This document shows, one piece after another, positions 1-64,000 of a stretch of 64,000 bases of DNA. Origin of the DNA: Lanius collurio (lineage: Eukaryota; Chordata; Aves; Passeriformes; Laniidae); NCBI GenBank assembly GCA_020086605.1, contig JACBWW010000028.1, forward strand, positions 8,129,540 through 8,193,539, given 5' to 3'. Under the pieces are notes generated by a model that was not told the DNA's origin, did no database searches, and saw only the letters and a program-made list of their open reading frames with translations. Each line of letters starts with the position of its first letter. Within the stretch, counting starts at the first letter, position 1. Position numbers and translations under genes: made by a program.

Positions 1-612
1 CCAGGTCCCTTTCCTGCACTAATTTCTGCTTTCCAGCCTCTCATTCCCTGTTCTGTCAGTACATCCAGAGTTGCTCTATCCCAGGTGTGGAATCCAGCAC
101 TTTCCCTTGCTGAACTTCATACAGTTGCTGCTTGTCCAGTCCTCTCATTTGTCAAGGTCTCTCTCTTCAGTGTCTTCCTGCCCCCAAGGGAGTCAGCATC
201 TCCTCCAGTTTTGTCTCATCTGTGAACTTGCTTTGTATCCCTTCCAGTCCTGTGTCCAAGCCATTTTTGAAGATGCTGAAGAGCACAGGACTGAGGATGG
301 AGCCCTGTAGAACCCCCCTAGTGACAGGTCACCAGTGTCACCCCATTCACTGTAACCCTTTGTGCCCCACCTGTGAGCCAGTTGCTCACCCATCACAGGA
401 TGTGTTTATCCAGCTATCTGCTAAACAGTTTGTCTATAAGGATGCTCAGAGGGACAGTATTGAAAGTGAAATGCATAAAGATTACATCAGCTTGATTCCC
501 TTGATCAACTAGGTGGGCTATGTTGTCATAAAAGAGAATCAGATTTGACAAGCAGGACTTTCATCTCATGAAGACGTGCTGGCTGTGATCAGTGACTGTA
601 CTCACCTACTTC
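1..612 (-). mobile_element. CR1-type LINE fragment (reverse transcriptase part)
   Basis: Read on the minus strand, this stretch gives degraded CR1 reverse transcriptase text. It includes a segment resembling the CR1 block that runs from 'SGVPQGS.LGPVLF' through 'INDLD' to 'SKFADDTKL', here as [17 protein letters not shown]. The frame is broken by several indels and stops, so it is a dead copy. It is cut by the left window edge, and the right end near 612 is approximate. CR1 is the dominant LINE of birds. Confidence 0.75.
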
Positions 613-615
613 CTG

Positions 616-3600
616 TTAGCTCAACCACTCAAAAATTATCAAGAGAGATTTTTTGATGACATTTGGTAGCTCACTGGAAATTCTTGGATGAATCCAATGA
701 GTCTTCATGGATTTGTAGGTGAAGCTGAAGAAGCTTGAGGAGAAGCTGAAGCAGCATTGTGGTAATTTCCTCTGAAAATGTAACTGAGTCACATTTCCAT
801 GATTTGGATGCCCTGGATCCAGCCTCAACAATTTCAAACCCACATTTTCAGCTTTGCCACAGAATACCTGGAAGACCATAACCAAGCTGCTGTTTCCCAG
901 GAATGCCAGGAGCCAAATGGAGTCAGGAATTCCACTCTTGGAGCCTCCAAATCTCACCTACTTAGAAAGCCAGGAAAGTTTGCCTTGGTTGGCTGTCCCA
1001 AAGCCACATGCCTCCCTCCAGCTCCAGAGCAAAACTACAAGATGTAATTTTACAGGGCTGGGAAAAGAAGAAACGTCTGTCACCTATTTAGACATATTGT
1101 ATCAGAAACTCCTTTTAGGTTTTGGAGAAAATTGCTCAACAGAGAATATTTCAAACGAGGCTTTTTGTTGCATGAAATAATTTGCACTTTCTGATCAGGT
1201 GAATTATAAAGGAATAAAAGGTGTGGGAACATAGAAAGTGAAACAAATCTGATTGTGAATTGAGTTTTCAGCATACGGCCTACTATTCTATTTCAAATAT
1301 TAGTAAAAATGAAGGAAACTTGAAGCACGACACAGAGTAAAGGGCAGAAGCAGAAGTAATTTTAGAAGTAATTGGTTTTCAAATTAAACTTACATGATCA
1401 GGATAAAGGTTCTGTCAAATACAGCCATGCATTAAACTAAAGCTCACATTAGGTATATATGATCATCTTGAAGGCCTGTTAATGGGAAGAAATGGTAGAA
1501 CTCAAAACTTGAAGTGCTAGAAGGCGGTTACCTTAAAGCCAGCTATGAGTGTTTCACAGCTGAACTTTAGCTACGCACTCTTTTCTTTCCAAGTTCTTGA
1601 AGATTTGTTCTAGCTGTCATGTTCTGCAGTTAGTTATTTGAGTTTAAGACTGTACCCTGGAAATTCCTACTGGAACCTTCTTAGAGACACATCTCATTCC
1701 TCAGACCAAAATGATAGAAAAATACGTCAAAAAAGCGCCTGGATCTTGAAGGTCATATTTACTTTTGAAGTCTTTATTTGTTTTAAACCTAAATCCTTTC
1801 CAAGCTTCTCCCAAGGAAAGGATTTTTCAAAATTAAGAAATCTGGGAATTTGACCAAATACAGGGCTGCTGAAAAGACAAGAGGAAAAGTAACAATAACA
1901 ATAAATTTCACTAAATTTCACTTCACTCAATAAAGGAAGGAGAAAAGCACTTGAAGGGAAATAATTCAGGACAGAACCATGAGAGTTTATCTAACCTTTT
2001 GATATTTTCATGCATCCAGAAAACATACAATCATCAGGAGGACACAATAGAAAGAAATGAAAAAAATATTGTTTTTTCTCTCATCTCTCTTTCTAGAAAG
2101 TCTTCCTTCACAGCCATCTCAAGGGAGTTGCACAAGTCTTCATATAACATTTGTGTCTGTGAGTGACTGCAGAAACAATGATGGTCTAGAAGAATCTAAA
2201 AAACTCTTGGAGTTAACAGGCAAAATAATCACTGACAGGCAGAGCATACTTTGGTGAGAAGGTGAGAGAAAAAAAGGACTGAGGGATACATACACTGTGT
2301 GGAAGGAAGTATCCCCACAGCACTGGGCAGAGTGGGAGCTGGTGGTGGGAGATATCACTTTCTGCAGATGCTGAGGTCAGTAGCTTATGACTGGGACATT
2401 CTCTGTATGGAAGCAAGACATACAAAATTTTGAAAAAGTTGTCACAAAACCCTGGAAAAACTAAGAAATTGGAGAGAGAGGTTTAAGGGCTAAATTTATG
2501 CCAGTTTGTGACTACCAGACTTCTCTTCTGCCATGAACTGACTGAAGCTACAGCAAGTCAAGGTCTGGGACTGGAACCAGATCATGTTTGCTTAGTGATG
2601 TACTGAGGGAGGACTCATACTTGCCCTGATGTGGCCACCTACCCTTCACAGTGCTGTCCAACCAATATTTGGAATGTAAACAAGAAGATTACTTCCAGTG
2701 CATAGTTTTAGTGACTGAGTGGTTAAGATGTGATTATGCTTGGTCCCTCAATGCTGCAAGGTAACACTCCAATATAACTATATCCCTCAAAAACACATTT
2801 TATGGCAGATATTAACAGACTTTTAACACTGCCAAAGGCCAAGCCAGTGAAAGTGTCTCCATCATAATATCATAAATACCCATTCAGAGGAAGACCTCAT
2901 GCCTTGTCTGAATATGTCAAAGATAGCATGCATTTCATTGTCTGCAACTGTACTTAAGTACGTCAGGAAAGTATAAGTATCTACACAAGAGGTAGATTAG
3001 AAAATACAAACAAAACACAACCAAGCAAATGACCACTAAACAAAAAACCCAAGCAAATAAAAAAATCAACCACTTGGAAGGAGCAAAGAAGCAAAGCTGA
3101 CAAAAATCATACAAGCTAACCATGGACATTTTGCACTCCAACTTCTCTTTATCTTCCTATAATTGCTGATCTCCATACAAACTGCCTGCTGCTTTCATTT
3201 TACTATTCTTCACATGCTGCTGTCACATACTGGCAGACTGAGGCTGTCAGGCCATGGCTCACAGAACATTTCTCCCAATGCATTCATTCTGCAATTGCTT
3301 TGGGAAATGACAGTGCTCTTGTTCACAGACAGCCAGCTGTGACCTGTTCTGCCCTGGAGCTTTCCTCCAGTCTTCTCAAGGATATAATCCAACCAGACAC
3401 AAAGACTTTTATAATGAGGAATATGCCCATAAGCCTAAAAGGATCTTGTTCAGTTCTTTTATGAATTTGAAGGCATTTCCAAGCTACATCACATTTGCTC
3501 TGGACCTGTAGATATAGTGCTTGATTTGGGCAAGTCTTATTCAGAATTCATTAGGATGATGTGAAAAAAAAAACTGAAAACTGCCTTTGAATCTCAAAGA

Positions 3601-5272
3601 ATATCTCTCTCTCTCTCTCTCTCTCTCTCTCCCCCTCTGTCTCTCTTTCTCTCTTCCAATTTTATTTTTCTTCTTTTCCTGCTTAAGATACAATTAGCAG
3701 AACTGTAAAGACTCATTACACTGTTGCCAGGAAAAGATCCTTGTGCTAACATCTATGTTTAGAAAGTGAAAATTAGAGGACATCAGCCCTCATGCTGATA
3801 TCTGATGCCTGGCACCTTGCAGTGATTTGCTTCACTGTCAAGCCAATACAAAACTCTCCAGCAGCAATATTTTAGTCAACTTTGCATTCCATTTGCACTC
3901 ATGTGGGTCACAACATATTTGACACTGAAGGGGAAGCTCATCTCTTTCGTGGGAAGTTTGTAATGTACCAACTTGTAATGTACCCTATCTGAAATTCGAA
4001 GTAGTAGTAGCAAAACTTGAAATTAAATTAAGAAAATGACAGTAGCAGCAAAGGGCATATTTGTAAATTTTAAATAAGAAAACATTATAATTCAAAAATG
4101 TTTAGATTTATGTGATGTTTTGACCTTGCTATGTTCCAGAAAAAATAAAATATGGCATTTCGATTGTTTACTTATCAGCCTTTGAAAATTATATTTATAG
4201 TAGTTTTATGCAAGATCCCTATATCTGTGTATGTTAGAGGTACACACTCCAGGCAATGTGTATATTGCATCTTTTATAGTCCAAGTATATAGAAAGACTA
4301 TACAGTCACTAATTTTGCAGACTACTATTACTGCAATTTATTTTTCCTATACAGTGTCACACAACTTATAACATGCAAAAGCAGAGGAAAAATTACCGTC
4401 CCCGCACTAAAGATCTAACACAGTAAAGAGAGGGTTTCTTGTGAAAATCAGTGTTCTATTAAGTATTGCAGTCAGGATAGTCCAATACAGTCTTTCCCCA
4501 TTCCTACCATAAACTCATTAACCATGGTCTCCCTAAAATGACACCCCACATAGTGCATCATCTTTCATCATGTTCAAAATCACCCCTCTGACAAAGGACA
4601 GTCAAGAACTACAAATGGACTCTAAACTTGCCAAGAGTACAATCCTAAGCTTCCAGGAAGATGTTCTTGTCTGGATATCAGAACATTCAAAAAACAAGAA
4701 ACCTTAAGTGTCTTTCCCAGAGCATGAAATTTGAGATTGTGATGGATTTTATTTTATGCCATTAGAACATTATCACAGTATTGCAGAGGCATCATAATGG
4801 GCAATTTCAAAAGTGATAAGGTTCTCAAAGATGAAGGAATTTCCCATGTAAGTGTTCTGAAGTTAACAAAGCTATATATCAGCATACTGATTTTGTTGAA
4901 AGAGAGACTCCAAAGCAGCTTTCAAAGGTCCACTCAGCATCTGTCTACTACTTAAAACACCAGAATTTTTACAAAGTCTAGCCCTAGAGTTCATACTATT
5001 TTCCATTTAAATCTCAATAAGCCTACTTAGAGAAAATAGGCAAAAGTCTCCCCACAAGGCCTTGTTTTTAGGTAGGATTCATAACATAGTCACTATTTTC
5101 CTCAAACAATATGTCAGTGATGATAACCTGGCAGATTGCATGAACTGGCTTTACTCTCAGTTATGACAGTGTAAATCAGAAATATCTCCACTGACTTCAA
5201 CGGAATTCCAAGAGTGAAGGACTGGTGAACTGACTTCTTGTCATCTGCTTACAATAGCTTTTTTCAACCCTC
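616..5272. other. intergenic, no gene seen
   Basis: Reading frames here are short, lack splice-consistent neighbours and show no family I recognise. The only structured item is the CT microsatellite near 3.6 kb. The rest is AT-rich unique-looking DNA. Confidence 0.6.
3603..3655. repeat. (CT)n microsatellite
   Basis: About fourteen uninterrupted CT units are followed by an imperfect pyrimidine run of CT and CTTT. Confidence 0.95.
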
Positions 5273-5331
5273 TGTTCACAAGGATAGGAGCAGGATATTA
5301 GAACAAATTGTTCACAAGGATAGGAGCAGGG
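5273..5331. repeat. 36-bp tandem duplication
   Basis: The text TGTTCACAAGGATAGGAGCA occurs at 5273 and again at 5309, a period of 36 bp. It lies about 80 bp left of element A and outside its target duplication. Confidence 0.85.
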
Positions 5332-5410
5332 CAGGTATAATTGAACAAATATTGGAGAAGTATTTCAGGTCACACACACAAAGTCATTCCTCATTTTTCA
5401 AGTAATTGTC

Positions 5411-5416
5411 CCAGAG
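5411..5416 (+). repeat. left target-site duplication of element A
   Basis: The hexamer CCAGAG directly precedes the 5' LTR. ACAGAG directly follows the 3' LTR. They match at 5 of 6 positions, consistent with an aged 6-bp duplication. Confidence 0.65.
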
Positions 5417-5707
5417 TGTGGAGGTGCCTCTCCCCTAAAGTCCCAGGGGGGGGATCCTGCAGTGTATGGGTCTGTCCCTGTCCCTGCTCCCATGTCACAT
5501 GTGCCCCATACCTGTTCCTGATTGGGTGGTTTGGGTGCCCAGGCCCAGGAAGAGAGCAAGGTCCCAGGGCTGGGGTCTGCCTGGGAACTCCAGCCATGCA
5601 GCTGGAGAAATAAATCATCCCTGAACATCTATAAAAATATCTCTTCATCTTTCCTTCCAAAGTTCATCACTGCCTTATACATGTTGTAAGGATTCCCCTT
5701 TACAACA
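5417..5707 (+). repeat. 5' LTR of element A
   Basis: It begins TGTGGAGGTGCC and ends TTTACAACA, i.e. TG...CA. It contains an AATAAA polyadenylation signal at 5609-5614. The same sequence recurs at 8260-8550, 13377-13670 and, reversed, at 17260-17553 and 19455-19751. Confidence 0.85.
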
Positions 5708-5709
5708 AA

Positions 5710-5727
5710 TGGTGGAGAATGTGGGCA
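5710..5727 (+). other. candidate primer-binding site of element A
   Basis: TGGTGGAGAATGTGGGCA starts two bases after the LTR end. Retroviral primer-binding sites begin TGG because they pair with the CCA end of a tRNA. Element C has the same first ten bases at the same offset. I could not assign the tRNA. Confidence 0.5.
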
Positions 5728-5830
5728 TTCAATCCCTGAAAAGGATTTCTAAAGGTCCAGAGTACACCGATGTGCATTGTGAGTATTTGAACTTTCTTAT
5801 TGTCTTGTTTTGTCTGTACTTTCTGACCAG

Positions 5831-5985
5831 ATGGAGAAATCAGAGGAGTTGTGGCTGAGCCACAGAGAAAAATGTACTTGGAAGTGAAAGAAATTCTAGC
5901 GAAACAAAATGCAAAACTGGACACAGGACATTTAGAACACTTTTTTAACTGGCTTTTCAAAAATTTCTTTTATGTCACTTGAGAC
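5831..5985 (+). pseudogene. gag matrix-like remnant in element A
   Basis: An ATG at 5831 opens a frame colinear with the intact reading frame of element C (19069-19356, minus). The shared text includes the short motif WLFKN followed by F-Y-V. A frameshift after about twelve codons and a TGA after the F-Y-V segment break it. Many beta- and alpha-like retroviral matrix proteins begin with a helical segment of this kind, containing 'WL' and 'F.V'. The assignment to gag rests on position after the primer site and on this loose resemblance. It is too degraded to make a matrix protein. Confidence 0.5.
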
Positions 5986-5989
5986 TTAA

Positions 5990-7365
5990 CTTTTGATGTT
6001 GGTTTTTCTGTGACTAGAGGGGACAATTTTTAGAAAGAAATCGATGAGTTGATAATGATCCAGTCAAGAAGTGGAATGGTAGTAGAGTTGATATTGGCAT
6101 CCCTTGCAAATGAAGATGCTCTCATAAAGCACATACTCGGTCCCAGTAAGACAGGGGTGCCTGCAGCAGAGGTGTCTGCGGTGGAGGCACCCAGCCCCCC
6201 TAAAAGCACCAGCCATGGAGCAGACCCCATCCCTGTATCGGAGTGCACTCCCAAGTGACAGCAGGCGAGAGAGCGACGACGAAGATTCTGGATGCGAGAG
6301 GCCTGGCCCGACCCAGGAGGCAGCCGCCCCCTCCTTGGCCCTGTTCCATCTGGGCCCCCCAGCTCCGCCCCATGCAGGTAGAGCTGGGCTGGCAGCGGCC
6401 CCCCTTCACTGCCACGGCAGAGCTCAGCTCCAGCTGCCCGGCAGAGATCGTGGTATTGAGAGAAAAGAGAAATTCCAGCCAGGCCAGGTGAGATTAACGC
6501 TGTTAGTGCTGTTAAGGTTTCTTCAGAACAGATGGGCCTGAAAATGCTGATCCTCTCCCAGAGAGAAAGGTGAAAGGACATGAAGAGACATCCTAAGGCA
6601 TAAGTCAGTAAAGACAGAAGGGCTGAAACCCTGAGAGAAAAGAAAGAGGAGATGCTTCAAACCTGGAAGCTGAAATTCTGTTTCAAAAACCCTTTGGGGA
6701 TGAACTGGACTATTGGAGGCCCTGATGTAGTTTCATAGAACACTGGAGGGGGGTAGAGCAATTGGGAGCTAAGGTGCTTCTGCATTTTCTCTTTTATTCT
6801 TTTTGCTCCAGAGTGTTTGGACTCAGTTTACCTTCACCTGGAGGGGTGTGCAGTACACCTGAGGTTGATTCTGCCTAGTGGGTGGGGGGGCATGGTCCCA
6901 CCCTTTGATGTGGACTGATCCACTGATTGAACCGACCGTAGAAAGGAACCAAGAGGGGTCAGTGTGAAGATGACCCCAGTTCCTAGAGATGAGGATTGCT
7001 CTTAGAGATAAGTGAAGGAGACCTTACTTCTGAACGGCTCAGCCTTAAATTCACACCCCATGTTAGCTCAAATCGAAACCCTCGAAAAGCTGCTGGGGGG
7101 AAAGCGGTGATTCAAGGTTAGGGACTTTTTCACTGCAAGCAGAAACCTCCCAGGCGGCTGTTTTGCTGTGATATTGAACCCACAAGAGAGCTGTCTCTAG
7201 TGGGAATGTCTCCATAAGGTCAGCAAGAAAGACTCAGAGACTCCTATCTCTTTATGTGAACTGAAAAGATTATAAAGGTGACAAACTGACTGAAATCTCA
7301 AGGCTTGTTTCTACATTATCAACGCGAAAAAGTGAGGGGAGAAAAAGTGTAAAAAAATAAAATTA
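5990..7365 (+). other. unidentified internal part of element A
   Basis: The block 6180-6301 matches the start of element B at 11911-12022 (shared text includes CCATCCCTGTATCGGAGTGC). It reads as a Pro/Ser-rich linker followed by an Arg-rich run, which could be a gag spacer. From 6300 to 6490 the sequence is GC-rich and ends in a donor-like CCAGGTGAG at 6481-6489. From 6500 to 7365 I recognise nothing, and no long frame is open. B and C have no counterpart to the 6500-7365 part. Confidence 0.4.
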
Positions 7366-7366
7366 A

Positions 7367-7484
7367 GCCTACAGCACCTGATATTCCCAGGCAGTCTCCC
7401 ATCCACATACTAACCAGGCCCGACCCTACTTAGCTTCCGAGATCAAATGAGATCAGGCGTTCTCAGGGTGGCATGGCCATAGAA
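7367..7484 (-). rRNA. 5S rRNA-like sequence (probable pseudogene)
   Basis: The reverse complement is colinear with nearly the full length (118 nt) of vertebrate 5S rRNA. The internal Pol III promoter region is well kept, including AAGCTAAGTAGGGTCGGGCC (box A area) and GGATGGGAGACTGCCTGGGA (box C area). The first bases (usual GCCTACGG) are changed. Immediately downstream on the minus strand lies a T-rich run with seven consecutive Ts, which could terminate Pol III. It sits inside element A, opposite to its transcription. There is no poly(A) tail beside it. Substitutions such as the AAATGAGATC block suggest a decayed copy rather than a member of the functional array. Confidence 0.8.
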
Positions 7485-7499
7485 GGTAAGGATTAAGTC

Positions 7500-7645
7500 T
7501 GATTCTAACTTTTGTTTCCTTCTTTTAGGTCTGCTAATAAACTTCTTAGAGTCTTTTAAGTTTGTGCCTGCTTTGCTTTCTCCTAATTCTTATGTCACAG
7601 AGGTAAAATAAGTAAGTATGAGATGATCTGAACTAAACCACTACA
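7500..7645 (+). other. junction region upstream of the cold-shock domain in A
   Basis: There is an acceptor-like pyrimidine tract with TTTTAGG near 7523-7529, then AT-rich text. It aligns only faintly with the N-terminal cargo region of B and C. The GC-rich N-terminal cargo seen in those copies is absent. Confidence 0.35.
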
Positions 7646-8015
7646 ATAATGTAAGGAAAAATTACGGTTTCTTATCGAAAAATGATACTGGAGAAAATAT
7701 TTTTGTCCATAAATCTGCTATTGTGAAAAGCAAAAGTGATGTTCCAAGCTTGGAAGAAGGAGAAAGAGTAGATTTAAAATTTGGCAAGGAAGAAAGGGCC
7801 CACAGACAGCATGTGTTACAGGCCCTGGGGGTGTCCCTGTCAAAGGCAGTAGATATGCTGGACAATATCCCCATAATCCCTGTCCTTTCCCCTCTCCCAC
7901 CTTCCCCTTTCACCCCATGCCCCTTTATTTCCCAGATTTCCCTTTCTCATCCCCCTCACAAAACCAGGCTTTTCCATTTGTCATTAATCCCTTTGCAATG
8001 CCAATGGGGGGATGA
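7646..8015 (+). pseudogene. Y-box/cold-shock cargo of element A, broken
   Basis: The 5' part (to about 7790) reads as the second half of a cold-shock domain: NYGFLSKNDTGE, then IFVHKSAIVK (RNP2-type motif), then SDVPSLEEGE. A one-base loss near 7777-7790 shifts the frame. In the shifted frame the text continues as ACVTGPGGVPVKGSRYA, which closely follows the segment just after the cold-shock domain of YBX proteins. A Pro/Phe/Tyr-rich tail then ends at TGA 8013-8015. At the position where B and C carry TAA this copy has CAG. The first half of the domain (GTVKW region) is badly decayed. Cold-shock domains of Y-box proteins bind single-stranded RNA and DNA; this copy could not make an intact one. 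Confidence 0.75.
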
Positions 8016-8259
8016 AAAGGAGGGAGGGAAGAAATTAACTGTCATTTTCTAAGATTCCAACAGGTACACAAAGGAGAAAACCCTCTCCTGACTCAGTTTC
8101 CATCTGAAGCGTGCTCAAGTCCTGTCTCCCTTCTGATGCTCCAAAGAAAATCTGTTTGGACATCTGGGGACTCAAGACAGTGGCTTCCTTTCTTTTGAAA
8201 TTGTTTTGTTGTTTATGCAACAGTTTCTAATGTTCCTTATTTAATAAGAAAGGGTGAAT

Positions 8260-8550
8260 TGTAGAAGTGCCTCTCCCCTGAAGTCCCAGGGGAGGGATCC
8301 TGCAGGGTACGAGTCTGTCCCTGTCTCTGCTCCCATGTCATCTGTGTCCCATCCCTATTCCTGATTGGGTGGTTTGGGTGCCCAGGCCCAGGAAGAGAGC
8401 AGGGTGCCAGGGCTGGGGTCTGCCTGGGAACTCCAGCCATGCGGCTGGAGGAATAAATCATCTCTGAACATCTAAAGAAATATGGCTTCATCTTTCCTTC
8501 CAAGTTCATTGCTCTCTTATATATGTTGTAAGGATTCCCTCATTACAACA
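8260..8550 (+). repeat. 3' LTR of element A
   Basis: It begins TGTAGAAGTGCC and ends TTACAACA, preceded by the purine tract AATAAGAAAGGGTGAAT. It shares the variants GTAGAAG and GTACGAGTC with the B LTR, but not with its own 5' LTR. Confidence 0.85.
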
Positions 8551-8556
8551 ACAGAG
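8551..8556 (+). repeat. right target-site duplication of element A
   Basis: ACAGAG abuts the 3' LTR and pairs with CCAGAG at 5411-5416. Confidence 0.6.
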
Positions 8557-8889
8557 TGGGAGAAGTTGCAAAAAACTCATTTGCTTAAGCTGAAATATCA
8601 AACTATTGAAGGAATATAAAAGGTAACTAAAAGACATAGAGATTTAATAAATTATGAAAAAACTGATGTAAAATTACTGGCATAAATTTAAAGAATACTA
8701 AATATTCAAAGCAGAATTTAAGAGATCTAGCTGACACTAAATTGTTGTTAGTTTAGCAAAATGCACAGACTATCTGCTGTGACCAAAAAATTTACTATCA
8801 AAAGTCAAAACGGGGTATAGAAATATCAGTCTAGTTGTCTGGGATGACCTGGGGTGGCAAAACAGATTTCCTTTTGCATAGTTATGGTG

Positions 8890-9735
8890 ACATACCTTCA
8901 TCAATGATATGCAGACATCTAGATGAAGTGAAACCTCTGGAAGTTTGCACCAAGATGAGTGGTGCAGCTGACACACCTGAGGGACAGGATGTCATCCTGA
9001 AGAATGTGGACAAGCTTCAAGAGTGAGCCCATGAAATCTTCCTGAGGGACAAAAGTGCCACAAGCAAGGTGCAGCACCAGGGTTGGAGCAATCCCCCACA
9101 TCAGTGAAGGCTGATTGAGAGCAGCCCAGACAAGAAGGACTTGGGGGTCCTTGTGGATGGAAAACTGGATAAGCCTTGGCAATGTACACCCACAACTCAA
9201 AAAGTCAACCAGGTGGCCCCAAAAGCATTGTGGCCAGCAGATGGAGGGAGATGGTGTTATCTCTTTACTCTGCTCTGGTGAGACGCCCCCCCCAGAGAGT
9301 TACACCCAGTTCTGAGGCCCTCAGCACAGGAGAGACACAGACTTGTTGGAGTGAGTCCAAAGGAGGGCCAGAAAGATGATCAGAGATCTGGAGCACCTCT
9401 TCTATGAGGAAAGACTGGAGAAGACAAGACTCCAGGATGACCTTTTTGCCATAAATCAGTACTTACAGAGCGCTTTTAAGAAAGGTGGGAACAGATTTTT
9501 TAGTAGGACCTGTTGTAACAGGACTAGGAGAGACTGAGTTTAGATAGGTGAAACACTGGAACAATTTGCCCAGAGACATTGTGGATACCCCATTCCTGGA
9601 AATGCTCAAGGTCAGATTGAATGGGCCTTTGAGAAACCTGATCTAGTCGCAGATGTCTCTGCTCATTGCACGAAGGCTGGAGGACTAGATGAGTTTCAAA
9701 GGTCCCTTCTAACCCAAACTATTCTATGATTCAAT
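8890..9735 (+). mobile_element. CR1 LINE, 3' portion
   Basis: The plus strand reads as the end of CR1 reverse transcriptase, with GAADTPEGQDVILKNVDKLQ, matching the usual 'DTPEG...I..DLDKL' block. CR1 3' sequence follows, ending in TCTAACCCAAACTATTCTATGATTC at about 9735. The frame is interrupted. The left boundary is approximate. Confidence 0.85.
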
Positions 9736-9739
9736 TTCA

Positions 9740-11885
9740 AGGGGAAAGTAATGAATAGGATGATGCTTATGATGATGATGATGATGTTGATTACTTCTTA
9801 TTATTAATGATTGTAAAATTCATTAATAGTCAAAATTATTAATAAAATAATATTGCTCTGAAAATGGTAGTCAAAAAATACAGAGGTTCCATGGCTACTT
9901 TTGCCCTACATTATCTTCTTCTGTCCTGCTTCATTTTCAAATAAACACATATTTTCTATTGTCCTCCTTCACAACAACGAATAAAGGAGGGCCCATACTT
10001 TCGTTGTAATAAAGAAGGTTTCAGAATAATATTTACTCTCAGAACTCTGCAGACACTTTCCAGTGTAATTTTGACATCCATGAAAACAATTTTTTCCTTT
10101 TTTTACAGAAATTATTTGTAGAGTTTTCAGTAAATGCAACTCTCCTATTAATTCTGTTAGTGATACATGGGAAGAGATATTACACTTAGGTCTCTCTATA
10201 TTTCCATTGCTAACAAGAATAAAGTAGCAACAAAACCCAATTTCTAAAATCACAAAAGAAAAAAGAATATTTATTAACTTCAGGAAGGTAATTTTTTGAG
10301 CAGAAATGCCAGACATACATGAACTTTTCAAAGTAAACCAACCCATCCTTTCTAATGTTGGACAGGTCTGCTTTTTAAATAACATTTCAGAATTGAGATC
10401 TTCAGATTTTCCTCAAGATCCAGGTTTTTGTGCTTCTTCTGCAAGAGGTAAAATCTGTATGTTGGAAACTACATCCTTCACACATAAATCCAACACCAGT
10501 TGAACTTGAAAAGAGCATATTAACCCTCATAAAATTCTAGTTCCACTGAAGAGTATATTTGGAAATTACAAAAAGAAAAATTATCACCTTTGAAACCATA
10601 CTTTGAAACTATAACCTCTTTAAACATTACTTTTAAAAGTACATTTGACCCTGCCATCAAGAATTTAATCAGGATATTTCACAGGTAATGACTTTTTATT
10701 TTCCAGTTCAACCATCCATAAAATGGAATCCTCTGTGTGATAACTGAAGCATTTGTAATTGGACTTTTCTTTACAACTAAGCAGAAGACACAGGGAGTAA
10801 GAAATACATTTTCAAATTTTTGTATCCTCCTTTAGCTTTAGATGGAAAACATTGTCATGAGGCAAGCATGGAATTGCCCCTCTTTTCCAGAGAGTGACTG
10901 TTCAGACCATGAAATTTGTGACTAGTGAACAGAGAAACATTGCTTGTACTAAAGAACCTTTTTTTTGTGTTTCTGGATGGCTCACAACCCTCTGTAATGG
11001 GCATATCTACCACACCAGACAGAGTAGATAGTGCTGTGAGGCGGTGTGCCTTGTCTTCAATGAGAGAGAAAGTTGAGAAACCTCAACAGAAAACACAACT
11101 GTCTGAACACAAATGTATCCCAAAACCTATCAGAAACCCTCATATATGACAGCCTTTCTTATAGGTAAGAATGAGTGGTTTGAGATGTTATTATTTTTGG
11201 TTAACTGATACTTACTGCAGGTCTGATGGCTAATGTGGTTTCAAAGAGTGTTACCTCTCAGAACATCCATTGTCTTCAGGAAGTTCTTATTGATTCCCTT
11301 CATTTAAGATTCATACCACTGTTTAGTAAAGGTTCCCATATTGACAAATATAGCTGTTACCAGCAGGCACTGAAAAAGCAGCAGAGAGGAAGAACAAGCC
11401 ACGCACCAAAGTTTGCCTGTGCATCTGTGCAGCAGCAGTAGATGCCTGTAAAAAACAGAAATATACAAATCCATGAGTCCAACCCCAGAACACAATGTAC
11501 AGTAGGCTGTCTGACCCTTATATCTGCCTCTGACACTGATCCTGACCTGGGCTTACCCCATCCCCACCCCACCATCTTTTCAGTGAGATCCCTGCTCCAT
11601 CTGCCCTGTTAGTATGCTTGACTTCCTGCTCATCTTCCAGTATGGAGCAGTGGCCCTTCACTGCCCTCTCTCAGAAATAAGGTGGGTGAAACTGAGCAGA
11701 TAGTAAGCCATAAAATTACAGAAATTAAAAAAGGACGCACTTAGACGGTGGCCAATGGGGAGGCAATCTATTTTGCGCTCACAAACATCCTCAAAAGACA
11801 GATATGTGAACCTTCATCGCCTAATGCATGAAAGGAAGTTGATAGAGGTGTTTTTTCTGGTCTTAATGAGAGTGCTTATGTGTCC
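9740..11885. other. intergenic, no gene seen
   Basis: AT-rich sequence with a short (GAT)n run near 9768-9786. No coding frame with recognisable content and no further repeat that I can name. Confidence 0.55.
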
Positions 11886-12427
11886 CTCACAACATCCTTC
11901 TGGACAAGCTGCCCAGCCCCGCTAAAAGCAGCAGCCGTGGAGCAGACCCCATCCCTGTATCGGAGTGCACTCCCAAGCAACAGCGGGCGAGAGAGCGACG
12001 ACGAAGACACTGGATGCGAGAGTGCATTCCTAGGGGTCTCTGAGGTGTTCTTACAGTGAATAAAGAAGGACAGCTAATAGAAATAGCTGCTGAAAAACGC
12101 AAAAAGTGAGCAGCGAGGGCAGTGGTGAGGGCAGCGGAGAGAGTGGTGGCAGAGGCGAGTCCCGGCTATGGCCGCCTTGCACCGCATGGCGAGCAATGGT
12201 CTGAACCCAAGCCTCACACCAAGAAAGGCAGCGGTGATTGTGGCAGTCACTATGGCGACCACAGTGAGCCACGCTGAGCAGAGCTGGAGGGTTGCAGGGG
12301 CGAGAAGGGAACCGTGCTAGCCCACAGCCTCACAGCCAAGAGCAGCAGCAGCAGCAGCGGCAGTGCCGGCGGTACAAAGCCGTGCACACGCAAGTGCCTC
12401 ACAGGGCACAGCCGTGCAGCTGTGGGA

Positions 12428-13132
12428 ATGCCCAGAAAACGTGGAACAGTCATGCGAAACTCCGGAGGGGAAGCGAGCACAGCACCAAACGGCGGTGCAG
12501 AGGTGGCCGAAGGCGGAGCAGCCGGCAGGGTCAGCGTGCAGCAGCACAGCCAGACCAGACCTGGGTGACCCCAAACGCAATCTCGAGGAGTCGAGACCTC
12601 TTGACAGGAATGTGCTGGCAACTCCGGCCCCGGCAATCCTGGCTATGGCAGCTCCAGCGCGAGGGCAAGAAAAACCAAAAGTGAAAGCAAGAACAAAGGA
12701 ACTTGGAAAAATGAAGAAGTTATCACAATTAGGGTTTTTGGAACTGTAAAATGGCATAATGTAAAGAAAAATTACAGTTTCTTCTTGAAAAACGATACTG
12801 GAGAATGTATTTTTGTCCATAAATCTGCTATTGTGAAAAATAACCCCAAAAGTGATGTTCCAAGCTTAGAAGAAGGAGAAAGAGTAGAATTTAAAGTTGT
12901 GCAAGGAAGGAAGGGCCCCTAAGCAGCATGTGTTACAGGCCCTGGGAGTGCTCCTGTCAAAGGTAGTAGATATGCTGGACAATATCCCCATAATCCCTAT
13001 CCTTTCCCCTATCCTACCTTCCCCTTTTACCCCATGCCCCTTAATTTCCCAGATTTCCCTTTCTCATCCCCCTCACAAAACCAGGCTTTTCCATTTGTCA
13101 TTAATCCCTTTGCAATGCCAATGGGGGGATGA
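12428..13132 (+). pseudogene. Y-box/cold-shock cargo of element B, interrupted by stops
   Basis: The frame starting at ATG 12428 runs without indels to TGA 13130-13132, about 235 codons. It has three internal stops: TGA 12566-12568, TGA 12602-12604 and TAA 12920-12922. Order of parts: a Gly/Ala/Ser-rich N-terminus; a Lys/Glu/Ser linker; a complete cold-shock domain from VITIRVFGTVKW to the FKVVQG segment; then a Pro/Phe/Tyr-rich tail starting with GSRYAGQYPHNP. RNP1 is NYSFF, where most Y-box proteins have GYGFI, so a Gly is lost. RNP2 is IFVHKSAI. No introns interrupt it, as expected of captured mRNA. Roughly 60% of cold-shock residues match what I recall of YBX1. The second TGA and the TAA are shared with C. 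Confidence 0.8.
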
Positions 13133-13376
13133 AAAGGAGGGAGGGAAGAAATTAACTGTCATTTTCTAAGAGTCCAACAGGTACAGAAAGGAGAAAACCC
13201 TCTCCTGACTCAGTTTCCATCTGAAGCATGCTCAAGTCCTGTCTCCCTTCTGATGCTCCAAAGAAAATATGTTTGGACATTTGGGGACTCAAGACAGTGG
13301 CTTCCTTTCTTTTGAAATTGTTTTGTTGTTTATTCAGCTGTTTCCAGTGTTCTTTATTTAATAAGAAAGGGTGAAT

Positions 13377-13670
13377 TGTAGAAGTGCCTCTCCCCTGAAA
13401 TCCCTGGGGGAGGGACCCTGCAGGGTACGAGTCTGTCCCTGTCCCTGCTCCCATGTCACCTGTGCCCCATACCTGTTCCTGATTGGGTGGTTTGGGGTGC
13501 CTGGGGCCCAGGAAGAGAGCAGGGTGCCAGGGCTGGGGTCTGCCTGGGAACTCCAGCCATGCAGCTGGAGGAATAAATCATCTCTGAACATCTACAGGGA
13601 GTATTGCTTCATCTTTCCTTACAAGTTCATCGCTGTCTTATACATGTTGTAAGGATTCCCCATTAAAATA
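13377..13670 (+). repeat. 3' LTR of element B
   Basis: It begins TGTAGAAGTGCC, contains AATAAA, and ends CATTAAAATA where sister copies read CATTACAACA. It is preceded by the same purine tract as in A. Confidence 0.85.
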
Positions 13671-13676
13671 CTCACA

Positions 13677-13945
13677 GGCTTGACATGCACCTGTCTCTAA
13701 TGGCATTTCTTACCCCATGTTAGGTAGGTGTAAAGTAATACTGAAGTTTTGTTGCTTCAGAGCCTGATTTCATTTGCTTACATAGTCTAGCTACATTGTG
13801 TTGGAAAAACTCAGCACTTTGAAGAAGCTGCTTGAATTGAAATGCAAAGATCCCATGGCACTTTTCAAAAAGATGTATGTTGGTAACTTGTGATAATGAA
13901 TTAGACAAATATTACCACTAATTGTAGAAGATCAGGAGAAAGCAA
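13677..13945. other. intergenic, nothing recognised
   Basis: Short unique-looking spacer between element B and the next CR1 fragment. Confidence 0.5.
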
Positions 13946-14495
13946 AGAGAGATGACCACAGGGATGGAGTCATCCTTTCTTGTAAGGGATGTGTAGGGTC
14001 ATGGTGAACTGGCTATAGAACTGTCTGTATGACAGAGCTCAACGGACTGCAGTGAATGGGAATACAGGTGGCTGCAGACTGGTCACCAGAAGTATTCCTC
14101 AGGACTCAATTCTAGGGCCGGTGTTGTTCAATGTATTTGTCAATGACCTGGATGCAGGGGTTGACTGCATCATTAGAGAGCTTGCAGATCATTCCAAACT
14201 GGGAGGTGCCAATGACTCTCTTATGGGACAAGAGGCCTTCCAGAAGGATCTGGGTAAATCGATGCATTGAGGAATCATCAAGGGCATGAAATTTAACAAG
14301 AACAGACACTGGACACTGTCCCTGGCATTGAGTAGTACCTGGCACAAATACAAATCGAGAGAGGAGTAGCTGGAGAGCAACCCTGCAGAAAAAGACCTGG
14401 AGGTGCTGGCTGGCAGCAGGCTCAGTGTGAGTCACCAGCGTGCCAGGGCAAACCTCATCCAGAGGTGCATCAAACACAGCCCAGGAAACCAATAT
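13946..14495 (+). mobile_element. CR1 LINE fragment (reverse transcriptase)
   Basis: The plus strand reads LGPVLFNVFVNDLDAG followed by an 'ADHSKLGG' block, matching the CR1 'LGPVLFNIFINDLD...FADDTKLGG' region. The 3' UTR and octamer tail are absent, so the copy is internal and degraded. Boundaries are approximate. Confidence 0.85.
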
Positions 14496-15915
14496 CTTTT
14501 CCTTCTCTTTATTGCTGATGCACTACTCCATGGTACCTAGGTAATTTGCATGATTGTTTTGTGTTTTGTTTTTTTCTTAAGCTTACATTGTACTTCTACC
14601 CTCACACTTACTTATCTGACCCACTTTTCACTTCCCATTTGTATTCTTTTTGGTCCTGAGGTCAATGAAATGTTATCTTTAAAACATCATCTATCTTTCT
14701 TCTGCAATGGGGTGCTTTTCACTTGTTCATTTTTGAATGAAAGTAGCTATGACCACTATGATTCAGCCTTGTGTCTGTGTGTGAGTCATACTCTAACCAT
14801 AGCCACCAGACAGTAATGCTCAGAAATTCTAAGACCCCTCCATCCTTCAACTGGACTTCTGTAGGGTTTGTGTTGGAGCAAGGCACCAACACAATGTGCT
14901 TGGGCAGATGCACTGGGAAAAGTGCATCACAGAGTGACAGATGCTTAGGGGGGTCTGTACCACAGATGATGCAGCTTTATGCTTGGTCCATTCCAGTAGT
15001 GGATGGGTATTAATCAGAAGTCTTGTGCATTCTTTTATCCTCTACAGAAGACTCAAGACTTCCTTTGCATCTGACACATGGTCTCAGGTAACTGCAAATG
15101 CTCATTACTTTTTCCTGTTTTGAAGTGCAAATCTTTTAGACAGACAGGGTCAAAGAGTTGAAAGAATGTGATACTTCATAATTGTTCTTTATTTGGAAAA
15201 GTTATTTTCCTCCCACATGAAAGACAAAAAAGTTTGACCCACATCATACACAATAATTACTGTCATTGTATTTCTGAAAAAAAAAAGTTAAAGTGATGAG
15301 GAAAACTGTCTTTTTGGTATTGTATTTCTCCACTAGAAAGGAAAGGAAGTAGAGTCTTAGACTCTCTGGGATGAACCTTCCTTAAATTAGCCCTGCATGG
15401 CTAGAAAGCCATTAACCCTACAGTACAAAAATGACTGCATCATTCATCATAGATCAAGGCTTGTAGTTTTCAAGGTTTTCATACTAAAAATACAACAATT
15501 TAATTAGGATTATAAACCGTGCAATGCTTTACTGCCATCTATTTAATATAAAAATGTCTAGATTTTGGTATGATAAATACCCATTCATTGTCTAATATCC
15601 AAAGGCATCCATTGCTGCTCATCTGTCTCTGTACAAAGTGTGATAGAATTTATAATATAAACCATTATTATTGGGATGATTAAGTACAAGGAGTTGAATC
15701 CTGATCTCTGTGCAGGAGTGTAAATGCAGAGTAACACCATTAGCTCATATGTCATTGCCCTACAATTTAATGGGAAGGCATCATCATATTTTCAGTTACA
15801 GACATGCTAGTAAGAAAGATAAAGAATATTGCATATGCCTGTAAGCTCATGATTTACAGACACCCTTACCTTAGATCCTTCTTCTCTCCAAATGGCAAAT
15901 ATGTTAAATATTGAA
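14496..15915. other. intergenic, nothing recognised
   Basis: AT-rich unique-looking DNA with only short frames that share no recognisable motif. Confidence 0.55.
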
Positions 15916-16470
15916 TCATCCATTCACAGAATTTTTGGGGCTGTAAAGGAGTTTTAAAACTCATGCAGTCCCACTTCCCTGTAATTAATAGAGTCAATTT
16001 TCACTAAACTTGGTTGTTCAAACATCCAGTCCAACCCAACTTTGAACACTTCCATGGATGGGATATCCACAGCTCCTCTGGACAACCTGTTTCAATGTCT
16101 CACCACCCACACTGCAACTGTCAAGGTGCAGCCATCAGTCAATTCCTTCTCCACCAATTCCTTATGTCTGCAATTTAGAGGTAACAATTATGTGAGGGAG
16201 CATGTCCAAGGCCTTACAAAAATTCACGTAGGTGACATACATGACTTATACCTGATCCAACAATGCAGTTGATCAACATTTGTTTCCTACAGCAGCATGA
16301 GAGCACGGGTTGCTGAAATTTTTTGACCATAATTATGGATACTGCTATACAGACCAAGAACTTCCAGTACATCACTGCAGAACACATCCTATCCCAAAGA
16401 CAGGTTAATGCGGGCACTTCCAAAATTTTTCTATTTGTCCTTATGAAGCCATTGAATGAAACCAAAAGGA
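15916..16470 (-). mobile_element. CR1 LINE, 3' portion
   Basis: On the minus strand this is CR1 3' sequence. The plus strand shows the usual reversed text 'cagtcc...caacttt.aacacttccatggatgggatatccacagctcctctggacaacctgtt'. The CR1 3' end lies at the left near the partial 'ttcacagaatttt'. It is decayed with no open frame. Confidence 0.75.
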
Positions 16471-16474
16471 TTCT

Positions 16475-17253
16475 GTGAAAACTTATTTTAGAAAATCCAC
16501 AGAATTACCAAATTAAATCCTGCTTTTTGCTAAGTAAGTCTGCAATGAAATTTTATTAAATTCTGTGGAACTCATTGTTCAGCAGAGAGAAATCTGTGGA
16601 CATAACAGCCATTCTAAACATTTATGCTGGTTCTTTAACAGGTTCAAGAGAGTTTGGTTGGTATTTTGGTAACAATTACAAAGCTTGGTAACAATTTTTT
16701 CTTGTTTTTTTTAATTAACAATTACTATCTTCTGTTTGCTTTTAAGGAAAATCACCTTCATACAAAGTGAGCTGGGAAATCTCAGACTGACTGAAAAAGT
16801 AAGAAGTTCATTTTCAGGAAGCAATCCATTTTCATCATTATGGTCACGCAGTTAAACAAAAAGCAGAGCAGAACTTCTGGACTGTAATTACCTGAATTTT
16901 ACCAAATATTAATGAAAAAAAATTCAAAAAATAGTTTCCTAAAAATGCATTTGAAGCTAAAATTATGCAGGCAGTGTTTTCATTAGTAAGTCTATGTTCT
17001 TCTGCCTCTAGAATTGGAAACAACTTGCATTCTTATGCTGTATCTCTCATCTGCAAAAGTCAGGCTTCAAATCCATACCATACATAACATTCTAATCTTT
17101 AATATATAGGTCTACTGTGTGCAGAGATAAAAGAATTACTCATAGTGCCCCAAAGAACTTCACAAAATCATAATTTGTTATTCATGTAAGTGTTATTCCA
17201 AGAAGTGCAAAGAAATCTGTAACCTTTGTGCTTTTGAAAAAAGTGGAGTAGTA
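16475..17253. other. intergenic, nothing recognised
   Basis: AT-rich spacer between a CR1 fragment and element C. No feature supported. Confidence 0.55.
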
Positions 17254-17259
17254 TAGCAT
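17254..17259 (-). repeat. target-site duplication of element C (left)
   Basis: TAGCAT abuts the left LTR edge and is repeated exactly at 19752-19757. Confidence 0.8.
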
Positions 17260-17553
17260 AGTTGTAATGCAGGGAGTCCTTACAACAATATATAAGATAG
17301 CAATAGACTTGGAAGGAAAGATGAAGCGGTATTTCTTTAGATGTTCAGGGATGATTTATTCCTCCAGCCTCATGGCTGGAGTTCCCAGGCAGACCCCAGT
17401 CATGGGACCCTGCTCTCTTCCTGGGCCCCAGGCACACAAACCACCCAATCAGGAACAGGTGTGGGGCACAGGTGACATGGGAGCAGGGACAGGGACAGAC
17501 CCGTACCCTGCAGGGTCTCTTCCCCCGGGATTTCAGGGGAAGGCACCTCCACA
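17260..17553 (-). repeat. 3' LTR of element C
   Basis: On the minus strand it begins TGTGGAGGTGCC and ends TTACAACT; the last base probably replaces the expected A. It contains AATAAA. It is preceded on the minus strand by AAGAAAGGGTGAAT. Confidence 0.85.
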
Positions 17554-17771
17554 ATTCACCCTTTCTTATTAAATAAAGAACACTGGAAAATACAGTTGGA
17601 TAAACAACAAAACAATTCCAAAGGAAAGGAAGCCACTATCTTGAGTCCCCAAATGTCCAAATAGATTTTCTTTGGAGCATCAGAAGGGAGACAGGACTTG
17701 AGCATGCTTCAGATGGAAACTGAGGAAGGGATTTTCCTTTTTGTACCTGTTGGAATCTTAGAAAATGACAG

Positions 17772-18509
17772 TTAATTTCTTCCCTCTCTCTTTTTCATCC
17801 CCCCCCACATCGGCATTGCAAAGGGATTAATGGCAAATGAAAAAGACTGGTTTTGTGAGGGGGATGAGAAAGGGAAGTTTGGGCTGGGCATATATGGGGG
17901 ATAAAGGGACATGGGATAAAAGGGGAAGGTGGGATAGGGGAAAGGATAGGGATTATGGGGATATTGTCCAGCATATCTACTACCTTTGACAGGGACACCT
18001 GTAACACATGCTGCTTAAAGGCCCTTTCTTCCTTGCACAATTTTAAATTCTACTCTTTCTCCTTCTTCTAAGCTTGGAACATCACTTTTGGGGTTATTTT
18101 TCACAATAGCAGATTTATGGACAAAAATACATTCTCCGGTATCGTTTTTCAAGAAGAAACCGTAATTTTTCTTTACATTATACCATTTTACAGTTCCAAA
18201 AACCCTAGCTGTGATAACCTTTTCATTTTTCTGAGTTCCTTTGTTCTTGCTTTCACTTTTGGTTTGTCTCACCCTCCCGCTGGAGCTGCTGCAGTCGGGA
18301 CCACCAGGGCTGGGGCCGCCAGCACATTCCTGTCATGGGGTCTGGACTCCTCGGGATCGCGTGTGGGGCCGTGCGGGTCCGGTCTGGCCGTGCTGCTGCA
18401 CGCTGACCCTGCCGGCTGCTCCGCCTTTGGCCACCTCTGCACCGCCATTTGGCACTGTGCTCGCTTCTCCTCTGGAACTCTGTGTGGCTGCTCTACGCTT
18501 TCCAGGCAT
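17772..18509 (-). pseudogene. Y-box/cold-shock cargo of element C, two in-frame stops
   Basis: An indel-free frame of 245 codons plus a final TAA (17772-17774) starts at ATG 18507-18509. It is interrupted by TGA 18333-18335 and TAA 18015-18017. Parts in order: Gly/Ala-rich N-terminus (codons 1-58); Gly/Ser then Lys-rich linker (about 60-95); cold-shock domain from VITARVFGTVKWYN through NYGFF (RNP1-type) and IFVHKSAI (RNP2-type) to the FKIVQGRKG segment (about 96-163); then after the TAA a tail of about 80 codons, AACVTGVPVKGSRYAGQYP followed by Pro/Phe/Tyr/Asn-rich text. The segment just after the domain follows the YBX 'AANVTGPGGVPV.GS.YA' text. The stretch from 18272 to 18018 alone would still encode a bare cold-shock domain if started from a near-cognate codon. 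Y-box proteins bind and package mRNA; whether this copy is translated is unknown. Confidence 0.85.
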
Positions 18510-19060
18510 TCATGCAGCTGCACGGCTGCGCCCTCTGAAGCGTTCGCGTGTGCGCGGCTTTTACCGCCGGCACTGCCGCTGCTGCTGCTGTCGTCGGCTG
18601 TGTGGCCCTGGGCTGGCATGGCTCCCTTCTCGCCCCCACACCCCTCTGGCTCTGCTCGGTGTGCCTTACCACAGTCGCCATAGCGACTGCCACAATCGCC
18701 GCTGCCTTTCTCAGTGTGAGGCTCAGACCGTCACTGGCCACGCGGTGCAGGTCGGCCATAGCTGGGACGCGCCTTGGCCGCCACTGCCCTCGCCACTGCC
18801 TCAGGGCGAACATGGCCAGGCCCGCTCTGCCGCGCTGCTCCTGGCTCCACTCCTGCCCCCTCCGGTTTCCCGCCGGCTCTGCTCCCGCCGTGCCTGGCCT
18901 CACTGGTGCTCCCACGTGCAGGAGCTCCCTCACGGCCACCCGCAATGCCTTCAGCGCCCACGGCCAGGGCCACGCGGTCTCTGAGGTGGTGGAGAAGCCC
19001 ACTGCAACATGCTCGCTCCTCGACCACGTGTTCGCTGCTGATACAGCAGCGAGACACAGC
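18510..19060 (-). other. GC-rich segment between gag remnant and cargo in C
   Basis: It has high GC and many CpGs, unlike the AT-rich surroundings. The part 18600-18825 matches B at about 12115-12350, including a conserved 'GGCAGTCNCTATGGCGAC' block; the rest has no counterpart in A or B. It could be the 5' untranslated or N-terminal part of the captured mRNA. Frames are open on both strands because of base composition, so I make no protein call. Confidence 0.5.
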
Positions 19061-19068
19061 TGATGCTG

Positions 19069-19356
19069 CTAAACAGTCTCTGAAATCAGGTAATATTCAC
19101 GGAAGTAGTCTTGCACATTTTTTGATTCAGAAATTAACTGTGTCCAAACATTCTTCCAAAAGTCCTTGGTAAGAATCAAATCCCAAGAAACATAGAAGTT
19201 GTTTTTAAACAGCCATGCCAAAAAGTGTCTTAATTCTTTCTGAACTTGAATTAAACTAAAGTCTACATATTGCTGTTCCAGAACCTTTTTTAGCTTAAGG
19301 TAAATGTCTCTTTGTGTTTCACACAGCCATGAGTCCTTCCGTGAGTCCTCCATCAT
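19069..19356 (-). CDS. gag matrix-like frame of element C
   Basis: This is an intact frame of 95 codons beginning Met-Met at 19356, about 80 bases inside the primer-binding site, where retroviral gag normally starts. It is rich in Leu, Lys, Phe and Trp, with WLFKN near residue 49 and FW-V-L spaced after it, loosely like the helical N-terminal matrix domain of beta- and alpha-like retroviruses. It ends at a TGA just before the GC-rich captured segment. Such a retained 5' gag piece would keep RNA packaging signals in the genome of a defective element. The resemblance is weak and by eye. No capsid or nucleocapsid follows, so it cannot form particles alone. Confidence 0.5.
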   Translation of the reverse strand: MMEDSRKDSWLCETQRDIYLKLKKVLEQQYVDFSLIQVQKELRHFLAWLFKNNFYVSWDLILTKDFWKNVWTQLISESKNVQDYFREYYLISETV

Positions 19357-19434
19357 TCAGAGATGGGACATCAAAACAAAAGCAAGAAGAGATATCTAGA
19401 GTTACTCACGAATTATCTTCTCCAGGGATTGTTT

Positions 19435-19452
19435 GCCAGCATTTCTCCACCA
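19435..19452 (-). other. candidate primer-binding site of element C
   Basis: Two bases inside the 5' LTR the minus strand reads TGGTGGAGAAATGCTGGC. The first ten bases are identical to the same site in element A. Confidence 0.5.
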
Positions 19453-19454
19453 TT

Positions 19455-19751
19455 TGTTTTAGTGTGGGGAATCCTTACAACAGTATATAAGACAGTGATG
19501 GACTCAGAAGAAAGGATGAAGCGATACTTCTGTAGATGTTCAGGGATTATTTTATTTCTCCAGCTGCATGGCTGGAGTTCCCAGGCAGACTCCCAGTCAT
19601 GGGACCCTGCTTCTTCCCGGAGCCCCAGGCACCCAAACCACCCAATAAGGAACAGGTATGGGGCACACGTGACATGGGAAGCAGGGACAGAGGCAGACCC
19701 ATACCCTGCAAGGTCCCTCCTCCCAGGATTTCAGGGAAAGGCACCTCCACA
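19455..19751 (-). repeat. 5' LTR of element C
   Basis: On the minus strand it begins TGTGGAGGTGCC and ends CTAAAACA, i.e. TG...CA. It is 297 bp with an AATAAA near its 3' part. Confidence 0.85.
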
Positions 19752-19757
19752 TAGCAT
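19752..19757 (-). repeat. target-site duplication of element C (right)
   Basis: An exact TAGCAT copy of 17254-17259 abuts the 5' LTR. Confidence 0.8.
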
Positions 19758-22095
19758 GGAGAAGTAGTTGGATATAATCTGTTCTATCCAAATATTACTA
19801 GTATTCAGTCACACAGTCTGTTTCACACACAGCTGAATTAACGGAAAATGATTTTATGCTGAACACAATTTACTTATTTACTTATGACTAAAAATGTAAT
19901 CATTCTACAGATGAACAGAAAATATGTACATTTTTTGTGATGCTCCCTTGAAAAAGGTAAGAAACAGGCAACACATCAGTGTTTCTTTCAGAAATTAAGC
20001 TTTACCCTCTGTATTGTTTCTTGAGGAACGTTTTGTTGAAGGTTAAGATGCTACTCTGCCTCAATTGTAATGCAGGTTAATCACTCATGGTGCAGACCTC
20101 AGACTGCTCATCTATACTCAGCCAATGCCTGACAGAGAAAATAGTGTCACTAGTGAGGAGATGCTATTTCTTGTTTTAATTAGCAAGCTTTCACAAATGG
20201 ATGTATGAAAACAACAGGAAGAAGTAACTTTGCTGAAAATAATGCCCAGAAAAAGGAAAAAATAGGGCCAATTATTCCCAGCAAAATAACTACTTTGAAT
20301 AACAAAGGAAAGTTGCTTCTTATGTCTGCTGTGGCAAGGGGAAGAGCATTAGAATTGACTTGACAACTAGCAAAGACTTTGGACTGATGCCTTTAATGTC
20401 TTCCTTGAAAAAAGCAAGTGTTCTGGCTTTGACCTTGCTGTTTTTAAACAGGCTAAGCTCTGCACCCAGGAATAATGCAAGCCAATAAAAATAAATGAAT
20501 TATTATAGAGCATTTCATATCCTAATTACAAATAGAAATATAGCACCACGTTTTCCTTCCCAGTAGAACTGAGTCCACCTGAACCAACAGAAGGACACTT
20601 ATAGGCTTTGCTGACATTCTGAAAGGGAAACAAAATTCCTTCCTCAGGTCCAGCTGTAGTTCATGATTATCAAACCAAATTTCTGGACCAGGACACTGCC
20701 TACAGAGTTCACCACTTTGTAAACAGATGTAAATATGAACCATTCCTTCTGGATGTTATTTCTCAGTCTTAGGAAATGTAATTCCTACTTGTCCTCTGAC
20801 AGGTGAAAATTGCGTTTTCCAGATCAGTTGTGCCAAGGTATCCAGCTACCAGGTTGGCAGACCCAGCCTTAATGTTTCTACCAGGACATTATCATCTATT
20901 CCTGTATCTCTTGCTCTGCTAATGAATCTTTATTAAGACTCTTGACTGCTTTGATATCTTTAGTTCCCTTTAGCAAGAGAAGTATATTCAGGCTAGACAG
21001 AAAGGTTTTCACTTCAAAAACATATTTTAGACAGGCATTTTCTGTGTCAGGGAAGAGAATCTGATGTGTCTTCACACTTTTTAAGCATAAAAACATACTG
21101 AAGTTTCAAGTACTCATTAATGCAGAAAATGCAATCTCCTTTTATCAGCATTTTCAATTGCACAATTTTATACCAAATGAACTAATTTGACACCTTTCTC
21201 TCCTGGTACAGAAAGATATTTGAAGAAATAGCTCATTAACCTATTTTTAAAAGCCTGTCAAGCTGGAAAGAAGCAAGAAATATTTTCAAGAAGTATTTTT
21301 ATTTTGTTAGGATTCCAATATTTGCCAGTTTTCTGTTTTGTTGCTTTATTAGAACTCCTGAATTCTTAAATGGCTTTGGAGCTTTTAAAAATGACCAATA
21401 ACAAATGTTTTTAAACCATTAATGATTCTGAACTAGACTCATACACAAAAGCATCATTTTACAGAGTTAGACTTAAGTGGTGTGGTGGCAATTTCATGCA
21501 GAATTGAAATCTTCATTCTTCTGCAAATAAAAAAAAAAACATTTTTGGTCTCAAAAGTCAACAACCTACTTATAAGAGGTTGGTGGGAGGTTAGTAATAG
21601 GAATTTTTTATTTAAAGGCCCAAACAATGCAAGCAATACAGAAATTTATGCCATCCTATACTACCAGAACTAAAATGTTCTTTCTACACCTGAGGCTTAG
21701 ACAACCTTAGGCAAATTCTCAGCCTTTGACAAGACTAGAAACTTTGTTATCATATTAAAAGCGCAATTTCGAGTCAAACTATCAGTCTTGAATAGGAACT
21801 GAATTAAGCAGACCACATAATCCAAACTGATATTTACCATGGGTCAGAAATTCCTACAGCTTTCAGGTAGAAAAGGAAAGTGCATGGACTTTGGAAGCAA
21901 GGTCAGGCTACACATGATGATTACAGAAGTGCTGCTTGACAACGTAGGGAGAAAATTCACATGGCCCAAATTAATTACAACCATTCTCATTTTAGTTTGT
22001 GGTAATATTATCTAGAAGGTTATCTGAGAGCTATCGTAAAACACTGGAAAGACAATGCAGTTATCAATCAAAGCCTCATCAAAGATGAGTTCCTG
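19758..22095. other. intergenic, nothing recognised
   Basis: AT-rich, unique-looking DNA. Short frames only. No repeat family recognised. Confidence 0.55.
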
Positions 22096-23140
22096 AAGGG
22101 ATAGTCATGCCTTCCTAAGGTTGGTGTCTAGTGGACTAAGGGAAGGCAGTGAATGTGGGGGGGTTTTATGTTTAGCAGAGCTTTTTATACAGTCTCTGAC
22201 ATTATCCATCTGGACAAAATATCCAGCATACGGGTATACAATATGATGGGTGAAAAATGGGATGAAGGGTTAGAGTAAAGGGGGTAACATCTGGCTGTGG
22301 CCAGTCACTGGTGGTGTTTTCAGGGCTCAGAACTTCTATTTTTTTTATGTCAGATACCTGGACAGAGAAGTGGAATGCACTTTAAGTGCACACTAAGTTC
22401 ACAGGCAGTACTAAAGTAGGACAAATTTGTTGCCTTGAGGGTAGAGACACCTTATAAAGAGAGATTTTAAAAGGTTAGAGTGCTGTAAGGTAACCAGTCA
22501 CATAAAATTTAACAAGAACGTGTCACGCTTTATACCAGGGAAAGTGTAATTCAAAATGCATGTATAGGCTGGGGAACCAGGTTCTGGAGTGTAGCCCTGT
22601 AGAAAGGGATATGGGAGTTTTGGCCCAGGGTCATTCCAATGAGAGTTAACAATGTACTCTAGCAGCCAAAAGGGTCAACAATATCCTGGGATACATCAAG
22701 TGCAGTATAGCTAACTGACCAAAAGAAGTGATTGTCCCAGCACACTCACCACTCGTGGAGCCTCACCTTGAGTACTGCATGCAGTTTTGGGCTCCCCAAA
22801 ATAAAAAAAAATATTAGAATGCATCCTAAGGACGGCAACAAATACAGTAAAAGGACTAGAGAACAGCTGAGGATGTCAGGTTTGTTCAGCTTAGTGAAGA
22901 GTAGACTGAGGCATTACCTCATTGTTGTCCGCATCTTTGTCATGAGGAAAGCAGAGAGTGAGATGCTGAATTCTTCTGCGTTGTGTGTGGTAAAAAGACT
23001 TGAGAAATGTCTTTGAGCATCAGGGAAGTTCAGATTGGATATCAGGAATATTGTCTTCACTAAGAAGGTGATAAGCACCAGAAATTGTCAAGGGTCCGAG
23101 CTTCTTGGTGTTCATGAAGTGGTCAGACATCACTTTTATA
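22096..23140 (+). mobile_element. CR1-type LINE, degraded
   Basis: The plus strand follows a bird CR1 from the reverse transcriptase C-terminal region into the distal part. Around 22733-22800 it reads as the usual 'cactcaccactcgtggagcctcaccttgagtactg...cagttttgggctcc' text. Around 23020-23060 it reads as 'ggaagttcagattggatatcaggaa...cttcac'. It is heavily mutated with no long frame. Ends are approximate and the 3' octamer tail is not seen. Confidence 0.75.
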
Positions 23141-23144
23141 TACA

Positions 23145-24345
23145 CACCTGTGATCTGTCCACAGAGAAGGTGACCACGGGATTTTTTATGCCACTGCTCA
23201 GCAGTAGCCAATCATTTTATTTAGACAGTGTTTATTGCTGATGTCCTTTCCCACCCAAACATTTCTTCTATTGTAGAGTACAGCCCTTCATTTGAAGCTT
23301 AGCAACATTACATGTTTCAAGTCTCCAACTTATAATGCATCTGTGAATGTACTTCATCCTGTGGAATCTGAAAAGTACAGTACAGTCAAGGGGGTTTAAT
23401 TTTTTTTGTCGTCAAATTGATTGTGCAGGTATAGAAAGCATGTCCTGGACATTTGGATAGATGGAAGCCAATGAGAGGTTCTTGACCTTCCTAATATGTA
23501 CTAAATTCTGCCATATAACTGCTGTTTGTTGATAAATACCTAGTAAATACTTTTTCCTGTCCCTTACATTCATCACCTGTAGTGTAAGGCTCATTCTCCT
23601 ACAGATCTCAGCAGTGCTGGGAGATTATCACTACCTGCAAACTTCTCTGATATTCTTGAATGTAAGGTGCAATGGAAGAGTGACATAGAAGTCAGAGGAG
23701 GGAAATCCTCTGGATAAAAGTTTTACTTCACTTTATAACATTACAGTGATGATTAATTTATTTGCCTTGAAGAAAAACATTTTAATAATTTCCATAGGAG
23801 AATGCGCTGATGGGTGTGAACATTCAAAAGAGAGGAATTCCCTTTCAACTACATATGTCTGCTTATTACTTAGCAATCCTTTAATGTTGGTAGTGCTGCT
23901 ACTTTGAAGAACAAGTGCCTACAGAAAGATGGCATAATTTGAAAAGAAGTGCCAAGGGACTCAGTGACTTCTGAAGACTAGTGAATTCAAACAGGAGAAG
24001 AGAGGAGCGAGGGAAGGATTTGATTTAGGACGCATGCATCAAATGTGGCAGTTCATCATTCTAATTATGTTAGTAGGACAAATGTGCTTCAGCTTGTCAG
24101 GTGTATTTAAAACTAGCAAAATACATTGCTCATTATGAAAACACAAGCATCCTTTCCTTCTGAGCTGCAGGATGCTAGGTTTCCAAAAGCAGCACTGTAC
24201 AAAGAGTAGCAGACAACAGCAAAAGGGAAGTGAAGAGCATCTGGAAAAGACATAGTTGCAAATTACCCTCCAGTTTATTACTCTTACGGAGTGAGCAGAG
24301 AAATTGCGGTATTAGTGGTAGAAAATTGGCTTGTTTTCTGTTTGG
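23145..24345. other. intergenic, nothing recognised
   Basis: No coding or repeat signal that I can support. Confidence 0.55.
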
Positions 24346-24349
24346 CCAG

Positions 24350-24975
24350 GTACCATAGTTTAATCCCAGCCAGCAACTAAGAATCACACAGCCATTTGAT
24401 CTCTCCCCTATGCCCCAGTGAGAAGGAGAACCAAAGGAAAAAAGTAAACTTCATGGAATAATATAAGAACCATTTGATTATTGAAATAAAATAAAGTTTA
24501 GTAATACTCCTAACATTATTAATGACAAAAATAGCAATAATTAAAATAATATTAATGATAATAATAAAAATAATAATTTTAATGAAAACAAGAGAGTAAA
24601 ACTCAAGTAAAACAAGTGATGCACGATACAATTATTCGCCACCCTCAGACTGATGCCCAGCCCAGAGAGCAACTGGCACCTTTCCACATAACTATCCCTC
24701 ATTTAATACTGGACATGATGTTCTATGGTATGGAACATCTTTCTGGCCCTTTCAGGTTAGCTGTCCTGGCCATGGTCCTTTCCAGCTTCTTTGGCACCTG
24801 CTCACTGGGAGAACATGGGACGCTGAAAAGCCCTTGACTCAGAGTAAACACTGCTCAGCAACAGCCAAAAGCACCATTGTGTTATCAATATTATTCTCAT
24901 ACTGAATCCAAAACACAGCACTGTACCAGTTACTAAGATGAAACTGAAGTCCATCACAGCCAAAACCAGGATAGC
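24350..24975 (-). mobile_element. bird interspersed repeat, probable solo LTR
   Basis: The text matches a repeat I recognise from bird genomes. Its parts, in order, are 'TTTAATCCCAGCCAGCAACTAAG', an AT/AATAATA-rich middle, 'GACATGATGTTCTATGGTATGGAA', 'AGCTGTCCTGGCCATGG' and 'ACTGCTCAGCAACAGCC...CAGCCAAAACCAGGA'. On the minus strand it would start near TGG and end near CCA/ACA, which suggests an LTR in minus orientation. I cannot name the exact family. Confidence 0.6.
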
Positions 24976-24979
24976 ATCC

Positions 24980-25390
24980 ACCCCTGATTCCATACGACGT
25001 GTTTCATACTAGTTTCCACACTTCTTAGTAACACATCAACTTTCTTGTCTCTTCGTAGTTATAAACATAGATATATATATAATATCATTAGCCTATGGAC
25101 CATCCCTGTATAAGTCCACTTAGTTAATTTAGACCATGACCTTGGTCTCAATCTGTCCAAAGCATATCAGGATGTAGAAGATGGTAGGGCTGTATTTCCA
25201 CCCTGGGTCAGGTGATTTCAGCCATAATACACACCCCTCTAAGCGAAGCCAAAATGTAGTCTTCACTCTGCTGCCAAAGGCATTGAGAAAGATGCATCGT
25301 CAATATCAATTATGGCACCACTTGGGTACTTTTAACTCCAGTTCATATAGAAGTTCCAGCATGTCCGGTATGGCAGTAGTCAGTGATGGC
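24980..25390. other. spacer, nothing recognised
   Basis: Includes a short (AT)n run near 25069-25083. No gene or repeat call. Confidence 0.5.
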
Positions 25391-25392
25391 AT

Positions 25393-26005
25393 GAATCACA
25401 GAATCACAGAACCACAGAACCACAGAGTCACAGAATCACAGAATCACAGAATCACAGAATCACAGAATGGGTAGTGAGGGGTGACACCACAGTATGTCAT
25501 CTGGTCCAAATGCCCTCCTCAGGCAGGGCCATCCTAGAGCACATGGCACAGGATTGCATCCAGATGGTTCTTGAATATCTCTAGTGAGGGAGATTCCACA
25601 ACCTCTTTGGTCAACCTGTTCCAGTGTGGGTGACCCACACTGTAAAGTTCTTCCTCATATTCAGGTGGAACTTCCTGTATATCAGTTTCTGCCTGTTGCC
25701 TCTTGTCCTATTGCTTAGTACCACCAAGAGGAGGTTAGCTTCATCCTCTTTACACTTTGCATTCAGATACTCAGAGAAATTGATGGGGTCCCCTCTCAAT
25801 CATCTCTCCTCAACATTGAACAGGCCCAGCTCTCTCAGACTTTCCTCATAAGAAAAATGCTCCAGTCCCTTAATCACCTTCATAGTGCTCTGCTGGACTC
25901 ACTCCAGGAGCTCCATGTCTCTCTTTTACTGAGGAGCTCAGAACTGGACACAGCACTCCAGATGTGGGCTTTCTAAGGCCAAGATGAGCTCCTGGAGGAA
26001 GAAAT
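25393..26005 (-). mobile_element. CR1 LINE 3' end with expanded octamer tail
   Basis: CR1 3' sequence in minus orientation; the plus strand shows reversed text such as 'ttgaatatctctagtgagggagattccacaacc' and 'tttcctcataagaaaaatgctccagtccct'. The 3' end at the left carries nine consecutive 8-bp units (GAATCACA and variants, 25393-25464). No open frame. Confidence 0.85.
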
Positions 26006-26009
26006 GATA

Positions 26010-26640
26010 AATAGATGAGGATTCCTTGAGCCCTGAAAACAAACAGCTAATGGCTAAAAATGGTACATGAATGTCAACAAAAACGATTAACAGATAATTA
26101 ACTGATTTGATGAGGATAGAGTTTGGGGAGACACCTTTTGAAATTCAAAAGTAATAGAAAACCAAGTCCTCATTCTCCAGAACACAATTAAAGTGCAGGC
26201 TACTAAGGTCATTGACTGTCATGCCTGTAAAAGCAGGGAAATACCAAAGCAAAAAAAAATGAAAAAAGCACTATGCTTTTTTGACATACTGAAATCTGAT
26301 CATGTGCCAATATGAACTATTTATATGAAAGCTGATCATTGCCAAAATATCGACGTAACTCAAACCCTGAAGTACAGCACTGCTTGAAAGTAAAGAAAAA
26401 GTTGTATTTCTTGTATCCATCTCATAACTTAGTTTAGGTTCCAATGATGCCATGAAGATTTTTTGCTTTTCATTTTATACCCCTTTCATGCCTTTTTGCA
26501 GCTTCTGTCCCTGGTGCTTTTGCCTACGTTCTTGGACTTGTTTCTCAAACTAGGAAACTAAATATTTTAGAAGCTTTATAAGTAGAAGTCAATGTGCCCC
26601 AGGCCCCAAGGTCCTTTCCAGAACACATTCTGTAAACTAA
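26010..26640. other. intergenic, nothing recognised
   Basis: Unique-looking AT-rich DNA. Confidence 0.5.
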
Positions 26641-26649
26641 GAACCATCC

Positions 26650-26900
26650 AGGGGAAGGGAGGACTCACTCAAGCCTCTCATTGGGGAATCTTTGATAGAT
26701 ATGCTAATTAGAAAGACCTAAAATGTGATACCAGATCTTTTGGGGGTGTGCATTGCAGGTGCAGTGGGAGTGCATTGTGGGTGCACTTCAGTGCACCTGA
26801 CCTGGATGTGTGCACCTAAGGATCCTTAAAATAAATACAAGCTAAAATCCCTTTTTCCCCTTCTAACCATGTCTGACTCTTGATTTTAACATCAGGAAAA
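26650..26900 (+). mobile_element. probable solo LTR or LTR fragment
   Basis: It contains GTGCA-rich tandem-like text (26750-26815), then AAATAAATAC near 26830 (polyadenylation-like), then a C/T-rich stretch and 'CCATGTCTGACTCTTGATTTTAACA', the usual shape of an R-U5 end. No target duplication was identified and boundaries are uncertain. Confidence 0.4.
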
Positions 26901-26904
26901 GGCA

Positions 26905-29900
26905 TCACCAAAGAGCAACACTTCTTTGTGCAGGACTCCAGGAAAAGCCTCTTTTAACAAGATAAGACTTGTCTTACCAGCTAAATTGACAAAAACGGCT
27001 GTCCTCACGCCTCAAATTGTTTTCCCTTCACCTAGTCAGTTGTTCTTCTGTAATTTGTCTTGCAACAAGCTGTTTAGACAACAGAAGGGACGCACCACAC
27101 TCATTCAGGCTTCTGTTCTTCATTGCAAATGGATTTGCATTGCCTCCAGCACAAAGACATCATCAATCAAGTTGATTTTTGCTCTGAATAGCTGGAATAG
27201 GTGGTTTTCTTTCTACCATTTAGCTGTCCCTTAATTTTTGTTACTTTTGCAGTTGACATGAGAGGAAAAAGAACTATGATCATGATAGAGGTGCGAAAGA
27301 GCTGTGGCAGCCAGACTGACTGGTGCTTTTTGTTTGGGGCAAATATTTACTATTTACAATGCTCCCCAATATTAGTGTGATGATGCAGCAGTTGCAAAGT
27401 GAAATGCATCTGATTTGTACTCCTTCTGAATTTTATATCAGTAATAGATGCAGTCTCTTTGAAGTCTCTGCTAAGATTAAGGAATACATTTCAATGAATA
27501 CGGTTTATTTCATCTACTATTATAAGAAAGATAGCAGGGTGGAGAAAAGATGTCTTTTTTATCTCTATTATGGGATGGGAAGATCCTCATCTGATGAAAG
27601 AAATAATCATGATGTCAGCTGGTCTACTTAGAAAAAAGATATGAAACAGAATTTAAACCAGCTTAACCTTTTGCCTTCTACTCATTTGTCACATTAAAAG
27701 AAAAACTCCTTGGAGCAGGATTGGAAAATAGCTTGGAACTAGTTGCAAATTATCATTCTTGGAGTGACTACTTTCTTTACTGAGTCAGAAAGAACTGGGT
27801 AATACTGAACTACTGCTCCTGGGATGTTTGTATCACATGCAATACAAAAGCATGGGCCACAACAAATATGCTCACCATTCAGGTGTGGAGTTACTGACAG
27901 TGCCCATTTCCTTCTAATGTAACTAGGGTGAGCCTGTGCTTTGTAGAGTATGCTGGAGTTTTCAACACAAAAGCACTGGTCTCATTTGAGGCTGTTTACT
28001 ACACATGTATACAGAAAGTTTTTGATGCAAGTTTTAAATTCATGAAGCACAAAGGCAGCTGAGACTTTGAAATTACAGACAAGTTGCCTAGAGATGCTCA
28101 GGTCTGCAGCAAGATGCTGTCAAAAAAACCTTACACTGATGTAATTTTGCTGCACTCATCCATTCCAGTCTCCCAGTCCACTGTTTTTCTCATCCTCATT
28201 TGGTGTTACAAATTTCATCCTTCATTAGATTTAACACTGTGATGTTTCTGCAAAAGCAGAAGTTTCTGCTGTTTTACCAGACACTAGGTAAAACCCCAGT
28301 GCTTTCCCTCAAAGAGAAGTGAAACAGCAGTTTTATTCTCCACTGTGCACACAAAGCAAGAAGAGCTGGAGGGTTGCAGAGATCAAGTTCTGGGCAGGCT
28401 GAAAGTTTCATCGTATCCTAATCTTGATAATTGCCTTGTCCCCAGAGAAAAAGCAAACTTTGAAACAATCTGAACCACCATATGGATTTTCAAGATATTA
28501 GTTTTTTGACTTTTAAACCAACATCATCTTAGCCATAGTTAAGGTGGCAGTCTACTGTAATTCTTTTAAAAATAAAGAGCAGCTAGGGAGTACTGAGAGG
28601 CTTGAGCAGCTTAACAATCAGCTAAGAGTAAAAGCTCATGGGTCATTAGTCCTTTGGGTTTACAATTTCTGTTCCTGCAGTCTGACTTGCTGCCTAAGGG
28701 CCTAAGGCCCTATTGCCCTCCAGGAACTATTGGAAAGTGAAAAAAATCACTTAAATTCTTGGGAGAAAGGATGAATCTCAAGTATCACCACTAAGGGTTG
28801 ACAGAGAGGACTAAAAGAACATGAAGACCATTAAGAGGTAATGATGGAGCCCAAGGAAGGAGTTGGAAACTAGTCTCAGCTGGGTGAAACTGGACTGAAG
28901 ATAAATGGAATTATTCTCAGCAGCAGTGTAAAACCCTGTTGGGAAGACCTACAGTAGAGTCATACAAAAGCAATGACTTCAATGAGAGGCACTGGCAGGA
29001 CTAACCTTTCACAATTTGCACCTTGAGGAAGTTCAGAGTGGCTGCTCCAAGTGCCCAGGACAGTGGGAACCACACCAAGAGAAAGACACCTCTCATTGAC
29101 TTTGGATGTCTTTTTGACCACTTTTGTATAGTCTAACTGTGTTTCAGAGTGATAGGGTGGAGATAAAATGAGGGGGTGTGGTTGAGGAACATAATGGGTA
29201 GAAAATGGCAGTTGTGAATTTGCCTTCTGTTTTTATTAGACATGCAGCATTTCCATCAGTGTACCAGCCCCAAGTCTTAGCACAAATTACATTTGTAGGC
29301 AGTTTGCAGTTAGAGAGTCTTACTGGATAGAAATTCTTTTTAGGTAGGCCTCATTTCCTGGTATCTCAACAAGTGATTCTCAGAGGTGTGAAAGACTTCC
29401 ATTGAATTTCTAGTCCAACTTCAGCAGTAGCAACAAAAACCGTCATCTCCATTTCAGATGCACAAAAGTTTATCCAAGTTACACTGTGATGGCCACTTTC
29501 AGGTTATGTGTATATTGACAATGAATTATTCCAAATTCAAGAAAAATTTAGGCTTGCTGAGTTCCAAACCCAATGCAGACTACCAGTGTAGGATAAAATA
29601 GCAACACTTGAAATGTCTAAACTACTATCTAAGGAACAGCAGAAGTGGTTCAGCTCTTATAGCATGGAAAAACTACTGAGCACTGAAGAAATAGCTGCTC
29701 TTATGCTCTTATCTTCAATATTTGTATCCCCTTATATCTCATCTCCTACTGTCTTTTGTGCATTTTTCAAAACTCACTATTTTAAAGTCTTCTACTTTTC
29801 TCTATCATTTGGATTCTTAGCTAACATTTTTTACCCATAGCAGTGTTTATCTCACTTCTGATAGGAGATATGAAAATTAAGGTGACATTCTGCTTTGGAG

Positions 29901-32900
29901 GAATAAGACCAAAAGAGTACTAAATAAAGCAAAACCTAGCCACATATATTTTATTAAGAGAAAGCAGAACACTTCCAATTAAAACAATTTGCCATAAACA
30001 AGCTACTTTTTAACTAGTAGTATACTAAGCAGTAACATACTTATCTGGAAATGTAAATTGAAAATTTACAGCACGTGAAATGACAGGTGTCAAAAAAAAG
30101 AGTGTCATCATTGAAGTAGGATATGGGCAAGGAAAATAAAAGACTTCTATTCTGTCCAGACAAATATGCTCTATGAGCACAGTCAGCACAACTGTTCTGT
30201 TGTGTTTCATTTAACCTCTCCATAAAAGAGGAAATTGCAGGCACAGCTTATTGCATGGTCAAGCTAATCTACTTAATATTTGTAAAGCTGAGCAGGCAGA
30301 AGGCAATATCAAACTGTGGGTTATACATTATGTCAACTAATTCAGTACTGCTCCAATAAATCTGTCTTACTAAATTAATTTCTGTGCTTAAGCCATGTTG
30401 CTAGCAATTTGAAATTCTCCTGGAAGATGTAATATATTTGTATGGAAACCAAATCTTTGCACTGCACCATTGCCAAGAAGAAATCAAATATACATCTGTT
30501 GCAGAAAATGTATGTTAAAAATTGAATAAGTGAAAGTAATAGCTGTGTGCAAACAAGGACTTGAAACAACTAAAAGTAACACTTCTTTCAGTGAAGTACT
30601 TGAAGCTGCATAACCTTGAATCAAAACCTGTGCATAGCAACAGGAGTGAATTTGACAGTCAGTTGTATTTACATTCTGTGCTATTAGCTTTTTGAAATAT
30701 AGATATCTTGCTTTTAACACTCATCTGGTGCAAAACTAAATGGTATAAAAGTTGTGGTTTGATCCTCTTCACTCTTTGACAGAAAGGAAAGGGAGTGCTT
30801 GAGCACAAATGCAGTCTTAGGAGCAGAAATTAGGTTTTACAGGAATGAAAAAAGGTGGAGGAGAAAGAAATGAGAGAGGAAAAAAAAGGAGAAAGGACAC
30901 GGTTCTCCTTTTGATGTACTGCACTTACTGGTACACTGTTTGACCCCACTGGCAGGTTGGCTCTGCAAAGAGGACAAAGATAGATGTCCTCATTTCTGGA
31001 ATGGCCCTCTGTCACACTGTGTTGCAGCAGCTTTCAGCCCCCGCACTGGTCCATGGTCACCTCGAGGTCTGAGTATCACTCCCACTGTATATGTGCAAAG
31101 CAACTAAGAAAACCAATTCATTGCTCTGAATTCTCTTGACTGCTATCTTCATCCTAGGTGGAAAATTTTCAAGGGTGTGCAGTAAGGAGGATGCTCTATA
31201 TCAGAGCCCCAACTGGCACGAGAGAGCATTGCAGTTACAGGACAGCGCATAGAACCATGAGAACCTGCAGAAACAAGTTCTTGGTCAGACCTCGGCTGAC
31301 CCCATTTCCCAGCCCCATCATCCAAGGCTGCTTTGCAAGTTGAGCTGCTCTGCTACTGCTCCATGAGCAAGGTGGGTGAAGAAAATCTGTGTGAGCACAG
31401 AGTGTGGTTATTCTCTCCTGTCCCACATATTCAAGCCCTGCTGTTACCATGCAGATGTTGTGCAGATTCAGCCACCTCTCCTGTGGTCAAGTGGAAACAG
31501 CCCTCACAAAGCATGCTTGGACTGCAGCAGGAGACAGTGCTCCAAGGCCATGCTCAGGCCCTGGGAAACCTCTCCCTCTGTGGCAGTTCCAGCAGGGCAC
31601 TGACCTACCAAAATCAGTTTGATGGATGAAGAGCTCCTCCACCACCACTTGCCACCACCTTTATTCCTGCTTTGATCATATTTGTCTGTCAGACTTAATT
31701 CCCTTCTAGAGGGAAGAATGCTGTGTTGATGACTAATGTGCCACTTCTCACAGGCACACTGACTGACCTTACTCATCTCAGTCAGGCTGGGGAGCCCCAT
31801 CCCGACAGAAGGGCAGAGGCTACAGATGGATTGCAGAGCTTCCTGGGATTTCACCATTAGTACTGTGGTTTTCAGAGTTGAAACCTTGCAGCAATAAACT
31901 CAGCAAAGTATTTCCAATACCACCAGAGGAAGACACACAAAATTCAGCAAATTGCATAGAGGATATGCAAGAACACAGAATCAGGTTTCCATTTATTTCT
32001 TTATTAGTACCCTAGCATCAAATCTGGTATCAAGAAAATACTTTGGGCACACAATGAGTATTAGGATGCTCAGAGTACCAAGTCACGTGAAACAGGCTAA
32101 TCATGATTTTGATTAGCCTTCTAATGTTAGCATAAGTTAAATATTTAAACTTAAAATTTTCCTCTTACTTGGGGAAAAAAAATCCCAAGTAACTGGGCAG
32201 TGAAAGTCCATGTAAATCTTTTAGATTCCATATAGATTTTACTACTAAAAAGAAAAGGATAAGTTGTGTTTTTTTCTTAAGAATATAGTGTCAAGAACAA
32301 ACCTATCATTAAAAATATGAGCAGCAGACTGGGGATCTCCCAAGTCAGCATCATGTGTCTTCCAGGCGAGAGGAAAACTCCTTGCAAGGCAGACGGGGAG
32401 TTTGAATTATTAAAGCTGAAGGAATAATCTACTCAGACTGATCAGAGCAGGGTTCTCTTGAGAGCTGGTGGGGTTTTTCCATTGGCAGGCAGACTATGTT
32501 TTGTACGTGAGCTGCATTTAAAGCAGTTTATTTCCATATTGCTTTCTCAAGCAGAATTTCTATTGCTGCAAGTAGTTTCCAAAAAAACCTCCACCACTTC
32601 ACCATCCACTCACACACACACATATGCAACACCCCCATTGTTAGAGATGATCAAAACTCAAATGAGAAACTAAGATTCTCTAGAAAATAAATTTCTCCAT
32701 CACTGCACTGATTCTATGGGAAGAATTTGGGGGGAATTTTTAGTTGAAAATAGTTGCACCTGCAAGTACATAATGCAGCAAAATGAAAATCAATGGGCAC
32801 AGGGTTTCCCAGGCAACCTCTTATCAATTCTCTGTTTCTTTGTGATACTGTTCACTGTAATATAAAACCTTGAACAGCTTCATCTGCCGCAGACTGAAAG

Positions 32901-35420
32901 AAGGGGGGTGGGAGAGGGTATCACCCAAATGAGAGGCTCATGAATAAATGAATACTTATAAGATTATTTTGTTTCCTCTGAAACATTTCCAAGCTATCTG
33001 CATGCAAAGACTGGTTATCAAGCAATGCATGCAAGTATGAAGAAAATTTATTATCCTAAATACTGAAGTATTTTTGGTCTCCTACACAAAATGTATCTTA
33101 TATTTAAAATAATATTTCCTGGCACCTCTGTGAAATATTTCTGGCTTCTCTCATAATTCAGTTCCATCACTCACATTTATTATGACTTGCACCTCCTGAG
33201 GTTTCACAAGAAGAAATGCCAATCACACTGCAGACATACACAAATAATCACTTTGTTAGAATCAGCCTCAAAGAGACAGGCATCAGGAAAAGCCATCTGA
33301 TGTCCTGACATTTCTCGCCATGTCAGCTGCTTGGTTTATAAATTCTCCTAGAGTAGGGGAACAGGGAGTTGCTGCAGGCTGTGCTCTCACCTTGCAACTT
33401 TGCCTGGTGATATCACAAACGGCTGGAAGTCCCAGTGAAGCTGAAAGCTTATGAAAGCTTATGTTTTGGGTAGGTTTTTATGTGTCACAAGGTACCCACC
33501 TGCATTGAGAAAACAATTTAAAAGTCTCCAATGACTAAACACAAAAGCTTTTCATCTTACAAGAATGCTGCTAGCCATAAGCCTACCATCCTCACTGTCA
33601 AACAACTTGCATAAAAATTCTCTTGGAAATTCCTGCAGTAGACAGATCTTCACCTTCTCTTTCTCTCCAGCATGCTTCCCTGTCTCAGCCTTAACCTTTT
33701 CCCACCCTTGTCTATTTGCCTGCATGAAAAACTGACATTTGGGTCAATCCTGCCAAGGTGGGGAAAGAGCATGTGCCAGTAATCTAATATCTATGGAGTC
33801 CCTAAGAAATCACAAGCATATTTCAGGAGCTACCTACCAACTCCCATACTGCTGCATTAGGCCTTGTAATTCCACAACTAAAACAACAAGGCAAACCCTG
33901 TTGTCTTTTTGTCCCTTCATGTTCCTTCGACAAGATGGTGAAAATGTGTCCCAAATCTTGGCACAAACACACAGAATGAAACAAATCTTTAGTTTTCTTT
34001 TATTGTCTCCTCATATGGCAAAACGACTGAAGTTTGTTGTGGGCACACAGCTTTGCAGATTCCTCCCTAATGTGACTTAGTTTAGACATTGTCGGCCAAA
34101 CCAGTACAAAAAATGGGGAAACACTAAGCTGAGAACTTTGATTTCACTAATAATTAGCAGGGAAGTAAGGGAAGAAATGTATGCTGATAAAATAAGGTCA
34201 AAAGCTGATACAGTACTTTGAATACTAAACAGACTAGCACTGCCTGGATATGTTCAATTACACTTCCATATTTTCACCACAGCTTGATTCCAAATTTTAC
34301 TTTTAAGTCACAAGGTTAAAGCATTGGACACAAAGGAAATGTGGCCCACATTTGGTAACTGCAGTAACTGATAAACAGCAAGGGAAGCAGAACATACACC
34401 ACTGATAGCTTACCGCTCATTGAGATGGAGATTTTGAGACTCCCAAAGTAAAACCCAGTAACAGTTACTAAATATTACAAGTGGAGATTGATTTTATTTG
34501 GTACCTATACCAAACACTATGACACAATGTACTTCAATTGTTTATTTGTTGGCTATATGTAAATAGCAGAACACAGAAAAAATGAATGTTTTGAAAATAA
34601 ATTGAAACAGAAGACAAAGAAAATCTGCTATTCTCATCTACAAGAGCCAAGAGGGAGAGATTAAGCTACACTACTGCTTGAACATTGCTAGTCCATGAAA
34701 GTTTTCTGCAATATTTAACCCACGTTGCAAGACAGTAAAGTAATCCACACTCTGATCAATTTTTTTGCAAGCATCTCCATAGAGGAGAGCACGCTGAAAG
34801 AATTGCTTCACTATGTCTTAGTCTGGAATAGACTGGCCAGCCTCATGGAGGTGAAGCACTAGATGGAAGAGACAGGGTGTATGGTCAATATGGGTTTAAT
34901 CACTAGAATAACACAGGCAACACCTCTAATTGCAAAACATCACCTCCGGAGAAGCAATTCAGTGTGGAAAGAAGCTTCACCAACATCAATGCCCTGCCAG
35001 TGTCAGAAAGCAAAAGCTCTATTCTCCTATGTGGCACAGCTGTGGAAAGCAAGGCAACAGCAATTTTTCAATTTGATAGTAATATAGACAAAATACTTGA
35101 GTGCTTCTCTCCATTCCAGACCTCCAAACTTATTATATTGTAAGTAGAGATTTTGGACATTTCAGCTGAAAAAAACCCTTGCTGCTCCAGTTTTATTCAC
35201 ATTTTTCTCCACAGTACTTGTTACCATGCAGACAGGACATAGTGCTCATGACAAAAAACCCTTCACTGTCACCTACATTTAACTGTTACTTACTGGCCTG
35301 TGGGTAATACAGCTTACACTCACAGCTAAAGACATCAAAATTAGAAGTCTTTTTCCTCAATGAAATGAGGGAGAAAATGTAAGATGCACTCCATGATCTA
35401 ACCAATATCATTTTTCCCTT
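26905..35420. other. long intergenic stretch, no gene seen
   Basis: I examined this span for splice-consistent coding text, RNA genes and known bird repeats and found none that I can support. The 31.0-31.9 kb part is somewhat GC-richer with several overlapping short frames on both strands. None shows a protein motif. Confidence 0.5.
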
Positions 35421-35424
35421 GTAA

Positions 35425-36005
35425 AATATTTTATTAGCTTATGTCGTGGTTACAAGAGAGACAGTACCAATATGGATGCAGCCAAAGTATGTATTCCACA
35501 CTTATCTACGTTATTTCTGATGAACTGTAGATAGTGGGTCGTTTGCAGCAGCTGTCCCTTGCACATCCCATGTATGAGCTGGGTGTAGTGTTTTCTTTCT
35601 CTTCATGTGATAACTACAGCCAGCCTAACAAGGGTTATCTCTGCCAAGGGGCCATCAAGGACATCCCAAAGTATCCTATGATTCACAGGATTACACCATT
35701 CCATTGTAAAATTGCTCATTCTGAGGGAGGAACTGAATATTCCTGCCTGTATATAATCTGGGGCTTGGGACACCACCACCACTGGACATCTGGAGGGGGA
35801 CCAGACTTTCCACAGGACCACCACTTTCGACAAGACTGCAATAATTTCTCAACAGAACAGCAACCACTGCTTAATCGAACTGATACCACCACCTTGACCA
35901 ATAGGGGGCCAGGTTGTACTCTGTGGTTTTAAGCCAGTTTTCTGTATTCATTGAATTTAATGTAATCTTTCAATTAAAATGTAACTCCAATTAAAAAATC
36001 TCTTG
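35425..36005 (+). mobile_element. probable solo LTR
   Basis: It has LTR-like composition: a U3-like block with repeated 'ccaccac', 'ggacatctggaggggga' and 'ccacaggaccaccac', a TATA-like TGTATATAATC at 35749-35759, and an AT-rich 3' part. The text resembles LTRs I have seen in bird genomes. The frame 35534-35932 lies inside it and is not a gene. Boundaries and family are unresolved. Confidence 0.4.
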
Positions 36006-36009
36006 CAAG

Positions 36010-39000
36010 GTATTTGTGTGGGGTAATTTCTCCTGCTGGCTTACCTTCAAACCAGCACGGCTTATTAAAAAAATACTTACGAAACACTTTCTCATTACAG
36101 TTGAGTGATCTTAGCTCTTCTCCGTTTATTTTTGGTATATATCCAGATGGCCATAATCCTTAAAACTCCTCTATTAATTACCTTGATTAGCTGTAGAAAA
36201 CATGGTAGAAAACTGGTTCCAATGTGCAGAGCTCTTTACCTTTCTATCACCAGTTCAGTATTCTCAAGTATCGAAGGACAGACCACCATCGGATTGCAAT
36301 TACACAAAAAGGCATGAAATTAGCAGCTGTATCTATCCTAGATCCAAAGAAAGTGCCCCCCTCCAAAGCAAAATCTGGCCACTGTAAACTGTAGTACAAG
36401 GTTTCTGTTCCCAGTGAGTAAAGAGTCTATGCTATGCCCTTATTGTATTTGTGGGTTTTGAGAAGTTAAAGGATTTGATGCTGATTTCACTATCCTGATG
36501 CAGGCAGAGAGCTCTGCTGTAGGCACAGGTCTGCCTTACGCAACCAGGCATTCCAGAACCAGCCTTCAGACACAGGCTCCCCACAACAGCTTCGCTGGGG
36601 TTGGGAATGGCATTACCAGAATGGCTTAACTGCACAGACATCTCTAGAGGCTCTCATGAATGAAAAACTTCCAAACTAGAAAAACTAAGTAAAAGAACTC
36701 TTATGCTAATCTTACTATTCCCGCAGCAGGAGAAAAAGCACTTTATGTCTGAATTTTGGCAGTAATTTTACCCAGTATTGCCTGAAAAGGCTGAAGCAAA
36801 AGCAGTTATCTGTGCACAACCCTGGCATTAGAATGCTGTTGATGGCTGTTTCCAGTTACAGAAGTTTACTGAATGCCCAAAATCTCCTTTCACTCAAAAG
36901 CAGGATCAGTTAAATGTTGAAAGAATGGATGCCATTCTGAATGCATCACAATCAGAGGTAGCAGGCTTCAGCATTTTATTACTTTGCAATAAAACCCAAA
37001 GAATATTGCTATTACTGAGATCTACCATGACTGCTTACAAGAGAAGCAGAGCTATTTCACTGAGGGTACAGGCAGGAGCCTCAAAGCTTAAATTGTGGCT
37101 TTTTTCCTAATATTTCACAATAAAGGAAAAAGTGTGGCATAACTAAATACATTAAAAATTGTCTTTTGTCAAGGTGAAAAAAATGAACCAAAAATATTAT
37201 CATGATTACAGATGATGTGCATTTTTTCCAGATCTGAAGTCTGCAGAATTCCTAAGTAGCAGCATTAAAAATCTGTACAACTCAAATGTTATTACAGAAT
37301 TCAGACACTTACAGTGGAAACACAATTTTCAAATACAAATATGAATCCTGTTTTATCAACCAAATCCTAATATTTTATATGGAAAGCATAGCTGAACACC
37401 TATTTTTTTTTCAGCAAATGTAACAGATTTTCCTGATTTTCCTGAGTGAGGACATTTCAAAGGTTATTAGCTGTTCAAAGGACTAAATGCCAGCAGCCTG
37501 TGGATTCCAAAATGTTTCCTTGCAAGGGGAATATACTAGAAAGTGCTCCTTCAATTTCTCATTAAATGTTTCTGGTGAAATGAAAAAAATGTGCTGGATA
37601 ACCACAGACTACTGCTAAATGCTCCTGTTACCAGAAATGTTAGGGACTCATCCTCTGGACCTGATCAACCCGGGTAACATGAGGGACAATCTTCCTCCTC
37701 TCCTGTTGGATACAACTTTGTACTTAGCTCTAAAATGAGACCATGAAATTAAGAATATGTGTAATAAACACAGGTATCTTTATAGTAGTTTCCTAATTTA
37801 ATTCCACAGCATCCTGCTGGATGTCCAGCAGTTTCTTAAGATTTCAGCATTATAGAGTCGAGATGCCTCTCTTACAGCACTCTTGTCTTCAAGATATGAT
37901 CAGTAATAGAATCTTGGTATTTTCCACTCCGGAAAATCTTCCTTTTGCAGCATGATTAGACACTGCATAATACAGACAAAAGCCTTCAGATGGGGCAGTA
38001 AGAGCTGCGGAACTGCTAACAGGGTGCGTGTTTTCTGCTAGGAAAAAAGCAAGCCAGCATAGCGTGATTTGATTTTTGCCCAAAAGCCACCTCCATATCA
38101 GGGGGTGTCATCAGCATCCACAGCAATGCTGAAATAGTCACGACATTTAAAAGGGATGAATGCAGAACTTATTCCTCACATGAAAATTTGAAGTCACTAA
38201 TGTCTCTCTCATTTTTTCTGTGTTGCCAGCAAGCAAGAAGCTCCTCTAAAAGGCCTAGTCTATAGCAGACAAAATTAATGAACCCCCACAGGAGAGATAC
38301 AGCTTACACAGCAAGACTGCCTATGCTGACACAGCTTGTTACTACTGCCACAAATGAAATAAACTGTATTGACTTGTTTGTCAGAATGAGTTGCATTTGC
38401 ACCAGACATTTACTCTGCTGGTATAAAAATGCTGGGTTTTTGGTTTTTTGTTTTTTTGTTTTTTTACCCCACAAGCCTCACAGACATCACTAGAGTTGGA
38501 AAAGCTTTTTGCACGTACCTACCCAATGCTTTTCCCTCTCCCTCCTCCATTGTCTGCATTTCAAAACTGACTGTTGTTTGTGAGGTAGGTGGGTAGACTT
38601 AAGTCTTTGTGCATTTGTTGTTCACTGCCTTTAAAAATGCTTTCTTAGAAAGTATTTTTTAGGGACAGAGTCAAGGGAGGAATTTTTTTTTTTTTTTTTT
38701 TTTATTTAATAAGATTCAGAAAATAGTTTTGGAATGCAATTAGCAGGAATGGGATCTGGGTGGAAAATTTTGGTTTACCATGTCACACATGCAAAATTCT
38801 CAAAAGAAATGTAGGATCTCCTAAACAGTTTGCTGTGGACTCAGGAGACTATTTCTTTCCCCTTATGCCTATCCAGTCCAAAATATTGTGCCCACAGATT
38901 AAAATTCTTGGTAATTCACAAGAGCAAGGACAACTATGCAGAAGATCTTCATATTATTTCATAACTGCCAGTGTGTTTCTGCTCCTTCTTAATCTACATT

Positions 39001-41340
39001 AAGGAGGTGGCAAAGACAAATAACTTTGCAGAAGTAGGAATGGTAGTCACTCTAAAGAAAGTATTTGCATTTGCTGGAAAATGAGAGTCATGCTACAGAA
39101 AAGCATATATCAAAAGGCAGATAAGACTGAATTTACTTATTTTTAGCATACAGGTGCTCTGTATTCTTGCAAGTTTCATAACATACGTTGCAAGCAGCTA
39201 CTGCCAGAGAGAAAATAACTAAATGTGTCTTTTCAGCTTATTTTTAACACAGTGGTAAAGACCAAGAATTCTGTTATAATTTGGAAATGCATATTCTACC
39301 CATCTGACCAAAATTTTGGGAGCTAACAAGAAATGGGACATTTGGGGGAAAATTGAAGAGGTTTTAACTTCTGTTTCAAAATTATGAAAAGATGATTCTT
39401 CTGAAAGTTCAAGTACCATGAACAATATTGCCTGTGACATAAACAACAATTATCCTGTTATTTAAGGAAGGACCATCCTGGTTTTAAGGAACACTTTTGT
39501 ACCTCCTTATAGATCAGAAAAACATAAAACAAAGCAAATATATTTGTGAAAACAGAAATGTCTCATAACTACATGTCAACTTCAGCGCTTCATTTACTCC
39601 CTTCCATATACCGACTCCAGGCATATTTTTAAACTTGAGCCTTGAAAATGCAGTATCAGGTGCCATCAACCTTCCCAAGATCTTTACAGCACTAGTATTA
39701 ACTGCCTGGTGATGGAAGATGCAATTATTCATGGGCTAGGCCATTACTCAAGTTAAAGTCCATAACAAGTAATTTGTCAAATTGAAATAAATCAACCAGA
39801 AAGGGGCTTTTTTTCCCCTCTAACTTACAAATTTTGCAGAACTGTAAAGAAAAATCTACAATAACTAAATAATTGTAATCTCTGCATTTTCTGACCTTTT
39901 TCATCTTTTATTCATGAATCTGTATTTCCCACATTTAAGCTTTTCTTTGGCAGAACATCACCACCTAGTGATCATGTGTGCTTACAGGAGCTTCCAGAAA
40001 GCTGATTAGAACCTGAAAACAAAAGGCTGATGGGAAGAAAAAAAGAACATTTAAGAGGGGAACAATCTTTTTTGTTATTTACATTGGAAACAGCTGCTAA
40101 GGAAGATGAAAAAGGACATTCTAAAGAAATGTAAGAAGATTTTTAGAGACTGATAAGTTATTTAAGAATTAATTAAGAATATAATTTTGGGTAGGAAAAT
40201 TTAGCATTTTAGCCCACATTATCTCAGATCCATTTATTTCAATAATATCAGATGTAATTAGAATTAAATTTACATGTAAAATACTAGGAAAGAGGAAATT
40301 CAGACATTTTCAGAAAAAGCCTCCCAGCTAGAATCTAGAATAGGTCTGGGTCTAGAATTCCAGACCTATTAAGTGGAAACAGTATCTTGATTACAATTTA
40401 CATTCTAAAACTAGGCTGGTACATATCGTAGAATTAAACCTCATATTTACCAGCATTTCATATAGTCCAACAGATACGGTCCTTCAGAACATTTTTTTAC
40501 TCTGAGATGCCTAAGAATAAAGACAGAGGTCTCCTTTGTAGATAAGCTTATCCCAAATAAATCATTTATAATTGTAAACACTATTGAAGTGTTCCTTTCT
40601 GTGACACCATACCACCACTCCAGTTATACCCTGTTCACTTTTGCAGTAATTTTATAAGTCAGAAATACAAAATAGAGACTGACACAATATATATTTTCTA
40701 AATATTTTTTTAAAAAGGAAATATACCAACTTTTTGAAGATGTGTTCAGAGACTTGTAAAATTAAATGCCATTGCTGTGTTGAGCTGAATATAAGTAAAA
40801 AGCAACACACATTTAAAAGCCAGAAACATTGAGCTGTTCCCTAAAATGTTTCTCAAAAGTGGACATACCTGGAGTTTTCAGCTTGCTCAAACATTGAATG
40901 CAGCTATAACTTACACTGATGAGCCTCACAAATCTGTGCCAAAAGAAAAGTATTCAGACAACAAAACTACCTTGCGGTCGGTTTCAGCAGGGAAGATTCA
41001 CCTCATCTTTTCAGGAACTCTGCTTCAGCATATTCATAACTGCTTTGCCCCTTTAAAGGCTTGATAAAGCTTATTCTCCCAAATTCTTCTGCTTAGATTT
41101 ACATTGGAAGGGTCATATTTTTGCCTTTCCTGTCAATAAAGTTCAGTTCCTGCCCCCATTCTGCAGTTTTATCAATTATTTTTCCTATGGCTGTAAGGGA
41201 GAATCTCAACCAAGATCTGTACCAAGGGGAAGATTTCAGAGTCCAGGACCTGTCCTAAGCAGGAGGTGACAAAGAACTGTCCAAAACAGAAGACAAGACA
41301 CACCAAGCCGAGGTACAAAGGGGCAGAGACCAAAGCTTCA
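36010..41340. other. intergenic, nothing recognised
   Basis: Unique-looking AT-rich DNA. A long T run lies at 38682-38703 and a T/GT-rich stretch near 38440. No gene supported. Confidence 0.5.
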
Positions 41341-41349
41341 GGACTCCTG

Positions 41350-42240
41350 CATGAGAGGGGCCCGCCCCCTGCGAGGCAGAGGCCTTAGGCCCGGTGCCAG
41401 GGCAGGCCTTGCTCAGCCGCAGGGAAGCCGGCGGCCTGAGCGGGCCTCAGGCTGTCTGCAGCCAGCGTCCCTCCCGCTTCAGGCGGGCACTCCGAGCTCT
41501 CAGCAGGCTGTGCCTGAAATAAAAAAGGGCAGGACTGATGGTCCTTTTTAAGCCTTTATTAAAAGTGATCAGCTCGGGTGGGGGCTCCGGCCAGCTTCGT
41601 TGCCCCCAGCTTCGACTTGGAGGAGGAGGAACTTCGGCTCTATCACTCCCTGTGATAGAGCCAGGCCTTCAAGCGTTCCTCACGAGGCGTGGCTGTATAC
41701 CAAAGGGTATACAAAGGCGATGGTGGTAATTCGCTGTGCTCAGGGCAGTGGCTTCAATAGACTTTTTTGTTACAGTGACTTCTTGGAGAACTCAAAAGCT
41801 GGCCAGATAGTAGTTGCCTATAGAGTAGCCTGGTTCATTTTTCTTAAAAGTTTGTTGGCTCGTTTTAAATTATTATTTTTTTAGGGGTTCTTACACTCCC
41901 AGGGGTCTTTTCAGCTCTAGTTTGCATATTCAGCCCCTTTTCTTCTCTTTTTTTTTTTTCTGTCTTTTCCTTATCTACTACTCTCCAGGCAGGCCAGCTC
42001 CGAAAGGGGTAAGGAGGGCGGGGGGGGGTTGCAATGTATGGTCTGATAAGAAGCTGGTTTCTTCACAACGATGTGTGGGTTTCTTTCTTAAACTGCAAGA
42101 GAGATCCTAACTTATAAAGCTACAGCAAAGAACAAAATTACATTCAAACAAAGCTACAATGTAGTACAAAATTACATTCAAGCAAAGCTACAATGTAGTA
42201 CAAAATAAATGGATAATTGTTAAATTGGTAATCTGGTCCC
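41350..42240 (-). mobile_element. GC/CpG-rich block, possible LTR element in minus orientation
   Basis: 41350-41720 is strongly GC- and CpG-rich against an AT-rich background. On the minus strand a polyadenylation-like ACTTTTAATAAAGGCTT lies near 41551-41567 and T-rich/GT text follows. Two perfect short inverted repeats lie at 41636-41662 and 41695-41712. At 42131-42201 a 36-bp sequence (CAAAATTACATTCAA...) is tandemly doubled. An LTR with adjacent leader would explain this, but a decayed CpG island is also possible. Confidence 0.35.
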
Positions 42241-42699
42241 TTATTTATAACAGTGCCGGTGTGCCTGCACCAGGGGACAGCCTGAGGATTAGTGTCCCAC
42301 TGCCTGCACCACGCTGGACCCTGGAGGTGCTGGCCAGCCCTGAGCATGTGGAGAATCCCAGAAGATAAGAGGCCAGAGTATGTGTCTGAAACACCAATAG
42401 CCAGATGGCTGTGGAGTCAGCCAAGGACTCTTGGTAAAAACACGTGAGAGCTGTGTTGGGAGGAACCCAGCACTGTTGGTAATAACCAGACATGAGAAAG
42501 AACAAGTTGTGACTAGAGAAGGGGGCTATGTGGAGGTAGGACACCACTTCCCTAGGACAAACATCCGTGTTCTAGTCCCTGGAGGTAAACACAGTGTAGT
42601 ATGGCAAAAGAGCAGGAATGAAGCCAAGAAGAGAGCATGGACTGTAGGGCAGAGTCAACACCACACAAGAGCTGCAAAGCCTCTGACCCATTTCCAGAA

Positions 42700-43260
42700 A
42701 CGTCTCAAAGAAAGGACTGTGCATGACAACTAATTGGCATAGGAAGCAAGAAACCTGTCTTCAGTGCAGGAAAACCCATCCATAAAAAGGACCCCCCTCA
42801 AGCTTGGGCAGTGGATATGGATGTCCATGTCCCAGGACCACGGACATCCCATCATCTGCATGAATGATGGAACCAGGACTGACATCCCATCAGCTGGGTG
42901 GACACTGGAAGCAGGACTGCCATCCCATTATCTGGATCCATACTGGACCAGGACTGATATCCCATCAGTGACATGGATGCTGAAACCAGGACTGACATCC
43001 CATCAGCTGGATCATGGCTGGTATCAGGAGTGATTTCCTATCATCTGGATTGATGCTGGAACCAGGACTGCTGGTCTCTCTTTCTCTCCCTTCTCTTTCA
43101 CCCTACCCTTTTCTCCCAGATCCTCTGCCATGTGTATATAGGGTAGACTAGTCTAACATAGCAATTTCCATACCAAGTGTTTAATTTACTAATAAAACTT
43201 GATGAGTTTTTGCAGACCCTGTGACTTTTGTTGTTCCTTTTCATCATGAGCATTTACGAG
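42700..43260 (+). mobile_element. probable LTR with a 38-bp repeat array in U3
   Basis: About six tandem units (42844-43070) precede a pyrimidine-rich stretch, a TATA-like GTGTATATAGG (43133-43143) and an AATAAAAC (43191-43198), followed by a T-rich 3' end. This order (U3 repeats, TATA, AATAAA) is that of an LTR. Outer ends and family are not resolved. Confidence 0.5.
42844..43070 (+). repeat. 37-38-bp minisatellite, about six units
   Basis: Units start at 42844, 42882, 42920, 42957, about 42995 and about 43031. Each contains a variant of CATCCCATCATCTGGAT followed by ACCAGGACTG. Confidence 0.85.
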
Positions 43261-44064
43261 TCTTGGATGCTTCCTTCCCCTTAAGGGGGGATTCACAAGG
43301 GGTAGTTTCACCATGGGTATACTAATGAAAGTTCTGTCTCAAGAAGTTTTTCTCCAGTCATTTTTGGGAATATCTTGGACCAGTCCTGCAGGAGAGGACC
43401 ACAGAGATACCAATAGAGGAGAAGGCAAACCCCAACTGTTGAGGCAACCATGGTGAGAAGGGCACAGCCATGAGCTCTCAGAGCTTGGGGGCTGCACTGC
43501 GCTGCTCCTCATGCTGTGACACATACACCATGTACAGGAGCCGTATTCCTGTACGAGTCTGCCATGTGATCTCTGCTGGGATCCAGAGGCCCAGACAGCA
43601 GTCAGGAGCCACACAGAACCAGGCACACAGCCTGCCTGTGGCAGCATTCCTGGGCAACCAGGACCCAGCACTGTCATTGCCCCACATGGAGGAGAACATC
43701 AGGAGCATGCCTCTGCCAGGCCCTGAGAAGAAATGAGAAGGATCTGAGCGTCATCTCCCAGACAGAGCCTTCTCATGTGCTGAAGACCTGCAGCCTGGTA
43801 GGCCACCATGCATCCCAAGAGACCTACGTCAAGTACAGGAGCTATATCACACTAAATAACCCCCACAAGTAACTACCAGGACCTAATTATTTGGCTAGCT
43901 CCCTGACATTACTGCCCAGTTGAATCTGGCATATGCACCCTTTTCTACACCTGATGCAATCCTTAGGAGTTTTTAGCAGATACTGTCTAAGCTTTCAGCA
44001 CACTTCTCTAGGAAGTCTATTTGTTTTGCCTGCCACAATAGGCCACTTCTCACATTATATTTCA

Positions 44065-44145
44065 TTTAGGCCTTGGATCACCACCAAAGGTTAGACAGCT
44101 GATTTTAGGCCTTGGATCACCACCAAAGGTTAGACAGCTGATTTT
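44065..44145. repeat. 39-bp perfect tandem duplication
   Basis: The unit TTAGGCCTTGGATCACCACC... occurs at 44066 and 44105, head to tail, without visible mismatch. Confidence 0.9.
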
Positions 44146-45959
44146 TGTCCTCTAATTTTAGCACTGCTACTGGAAGCCAGATTCACCCCCTTCTGTATTG
44201 GGTACTAATTACTTGCAATCCAGCCAGAGTACAAAAGCCCAGCTGCAGCAGAATTTACAGACTACAGGTAAGTAAAGGAAAGACAGAGACATCTACTTTA
44301 ATGAACACACCGAGCAGGAACCACTATGGAATTCAGCATCTAGCAGCTTGGATCTGGGTCTTAGCTCCATGCTGTACTTATCCTCACCTGAAATTAAAGC
44401 AAGAAGGTCCTTAAGATTGTCCAAATTCAGAGACACTGTTTTATTCTACTCTGTTACTCATCACCTTCTCTCCACCAGTAGATGTGAACCAAACCCAAAC
44501 TTTTATGGTTCCGGTAAACAGTAAACAGATACATCCTGAGGGTCTGTGGGGATAAGAATGCTCCAGGAGACGGCAGAACAACTGCAGAGCCACTTCAGGC
44601 AAGATCAATACAAACGCTTTTATCTATTGTTTCATTATACAACGCTTCATACAGCTTATCTGACAGCATGAAGAAAAAAAAAAAAAAAAAGCTGAAAAAT
44701 AGAGAAAGGCACCACATCCACAAAATCCAGTTTCTGCCAAGTACAAGTTCCTTGTGCAATGGGAATACTCAGAAGCTGAACACTTTAGTACAGATTTTCT
44801 CCCTCCCTTCAATCAGTTTCAATCTAGGGAGAAGAAGATGCATTCCAGCTTCTACTCTTACATAGAAGTAAGCTTACTTCTTAGGGTCATTGTAATGAGG
44901 ATTCCTCCAAATGCCATGATAATGAACAGCAATGACCATTTTGGTCATGTAGAGAGAAAGGGTTGCAATCAGAGAGGACATGACTAGCACCTTAGTTTTT
45001 CACAACCAAACTACATGTTCAATGTATGCTCAGTATCTTGGTTTAAAGCGTATAAAGCGATGCTTCCAATTTCTTCTTCCAACTTCAACAGTACAGCTGA
45101 TGCAGCGAAATCATAGGGAAAAGAGTTACCACACATGGTTACAGTTTCAGGGGCAAGGAAGATCCTCTTCACCATATTCCTGCTGTTACATCCATATAAA
45201 AAACACAAGTTACCCGAGATAAGGAAGACATGGAGACAAATCATAGTAACCTTCATTCATACAATGATAGTAACAGCACAGCCATTTTCAAAATAAATGC
45301 CAAAAACCTTCTCCACATAATAAGCTGCTGTTTCTCTCCCATCCCAATCCAGGGAATGAGAATGCTTCCCTTTATCCCAATACCTAACATGGCTTTTCTT
45401 AATTACTGTTCTGCAGATGTCACTTTGTGGTTTTCCCTGATGATACAGATCATCATTCAACTTCCCTTCTAAAAAAAGGAAATCTTCGGATACCCAAACT
45501 GCTTCTGCCCTCAGAGATGACAAGGGAAGAGCTGGTGTCATACTGAATACTCATCAAAGGCCCAAAGTGATTGTGTTACCAGGGATGTGGCAAAACAAGT
45601 GATGGAGGTCAAGGTTTATGAGGCTTCAGAAGCAATGTGGTAAGAGGGCAAATCGAAAGTCCTCAAAGCAGATGTTCAGTTGTCATTTCCCTTCATCATT
45701 TTCTTCACCTGCAAAGAAAGGCTTGAATACTAGAAACTGTCTATCCATGCCAAAAGTCTGTCAACAGAGAAAGGCTGACCCTTTCTGAGCTTTTAATGCT
45801 GGGAACATTCCACAGGTGAAAAACAAAACTTCCAGTAATTCCACAAAATGCACAACCATCATGTCTTCTCTATGGCACACATTAAACATAGTTCAAGTGT
45901 GAAAAGAAACAAAACAATGAAGTTACAAGTGATCCTGCAAAAACTACAGCAGCAGAGAA

Positions 45960-46166
45960 CCAATCTTTCTTCATTTGTACAGAAAGTTCAGAAATGTTTC
46001 TTATAAGTATCAGAAAATGGGTTTGATTTTCTGGTTATTTTTTTCAATAAATTAATCACAAAGAACCTATCTATCTTCATTTGTACAGAAAGTTCAGAAA
46101 TATTTCTCATAAGTATCAGAAAATGGGTTTGATTTTTCTGGTTTTTTCAATAAACTAATCACAAAT
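45960..46166. repeat. 106-bp diverged tandem duplication
   Basis: CTTCATTTGTACAGAAAGTT starts at 45969 and 46075. The two copies differ by several substitutions and small indels through 'AATAAA(T/C)TAATCACAAA'. Confidence 0.9.
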
Positions 46167-46484
46167 ATCTTCCCCAATCTTATTTATGCTAAAAACTAAT
46201 TAAAATTTTATGTATTTAGTACTTATTGAACATTTGAGAGCAGAATAGCAGGTCAGGTACCTAACCAGGCTAATTTTTTATTTTCCTACAGACATTTAGT
46301 ACATATCCAATTAATTATTTTCTTGTTTTTCAGCCTGCTATGTTGGCATCTTCTACTAAGTAAATGTGTTATTTCTCTTTTCTAGATCTGGTGGGTCTTT
46401 TGTTCATTTTTTGTTCTCATTAGATACTCCCCATTTTTTACTTTCAGCATCCTCAACAACTCTCATTAATGATTAAGTAGCTAT

Positions 46485-46568
46485 TTTGTCACACTTCACA
46501 ATGTTAGGCTGAGTAGGGATCAGTGAACTCAAGTCTTCTCCAACCTAAACAATTCCATGATTCTGTAA
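46485..46568 (+). mobile_element. CR1 3'-end fragment
   Basis: A short fragment ending 'TCCAACCTAAACAATTCCATGATTCTGT', the CR1 3' terminus in plus orientation. Confidence 0.7.
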
Positions 46569-46581
46569 AAAACCAAAAGAA

Positions 46582-46898
46582 CATATTCCCACTGAGAGAG
46601 ACAGTTTTCTTACAACTGATTTGAGAGACAATGGTCGCAGTGCAGCTAAAAACCAACTTTGACTTTCCACCCATCTGCTGCCTCAGCCAGAACGTGGATT
46701 TGAGCAGAACCTGCCGTGCACAGCTTTTCTTGGGGAGGCCTGTTTACAAAACAATTGCATCTTGACTGGCAGATGGAAGTAGAAACTTGCCAAAAACTTG
46801 AGTGCTGTCCAAGGGCAGGGTTCTTGTATCTTCACTATTTTTGTATAAATTGAGTGCTAAACTAGTAATAAATGCCTCTCATGAAAAAAAAAAAAAAA
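46582..46898 (+). pseudogene. retroprocessed-looking 3' end with poly(A)
   Basis: The sequence ends with AATAAA (46867-46872), 11 further bases, then 15 As (46884-46898), the pattern of a reverse-transcribed mRNA 3' end. Composition just upstream is GC-richer than the flanks. I do not recognise a protein in it, so it may be only a 3' UTR. No clear target duplication found. Confidence 0.35.
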
Positions 46899-46899
46899 G

Positions 46900-47800
46900 A
46901 CATAGAGATGGATTTTAAAGAACATTACTTGGTTCAAATGAGCCTTCAGTTCTGGATTCAAGATGAAAACTAGTATTTTTTTAATTTGCTTTTTCTGGGT
47001 ATTTTTAATGCCTAAAGATTCCTTTTTTTAAAAATCTCTGGATATCTTTTTCATCTCCTTCTCTTTCACAGCCATTTATATCCTTGGCAGCCTTTTTATT
47101 GACTGCACCAGGTCCTGCAGTAGCCTGTTTTAGGTTTAACTTAAGTTTCTAAAGATGCTGGGCCAGAGTAATTGAATACCTGGGATAGTCTGAACTGTGA
47201 GAACATCCTGAGAAGACATGAGAAACTAAGCAGAAGCTCAGATGCAGAAAAAGGCCTTGGCTTAACCTAAGAATGAGCACATTTCTTCTGACAGTGAACA
47301 GAGTGAACTGGTAACAGCTTTACATTACAGAAAATTAATGACTAAAGAAAAGCCCAATAAACCAAAACAACAGTGGTACAGAAGAAAGAAAAGAATTTGA
47401 AAGGCGAGGTATAGAAAGAAAAATTGAAGACTACATTAAATGATGAAGGAAGTTGTACTGGTAATTATTTTTTATTTTTTATAAAAGAAGTAGAAATCTT
47501 ATAACAATGCTCAAGTTAATGAACTACTAGAATAGCATTTGGCCACAGGCCTCTCAAAGACTGTTTCACCTTGTCAAAGTGTGAGTATTTTTAAGGGCAA
47601 AAAAATATTGAAACTGGAAACAGCACTGGACCAACCCACACTGAAGTTTTACAGTCCTTTCCCTTCTTTATTTAAATTAATATTCAAAAATTAGCACTCT
47701 CCAGCTGTCTAACTGTTGGTATAAATAGATCCTTCTTTCTTGTACAGTGCATACAAAAGTTCACCAAACACTTAGGGAATCTACCAACATATCTGGAGAC
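46900..47800. other. intergenic, nothing recognised
   Basis: AT-rich DNA between the retroprocessed-looking piece and the probable 3' end of YTHDC2. Confidence 0.45.
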
Positions 47801-47812
47801 ATCTATTCTCTA

Positions 47813-47827
47813 TTTATTTATTTTATT
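47813..47827 (-). terminator. YTHDC2: candidate polyadenylation signals of YTHDC2
   Basis: Three overlapping AATAAA hexamers on the minus strand lie about 575-590 bases past the stop codon. Other signals further left cannot be excluded. Confidence 0.4.
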
Positions 47828-48399
47828 CAAACTGAAAGAATGATTAAGTAACATCAAACTTGTTTCTTTCATATATTTACTGGATTGAGAATGCTTTAAA
47901 TGTAAACTGTCTGCTGTGCTATTTTAAACCCACAAACAACTTAAACGTGGTGCATTGCTTTAAACTTTACCACACTTCTAAATATCTGCACGCTACTGTA
48001 GAAAAAATAATTCAGTCAAAAAAAGATTGGTGGATAACCCTACTGACATTTTTTACATCAAAGAAACACTGAGGCAAACATAATTCCCTGGTTTTTTTTC
48101 CACTGCTAGCTGCACATCATGATCAACTCTTCAGGAGTTAGTTTGTTGCACCATCTTCTTCCTCATCTTGGTATTGTAGGCATGCTGCTGGTTCTAGTGG
48201 TTAGAGCTGATGTTTCATCAATGTCAGCTAGAAAAAATCAAAAGGAAAAAATATTTAGTCCTCCGTGTCCCTGCTCTTCCACAAGCTACAAATGATAGGA
48301 CTGTAATGATACAGCATATATCAATACCTCTTTCTTTATCATAAAACCAGGAAGCAATACATGAAATAGTAACTACCTCTATCACGTTATCTGACATGC

Positions 48400-48480
48400 T
48401 TAATCAGTCGAGCTTTTTCCTTCCAAAGAAATACGGTGCCAAAGCTGCAGCAACTGCTCTCCAACTTGTGGTTCCAGCTC
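48400..48480 (-). CDS. YTHDC2: YTHDC2 last coding exon
   Basis: It begins ELEPQVGEQLLQLW after a TTTCTAG acceptor and ends with TAA at 48400-48402. The last residues (RISLEGKSSTD) differ from the human tail but keep the final T-D. Confidence 0.95.
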   Translation of the reverse strand, partial: ELEPQVGEQLLQLWHRISLEGKSSTD

Positions 48481-51400
48481 CTAGAAACGATCAGGAAATT
48501 AAAAAAGTTATTTGCACTGCTGCCCTTGTGCATATAAAAACTATTTATTACAAAATCCTTACAAAAGGTAGCTGGTGAATACTTTCCATCTTTCTGAGTT
48601 GTTACTTTTGCTATTGTGACATTTATTAGAAGTATCCCTAAAACAAGTGCTTAACAGGAGATTAAAAACTTTCATAAGCAACCCTGGCTTATAGGATGTT
48701 AGGAGTTTTTTTGGTTCAGGCAAGATGTCAGTTCCCACAAAAGAATTCCCAATGAACACACCACCACAGGAACAGATGCATGATACAATTCGTGCCTTCC
48801 ACAGGTCACTTCCTTATTAACTATAGATCATTGTTCTCAAGTTTAATTCCATTAAGTGCAGCGGAGAATGTGATAAAGTAGGTCACAGATAATGCAGTGG
48901 GGCTCTTGACAGAATCACAGATATTAATATAAATCACTTATTTTCAATATTGTTGAGATTCTTTAGGTCTTAAGAGCCACTTAGAAGGGAAGCACTATCA
49001 ACCTCAATATGTGCCATGTTCCTTTCCTTGTTCTTACGGTATGATCCTTTCCTCCTTTTTACAACTGGAGAGGTTTTGGGGAAGCAGTGAGAAGACAATA
49101 AAAAAAAATTTAGTTCTAGAATCTTGTACCAAGGACATGTTTTGGGAGGGGACTGAGGAGAATGCAGAAACTTCCACAGAGAATTTTTGGACAATTCTTT
49201 TCTGGATTTTCGTAGCTGCATTTTGCTTTAACGAATTGGAGAACAGTACTAAGCTTTATTCCACCTCAAATGTCAAGATTCTCTTCAGACTTTACAGAAA
49301 ATGCAAACCTCTAATTATGAACAGTTATTTGGGTGTGACAGACTATCTCATCTCAGAGAACACACCTGAATCAAACAGGACACAAATCTCCACAAATTAA
49401 AAAACAAACAACAAAACTGCCATTTATTTTGGAAAAACCCAGCTTTAAATATTTTTTTTCAAACAACAATTATTAAGAAACTAGTTTGATTTTACCAAAT
49501 CCACTAACTCAACAGTAATTTTGCATCAGCAGAAGGTACAATGAGCATCAAGGAACTGTGATTCAGATAAATAGATGCATGAGCAAAGTTGAGTTCACAG
49601 TTGAACAAGCTAATGAACAAAACACAGTTCTACCAAGTAAAGAAGACTTTAGAAGATAAAAACTACCTGGCCATCTCTGCTTATTTGTACTTTCTTATTG
49701 TCATTCCAAGGGTTGTGCAAATGGTGTGCAAACTGAAAAGGAATGCTTTCTTTGCGTATCCACTCCACCTTAAATACACCTCCAAATCCAGGAGATCCCC
49801 AGTCCTGACTTTTCTCACATCCTATTGATGAACACATTCTAGCAAAACCCTGGAAGAAAAATTGAAATAGAACAGACATAATGAGAGCATAACTATTTAT
49901 GGTGGAATTAAATAAATGAGTGGATTTCATATGAAACTTTCAAACTTGTTTCAGAGCGATTCAAACACTCACCCACATGAAGCTGGATCTCCCAAAATAC
50001 TTACACCTAGAAAGCTGGAAGTATGATTTGTTTTTTCCACTTCAAATATACCTTCTAGAATTTGACTGCAAAGGATGTCTTTCAATTTATCTGTCACAAT
50101 TACCATTCAAGGGTTTTTTAAGCTTTGTAACAGGTTGAAAAGCTATTGTAAAAACATTTAAAGTGCAAGGTATCAAAGATGAATGTTCTATGTCCATCAG
50201 CTATTCCTTGCTACTTGTACAAAATTCTTTCAAAAATCCATTCCTTCTTTTCCTTGTTCCCTCCTTGTTAACAAACTTTCATATACAATTAAAAGTATGT
50301 AGCTGCTCTGCAAAGAAAGAAGTCAAAGCTGCCTAAAATTCCCTTTTCAATGAAGCTGAAAGAAATTCCAACAAAACTATTCAGAAAGAAAATGAAAGAA
50401 ACCACAAATCCAAGATTGCATCTAACTTATTTAAAAACACTCTTGAAATACAACCACCCCCCCAAAAAAAACCCAAAAATAAACCCAGGCCACACACAAT
50501 TTATCAACTATTCAGGCAAATTTACTCCAGTTATGACTTAGGAGTCCAAGAGATGCTGTGCACTGCCTAAAGTTACCAGCACACACTGCTGCTAGTCATG
50601 CAGTCTTAGACAGATCAAGTCTTAAATGAAAATCAATGCAAATTAATAACAGGAAGCGAGGAAAAATAAAGGTGGAAAGTAAAGAGACACCTGAGACAAG
50701 GGAACATTATTTAGAATGTTAATCTCACATTTTGATGAAGGTCCAGTGCATTGTCAAAACTGGAAAGGCAAGGCAACATAATCCACCTACATCATGGCTT
50801 CGGTGTGTCTTCCCCTCCCAGCTTTCTTGTCTAAGAGCACTGACACAACAGCCCATTTTCAGAGTCAACTGGCATGCTGAAAAATACTTTCCAGTATGGC
50901 AACTGCATTTGCCAAATGACTGTACAAATATGTATACTTCACCACAATCCTCCAGTGGTATCACCAAGATTTCTGTATTTGAACTGATTCATTGAATTTT
51001 TAGTTCAGTTGACTTCTATGAATAGTTTATAACACATAAAGAGGTAAATTGAACTTTCTTTACTTGGGACAATTGAGTTTAGCAGTCTCTACAAAACAGC
51101 TAACCTGCAACTTTGCACTAGAAGATCAAGTCTTTAAACTGGCCACAAATTTTTCAGCAAATTGTTGATAAACACCTCACAAAATGTGAACTCAAGACAG
51201 TTTTGGAAGAATCATGGCCATGACTTTCCAGTTTCCTAACTTTGAGAAACTACAGCTCCAGAAACACAGCTTTTATTAAAATTTGTTTTAAAGACATATG
51301 AGTCCCCTGGCCTTAGAAAGCTGTGACTTGAATCTATCTTATTTTCCACTTACATTTATTTTGGCATGCAAAGAAAAAGGCAGTCCCCTGCTTTGTATGG

Positions 51401-54400
51401 ATTTTTTTGTTTGTTCCATTGTTGCTGTTTTAAAGCATTTATGTAGGCTAGAAAAATTATTTTGACTCATTATGTTTGGAGGTGTTGTAGATGGGTCAAA
51501 ATTCATAAGGAATTAGAACACTATAAATGTAATAAGTTATTAATGTGAGATCTAAAATGTAAACTATATCTTGTAAATTGTATATATGTTTAAACTTAGT
51601 TGTGTTCAGAGTACACCTTGGCAAGTCTCATGACATCTTGCTCAAGGAAGGTACTAATTAACATAAGAAGTGCAGGCAAGCTCAGGGGAGATGACCTCAG
51701 ACCCATGATTTCACCTTACCCAACGAGAATCTTTTTCCATCTGAAAGAAGCAAGAGATAGGATCTGCTGCTCCTTGGACATTGCTGATGAATGGACCTAT
51801 TGCTCAAGATACCTCATTGTCATCATACAAGGATTTCTCGGAAAGATCATCATATGCTAGGATGAGTTACTGGAAACCATCAACCAGAACACAAAGAGAA
51901 TCCTTGGACACATCAACATCTAAATGTACCTCTGAGCACTGGACCAGAGTATCATCAAGAATGAAAAGGACAAAGGATTTCATAGCCAAGAGCAAGAAAA
52001 ACAGTATAAAAACTGGACTCAAAATATCTCAAAGGTGTGCACTTACCTCTCTGAACTGCTGGTGGTCAGAGCTGTGTATGTGTCACCCAGAGTCAAGAAC
52101 CTAGGCTTGGCCCTGCTTTCTTTTATAGTGGCTGATTTTGTCAATTTGATTGAATAAATTTTATTTGTTTTTATAATAATAATTTGGCTTGCGCAAATTA
52201 TTAATCTGATGAAATTGACATTTCATTTATAACAAAGGCAATTTAGTTTTACAATCTGAGCGACAAACAGAGTAAAAAGGACTGTTTTGGAGAAGAAAAA
52301 CAGTCTTTCTTCAGCAATCAGAGACACTGGCACAATACCTATCAGAATGTCAGAAACCATCAGCAAAGCCCTCTGTACTATACACAGCCATTTGCTACAC
52401 ACTCCTAAATCATAAACCAGCACCAGCAGCTGCTATCAGCTAAGGACCCACCTGGAAGTGTCCAGACCCTTGAACAGAAAATATTAAGTACACTACGCTC
52501 TCCCAAAAGGCTCCATTCAGTTTTCGTTCGTTACTTGGCGTAGTGGACCATATACCCTTCTGCTGAGAAATATCAATGTTCTGGAAGTTGCTGCTTTTCA
52601 TTATAAAGTACCGAACTGGCATATATTGTCTTGGTGAAGGCGACTTAGAACCCTGAAAGAATTAAATTAAATTAATTAATACAATCAAATAAACTGGGCT
52701 TTAGCTCTGAAGTTTTACACACATGTAGACAGACCCTTCACTGAGCTCTTCCTCTCCTCTCCAAGGTTACACAAGAAATACGCTATCTATCAGATGTTCC
52801 TGTCAGAATTGACCTAAAAGTGTATTTTCCACCTATTTCACATTTTTACACACTTTTCAAAATTATAATTCATTTCATGAGGGGCAGCAAACAATTATGG
52901 CAGAACAGGCCTAATAGTCTAGTGATTAATTACAATTCTTTGAAGTCTGAGACACCTTCAGATGACACAAAATTAATCACCCTAGACTGTAGCCTGCAGC
53001 ACACTACTTTCATTTCCATTTTCAGAAAACAAATTTTCTCCCTGTAACACTGGCTGAATTAAAAAATATTAACAAGATTTATGAAAATAACCTCACCAAA
53101 AATGTATGCTTTATTAAAATAATTATCAAAAAAACTGCCAAGCAGGCAGATAACACAAAAATTAAGAGAATCGGTACAATGTAGGCTATTACAGAAACAG
53201 AAGAAGCTAGAATCCAGAGTTCAGAAATGCATATTACTGTATACACTGTCACTATTTATTATACCAAGTTTAAAAAAAACCAAAAAAACCCCACCAAATC
53301 AAACCCCTCCCCAAAAACTTTGGATGTTTTTAGTACTTTGAATAGCTTTACTTCAGAAGTTTGAAAAGAACAATACTTTTACTGTATTAAACTAGTATAA
53401 CAAGGTTATCTATTCTTGATTTTCAGTTCCGAAAGAAACTTTATGCAGTTGTTAACAATGAAAATTTAAGTTAGGTTCTTAATTATCAATACAATACCTG
53501 ATAGCTGCTGAAAGATATCAGCACGAGATTCTAATAATTTTGAAGAACAGGGTAATGTATTTATGAGAACTCTACCTTTCCAGATATTGGAGAGGACGGA
53601 CTAGCACAGGGGCTAGGGAAGCTACTGCTGTCTGCAGACTTCATTGATGACTGATCTGATTTGTCATCTGAAGTTTGTCTGGAGTGCAAAAAGTTCCTTC
53701 GTTTGTACTGCTTTGGCTGATGAAGCAGGGGACGTGCAGACTTCATTAGAACTCTTAAAAAGTAAACATAGATATGCAACAGACTATGAGTTTTGCAAGA
53801 GGTCACAGAACAATTTATATCTACTCATGAGCCCACTGGATGACCACATATATTACAGTAATTCCAAAACATATTAAACACTAAATAAAAAAATCAGGCA
53901 TTCCTTCTGAGTGTTACGGTTCAACCTCTTCTGCTACTTCCCAAGGACCACGTCATGGACATTATTTCTGATTGCTCTCCCAAAGAGCCGGCATACATAG
54001 GAAACACTTCTCAGTGAAATCACAGTACAGGACAGTATCAAAGCGTATTTATATAGTTTCTTTCTTCTTAATATTAGCAGAAATTCAAGTGATGCTTTTA
54101 TAGGTAAATAAATGACAAGCTACAGTTTCTGGAAGATCTCAACAGCTTACTTTTCAGCATTAGAGGAGTCAGAGAGCTCAGTTTCTGCTGTACTTTTTCT
54201 GCTGACAGTTGACCTCCATGTAGATGCTAAAAGTTGATCTTCAGAAGCCACAGGTCTTGGTCTCTGACCAATTCCTGAAGGCTGTTGTAAACCTGCAGAC
54301 TGTTCTTCAGCAGTTAAAACAGCAACAACTGCTCTTAGAGTTGCTTCATCAACTTGAGACCTCGACTTAGACGGAGCTTGCATACGACGCAGAAATAAGC

Positions 54401-57400
54401 TATGCCACTTTTGTCTGAGTTGCAACAGCAAACCAGCAGCCTGTAATAAATTTCAGTTCTGTTAAAGTCTAATAAAAATTAGATCAATTAGGCAAAGGGT
54501 ATGCTATGTCTTTCCTATCAGGCAGCAGCTGGCATTCTGGCAAATTGAAAGGCAAGACTAGGGTCTTGGGGAAGGGAAGAAAACCTCTCATTTAAATTAA
54601 GCTTTTATCTTTTCTTTCCGTACGTGCAAGATAATTCCTAAGACATTTCATGCAGCTCTGCACAAAACTTAAAATGATATTGTAAACACACAGGATTTTT
54701 CACTTTTCACTTCACAAATTTATCTTTTCTTTAAAAGCAGTTCCTTCATGTCTAATGCCCTTCCTGGCAGTTCAGTCTGTATTCATCGGCTCTTTAGTCA
54801 TACTTGATGGTAAAGACCTCTGGTTACTCTGTCTTCCTAACACAGTCAGAGCTTCTCAACAACTGGAAAAGTTGGGGCATTTTTCTTCTTTTCATAAAAT
54901 CTGACAGCAATTTCAGCAGTTCCAGTTTCAAGTGCTCCATTTAAGTAAAGCAACGTCAGTCATCCTCTCAGGAAGGAAATACACAATATGCCATTTTGAC
55001 TGTTCTCTCAGTTCCTGCTCAGATTTTGGTTAATCCAGCTCAAGCTAAGGCCTCATGTGCTGGGAGCACCACACAGGCAATACAAGGAGTCACGAAGAGC
55101 AGAAGGGCCTTTATGCAGCCACTACCACCTGCAGCTTGCTGTTCTCTGCAGCCTTTTCCTTTTGTCTGGCAGTTTCTTTAGAATCTAACTTATGGAAATG
55201 GATCAAACTGCCAAGATGGAAATTCTAAAAGATCAGCTTACTAAAGTGCTTCTGAAGTAGATCCAACAGCAGCTGACTGCTGAGGCTTTCCTGCTTCCCA
55301 GTGTGATATGTGGGACAGTCGCATCATGACAGAGGAAGAAGGATGAGCACACTCACAGTTGGCTAGGTAACTAATTCTTTGTTCCTTTTCGCTCATGGGT
55401 GCAAGATTTAAGAGTTATGGATTGTTACAGCCCATAGGAAGCCCTACAACTTGGATGCTGAATATGTGCATTCAGCTAGCTGACTAGCCTGGGCAAAAGG
55501 AAATTGAACCTGTTTGTTGTATGTTTTTCATATTTCTTACTGAACTCATGAAATAAGGGTTAACTCGCACAGTACATTCTCCAGTAAATTTGAGAGACCT
55601 GAAGAGATTGTGACAGCCAATTCCTACAGTAAAATTTTGGGTTAACCAACTGTTTTAGAAATCATTTTAGGATGACACAGCATAAACATTCTTCTACATG
55701 AAACAAGCATGGAAGTGTTGGATTACTTACTTCAGAGTCCAGTCTGAGGTGGAGCCATTCATCTAGCTTCAGTAGTGATACATTAGAAGTTGCTCTGTCC
55801 TCCATCTCACTGTCACTGCTATCACTGGATACCTTGTCTCCTGAATTAAGTACGAAAGGTGCATTAACATTTTTGTATTATTTACACTTACATACAAAAA
55901 CTTGAACATTACTGTATTATCAGCAACAAACTAATCTTCCTTCTAAATTTTCATTTAAAATGTAAATATTTGTAAACACACTTTTCCATTTCTGCATACA
56001 CACCCCAGTGAAAGTCTTTGGTTCTGTTAGGAGAACAAGTACCCAGACCTCTTAAGGGCCCTACTACGTAAACGCCTGTATTGATGTGATCTGACTTTCA
56101 TGCATCTTCATCAATAATAAACCATTATCAATTTTTTTGCCTAAAGTTCTTTGTAAAACCACACATTGCTCTACGCTTTATATCCTAGTATAGCACTATA
56201 TTTAAAGCCCCATAAAGAAAAAAAAAATTATATACATACACAGCTACTTAGGATTCCTTTTTCTTTTTCAAAGTGCAATTCAACCAGCATTAACACCATT
56301 TTAAAGATAACAGCTTAGGAGCAAGACAGGAAAGCTTCAAAATAGCTTGGACTCTTACTTCAATTCAAACCCATATTTCTACAGAACTGACAATAGGTTA
56401 TTTTTGCTGCTATTCTTACAGCACTCCATTTAAATATGAAAAAAACATAATTTTGATAAATTATCTACTACTTCTAGATAATCATGTGGCTAATTGACAT
56501 TAAAAGTTATCAGTAGAAAATAATCCTTAAAATGCATGTGTCAGCTGGAAGCAACACGTTATTTGCCATATTAATTGTAACTACATTATTCAGTTTGAAT
56601 CATCTGGTTCAAAGTATCAATTAAAGTAGGCTGTAGAAAAAACACACATACTACACTTCTCAGCATTAGTACGGTCTTTAAGCATTTTGGTTGCAATTTT
56701 ATTTCTTTAAAAACTATACTGTAATTTCTGAGACTTCAGAACTGCAGAAGTTTCATTTATAGATATGAACTTAGAAGAAATCACAAAACTCAAGACATTT
56801 GTAACAGAGCCTACAAACTACTCCTGAACAGCTACAGGAACTATATATAGCTCTGCTGTTTTAAGAATTAGCCAAAATATGCAGAAAATATACTTGAAAA
56901 ATAAGTTTGCCAAATCACATACTAGTAGAACGCCAACATAAACGTTCCAAATCCAGACTTCAGTATACCTTGACAGGATGAAGATGCCTGTAAAGAATTA
57001 CTTGGTAACCTAGCTGGTCCACAGAAGAGTGCCACAGTGATGGGTGTTACGACAGAACAGCACCTGATGTTTGCTATCCTGTGAGCTCTTGTCATTTCAT
57101 CATATATAAGCCAGTCTGTAGGGAGTGCCTGAACAGCTGCAGTCTGGCCATTCACTGGGGGAATCTGTGCAGGAGCAAATAAGACTAGGAGATTTTATCC
57201 TCTGTGTGCATTTAAAATAAACTTTAACTCAAGTTCTACTTTATATTTGTAGAAATAAATACATAAATATTTACATACACATGAATAAAAAAAGCACAAG
57301 AATATTCAGCCTCACAAGTTACTCTGTCACCTCGAAACAAAGTATTTTGCTTTAAAAGAGGATCTCAAGAAATACCAGTTTCAGAGCAGCACTTTTTCCT

Positions 57401-60400
57401 CATAGCAATAAGGAGAGACTGTTACATCTTCAAAATACTTTTAAAACTAGCTTTTTACCATTTTGTCTTGTTCCACTTAGCAGGACTAACTGAAAAATTG
57501 AAAAAATAAACCAACACAAATTTTTCATTCTATCACCTGCCAGAAAATATATTTTCTACAAAGTTCAAAGTGGCTTTACCTTTTTATACTGAGGTTGACT
57601 AAGAACAGAGGTAGGATGAAATCGCACTTTCTTCTCCTTTGGTGCAGTTAACACCAGGCTCTCTCTGTCTACATGCACAAGATGGGGATACATCCCGGCC
57701 ACTAAGGCAGCTTTGACTACAGCCCAGTTTTCAGAGTTAGCATTAACATCTCTAATATCAGCTCCTCCTCTGGCTCTAACAAAACCTGAAAAAAGAAAGA
57801 GGTCAAAACTATGTTATATTTGTTCGTATTTAAGATCTACTTTTTTGCTTCTCAAAAGGAATTTGAAAAAAAGGAAGTGAAATAAACAACAAATTAGTTG
57901 CATTTTTCACAACTGCCAACACTAACAGTACCAAGAAGAAACCATTACACTGAAATCCTTCCTGGTAAGGGGTTTCATACTAACGTAGAACAGAATTTCT
58001 TTTTACAATACTTCTTTACTTAATAAAATATTAAACATAGTGTAGTTTAAATGCAATTGCAACTTGCTTACAGCTTAGCATGAGCGAGCGAGCCCCTGCT
58101 CAAAACCTAGTGTAGGTGAATTTTAAATGAACTGTTTGTTAGCATGAATGGCTATGCAGGGAAAGAAACAGAGAAAGACAGGATACCTTTGGATAAAGGA
58201 TCAGACCTTGGAGGACCCCAAGGTTGGCTCAAGCTGGAATGTAAGAGCAAATAAGGAACTGCCCACACTGGACATGGAGAAAGAATCCAACGAGGCAGTA
58301 AAAACCCCAGACCATAAATTGCCACTACATCAAGAGGAGCATGCAAGACACAAACAGGGCACATGAAGATCGGGTGCACTGACAGTAAGGGTATAAAGGC
58401 CCAGGGATTTCCTCACTCAGGACACTCTCCAGGGACATCCAGCTTGAGCTGAAATTAACTGACTCTGCCTCAGAACCTAGGGTCTGAACTTGTTTTAGTA
58501 ACTGCCTCATGAAAAAATTTACTAGAACATAAAACCTCAAGGAAACATGCCTCATGCTGCAACACAGCAGGCTGGTGAACAATGACAAGGCTTTCAGTTA
58601 TGCTAGCAGTGTCCCAGGGTGAGCACGTTTCCTCACCCTAGCATGTCCACCATGCCCAGCACGAATATGTACCAGTCTTTTCTAACCTAAGGAAGAAAAA
58701 TGACAAGCGAACACTCTTCTTGTTACAATTTGTATACACTTAACTCTAAAATTATGTTAGAACTTTTTCCAATATATTTACCTGAGGCTCTAAGCTGCCC
58801 AAGCAACTGTGTTCTCATTCCTGCAATGATTTGCATTGTGGCTTGAGACAGGAAATTCTTTTCACAGAAGGCTCTCTCCCAGCCATCACTGCGTGCCTTC
58901 TGCCATGCCTGTAAAGAATAATTTTTAACACTTGCCTATTAATTTAAGTATCTAAAATTAAAAAATGCATAGGTTTAAAAATTACATTTAGATCAATAAA
59001 ATTAACCTAAGTATCAAACCTGATTTTTTTAAGTACTAGATTTTTTTCCTCATTCCCTAACCTAAACATAATGATAATTATGTTATTTTAAGCTCATGAT
59101 GTTATTAAAGAGATCGTTATGTCAAGATCCCTATTTTAGGTTACCCATGTAACAGGATATAAAGCAGCATCTCGCTAGAACTTCCAAAATTTAACCAGGT
59201 TTGAAAAGATCAGACAAAATGTGTTCCCTCAGAAATCTTGTGAGTCCAATACAAAGGAAAGCCATAGTCTACCACTCCACACCCAGCTTGGTTGGTGCAT
59301 CATTTACTCCGACGTGCGATCTCTTGTGCACAGCCCTGGCTCTGAAAGGATACCTGAAAAGCCCTGAGAAGCACCATGTGGTCGCTGAACGTTCCTGCAG
59401 TGAAACGCTTCCTACACAGCATGGCTGCACGCTTCTGGGAGGCCAGCGCCGGGAGCACAAAAGGGTCCCGGTAGGCCAGAGCACAGGCAATGGTAAGAAC
59501 AGGGTCCAGGCACTTCAAAACAACGGCGCACAGCACCATTTTACCAAGGTGTGGCTCCACTGGCAATTCAGTGAGATGATAACCAAGCTCAGTGAGATCT
59601 TCCCAAGGGTCCATGGCATCTATAGCCTGTTGGAAAAAAGAGAAAAGGCGGGGATGTGGGGACAAGGGGCAGAAGGGGAAAGGGGACAAAATTAATTACG
59701 ATGAAAGTAGAAAGGATACGAATATTGGACATTACCTAGGCTTGCTCCCAAACACTAAAGAAGCGAGTCAAACTAGTTTCATTTCAGGACAAGATTTTAT
59801 AGTAGTCCCTTCCCTTAACATGGGAAAATACATACACACACACAGCAAAATGGAAATAAACAAAAATTCAAAACATCCTTAAGTAACTGAATAAGCCTTT
59901 CAGTATAATTACAAGTCAGTAAGATATGTTACCACACCACAAATACTGATTAAATACAACTCCCATCGAAATCTATTCCTCTGCTGACCTTGAGCATTTG
60001 CAGAGCATTTTTCACAATTAAAGCTGGTGGAGGATCAGGAGCTTTCATAAGAAAGTCAACAACCGGACAATTTCTTGGAGCCAGAAGTTTTGTGTGCAAA
60101 CAAAGCTCCTGCAAGTTAAAAAAAAAAAAAAAGTACTATTAAGGTTTGGGAAAAAGAAAATAGATACACACTTTTTTGGAGTTATTAGTATAGTCTGATG
60201 ATAATATATTTTTTTAAAGTTACAACTTCTAAGTGAATACACACCTGAAGTGGCATTCTTAGAAGTTCTGGAGTCTGAAATTCCAACATGTTCTCAAATC
60301 GGAGCTTACTGAAGAGACGAAAACAGACTCCAGGCTGACAGCGTCCAGCCCTGGAAAATAAAATATTGGAAGCTGTGAAAATTAGATTTTTTTTTTTTTT

Positions 60401-63119
60401 AAAAAAACCCAACCAACCAAAAAATAACCCATCCAAACTTAGAATGCAAATACAGAAGAAGGTCTAAGAGAATGGTAATTTTATTGTTAAGAGGAAGTCC
60501 CACAGTATGGAAATTCATATAATTTTATTATAAAAATGTTTTGAATAATTATTATCATTTTAACCATACACTAAAAAATCTGGAGGAAAAAAAATAAGTC
60601 CTATCTAAACAAAGTGGTATCATTTTTTTGCTAACTTGAGATCAATCCAAATCTCAGCCATCTTGTGCCATTAGGAATCCAAGTTGCAAACTTTATTTCT
60701 TCCTCTTCACATTCCCTAGTTACTCTAGATGTAAACGGTAGAATGAAGACCATACAATGTGTGAACGAAAGAACAGAGACAGCAAATGCTCACAGTTCAT
60801 GCTCAAAAACCTGGAGGATAATGACAGTATCGTGTCTCCAAACAGGCATTTATTGCTATTTACATACGCAACTTCTCAGCCCTCACTCACTGTGCCTGAT
60901 CATGGCCTGTAAAGCCATGAAGACTTTGGAGATGGTCCATAAGGAATCACTGCTCAGTGTCACTTCTAAAGAAGGGATGCCACAGTATCAATTAAAAACT
61001 AGCAGGAGGCAATCTTTTGCCCACAGACAAGTTACTGTGACTGTGCCACATGCCAGAAAGAGGAAAAGTTCATGGTGCAGCAACCTAGATGTAATCTAAG
61101 TTCTGGGATATTCCTGAGTGTCACTTTCCTATATCTTAGGAAATTACTGCAAGGAAATACATGCTGACTCTTTATTTACTGCAGAGAAGAAGTATTAGCC
61201 ATTGTTCAACATGATACTGGACTAGGCTAGAAACATCACCCTGTGTGGCTGCTGTAATCTGTACTTTACTCTTAACATACCAGATGGTGAACATTTGCAA
61301 AATAAAAATCAGTATGAAGGATTTATTACCTGCCTTTTCTCTGGATAGCACTGGCTTTTGAAATCCACACCATTTTTAGCATTGTAACACAACTCAGTGC
61401 ATCAAAAGACTTCTATAAAAGCAGAGCAAGGAACAGAAAAACACAATTAAACATGATACACAAAATAAAAGTTATTAATGAGATATTAACATACGTTCTT
61501 TAAAAAATAGAAAAAATAATTTTAACAAACACCAGCAGCTTCTGGCTCAAACGTATGCTCTGAAGTTGCTTGCAATTAAATTTACAAAACCTGTTTCACG
61601 CTATCTTTGTGCTAGTTTTCTAAGTGGAAGTTTTCTAGTCTGTAGGCAATTGAGAATAATAAGATATGGACTGTGTTTTGAATTATCACAAATGAGGAAA
61701 AAAAAAGTATTATATTGATTAAAGTTTTCTTCTTTGTCTCACCTGGAAATTACATCCTTATTTTCCCACATTTGATGCAAAGTTACAAAAAAAATCTATT
61801 ACCATGAACTTTACAAATTTGGTATGTATCTCCCCTATGAAATCCAACTTCAAAGACATATAACAGGTCTGAAACTACGTCATTATATTATCTCACTTTT
61901 CCTTAACAAGTATTTGGGAATGGGTATTCAACACATCAGAAACAATACTTAAAAACTTTAATGGATTAGATTTTGACTTGACACAATAGCAGGACAAAGG
62001 GAACTCCCAATGCTCACTCAAGTCTCAGGAAGACAGTGGTCTAGACAGATGAACTTGTTTTAAAAAAACTAATAGAAACTCTAAATTATAAAAAGAAAGA
62101 TATATCAACATTTCAATTTACGGTAGCTTTTAGGTTTATTAACAGCTAATTATTTACAGTATTTGTCATAAATTAATGTCAAAACTTCTCAGTGATCTTT
62201 GTTACTTGACATGCACTAGCTCTCAGTCTACTATAAAAAAATCGTACTCTAAAATTTACTTATTATGTATTACAGAATAACACTAGGAAGTTTACTTGCC
62301 ACCGGAAGTTTTAACCAATCATACCTCTTTCACCTTGCCTGAGTCAATAACAAATACAACATCATTGACTGTTATGCTGGTTTCTGCAATATTTGTAGAA
62401 AGAATCTGCAAATAAAATAAAATAACAAACAACCAAAACTGTAGTTAAAAGCAAAGACAATATAAATTAATATATTATCTGATTAAATCCTCTAAAACTT
62501 ACTATTTTGCGCACTCCAGGAGGTGGACTTTTAAGCACTTTCTTCTGATCCAAAGTCTGCATATTTGAATGAAGCATGAAAACCTGGTATCTAATGCAAG
62601 ACAAAGAGCACATTCAAGTATTTTTAAAAGAAGCAATAAAAACCTCAACCATAGGAACTAGAAGCTTTACCTGTGAGCATTGTCAGCAAATCTCCTGTCA
62701 TCAAAAAGAATACGGTCCCTCAGGCTAACTATCTCATCATATCCAGGAAGAAATATTAAAATGGCTCCTGAAAAAGAAGCAGGCTTGCAGAGTTAAGCAG
62801 CAAATTCACTTAAAATATATATCAGTACTGTGTAGACCATCACTTGGAGGGTTTTCCTATTTAGTGTTTCCAAAAGAAGGGCAGGATTCATCAAAGGCTG
62901 AATGTGCAGTAATTTACTTGGAGTGTGTGTTTATACTTACCCGTCTCACAACTATGACAGATGTTATAAAGTAAGTGCATAATGAGGTCCAGATCCACTT
63001 TTTCATCATCAAAGCTGTGATGATAAGCCGTCAGCAGTTCTCTGTCCTCTGCACTAAGGTCTCCACCACTTGTTTGGACCAGGGAACTTTCATCCAGATT
63101 TCCAAATCCTGCTGAAGCA
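48400..63119 (-). CDS. YTHDC2: YTHDC2, 3' part of the gene (17 coding exons)
   Basis: YTHDC2 is a DEAH-box 3'-5' RNA helicase that reads N6-methyladenosine; in vertebrates it drives entry into and progress through germ-cell meiosis with MEIOC and XRN1. About 865 C-terminal codons (of about 1430 in the human protein) are here in 17 exons whose phases all join. Order: end of the ankyrin-insert region and second RecA lobe with helicase motif V (STNIAETSIT) and motif VI (QRKGRAGRC), HA2/winged-helix and OB-fold region, Ser-rich linker, then the YTH domain with cage tryptophans in KGIWSTTPSNE and SQDWGSPG, and the STD-stop C-terminus. The first RecA lobe, DEAH box, R3H domain and start codon lie beyond the right edge. 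Differences from human include one residue fewer after FWES. Several introns hold LTR-like sequence. Confidence 0.97.
49667..49849 (-). CDS. YTHDC2: YTHDC2 exon, second half of YTH domain
   Basis: 61 codons from GFARM to SRDGQ, including SQDWGSPGFGGVFKVEWI, which holds the second cage tryptophan, and FQFAHHLHNPWNDNKKVQI. CTTCCAG acceptor, GTAGTT donor. Confidence 0.97.
51500..52215 (+). mobile_element. LTR-like sequence inside a YTHDC2 intron
   Basis: It has a TATAAAAACTGG motif near 52004-52015 and AATAAATTTTATTT near 52153-52166, about 150 bp apart, as in an LTR promoter/poly(A) unit. It is antisense to YTHDC2. No internal retroviral sequence and no clear target duplication, so a solo LTR is only probable. 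Confidence 0.4.
52452..52652 (-). CDS. YTHDC2: YTHDC2 exon, first half of YTH domain
   Basis: 67 codons: GSKSPSPRQYMPVRYFIMKS, then KGIWSTTPSNERKLN with the first cage tryptophan, GAFWESVVYLIFS and QGSGHFQ. As I recall the human protein it reads RAFWESSIVYLVFS, so one residue is missing and one Arg is Gly here. Confidence 0.97.
53576..53753 (-). CDS. YTHDC2: YTHDC2 exon, Ser-rich linker
   Basis: Reads VLMKSARPLLHQPKQYKRR and later DQSSMKSADSSSFPSPCASP. A low-complexity, probably disordered linker before the YTH domain. Phase 2 in, phase 0 out. Confidence 0.95.
54151..54440 (-). CDS. YTHDC2: YTHDC2 exon, region after OB fold
   Basis: Begins AAGLLLQLRQKWHSLFLRRM and contains QSAGLQQPSGIGQRPRP, followed by a Ser/Thr-rich end. 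Confidence 0.96.
55731..55840 (-). CDS. YTHDC2: YTHDC2 exon, acidic Ser-rich segment
   Basis: Reads DSSDSEMED followed by LLKLDEWLHLRLDSE. TTCAG acceptor, GTAAGT donor. Confidence 0.95.
56969..57164 (-). CDS. YTHDC2: YTHDC2 exon, OB-fold region
   Basis: Contains ALPTDWLIYDEMTRAHRIAN and IRCCSVVTPITVALFCGPAR, typical of the C-terminal DEAH-helicase OB fold. Confidence 0.97.
57580..57785 (-). CDS. YTHDC2: YTHDC2 exon, OB-fold start
   Basis: Reads FVRARGGADIRDVNANSENW and further KEKKVRFHPTSVLSQPQYKK. Confidence 0.97.
58100..58600. other. possible LTR-like sequence in a YTHDC2 intron
   Basis: GC-richer than the flanking intron, with GGGTATAAAGGCC at 58389-58401 (TATA-like). No polyadenylation signal or target duplication seen, so this is tentative. 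Confidence 0.25.
58782..58908 (-). CDS. YTHDC2: YTHDC2 exon, HA2/ratchet region
   Basis: Reads AWQKARSDGWERAFCEKNFL and GMRTQLLGQLRAS. Confidence 0.97.
59354..59626 (-). CDS. YTHDC2: YTHDC2 exon, winged helix/HA2
   Basis: 91 codons: AIDAMDPWEDLTELGYHLTE, PVEPHLGKMVL, TIACALAYRDPFVLP and a basic RKRFTAG segment. This is the HA2 domain of DEAH helicases. The plus-strand frame over it is a shadow. Confidence 0.97.
59989..60108 (-). CDS. YTHDC2: YTHDC2 exon
   Basis: 40 codons, ELCLHTKLLAPRNCPVVDFL then PDPPPALIVKNALQMLK. Confidence 0.97.
60245..60350 (-). CDS. YTHDC2: YTHDC2 exon, end of helicase motif VI
   Basis: Reads AGRCQPGVCFRLFSKLRFEN and EFQTPELLRMPLQ. The motif VI Arg-Ala-Gly-Arg is split across the upstream junction. 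Confidence 0.97.
61330..61412 (-). CDS. YTHDC2: YTHDC2 exon, helicase motif VI
   Basis: Reads KSFDALSCVTMLKMVWISKA followed by SAIQRKGR. Motif VI arginines contact ATP in DEAH helicases. Confidence 0.97.
62325..62405 (-). CDS. YTHDC2: YTHDC2 exon, helicase motif V
   Basis: 27 codons, ILSTNIAETSITVNDVVFVI then DSGKVKE. Confidence 0.97.
62503..62590 (-). CDS. YTHDC2: YTHDC2 exon, second RecA lobe
   Basis: Reads YQVFMLHSNMQTLDQKKVLK then SPPPGVRKI. Confidence 0.96.
62671..62767 (-). CDS. YTHDC2: YTHDC2 exon, start of second RecA lobe
   Basis: Reads AILIFLPGYDEIVSLRDRIL (motif IV region) then FDDRRFADNAHR. Confidence 0.97.
62941..63119 (-). CDS. YTHDC2: YTHDC2 exon, most upstream one in the window
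   Basis: Reads GFGNLDESSLVQTSGGDLSA and later EKVDLDLIMHLLYNICHSC. It follows the ankyrin-repeat insert that YTHDC2 carries inside its helicase core. ATTTTAG acceptor, GTAAGT donor. Confidence 0.97.
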
Positions 63120-64000
63120 CTAAAATAGACAAATGCACAGATCAGCATCAAGGCTGTTTATTTCAGGTTTGTATTCACGCACCAACTAAACTTAGATCAA
63201 CAACAACAAGACTGCTTCTTTCAAATTTTAAAGTGTAGCAGAATAGCACCTCTGGAAGTGTAATCCAAGAAAGCATGAAACTTCAATTTTTAGCATTAAC
63301 TTTAATTTTCTTACTCTTCATTGAAACATAACCATAAGAAAAGTTTCAGAACTCAAAGTACAGACATCACTTGTTTATCTGTTAAATAAAAAATATTTAA
63401 AAGAAATTAATTTCCCAAACATTTTCCTCCCATAAGCAGGTAATACACAAACTGAAACTGAATTAAGAAGTGTTTTTAAAATATTCATCTCTACAAAATG
63501 GTAACAAAACTATAACTGTAAATTAAACAAAAACCAATTCTTGAATGACCCAGTGTAAATGTTACTTCTACAAGGTTTCTTAATATGGCTACCACACATC
63601 AATAATGTATAGATAAAAACACAACTCATTTGTTTCTAAAATAAGCATCTGAAATTAAAATTGCACATGGCAGAATAAGCATCTCTGTCGATTTATCTGT
63701 ATTACTATACTCACATCCTAGACATGTCTAGCCTAGATATACAATCATGACAGCAATGCTAACATCAAAACCATAAAAAGATAATGACATGAAAGAAGTC
63801 TACATCACTCTATTTATCTTAGGATCTGCACAAACATAATCACTACAACACTGAATACAAACACTTCTATTTTAAAAAAGGTGTAGTACTGAAATATACC
63901 TAGTGTCAAAGAAATCCTGCTATTTAGGTCAGATTTTAAGGCATAAAAAGCTAAAAACTGTCCTGATTGGAAGATAAAATGCAAATTTTTCTTCAACATT
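63120..64000 (-). other. YTHDC2: YTHDC2 intron, cut by window edge
   Basis: AT-rich intronic sequence. No further YTHDC2 exon could be read here; the ankyrin-repeat and first RecA-lobe exons must lie to the right. Confidence 0.75.

What the first reader, a model, noticed from the sequence alone, without database searches (positions are those of the whole stretch)
5417..19751. A retroelement family carrying a captured Y-box (cold-shock) gene, three copies in 14 kb
Seen directly: three regions share LTR sequence and, between or before the LTRs, an intronless reading frame with GTVKW, an RNP1-like (N)YGFF, an RNP2-like IFVHKSAI and the post-domain text V-TG..VPVKGS-YA. From knowledge: these are hallmarks of Y-box cold-shock proteins, and the TG...CA LTRs with a 6-bp duplication fit class II retroviral integration. 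Inference: a retrovirus captured a host Y-box mRNA in place of most of its genes and the product spread as a non-autonomous endogenous family. I know of no described avian ERV family with a cold-shock-domain cargo.
Basis: partly seen in the sequence, partly recalled or inferred. Interest (0 to 1): 0.9.

Follow-up and report, generated by a model that had tools for sequence, protein, structure and literature searches.

The report
Retroelement family carrying Y-box protein gene
The window holds three old copies of a small LTR retroelement, found at many other places in the same genome, whose single protein joins a Gag-like start to an RNA-binding cold-shock domain related to host Y-box proteins and was kept under selection while the family spread.

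Summary
The window has two LTR-bounded copies and one 5'-truncated copy of an element carrying an intronless Y-box cold-shock domain (CSD; YBX1, E 2e-21). In the window's genome (1.10 Gb) a CSD search gave 1,213 first-look candidates; 150 were scored and all 150 passed Pfam's cut-off. Of 32 CSD loci examined, 27 have an LTR pair around the CSD, 26 the same matrix-like N-terminus upstream, 25 both. Young copies are about 2.3 kb: 245-bp LTRs, 6-bp target duplications, a primer-binding site, and one frame of 503-508 codons fusing the matrix-like part to the Y-box part; no room for pol. LTR divergence runs from 0.000 to 0.156. Across 12 open copies pN/pS is 0.30 in the N-terminus and 0.29 in the CSD, against 0.75 in the middle: purifying selection while the family spread. 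The four RNA-stacking residues are kept in 32 of 32 loci. Best reading: a non-autonomous retroelement that took up a Y-box mRNA and uses the fusion protein in its own replication, probably on its RNA. Helper, host gene and species were not identified.

The parts
5417..5707 (+). copy 1, 5' LTR (TGTGG...ACAACA)
   Evidence: 90% identical to 8260-8551; K2P to own 3' LTR 0.113; duplication CCAGAG/ACAGAG at 5411-5416 and 8551-8556
5710..5727 (+). copy 1, primer-binding site TGGTGGAGAATGTGGGCA
   Evidence: two bases after the LTR, same place and similar letters in copy 3 and in fetched copies; tRNA-Ala-like by recall only
5827..6255 (+). copy 1, decayed matrix-like N-terminal coding region
   Evidence: BLASTP 36% to the copy 3 frame, E 4e-11; 74% over 43 residues to L001; stops inside
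6190..6300 (+). copy 1, stretch shared with copy 2 (11912-12022) between matrix-like part and cargo
   Evidence: 93% identity over 111 bases
6301..7645 (+). copy 1, stretch without match in copies 2 and 3, in place of the cargo's front half
   Evidence: holds a 5S rRNA match 7366-7484 minus
7646..8015 (+). copy 1, truncated Y-box cargo (rear part of CSD and post-CSD text), frame broken
   Evidence: 92% to copy 2; piece 7740-8012 matches YBX2, E 7.6e-07
8246..8259 (+). copy 1, polypurine-like tract
   Evidence: AAGAAAGGGTGAAT directly before the 3' LTR in all three window copies
8260..8550 (+). copy 1, 3' LTR
11912..12022 (+). copy 2, left remnant shared with copy 1
12130..12604 (+). copy 2, G+C-rich front half of cargo
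   Evidence: aligned to copy 3 from 18800 down; G+C 0.64 over 12130-12660
12605..12919 (+). copy 2, frame with cold-shock domain
   Evidence: 36 of 69 residues as YBX1; open over 105 codons
12923..13129 (+). copy 2, post-CSD text
13377..13668 (+). copy 2, 3' LTR
   Evidence: 89% to copy 1 5' LTR
17260..17553 (-). copy 3, 3' LTR
   Evidence: ATGCTA at 17254-17259
17775..18014 (-). copy 3, post-CSD text
18018..18332 (-). copy 3, frame with cold-shock domain
   Evidence: 18015-18272: PDB YBX1 E 2e-21, Pfam CSD 2.9e-17; 37 of 69 residues as YBX1
18333..18800 (-). copy 3, G+C-rich front half of cargo
   Evidence: G+C 0.67 and CpG o/e 0.70 over 18270-18800, against 0.34 and 0.45 in the CSD
19072..19356 (-). 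copy 3, matrix-like N-terminal frame
   Evidence: 88% identical over 96 columns to the start of the fusion frame in L013; best PDB sequence match E 0.9, best Pfam E 0.21
19455..19751 (-). copy 3, 5' LTR
   Evidence: K2P to own 3' LTR 0.155; ATGCTA at 19752-19757

Best explanation
Shown: the window copies are decayed members of a compact non-autonomous LTR retroelement family whose one protein, in young copies, fuses a matrix-like N-terminus to a Y-box cold-shock protein; at least 150 CSD matches lie in this genome, some copies are young, and the protein was under purifying selection while the family spread. Inferred: an LTR element took up a spliced Y-box mRNA once or few times, losing pol and env. 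A related ERV supplies reverse transcriptase and integrase. The fusion protein works on the element's own RNA in cis: the cold-shock domain binds and protects or packages the transcript, and the matrix-like part brings it into assembling Gag particles.
For: LTR pair around the CSD in 27 of 32 loci, matrix-like part in 26, both in 25; exact 6-bp duplications next to TG/CA ends found by script in 13 of 32. In 8 of 8 loci found with the matrix-like part alone the CSD lies downstream, but 4 of these 8 are copies already in the CSD set. Frames of 499 codons or more through the CSD in 13 of 32 loci; these are the same 13 as in the 150 CSD hits. Among 150 matrix-part hits 16 lie in frames of 499 or more, 13 of them again the same copies. 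Element length 2.30-2.33 kb in 15 of the 32 loci leaves no room for pol. LTR K2P 0.000-0.156 in 27 pairs. pN/pS 0.30 (95% 0.16-0.55) matrix-like, 0.29 (0.13-0.72) CSD, 0.75 (0.59-0.99) middle, 0.55 (0.30-1.12) C-terminus over 12 copies. W65, Y72, F74, F85, H87 and K118 kept in 32 of 32 loci; W65, F74, F85 and H87 stack on RNA in YB-1 (PMC7226217, passages). YB-1 is reported to support MLV and MMTV production in an RNA-dependent way and to associate with RSV and MLV integrase (PMC6040738, passages).
Against: No experiment and no transcript data. A helper was not found because the searches for it did not answer (and repeats of 107). The 12 copies were chosen for long open frames and stand high in CSD score, which favours conserved CSDs. 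Five of 32 loci show no LTR pair and 6 no matrix-like part. Between window copies 2 and 3 CSD changes look close to neutral (9 nonsynonymous over 196.5 sites, 4 synonymous over 46.5), as expected after insertion. The matrix-like part has no significant family or fold match, so 'matrix' rests on position. E121, D83 and Y99 of YB-1 are mostly replaced, so binding preference may differ. Host Y-box genes of this genome were never compared.
Confidence: 0.75

Rival explanations
1. The Y-box part is a passive passenger. LTR, primer site and packaging signal suffice for spread in trans; open frames only reflect youth.
For: 19 of 32 examined loci lack a 499-codon frame. Window copies decay without clear constraint.
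Against: pN/pS 0.30 and 0.29 with 95% intervals below 1 in two separate parts, against 0.75 in the stretch between. RNA-contact residues kept in 32 of 32 loci, across lineages whose N-termini are about 30-50% alike.
Confidence: 0.15
2. The protein has been adopted by the host, as proposed for the ENS-1 family of chicken, and copies are kept for a host function.
For: [quoted passage not shown] The layout, LTR - one frame - LTR, is alike by recall.
Against: Many dispersed insertions with own target duplications and LTR K2P down to 0.000 point to recent transposition rather than a few kept genes.
Confidence: 0.08
3. The Y-box protein acts mainly as a transcription factor on the element's own LTR, which carries the classical Y-box CTGATTGG. 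This could hold beside the best explanation.
For: CTGATTGG in 4 of 5 window LTRs and in 22 of 26 LTRs of 13 fetched copies. A Y-box protein was cloned as an RSV enhancer factor (title of reference 57 of PMC7226217).
Against: PMC7226217 (passage) says later analysis refuted CTGATTGG as a specific YB site. The motif is one inherited feature; in the window 5 matches were found and 3.5 are expected by chance.
Confidence: 0.1
4. Each cargo is an independent processed pseudogene nested in an unrelated LTR element.
For: The cargo is intronless.
Against: Same 3' border in the three window copies; no A run over 5 bases and no AATAAA before their 3' LTR; same matrix-like part upstream in 26 of 32 loci; one fused frame in 13 of 32.
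Confidence: 0.01

Closest known systems
CrocERV31 with nectin3 and CrocERV29 with KIT-ligand (PMC4299795)
   Same: Endogenous retroviral lineages that carry a host mRNA-derived frame in several copies, under purifying selection; nectin3 replaces env (passages and section 15 read).
   Different: KIT-ligand was taken up without loss of a viral domain and nectin3 replaces env. Here a matrix-like start is the only other coding part, and the cargo is an RNA-binding protein fused to it.
Acute transforming retroviruses with Gag-oncogene fusions (recalled)
   Same: Host cDNA fused in frame behind Gag, replication-defective, helper-dependent.
   Different: Not known to me as a large germline family; cargo is an oncogene.
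ENS-1/ERNI of chicken (abstract PMC3362752; layout recalled)
   Same: LTR element with a single long frame and no pol, by recall.
   Different: The word 'cold' does not occur in that paper's text. Sequences could not be compared here.
Cellular Y-box proteins YBX1/2/3
   Same: CSD with all four stacking residues; in window copy 1 the spacer text VTGPGGVPVKGSRYA as in YBX2.
   Different: 52-74% identical to YBX1 over 82-89 residues, by lineage. The charged C-terminal domain described for YB proteins is replaced by a tail of about 80 residues rich in proline and aromatics.

Membership tests
LTR retroelement / endogenous retrovirus | paired LTRs with TG...CA ends | tested here: met
   27 of 32 loci have a pair; TG...CA ends readable in several of the copies printed and in the window copies (copy 3's 3' LTR ends CT)
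LTR retroelement / endogenous retrovirus | target-site duplication | tested here: met
   6-bp exact in 13 of 32 loci by script (the L020 case checked); window copy 3 6 of 6, copy 1 5 of 6
LTR retroelement / endogenous retrovirus | primer-binding site and polypurine tract | tested here: met
   TGGTGGAGA-type site after the LTR, AAGAAAGGGTGAAT before the 3' LTR; which tRNA is recalled only
autonomous retrovirus | pol and env | tested here: not met
   about 2.3-kb elements filled by two LTRs and one frame of 503-508 codons
class II (betaretrovirus-like) ERV | 6-bp duplication | tested here: met
   the link of 6 bp to class II is recalled
class II (betaretrovirus-like) ERV | betaretroviral matrix or reverse transcriptase homology | tested here: inconclusive
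   no significant Pfam or PDB sequence match, low-confidence helical model without clear match; no pol to test
Y-box protein | cold-shock domain with the long YB loop and RNA-stacking residues | tested here: met
Y-box protein | extended C-terminal domain of charged clusters | tested here: not met
   tail is short and rich in proline and aromatics, by reading, no composition test run
host gene captured from mRNA | no introns within the CSD | tested here: met
   continuous frame in window copies 2 and 3 and in fetched loci; host intron positions recalled, host gene not examined
ENS-1/ERNI | sequence homology to ENS-1 | not tested

The most novel reading that the evidence does not exclude
A host cold-shock domain has taken over the RNA-handling job of Gag: a matrix-Y-box fusion, the only protein of a 2.3-kb retroelement, selects and escorts its own RNA into particles made by another virus, making it a parasite with its own packaging factor. 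Template switching between its lineages exchanged old and new N-termini and cold-shock domains.
Probability: 0.35. Interest if true: 0.9.

Novelty: new variant of a known kind. Interest (0 to 1): 0.78.

Why it matters
Non-autonomous LTR elements are usually thought to bring only cis signals (recalled). A large family that kept one host-type RNA-binding domain, fused to a Gag-like start and under purifying selection, gives a testable case of a parasite that supplies its own trans-acting factor. It also bears on how retroviruses use Y-box proteins, which PMC6040738 (passages) reports as supporting MLV, MMTV and HIV. Ten paper searches (listings of up to 20 rows, open-licence papers only) showed no title or abstract on an ERV with a cold-shock cargo. 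No repeat library (Repbase, Dfam) was at hand, so the family may be listed there under a name that does not mention the cargo.
Full report
What is there. The window carries three copies of one element within 14 kb. Copies 1 and 3 have both LTRs; for copy 2 only the 3' LTR was found. Copy 3, on the minus strand, is flanked by ATGCTA on both sides; copy 1 by CCAGAG and ACAGAG. In copy 3, after the 5' LTR come a primer-binding site, a matrix-like frame, a G+C-rich stretch, a cold-shock domain, a proline/aromatic-rich tail, a polypurine-like tract and the 3' LTR. The domain in copy 3 matches YBX1 at E 2e-21 and shares 37 of 69 residues with it. The text after it in copy 1, VTGPGGVPVKGSRYA, is the YBX2 text as printed by the tool; YBX2 and YBX1 score within 2 bits there, while YBX1 scores 5 bits higher in the domain, so the parent gene is not settled.

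The window copies are old and broken. LTR K2P is 0.113 for copy 1 and 0.155 for copy 3. Copy 1 lacks the front half of the cargo and has a 1.3-kb stretch without counterpart there. Copies 2 and 3 have stops in the cargo frame. Changes between copies 2 and 3 in the domain are close to neutral.

The genome. The window's own genome, 1,096,898,245 bases in 2,132 contigs, was searched with the Pfam domain: 1,213 first-look candidates, 150 scored, 150 of 150 over the cut-off. With the matrix-like part of a fetched copy: 1,268 candidates, 150 scored, all matching. The candidate numbers are not confirmed copies; the floor is 150 CSD matches. I examined 32 CSD loci: the 8 best-scoring, 16 chosen for long frames and 8 others high on the list, long-frame ones left out because already fetched. 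Of the 32, 27 have an LTR pair around the domain, 26 the matrix-like part, 25 both; in the last group of 8 it is 5, 4 and 4. The five without a pair are L006 (contig edge), L023, L025, L026 and L030. Eight more loci came from the matrix-part search (L033-L040): 8 of 8 hold the domain downstream, and 4 of these are copies already among the 32.

Anatomy of young copies. In 15 of the 32 loci the element measures 2.30-2.33 kb: LTRs of about 245 bases, a leader of about 90 bases, one open frame of 503-508 codons from its ATG in those that are unbroken, and a short 3' stretch with the polypurine-like tract. The frame runs from the matrix-like start (residues 1-110) through an A/P/R-rich middle into the cold-shock domain and tail. 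Frames of 499 codons or more through the domain occur in 13 of 32 loci; they are the same 13 that stand out among the 150 hits, and 13 of the 16. LTR K2P in the 27 pairs runs from 0.000 to 0.156; some pairs are short partial matches (103-139 bases in L002, L010, L032). The family was active over a long time and until recently.

Selection. Over 12 copies with the open frame, pN/pS is 0.30 (95% bootstrap over codons 0.16-0.55) in the matrix-like part, 0.75 (0.59-0.99) in the middle, 0.29 (0.13-0.72) in the domain and 0.55 (0.30-1.12) in the tail. The set is biased towards long open frames and good domain scores; the likeness of the matrix-like part was not used in choosing, yet it shows the same constraint. 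W65, Y72, F74, F85, H87 and K118 (YB-1 numbers) are kept in 32 of 32 loci; D83, Y99 and E121 mostly are not. The review PMC7226217 (passages) names W65, F74, F85 and H87 as the residues that stack on RNA bases.

Lineages. Among 26 loci with both parts, the matrix-like tree splits L001, L003, L004, L005, L028 and L031 from the rest (support 1.000, branch 0.88), while the domain tree splits L001, L002, L003, L004, L005 and L008 from the rest (0.987); L028 joins L010 there (0.887) and L031 sits near the split (0.825). The two splits conflict. Window copy 1 shows a similar mix: a start far from copy 3 (K2P 0.679) and nearer to L001, but a cargo only 0.086 from copy 3. This fits exchange by template switching between lineages. 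One capture followed by recombination is the simplest account, but a tree with the host genes is needed. Domain identity to YBX1 runs from 52 to 74% by lineage, highest in L003 and L027.

Mechanism. Shown: LTR retroelement anatomy, fusion frame, constraint, no room for pol. Inferred: trans mobilisation by a helper, and a role of the fusion protein on the element's RNA. Support from the literature is indirect: PMC6040738 (passages) reports that YB-1 helps keep up HIV RNA levels, that MLV vector and MMTV production are regulated by it in an RNA-dependent way, that it binds retroviral promoters including that of RSV, and that RSV and MLV integrase come down with it. CTGATTGG occurs in 22 of 26 LTRs of 13 fetched copies, but PMC7226217 (passage) says that this motif is no longer held to be a specific YB site, so a transcription role is a weaker rival, or an addition.

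Comparison. Host mRNA capture by endogenous retroviruses is known: KIT-ligand in CrocERV29 and nectin3 in CrocERV31 (PMC4299795; abstract, passages and section 15 read). New here are the kind of cargo, the in-frame fusion to a matrix-like start as the only protein, and the scale. Ten paper searches, seen as listings, showed no title or abstract on a cold-shock cargo in an ERV. In PMC6523648 and PMC11009239, on bird LTR elements, the terms 'cold' and 'cold shock' respectively do not occur in the main text (term search only). The library holds open-licence papers only and no repeat library was at hand.

Noticed in passing
7366-7484, minus strand: A full-length 5S rRNA match (88.6 bits, model 1-120) lies inside the unmatched stretch of copy 1; perhaps a retrocopied 5S or 5S-derived repeat.
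   Followed up: partly
59300-59689, minus strand: Exon of a DExH helicase (HA2_C, Pfam E 6.7e-15; DHX36 best in PDB); looks like YTHDC2 by recall. The elements may lie in or downstream of this gene.
   Followed up: partly
6866-7599: Possible solo LTR nested in copy 1, TG...CA with 5-bp GAGGT on both sides; three such candidates of 4-5 bp came up, which may be chance.
   Followed up: no
L002, L008, L028, L031 and window copy 1: N-terminal part and cold-shock domain give conflicting splits, as after template switching between lineages.
   Followed up: partly
12130-12660 and 18270-18800: The G+C-rich front half of the cargo keeps CpG o/e of 0.62-0.70, while the 3' LTR and 3' parts of copy 3 are at 0.0-0.14, odd for an old insertion.
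   Followed up: no
9300-9720 and 14050-14300: CR1-like 3' ends by eye (recalled); fits a bird or other sauropsid genome.
   Followed up: no
42843-43071: Tandem array of 38/75/113-base units.
   Followed up: no
G000:C14:22067622-22067945 (not fetched): A matrix-part hit in a 518-codon open frame, the longest; whether it holds the cold-shock domain was not looked at.
   Followed up: no
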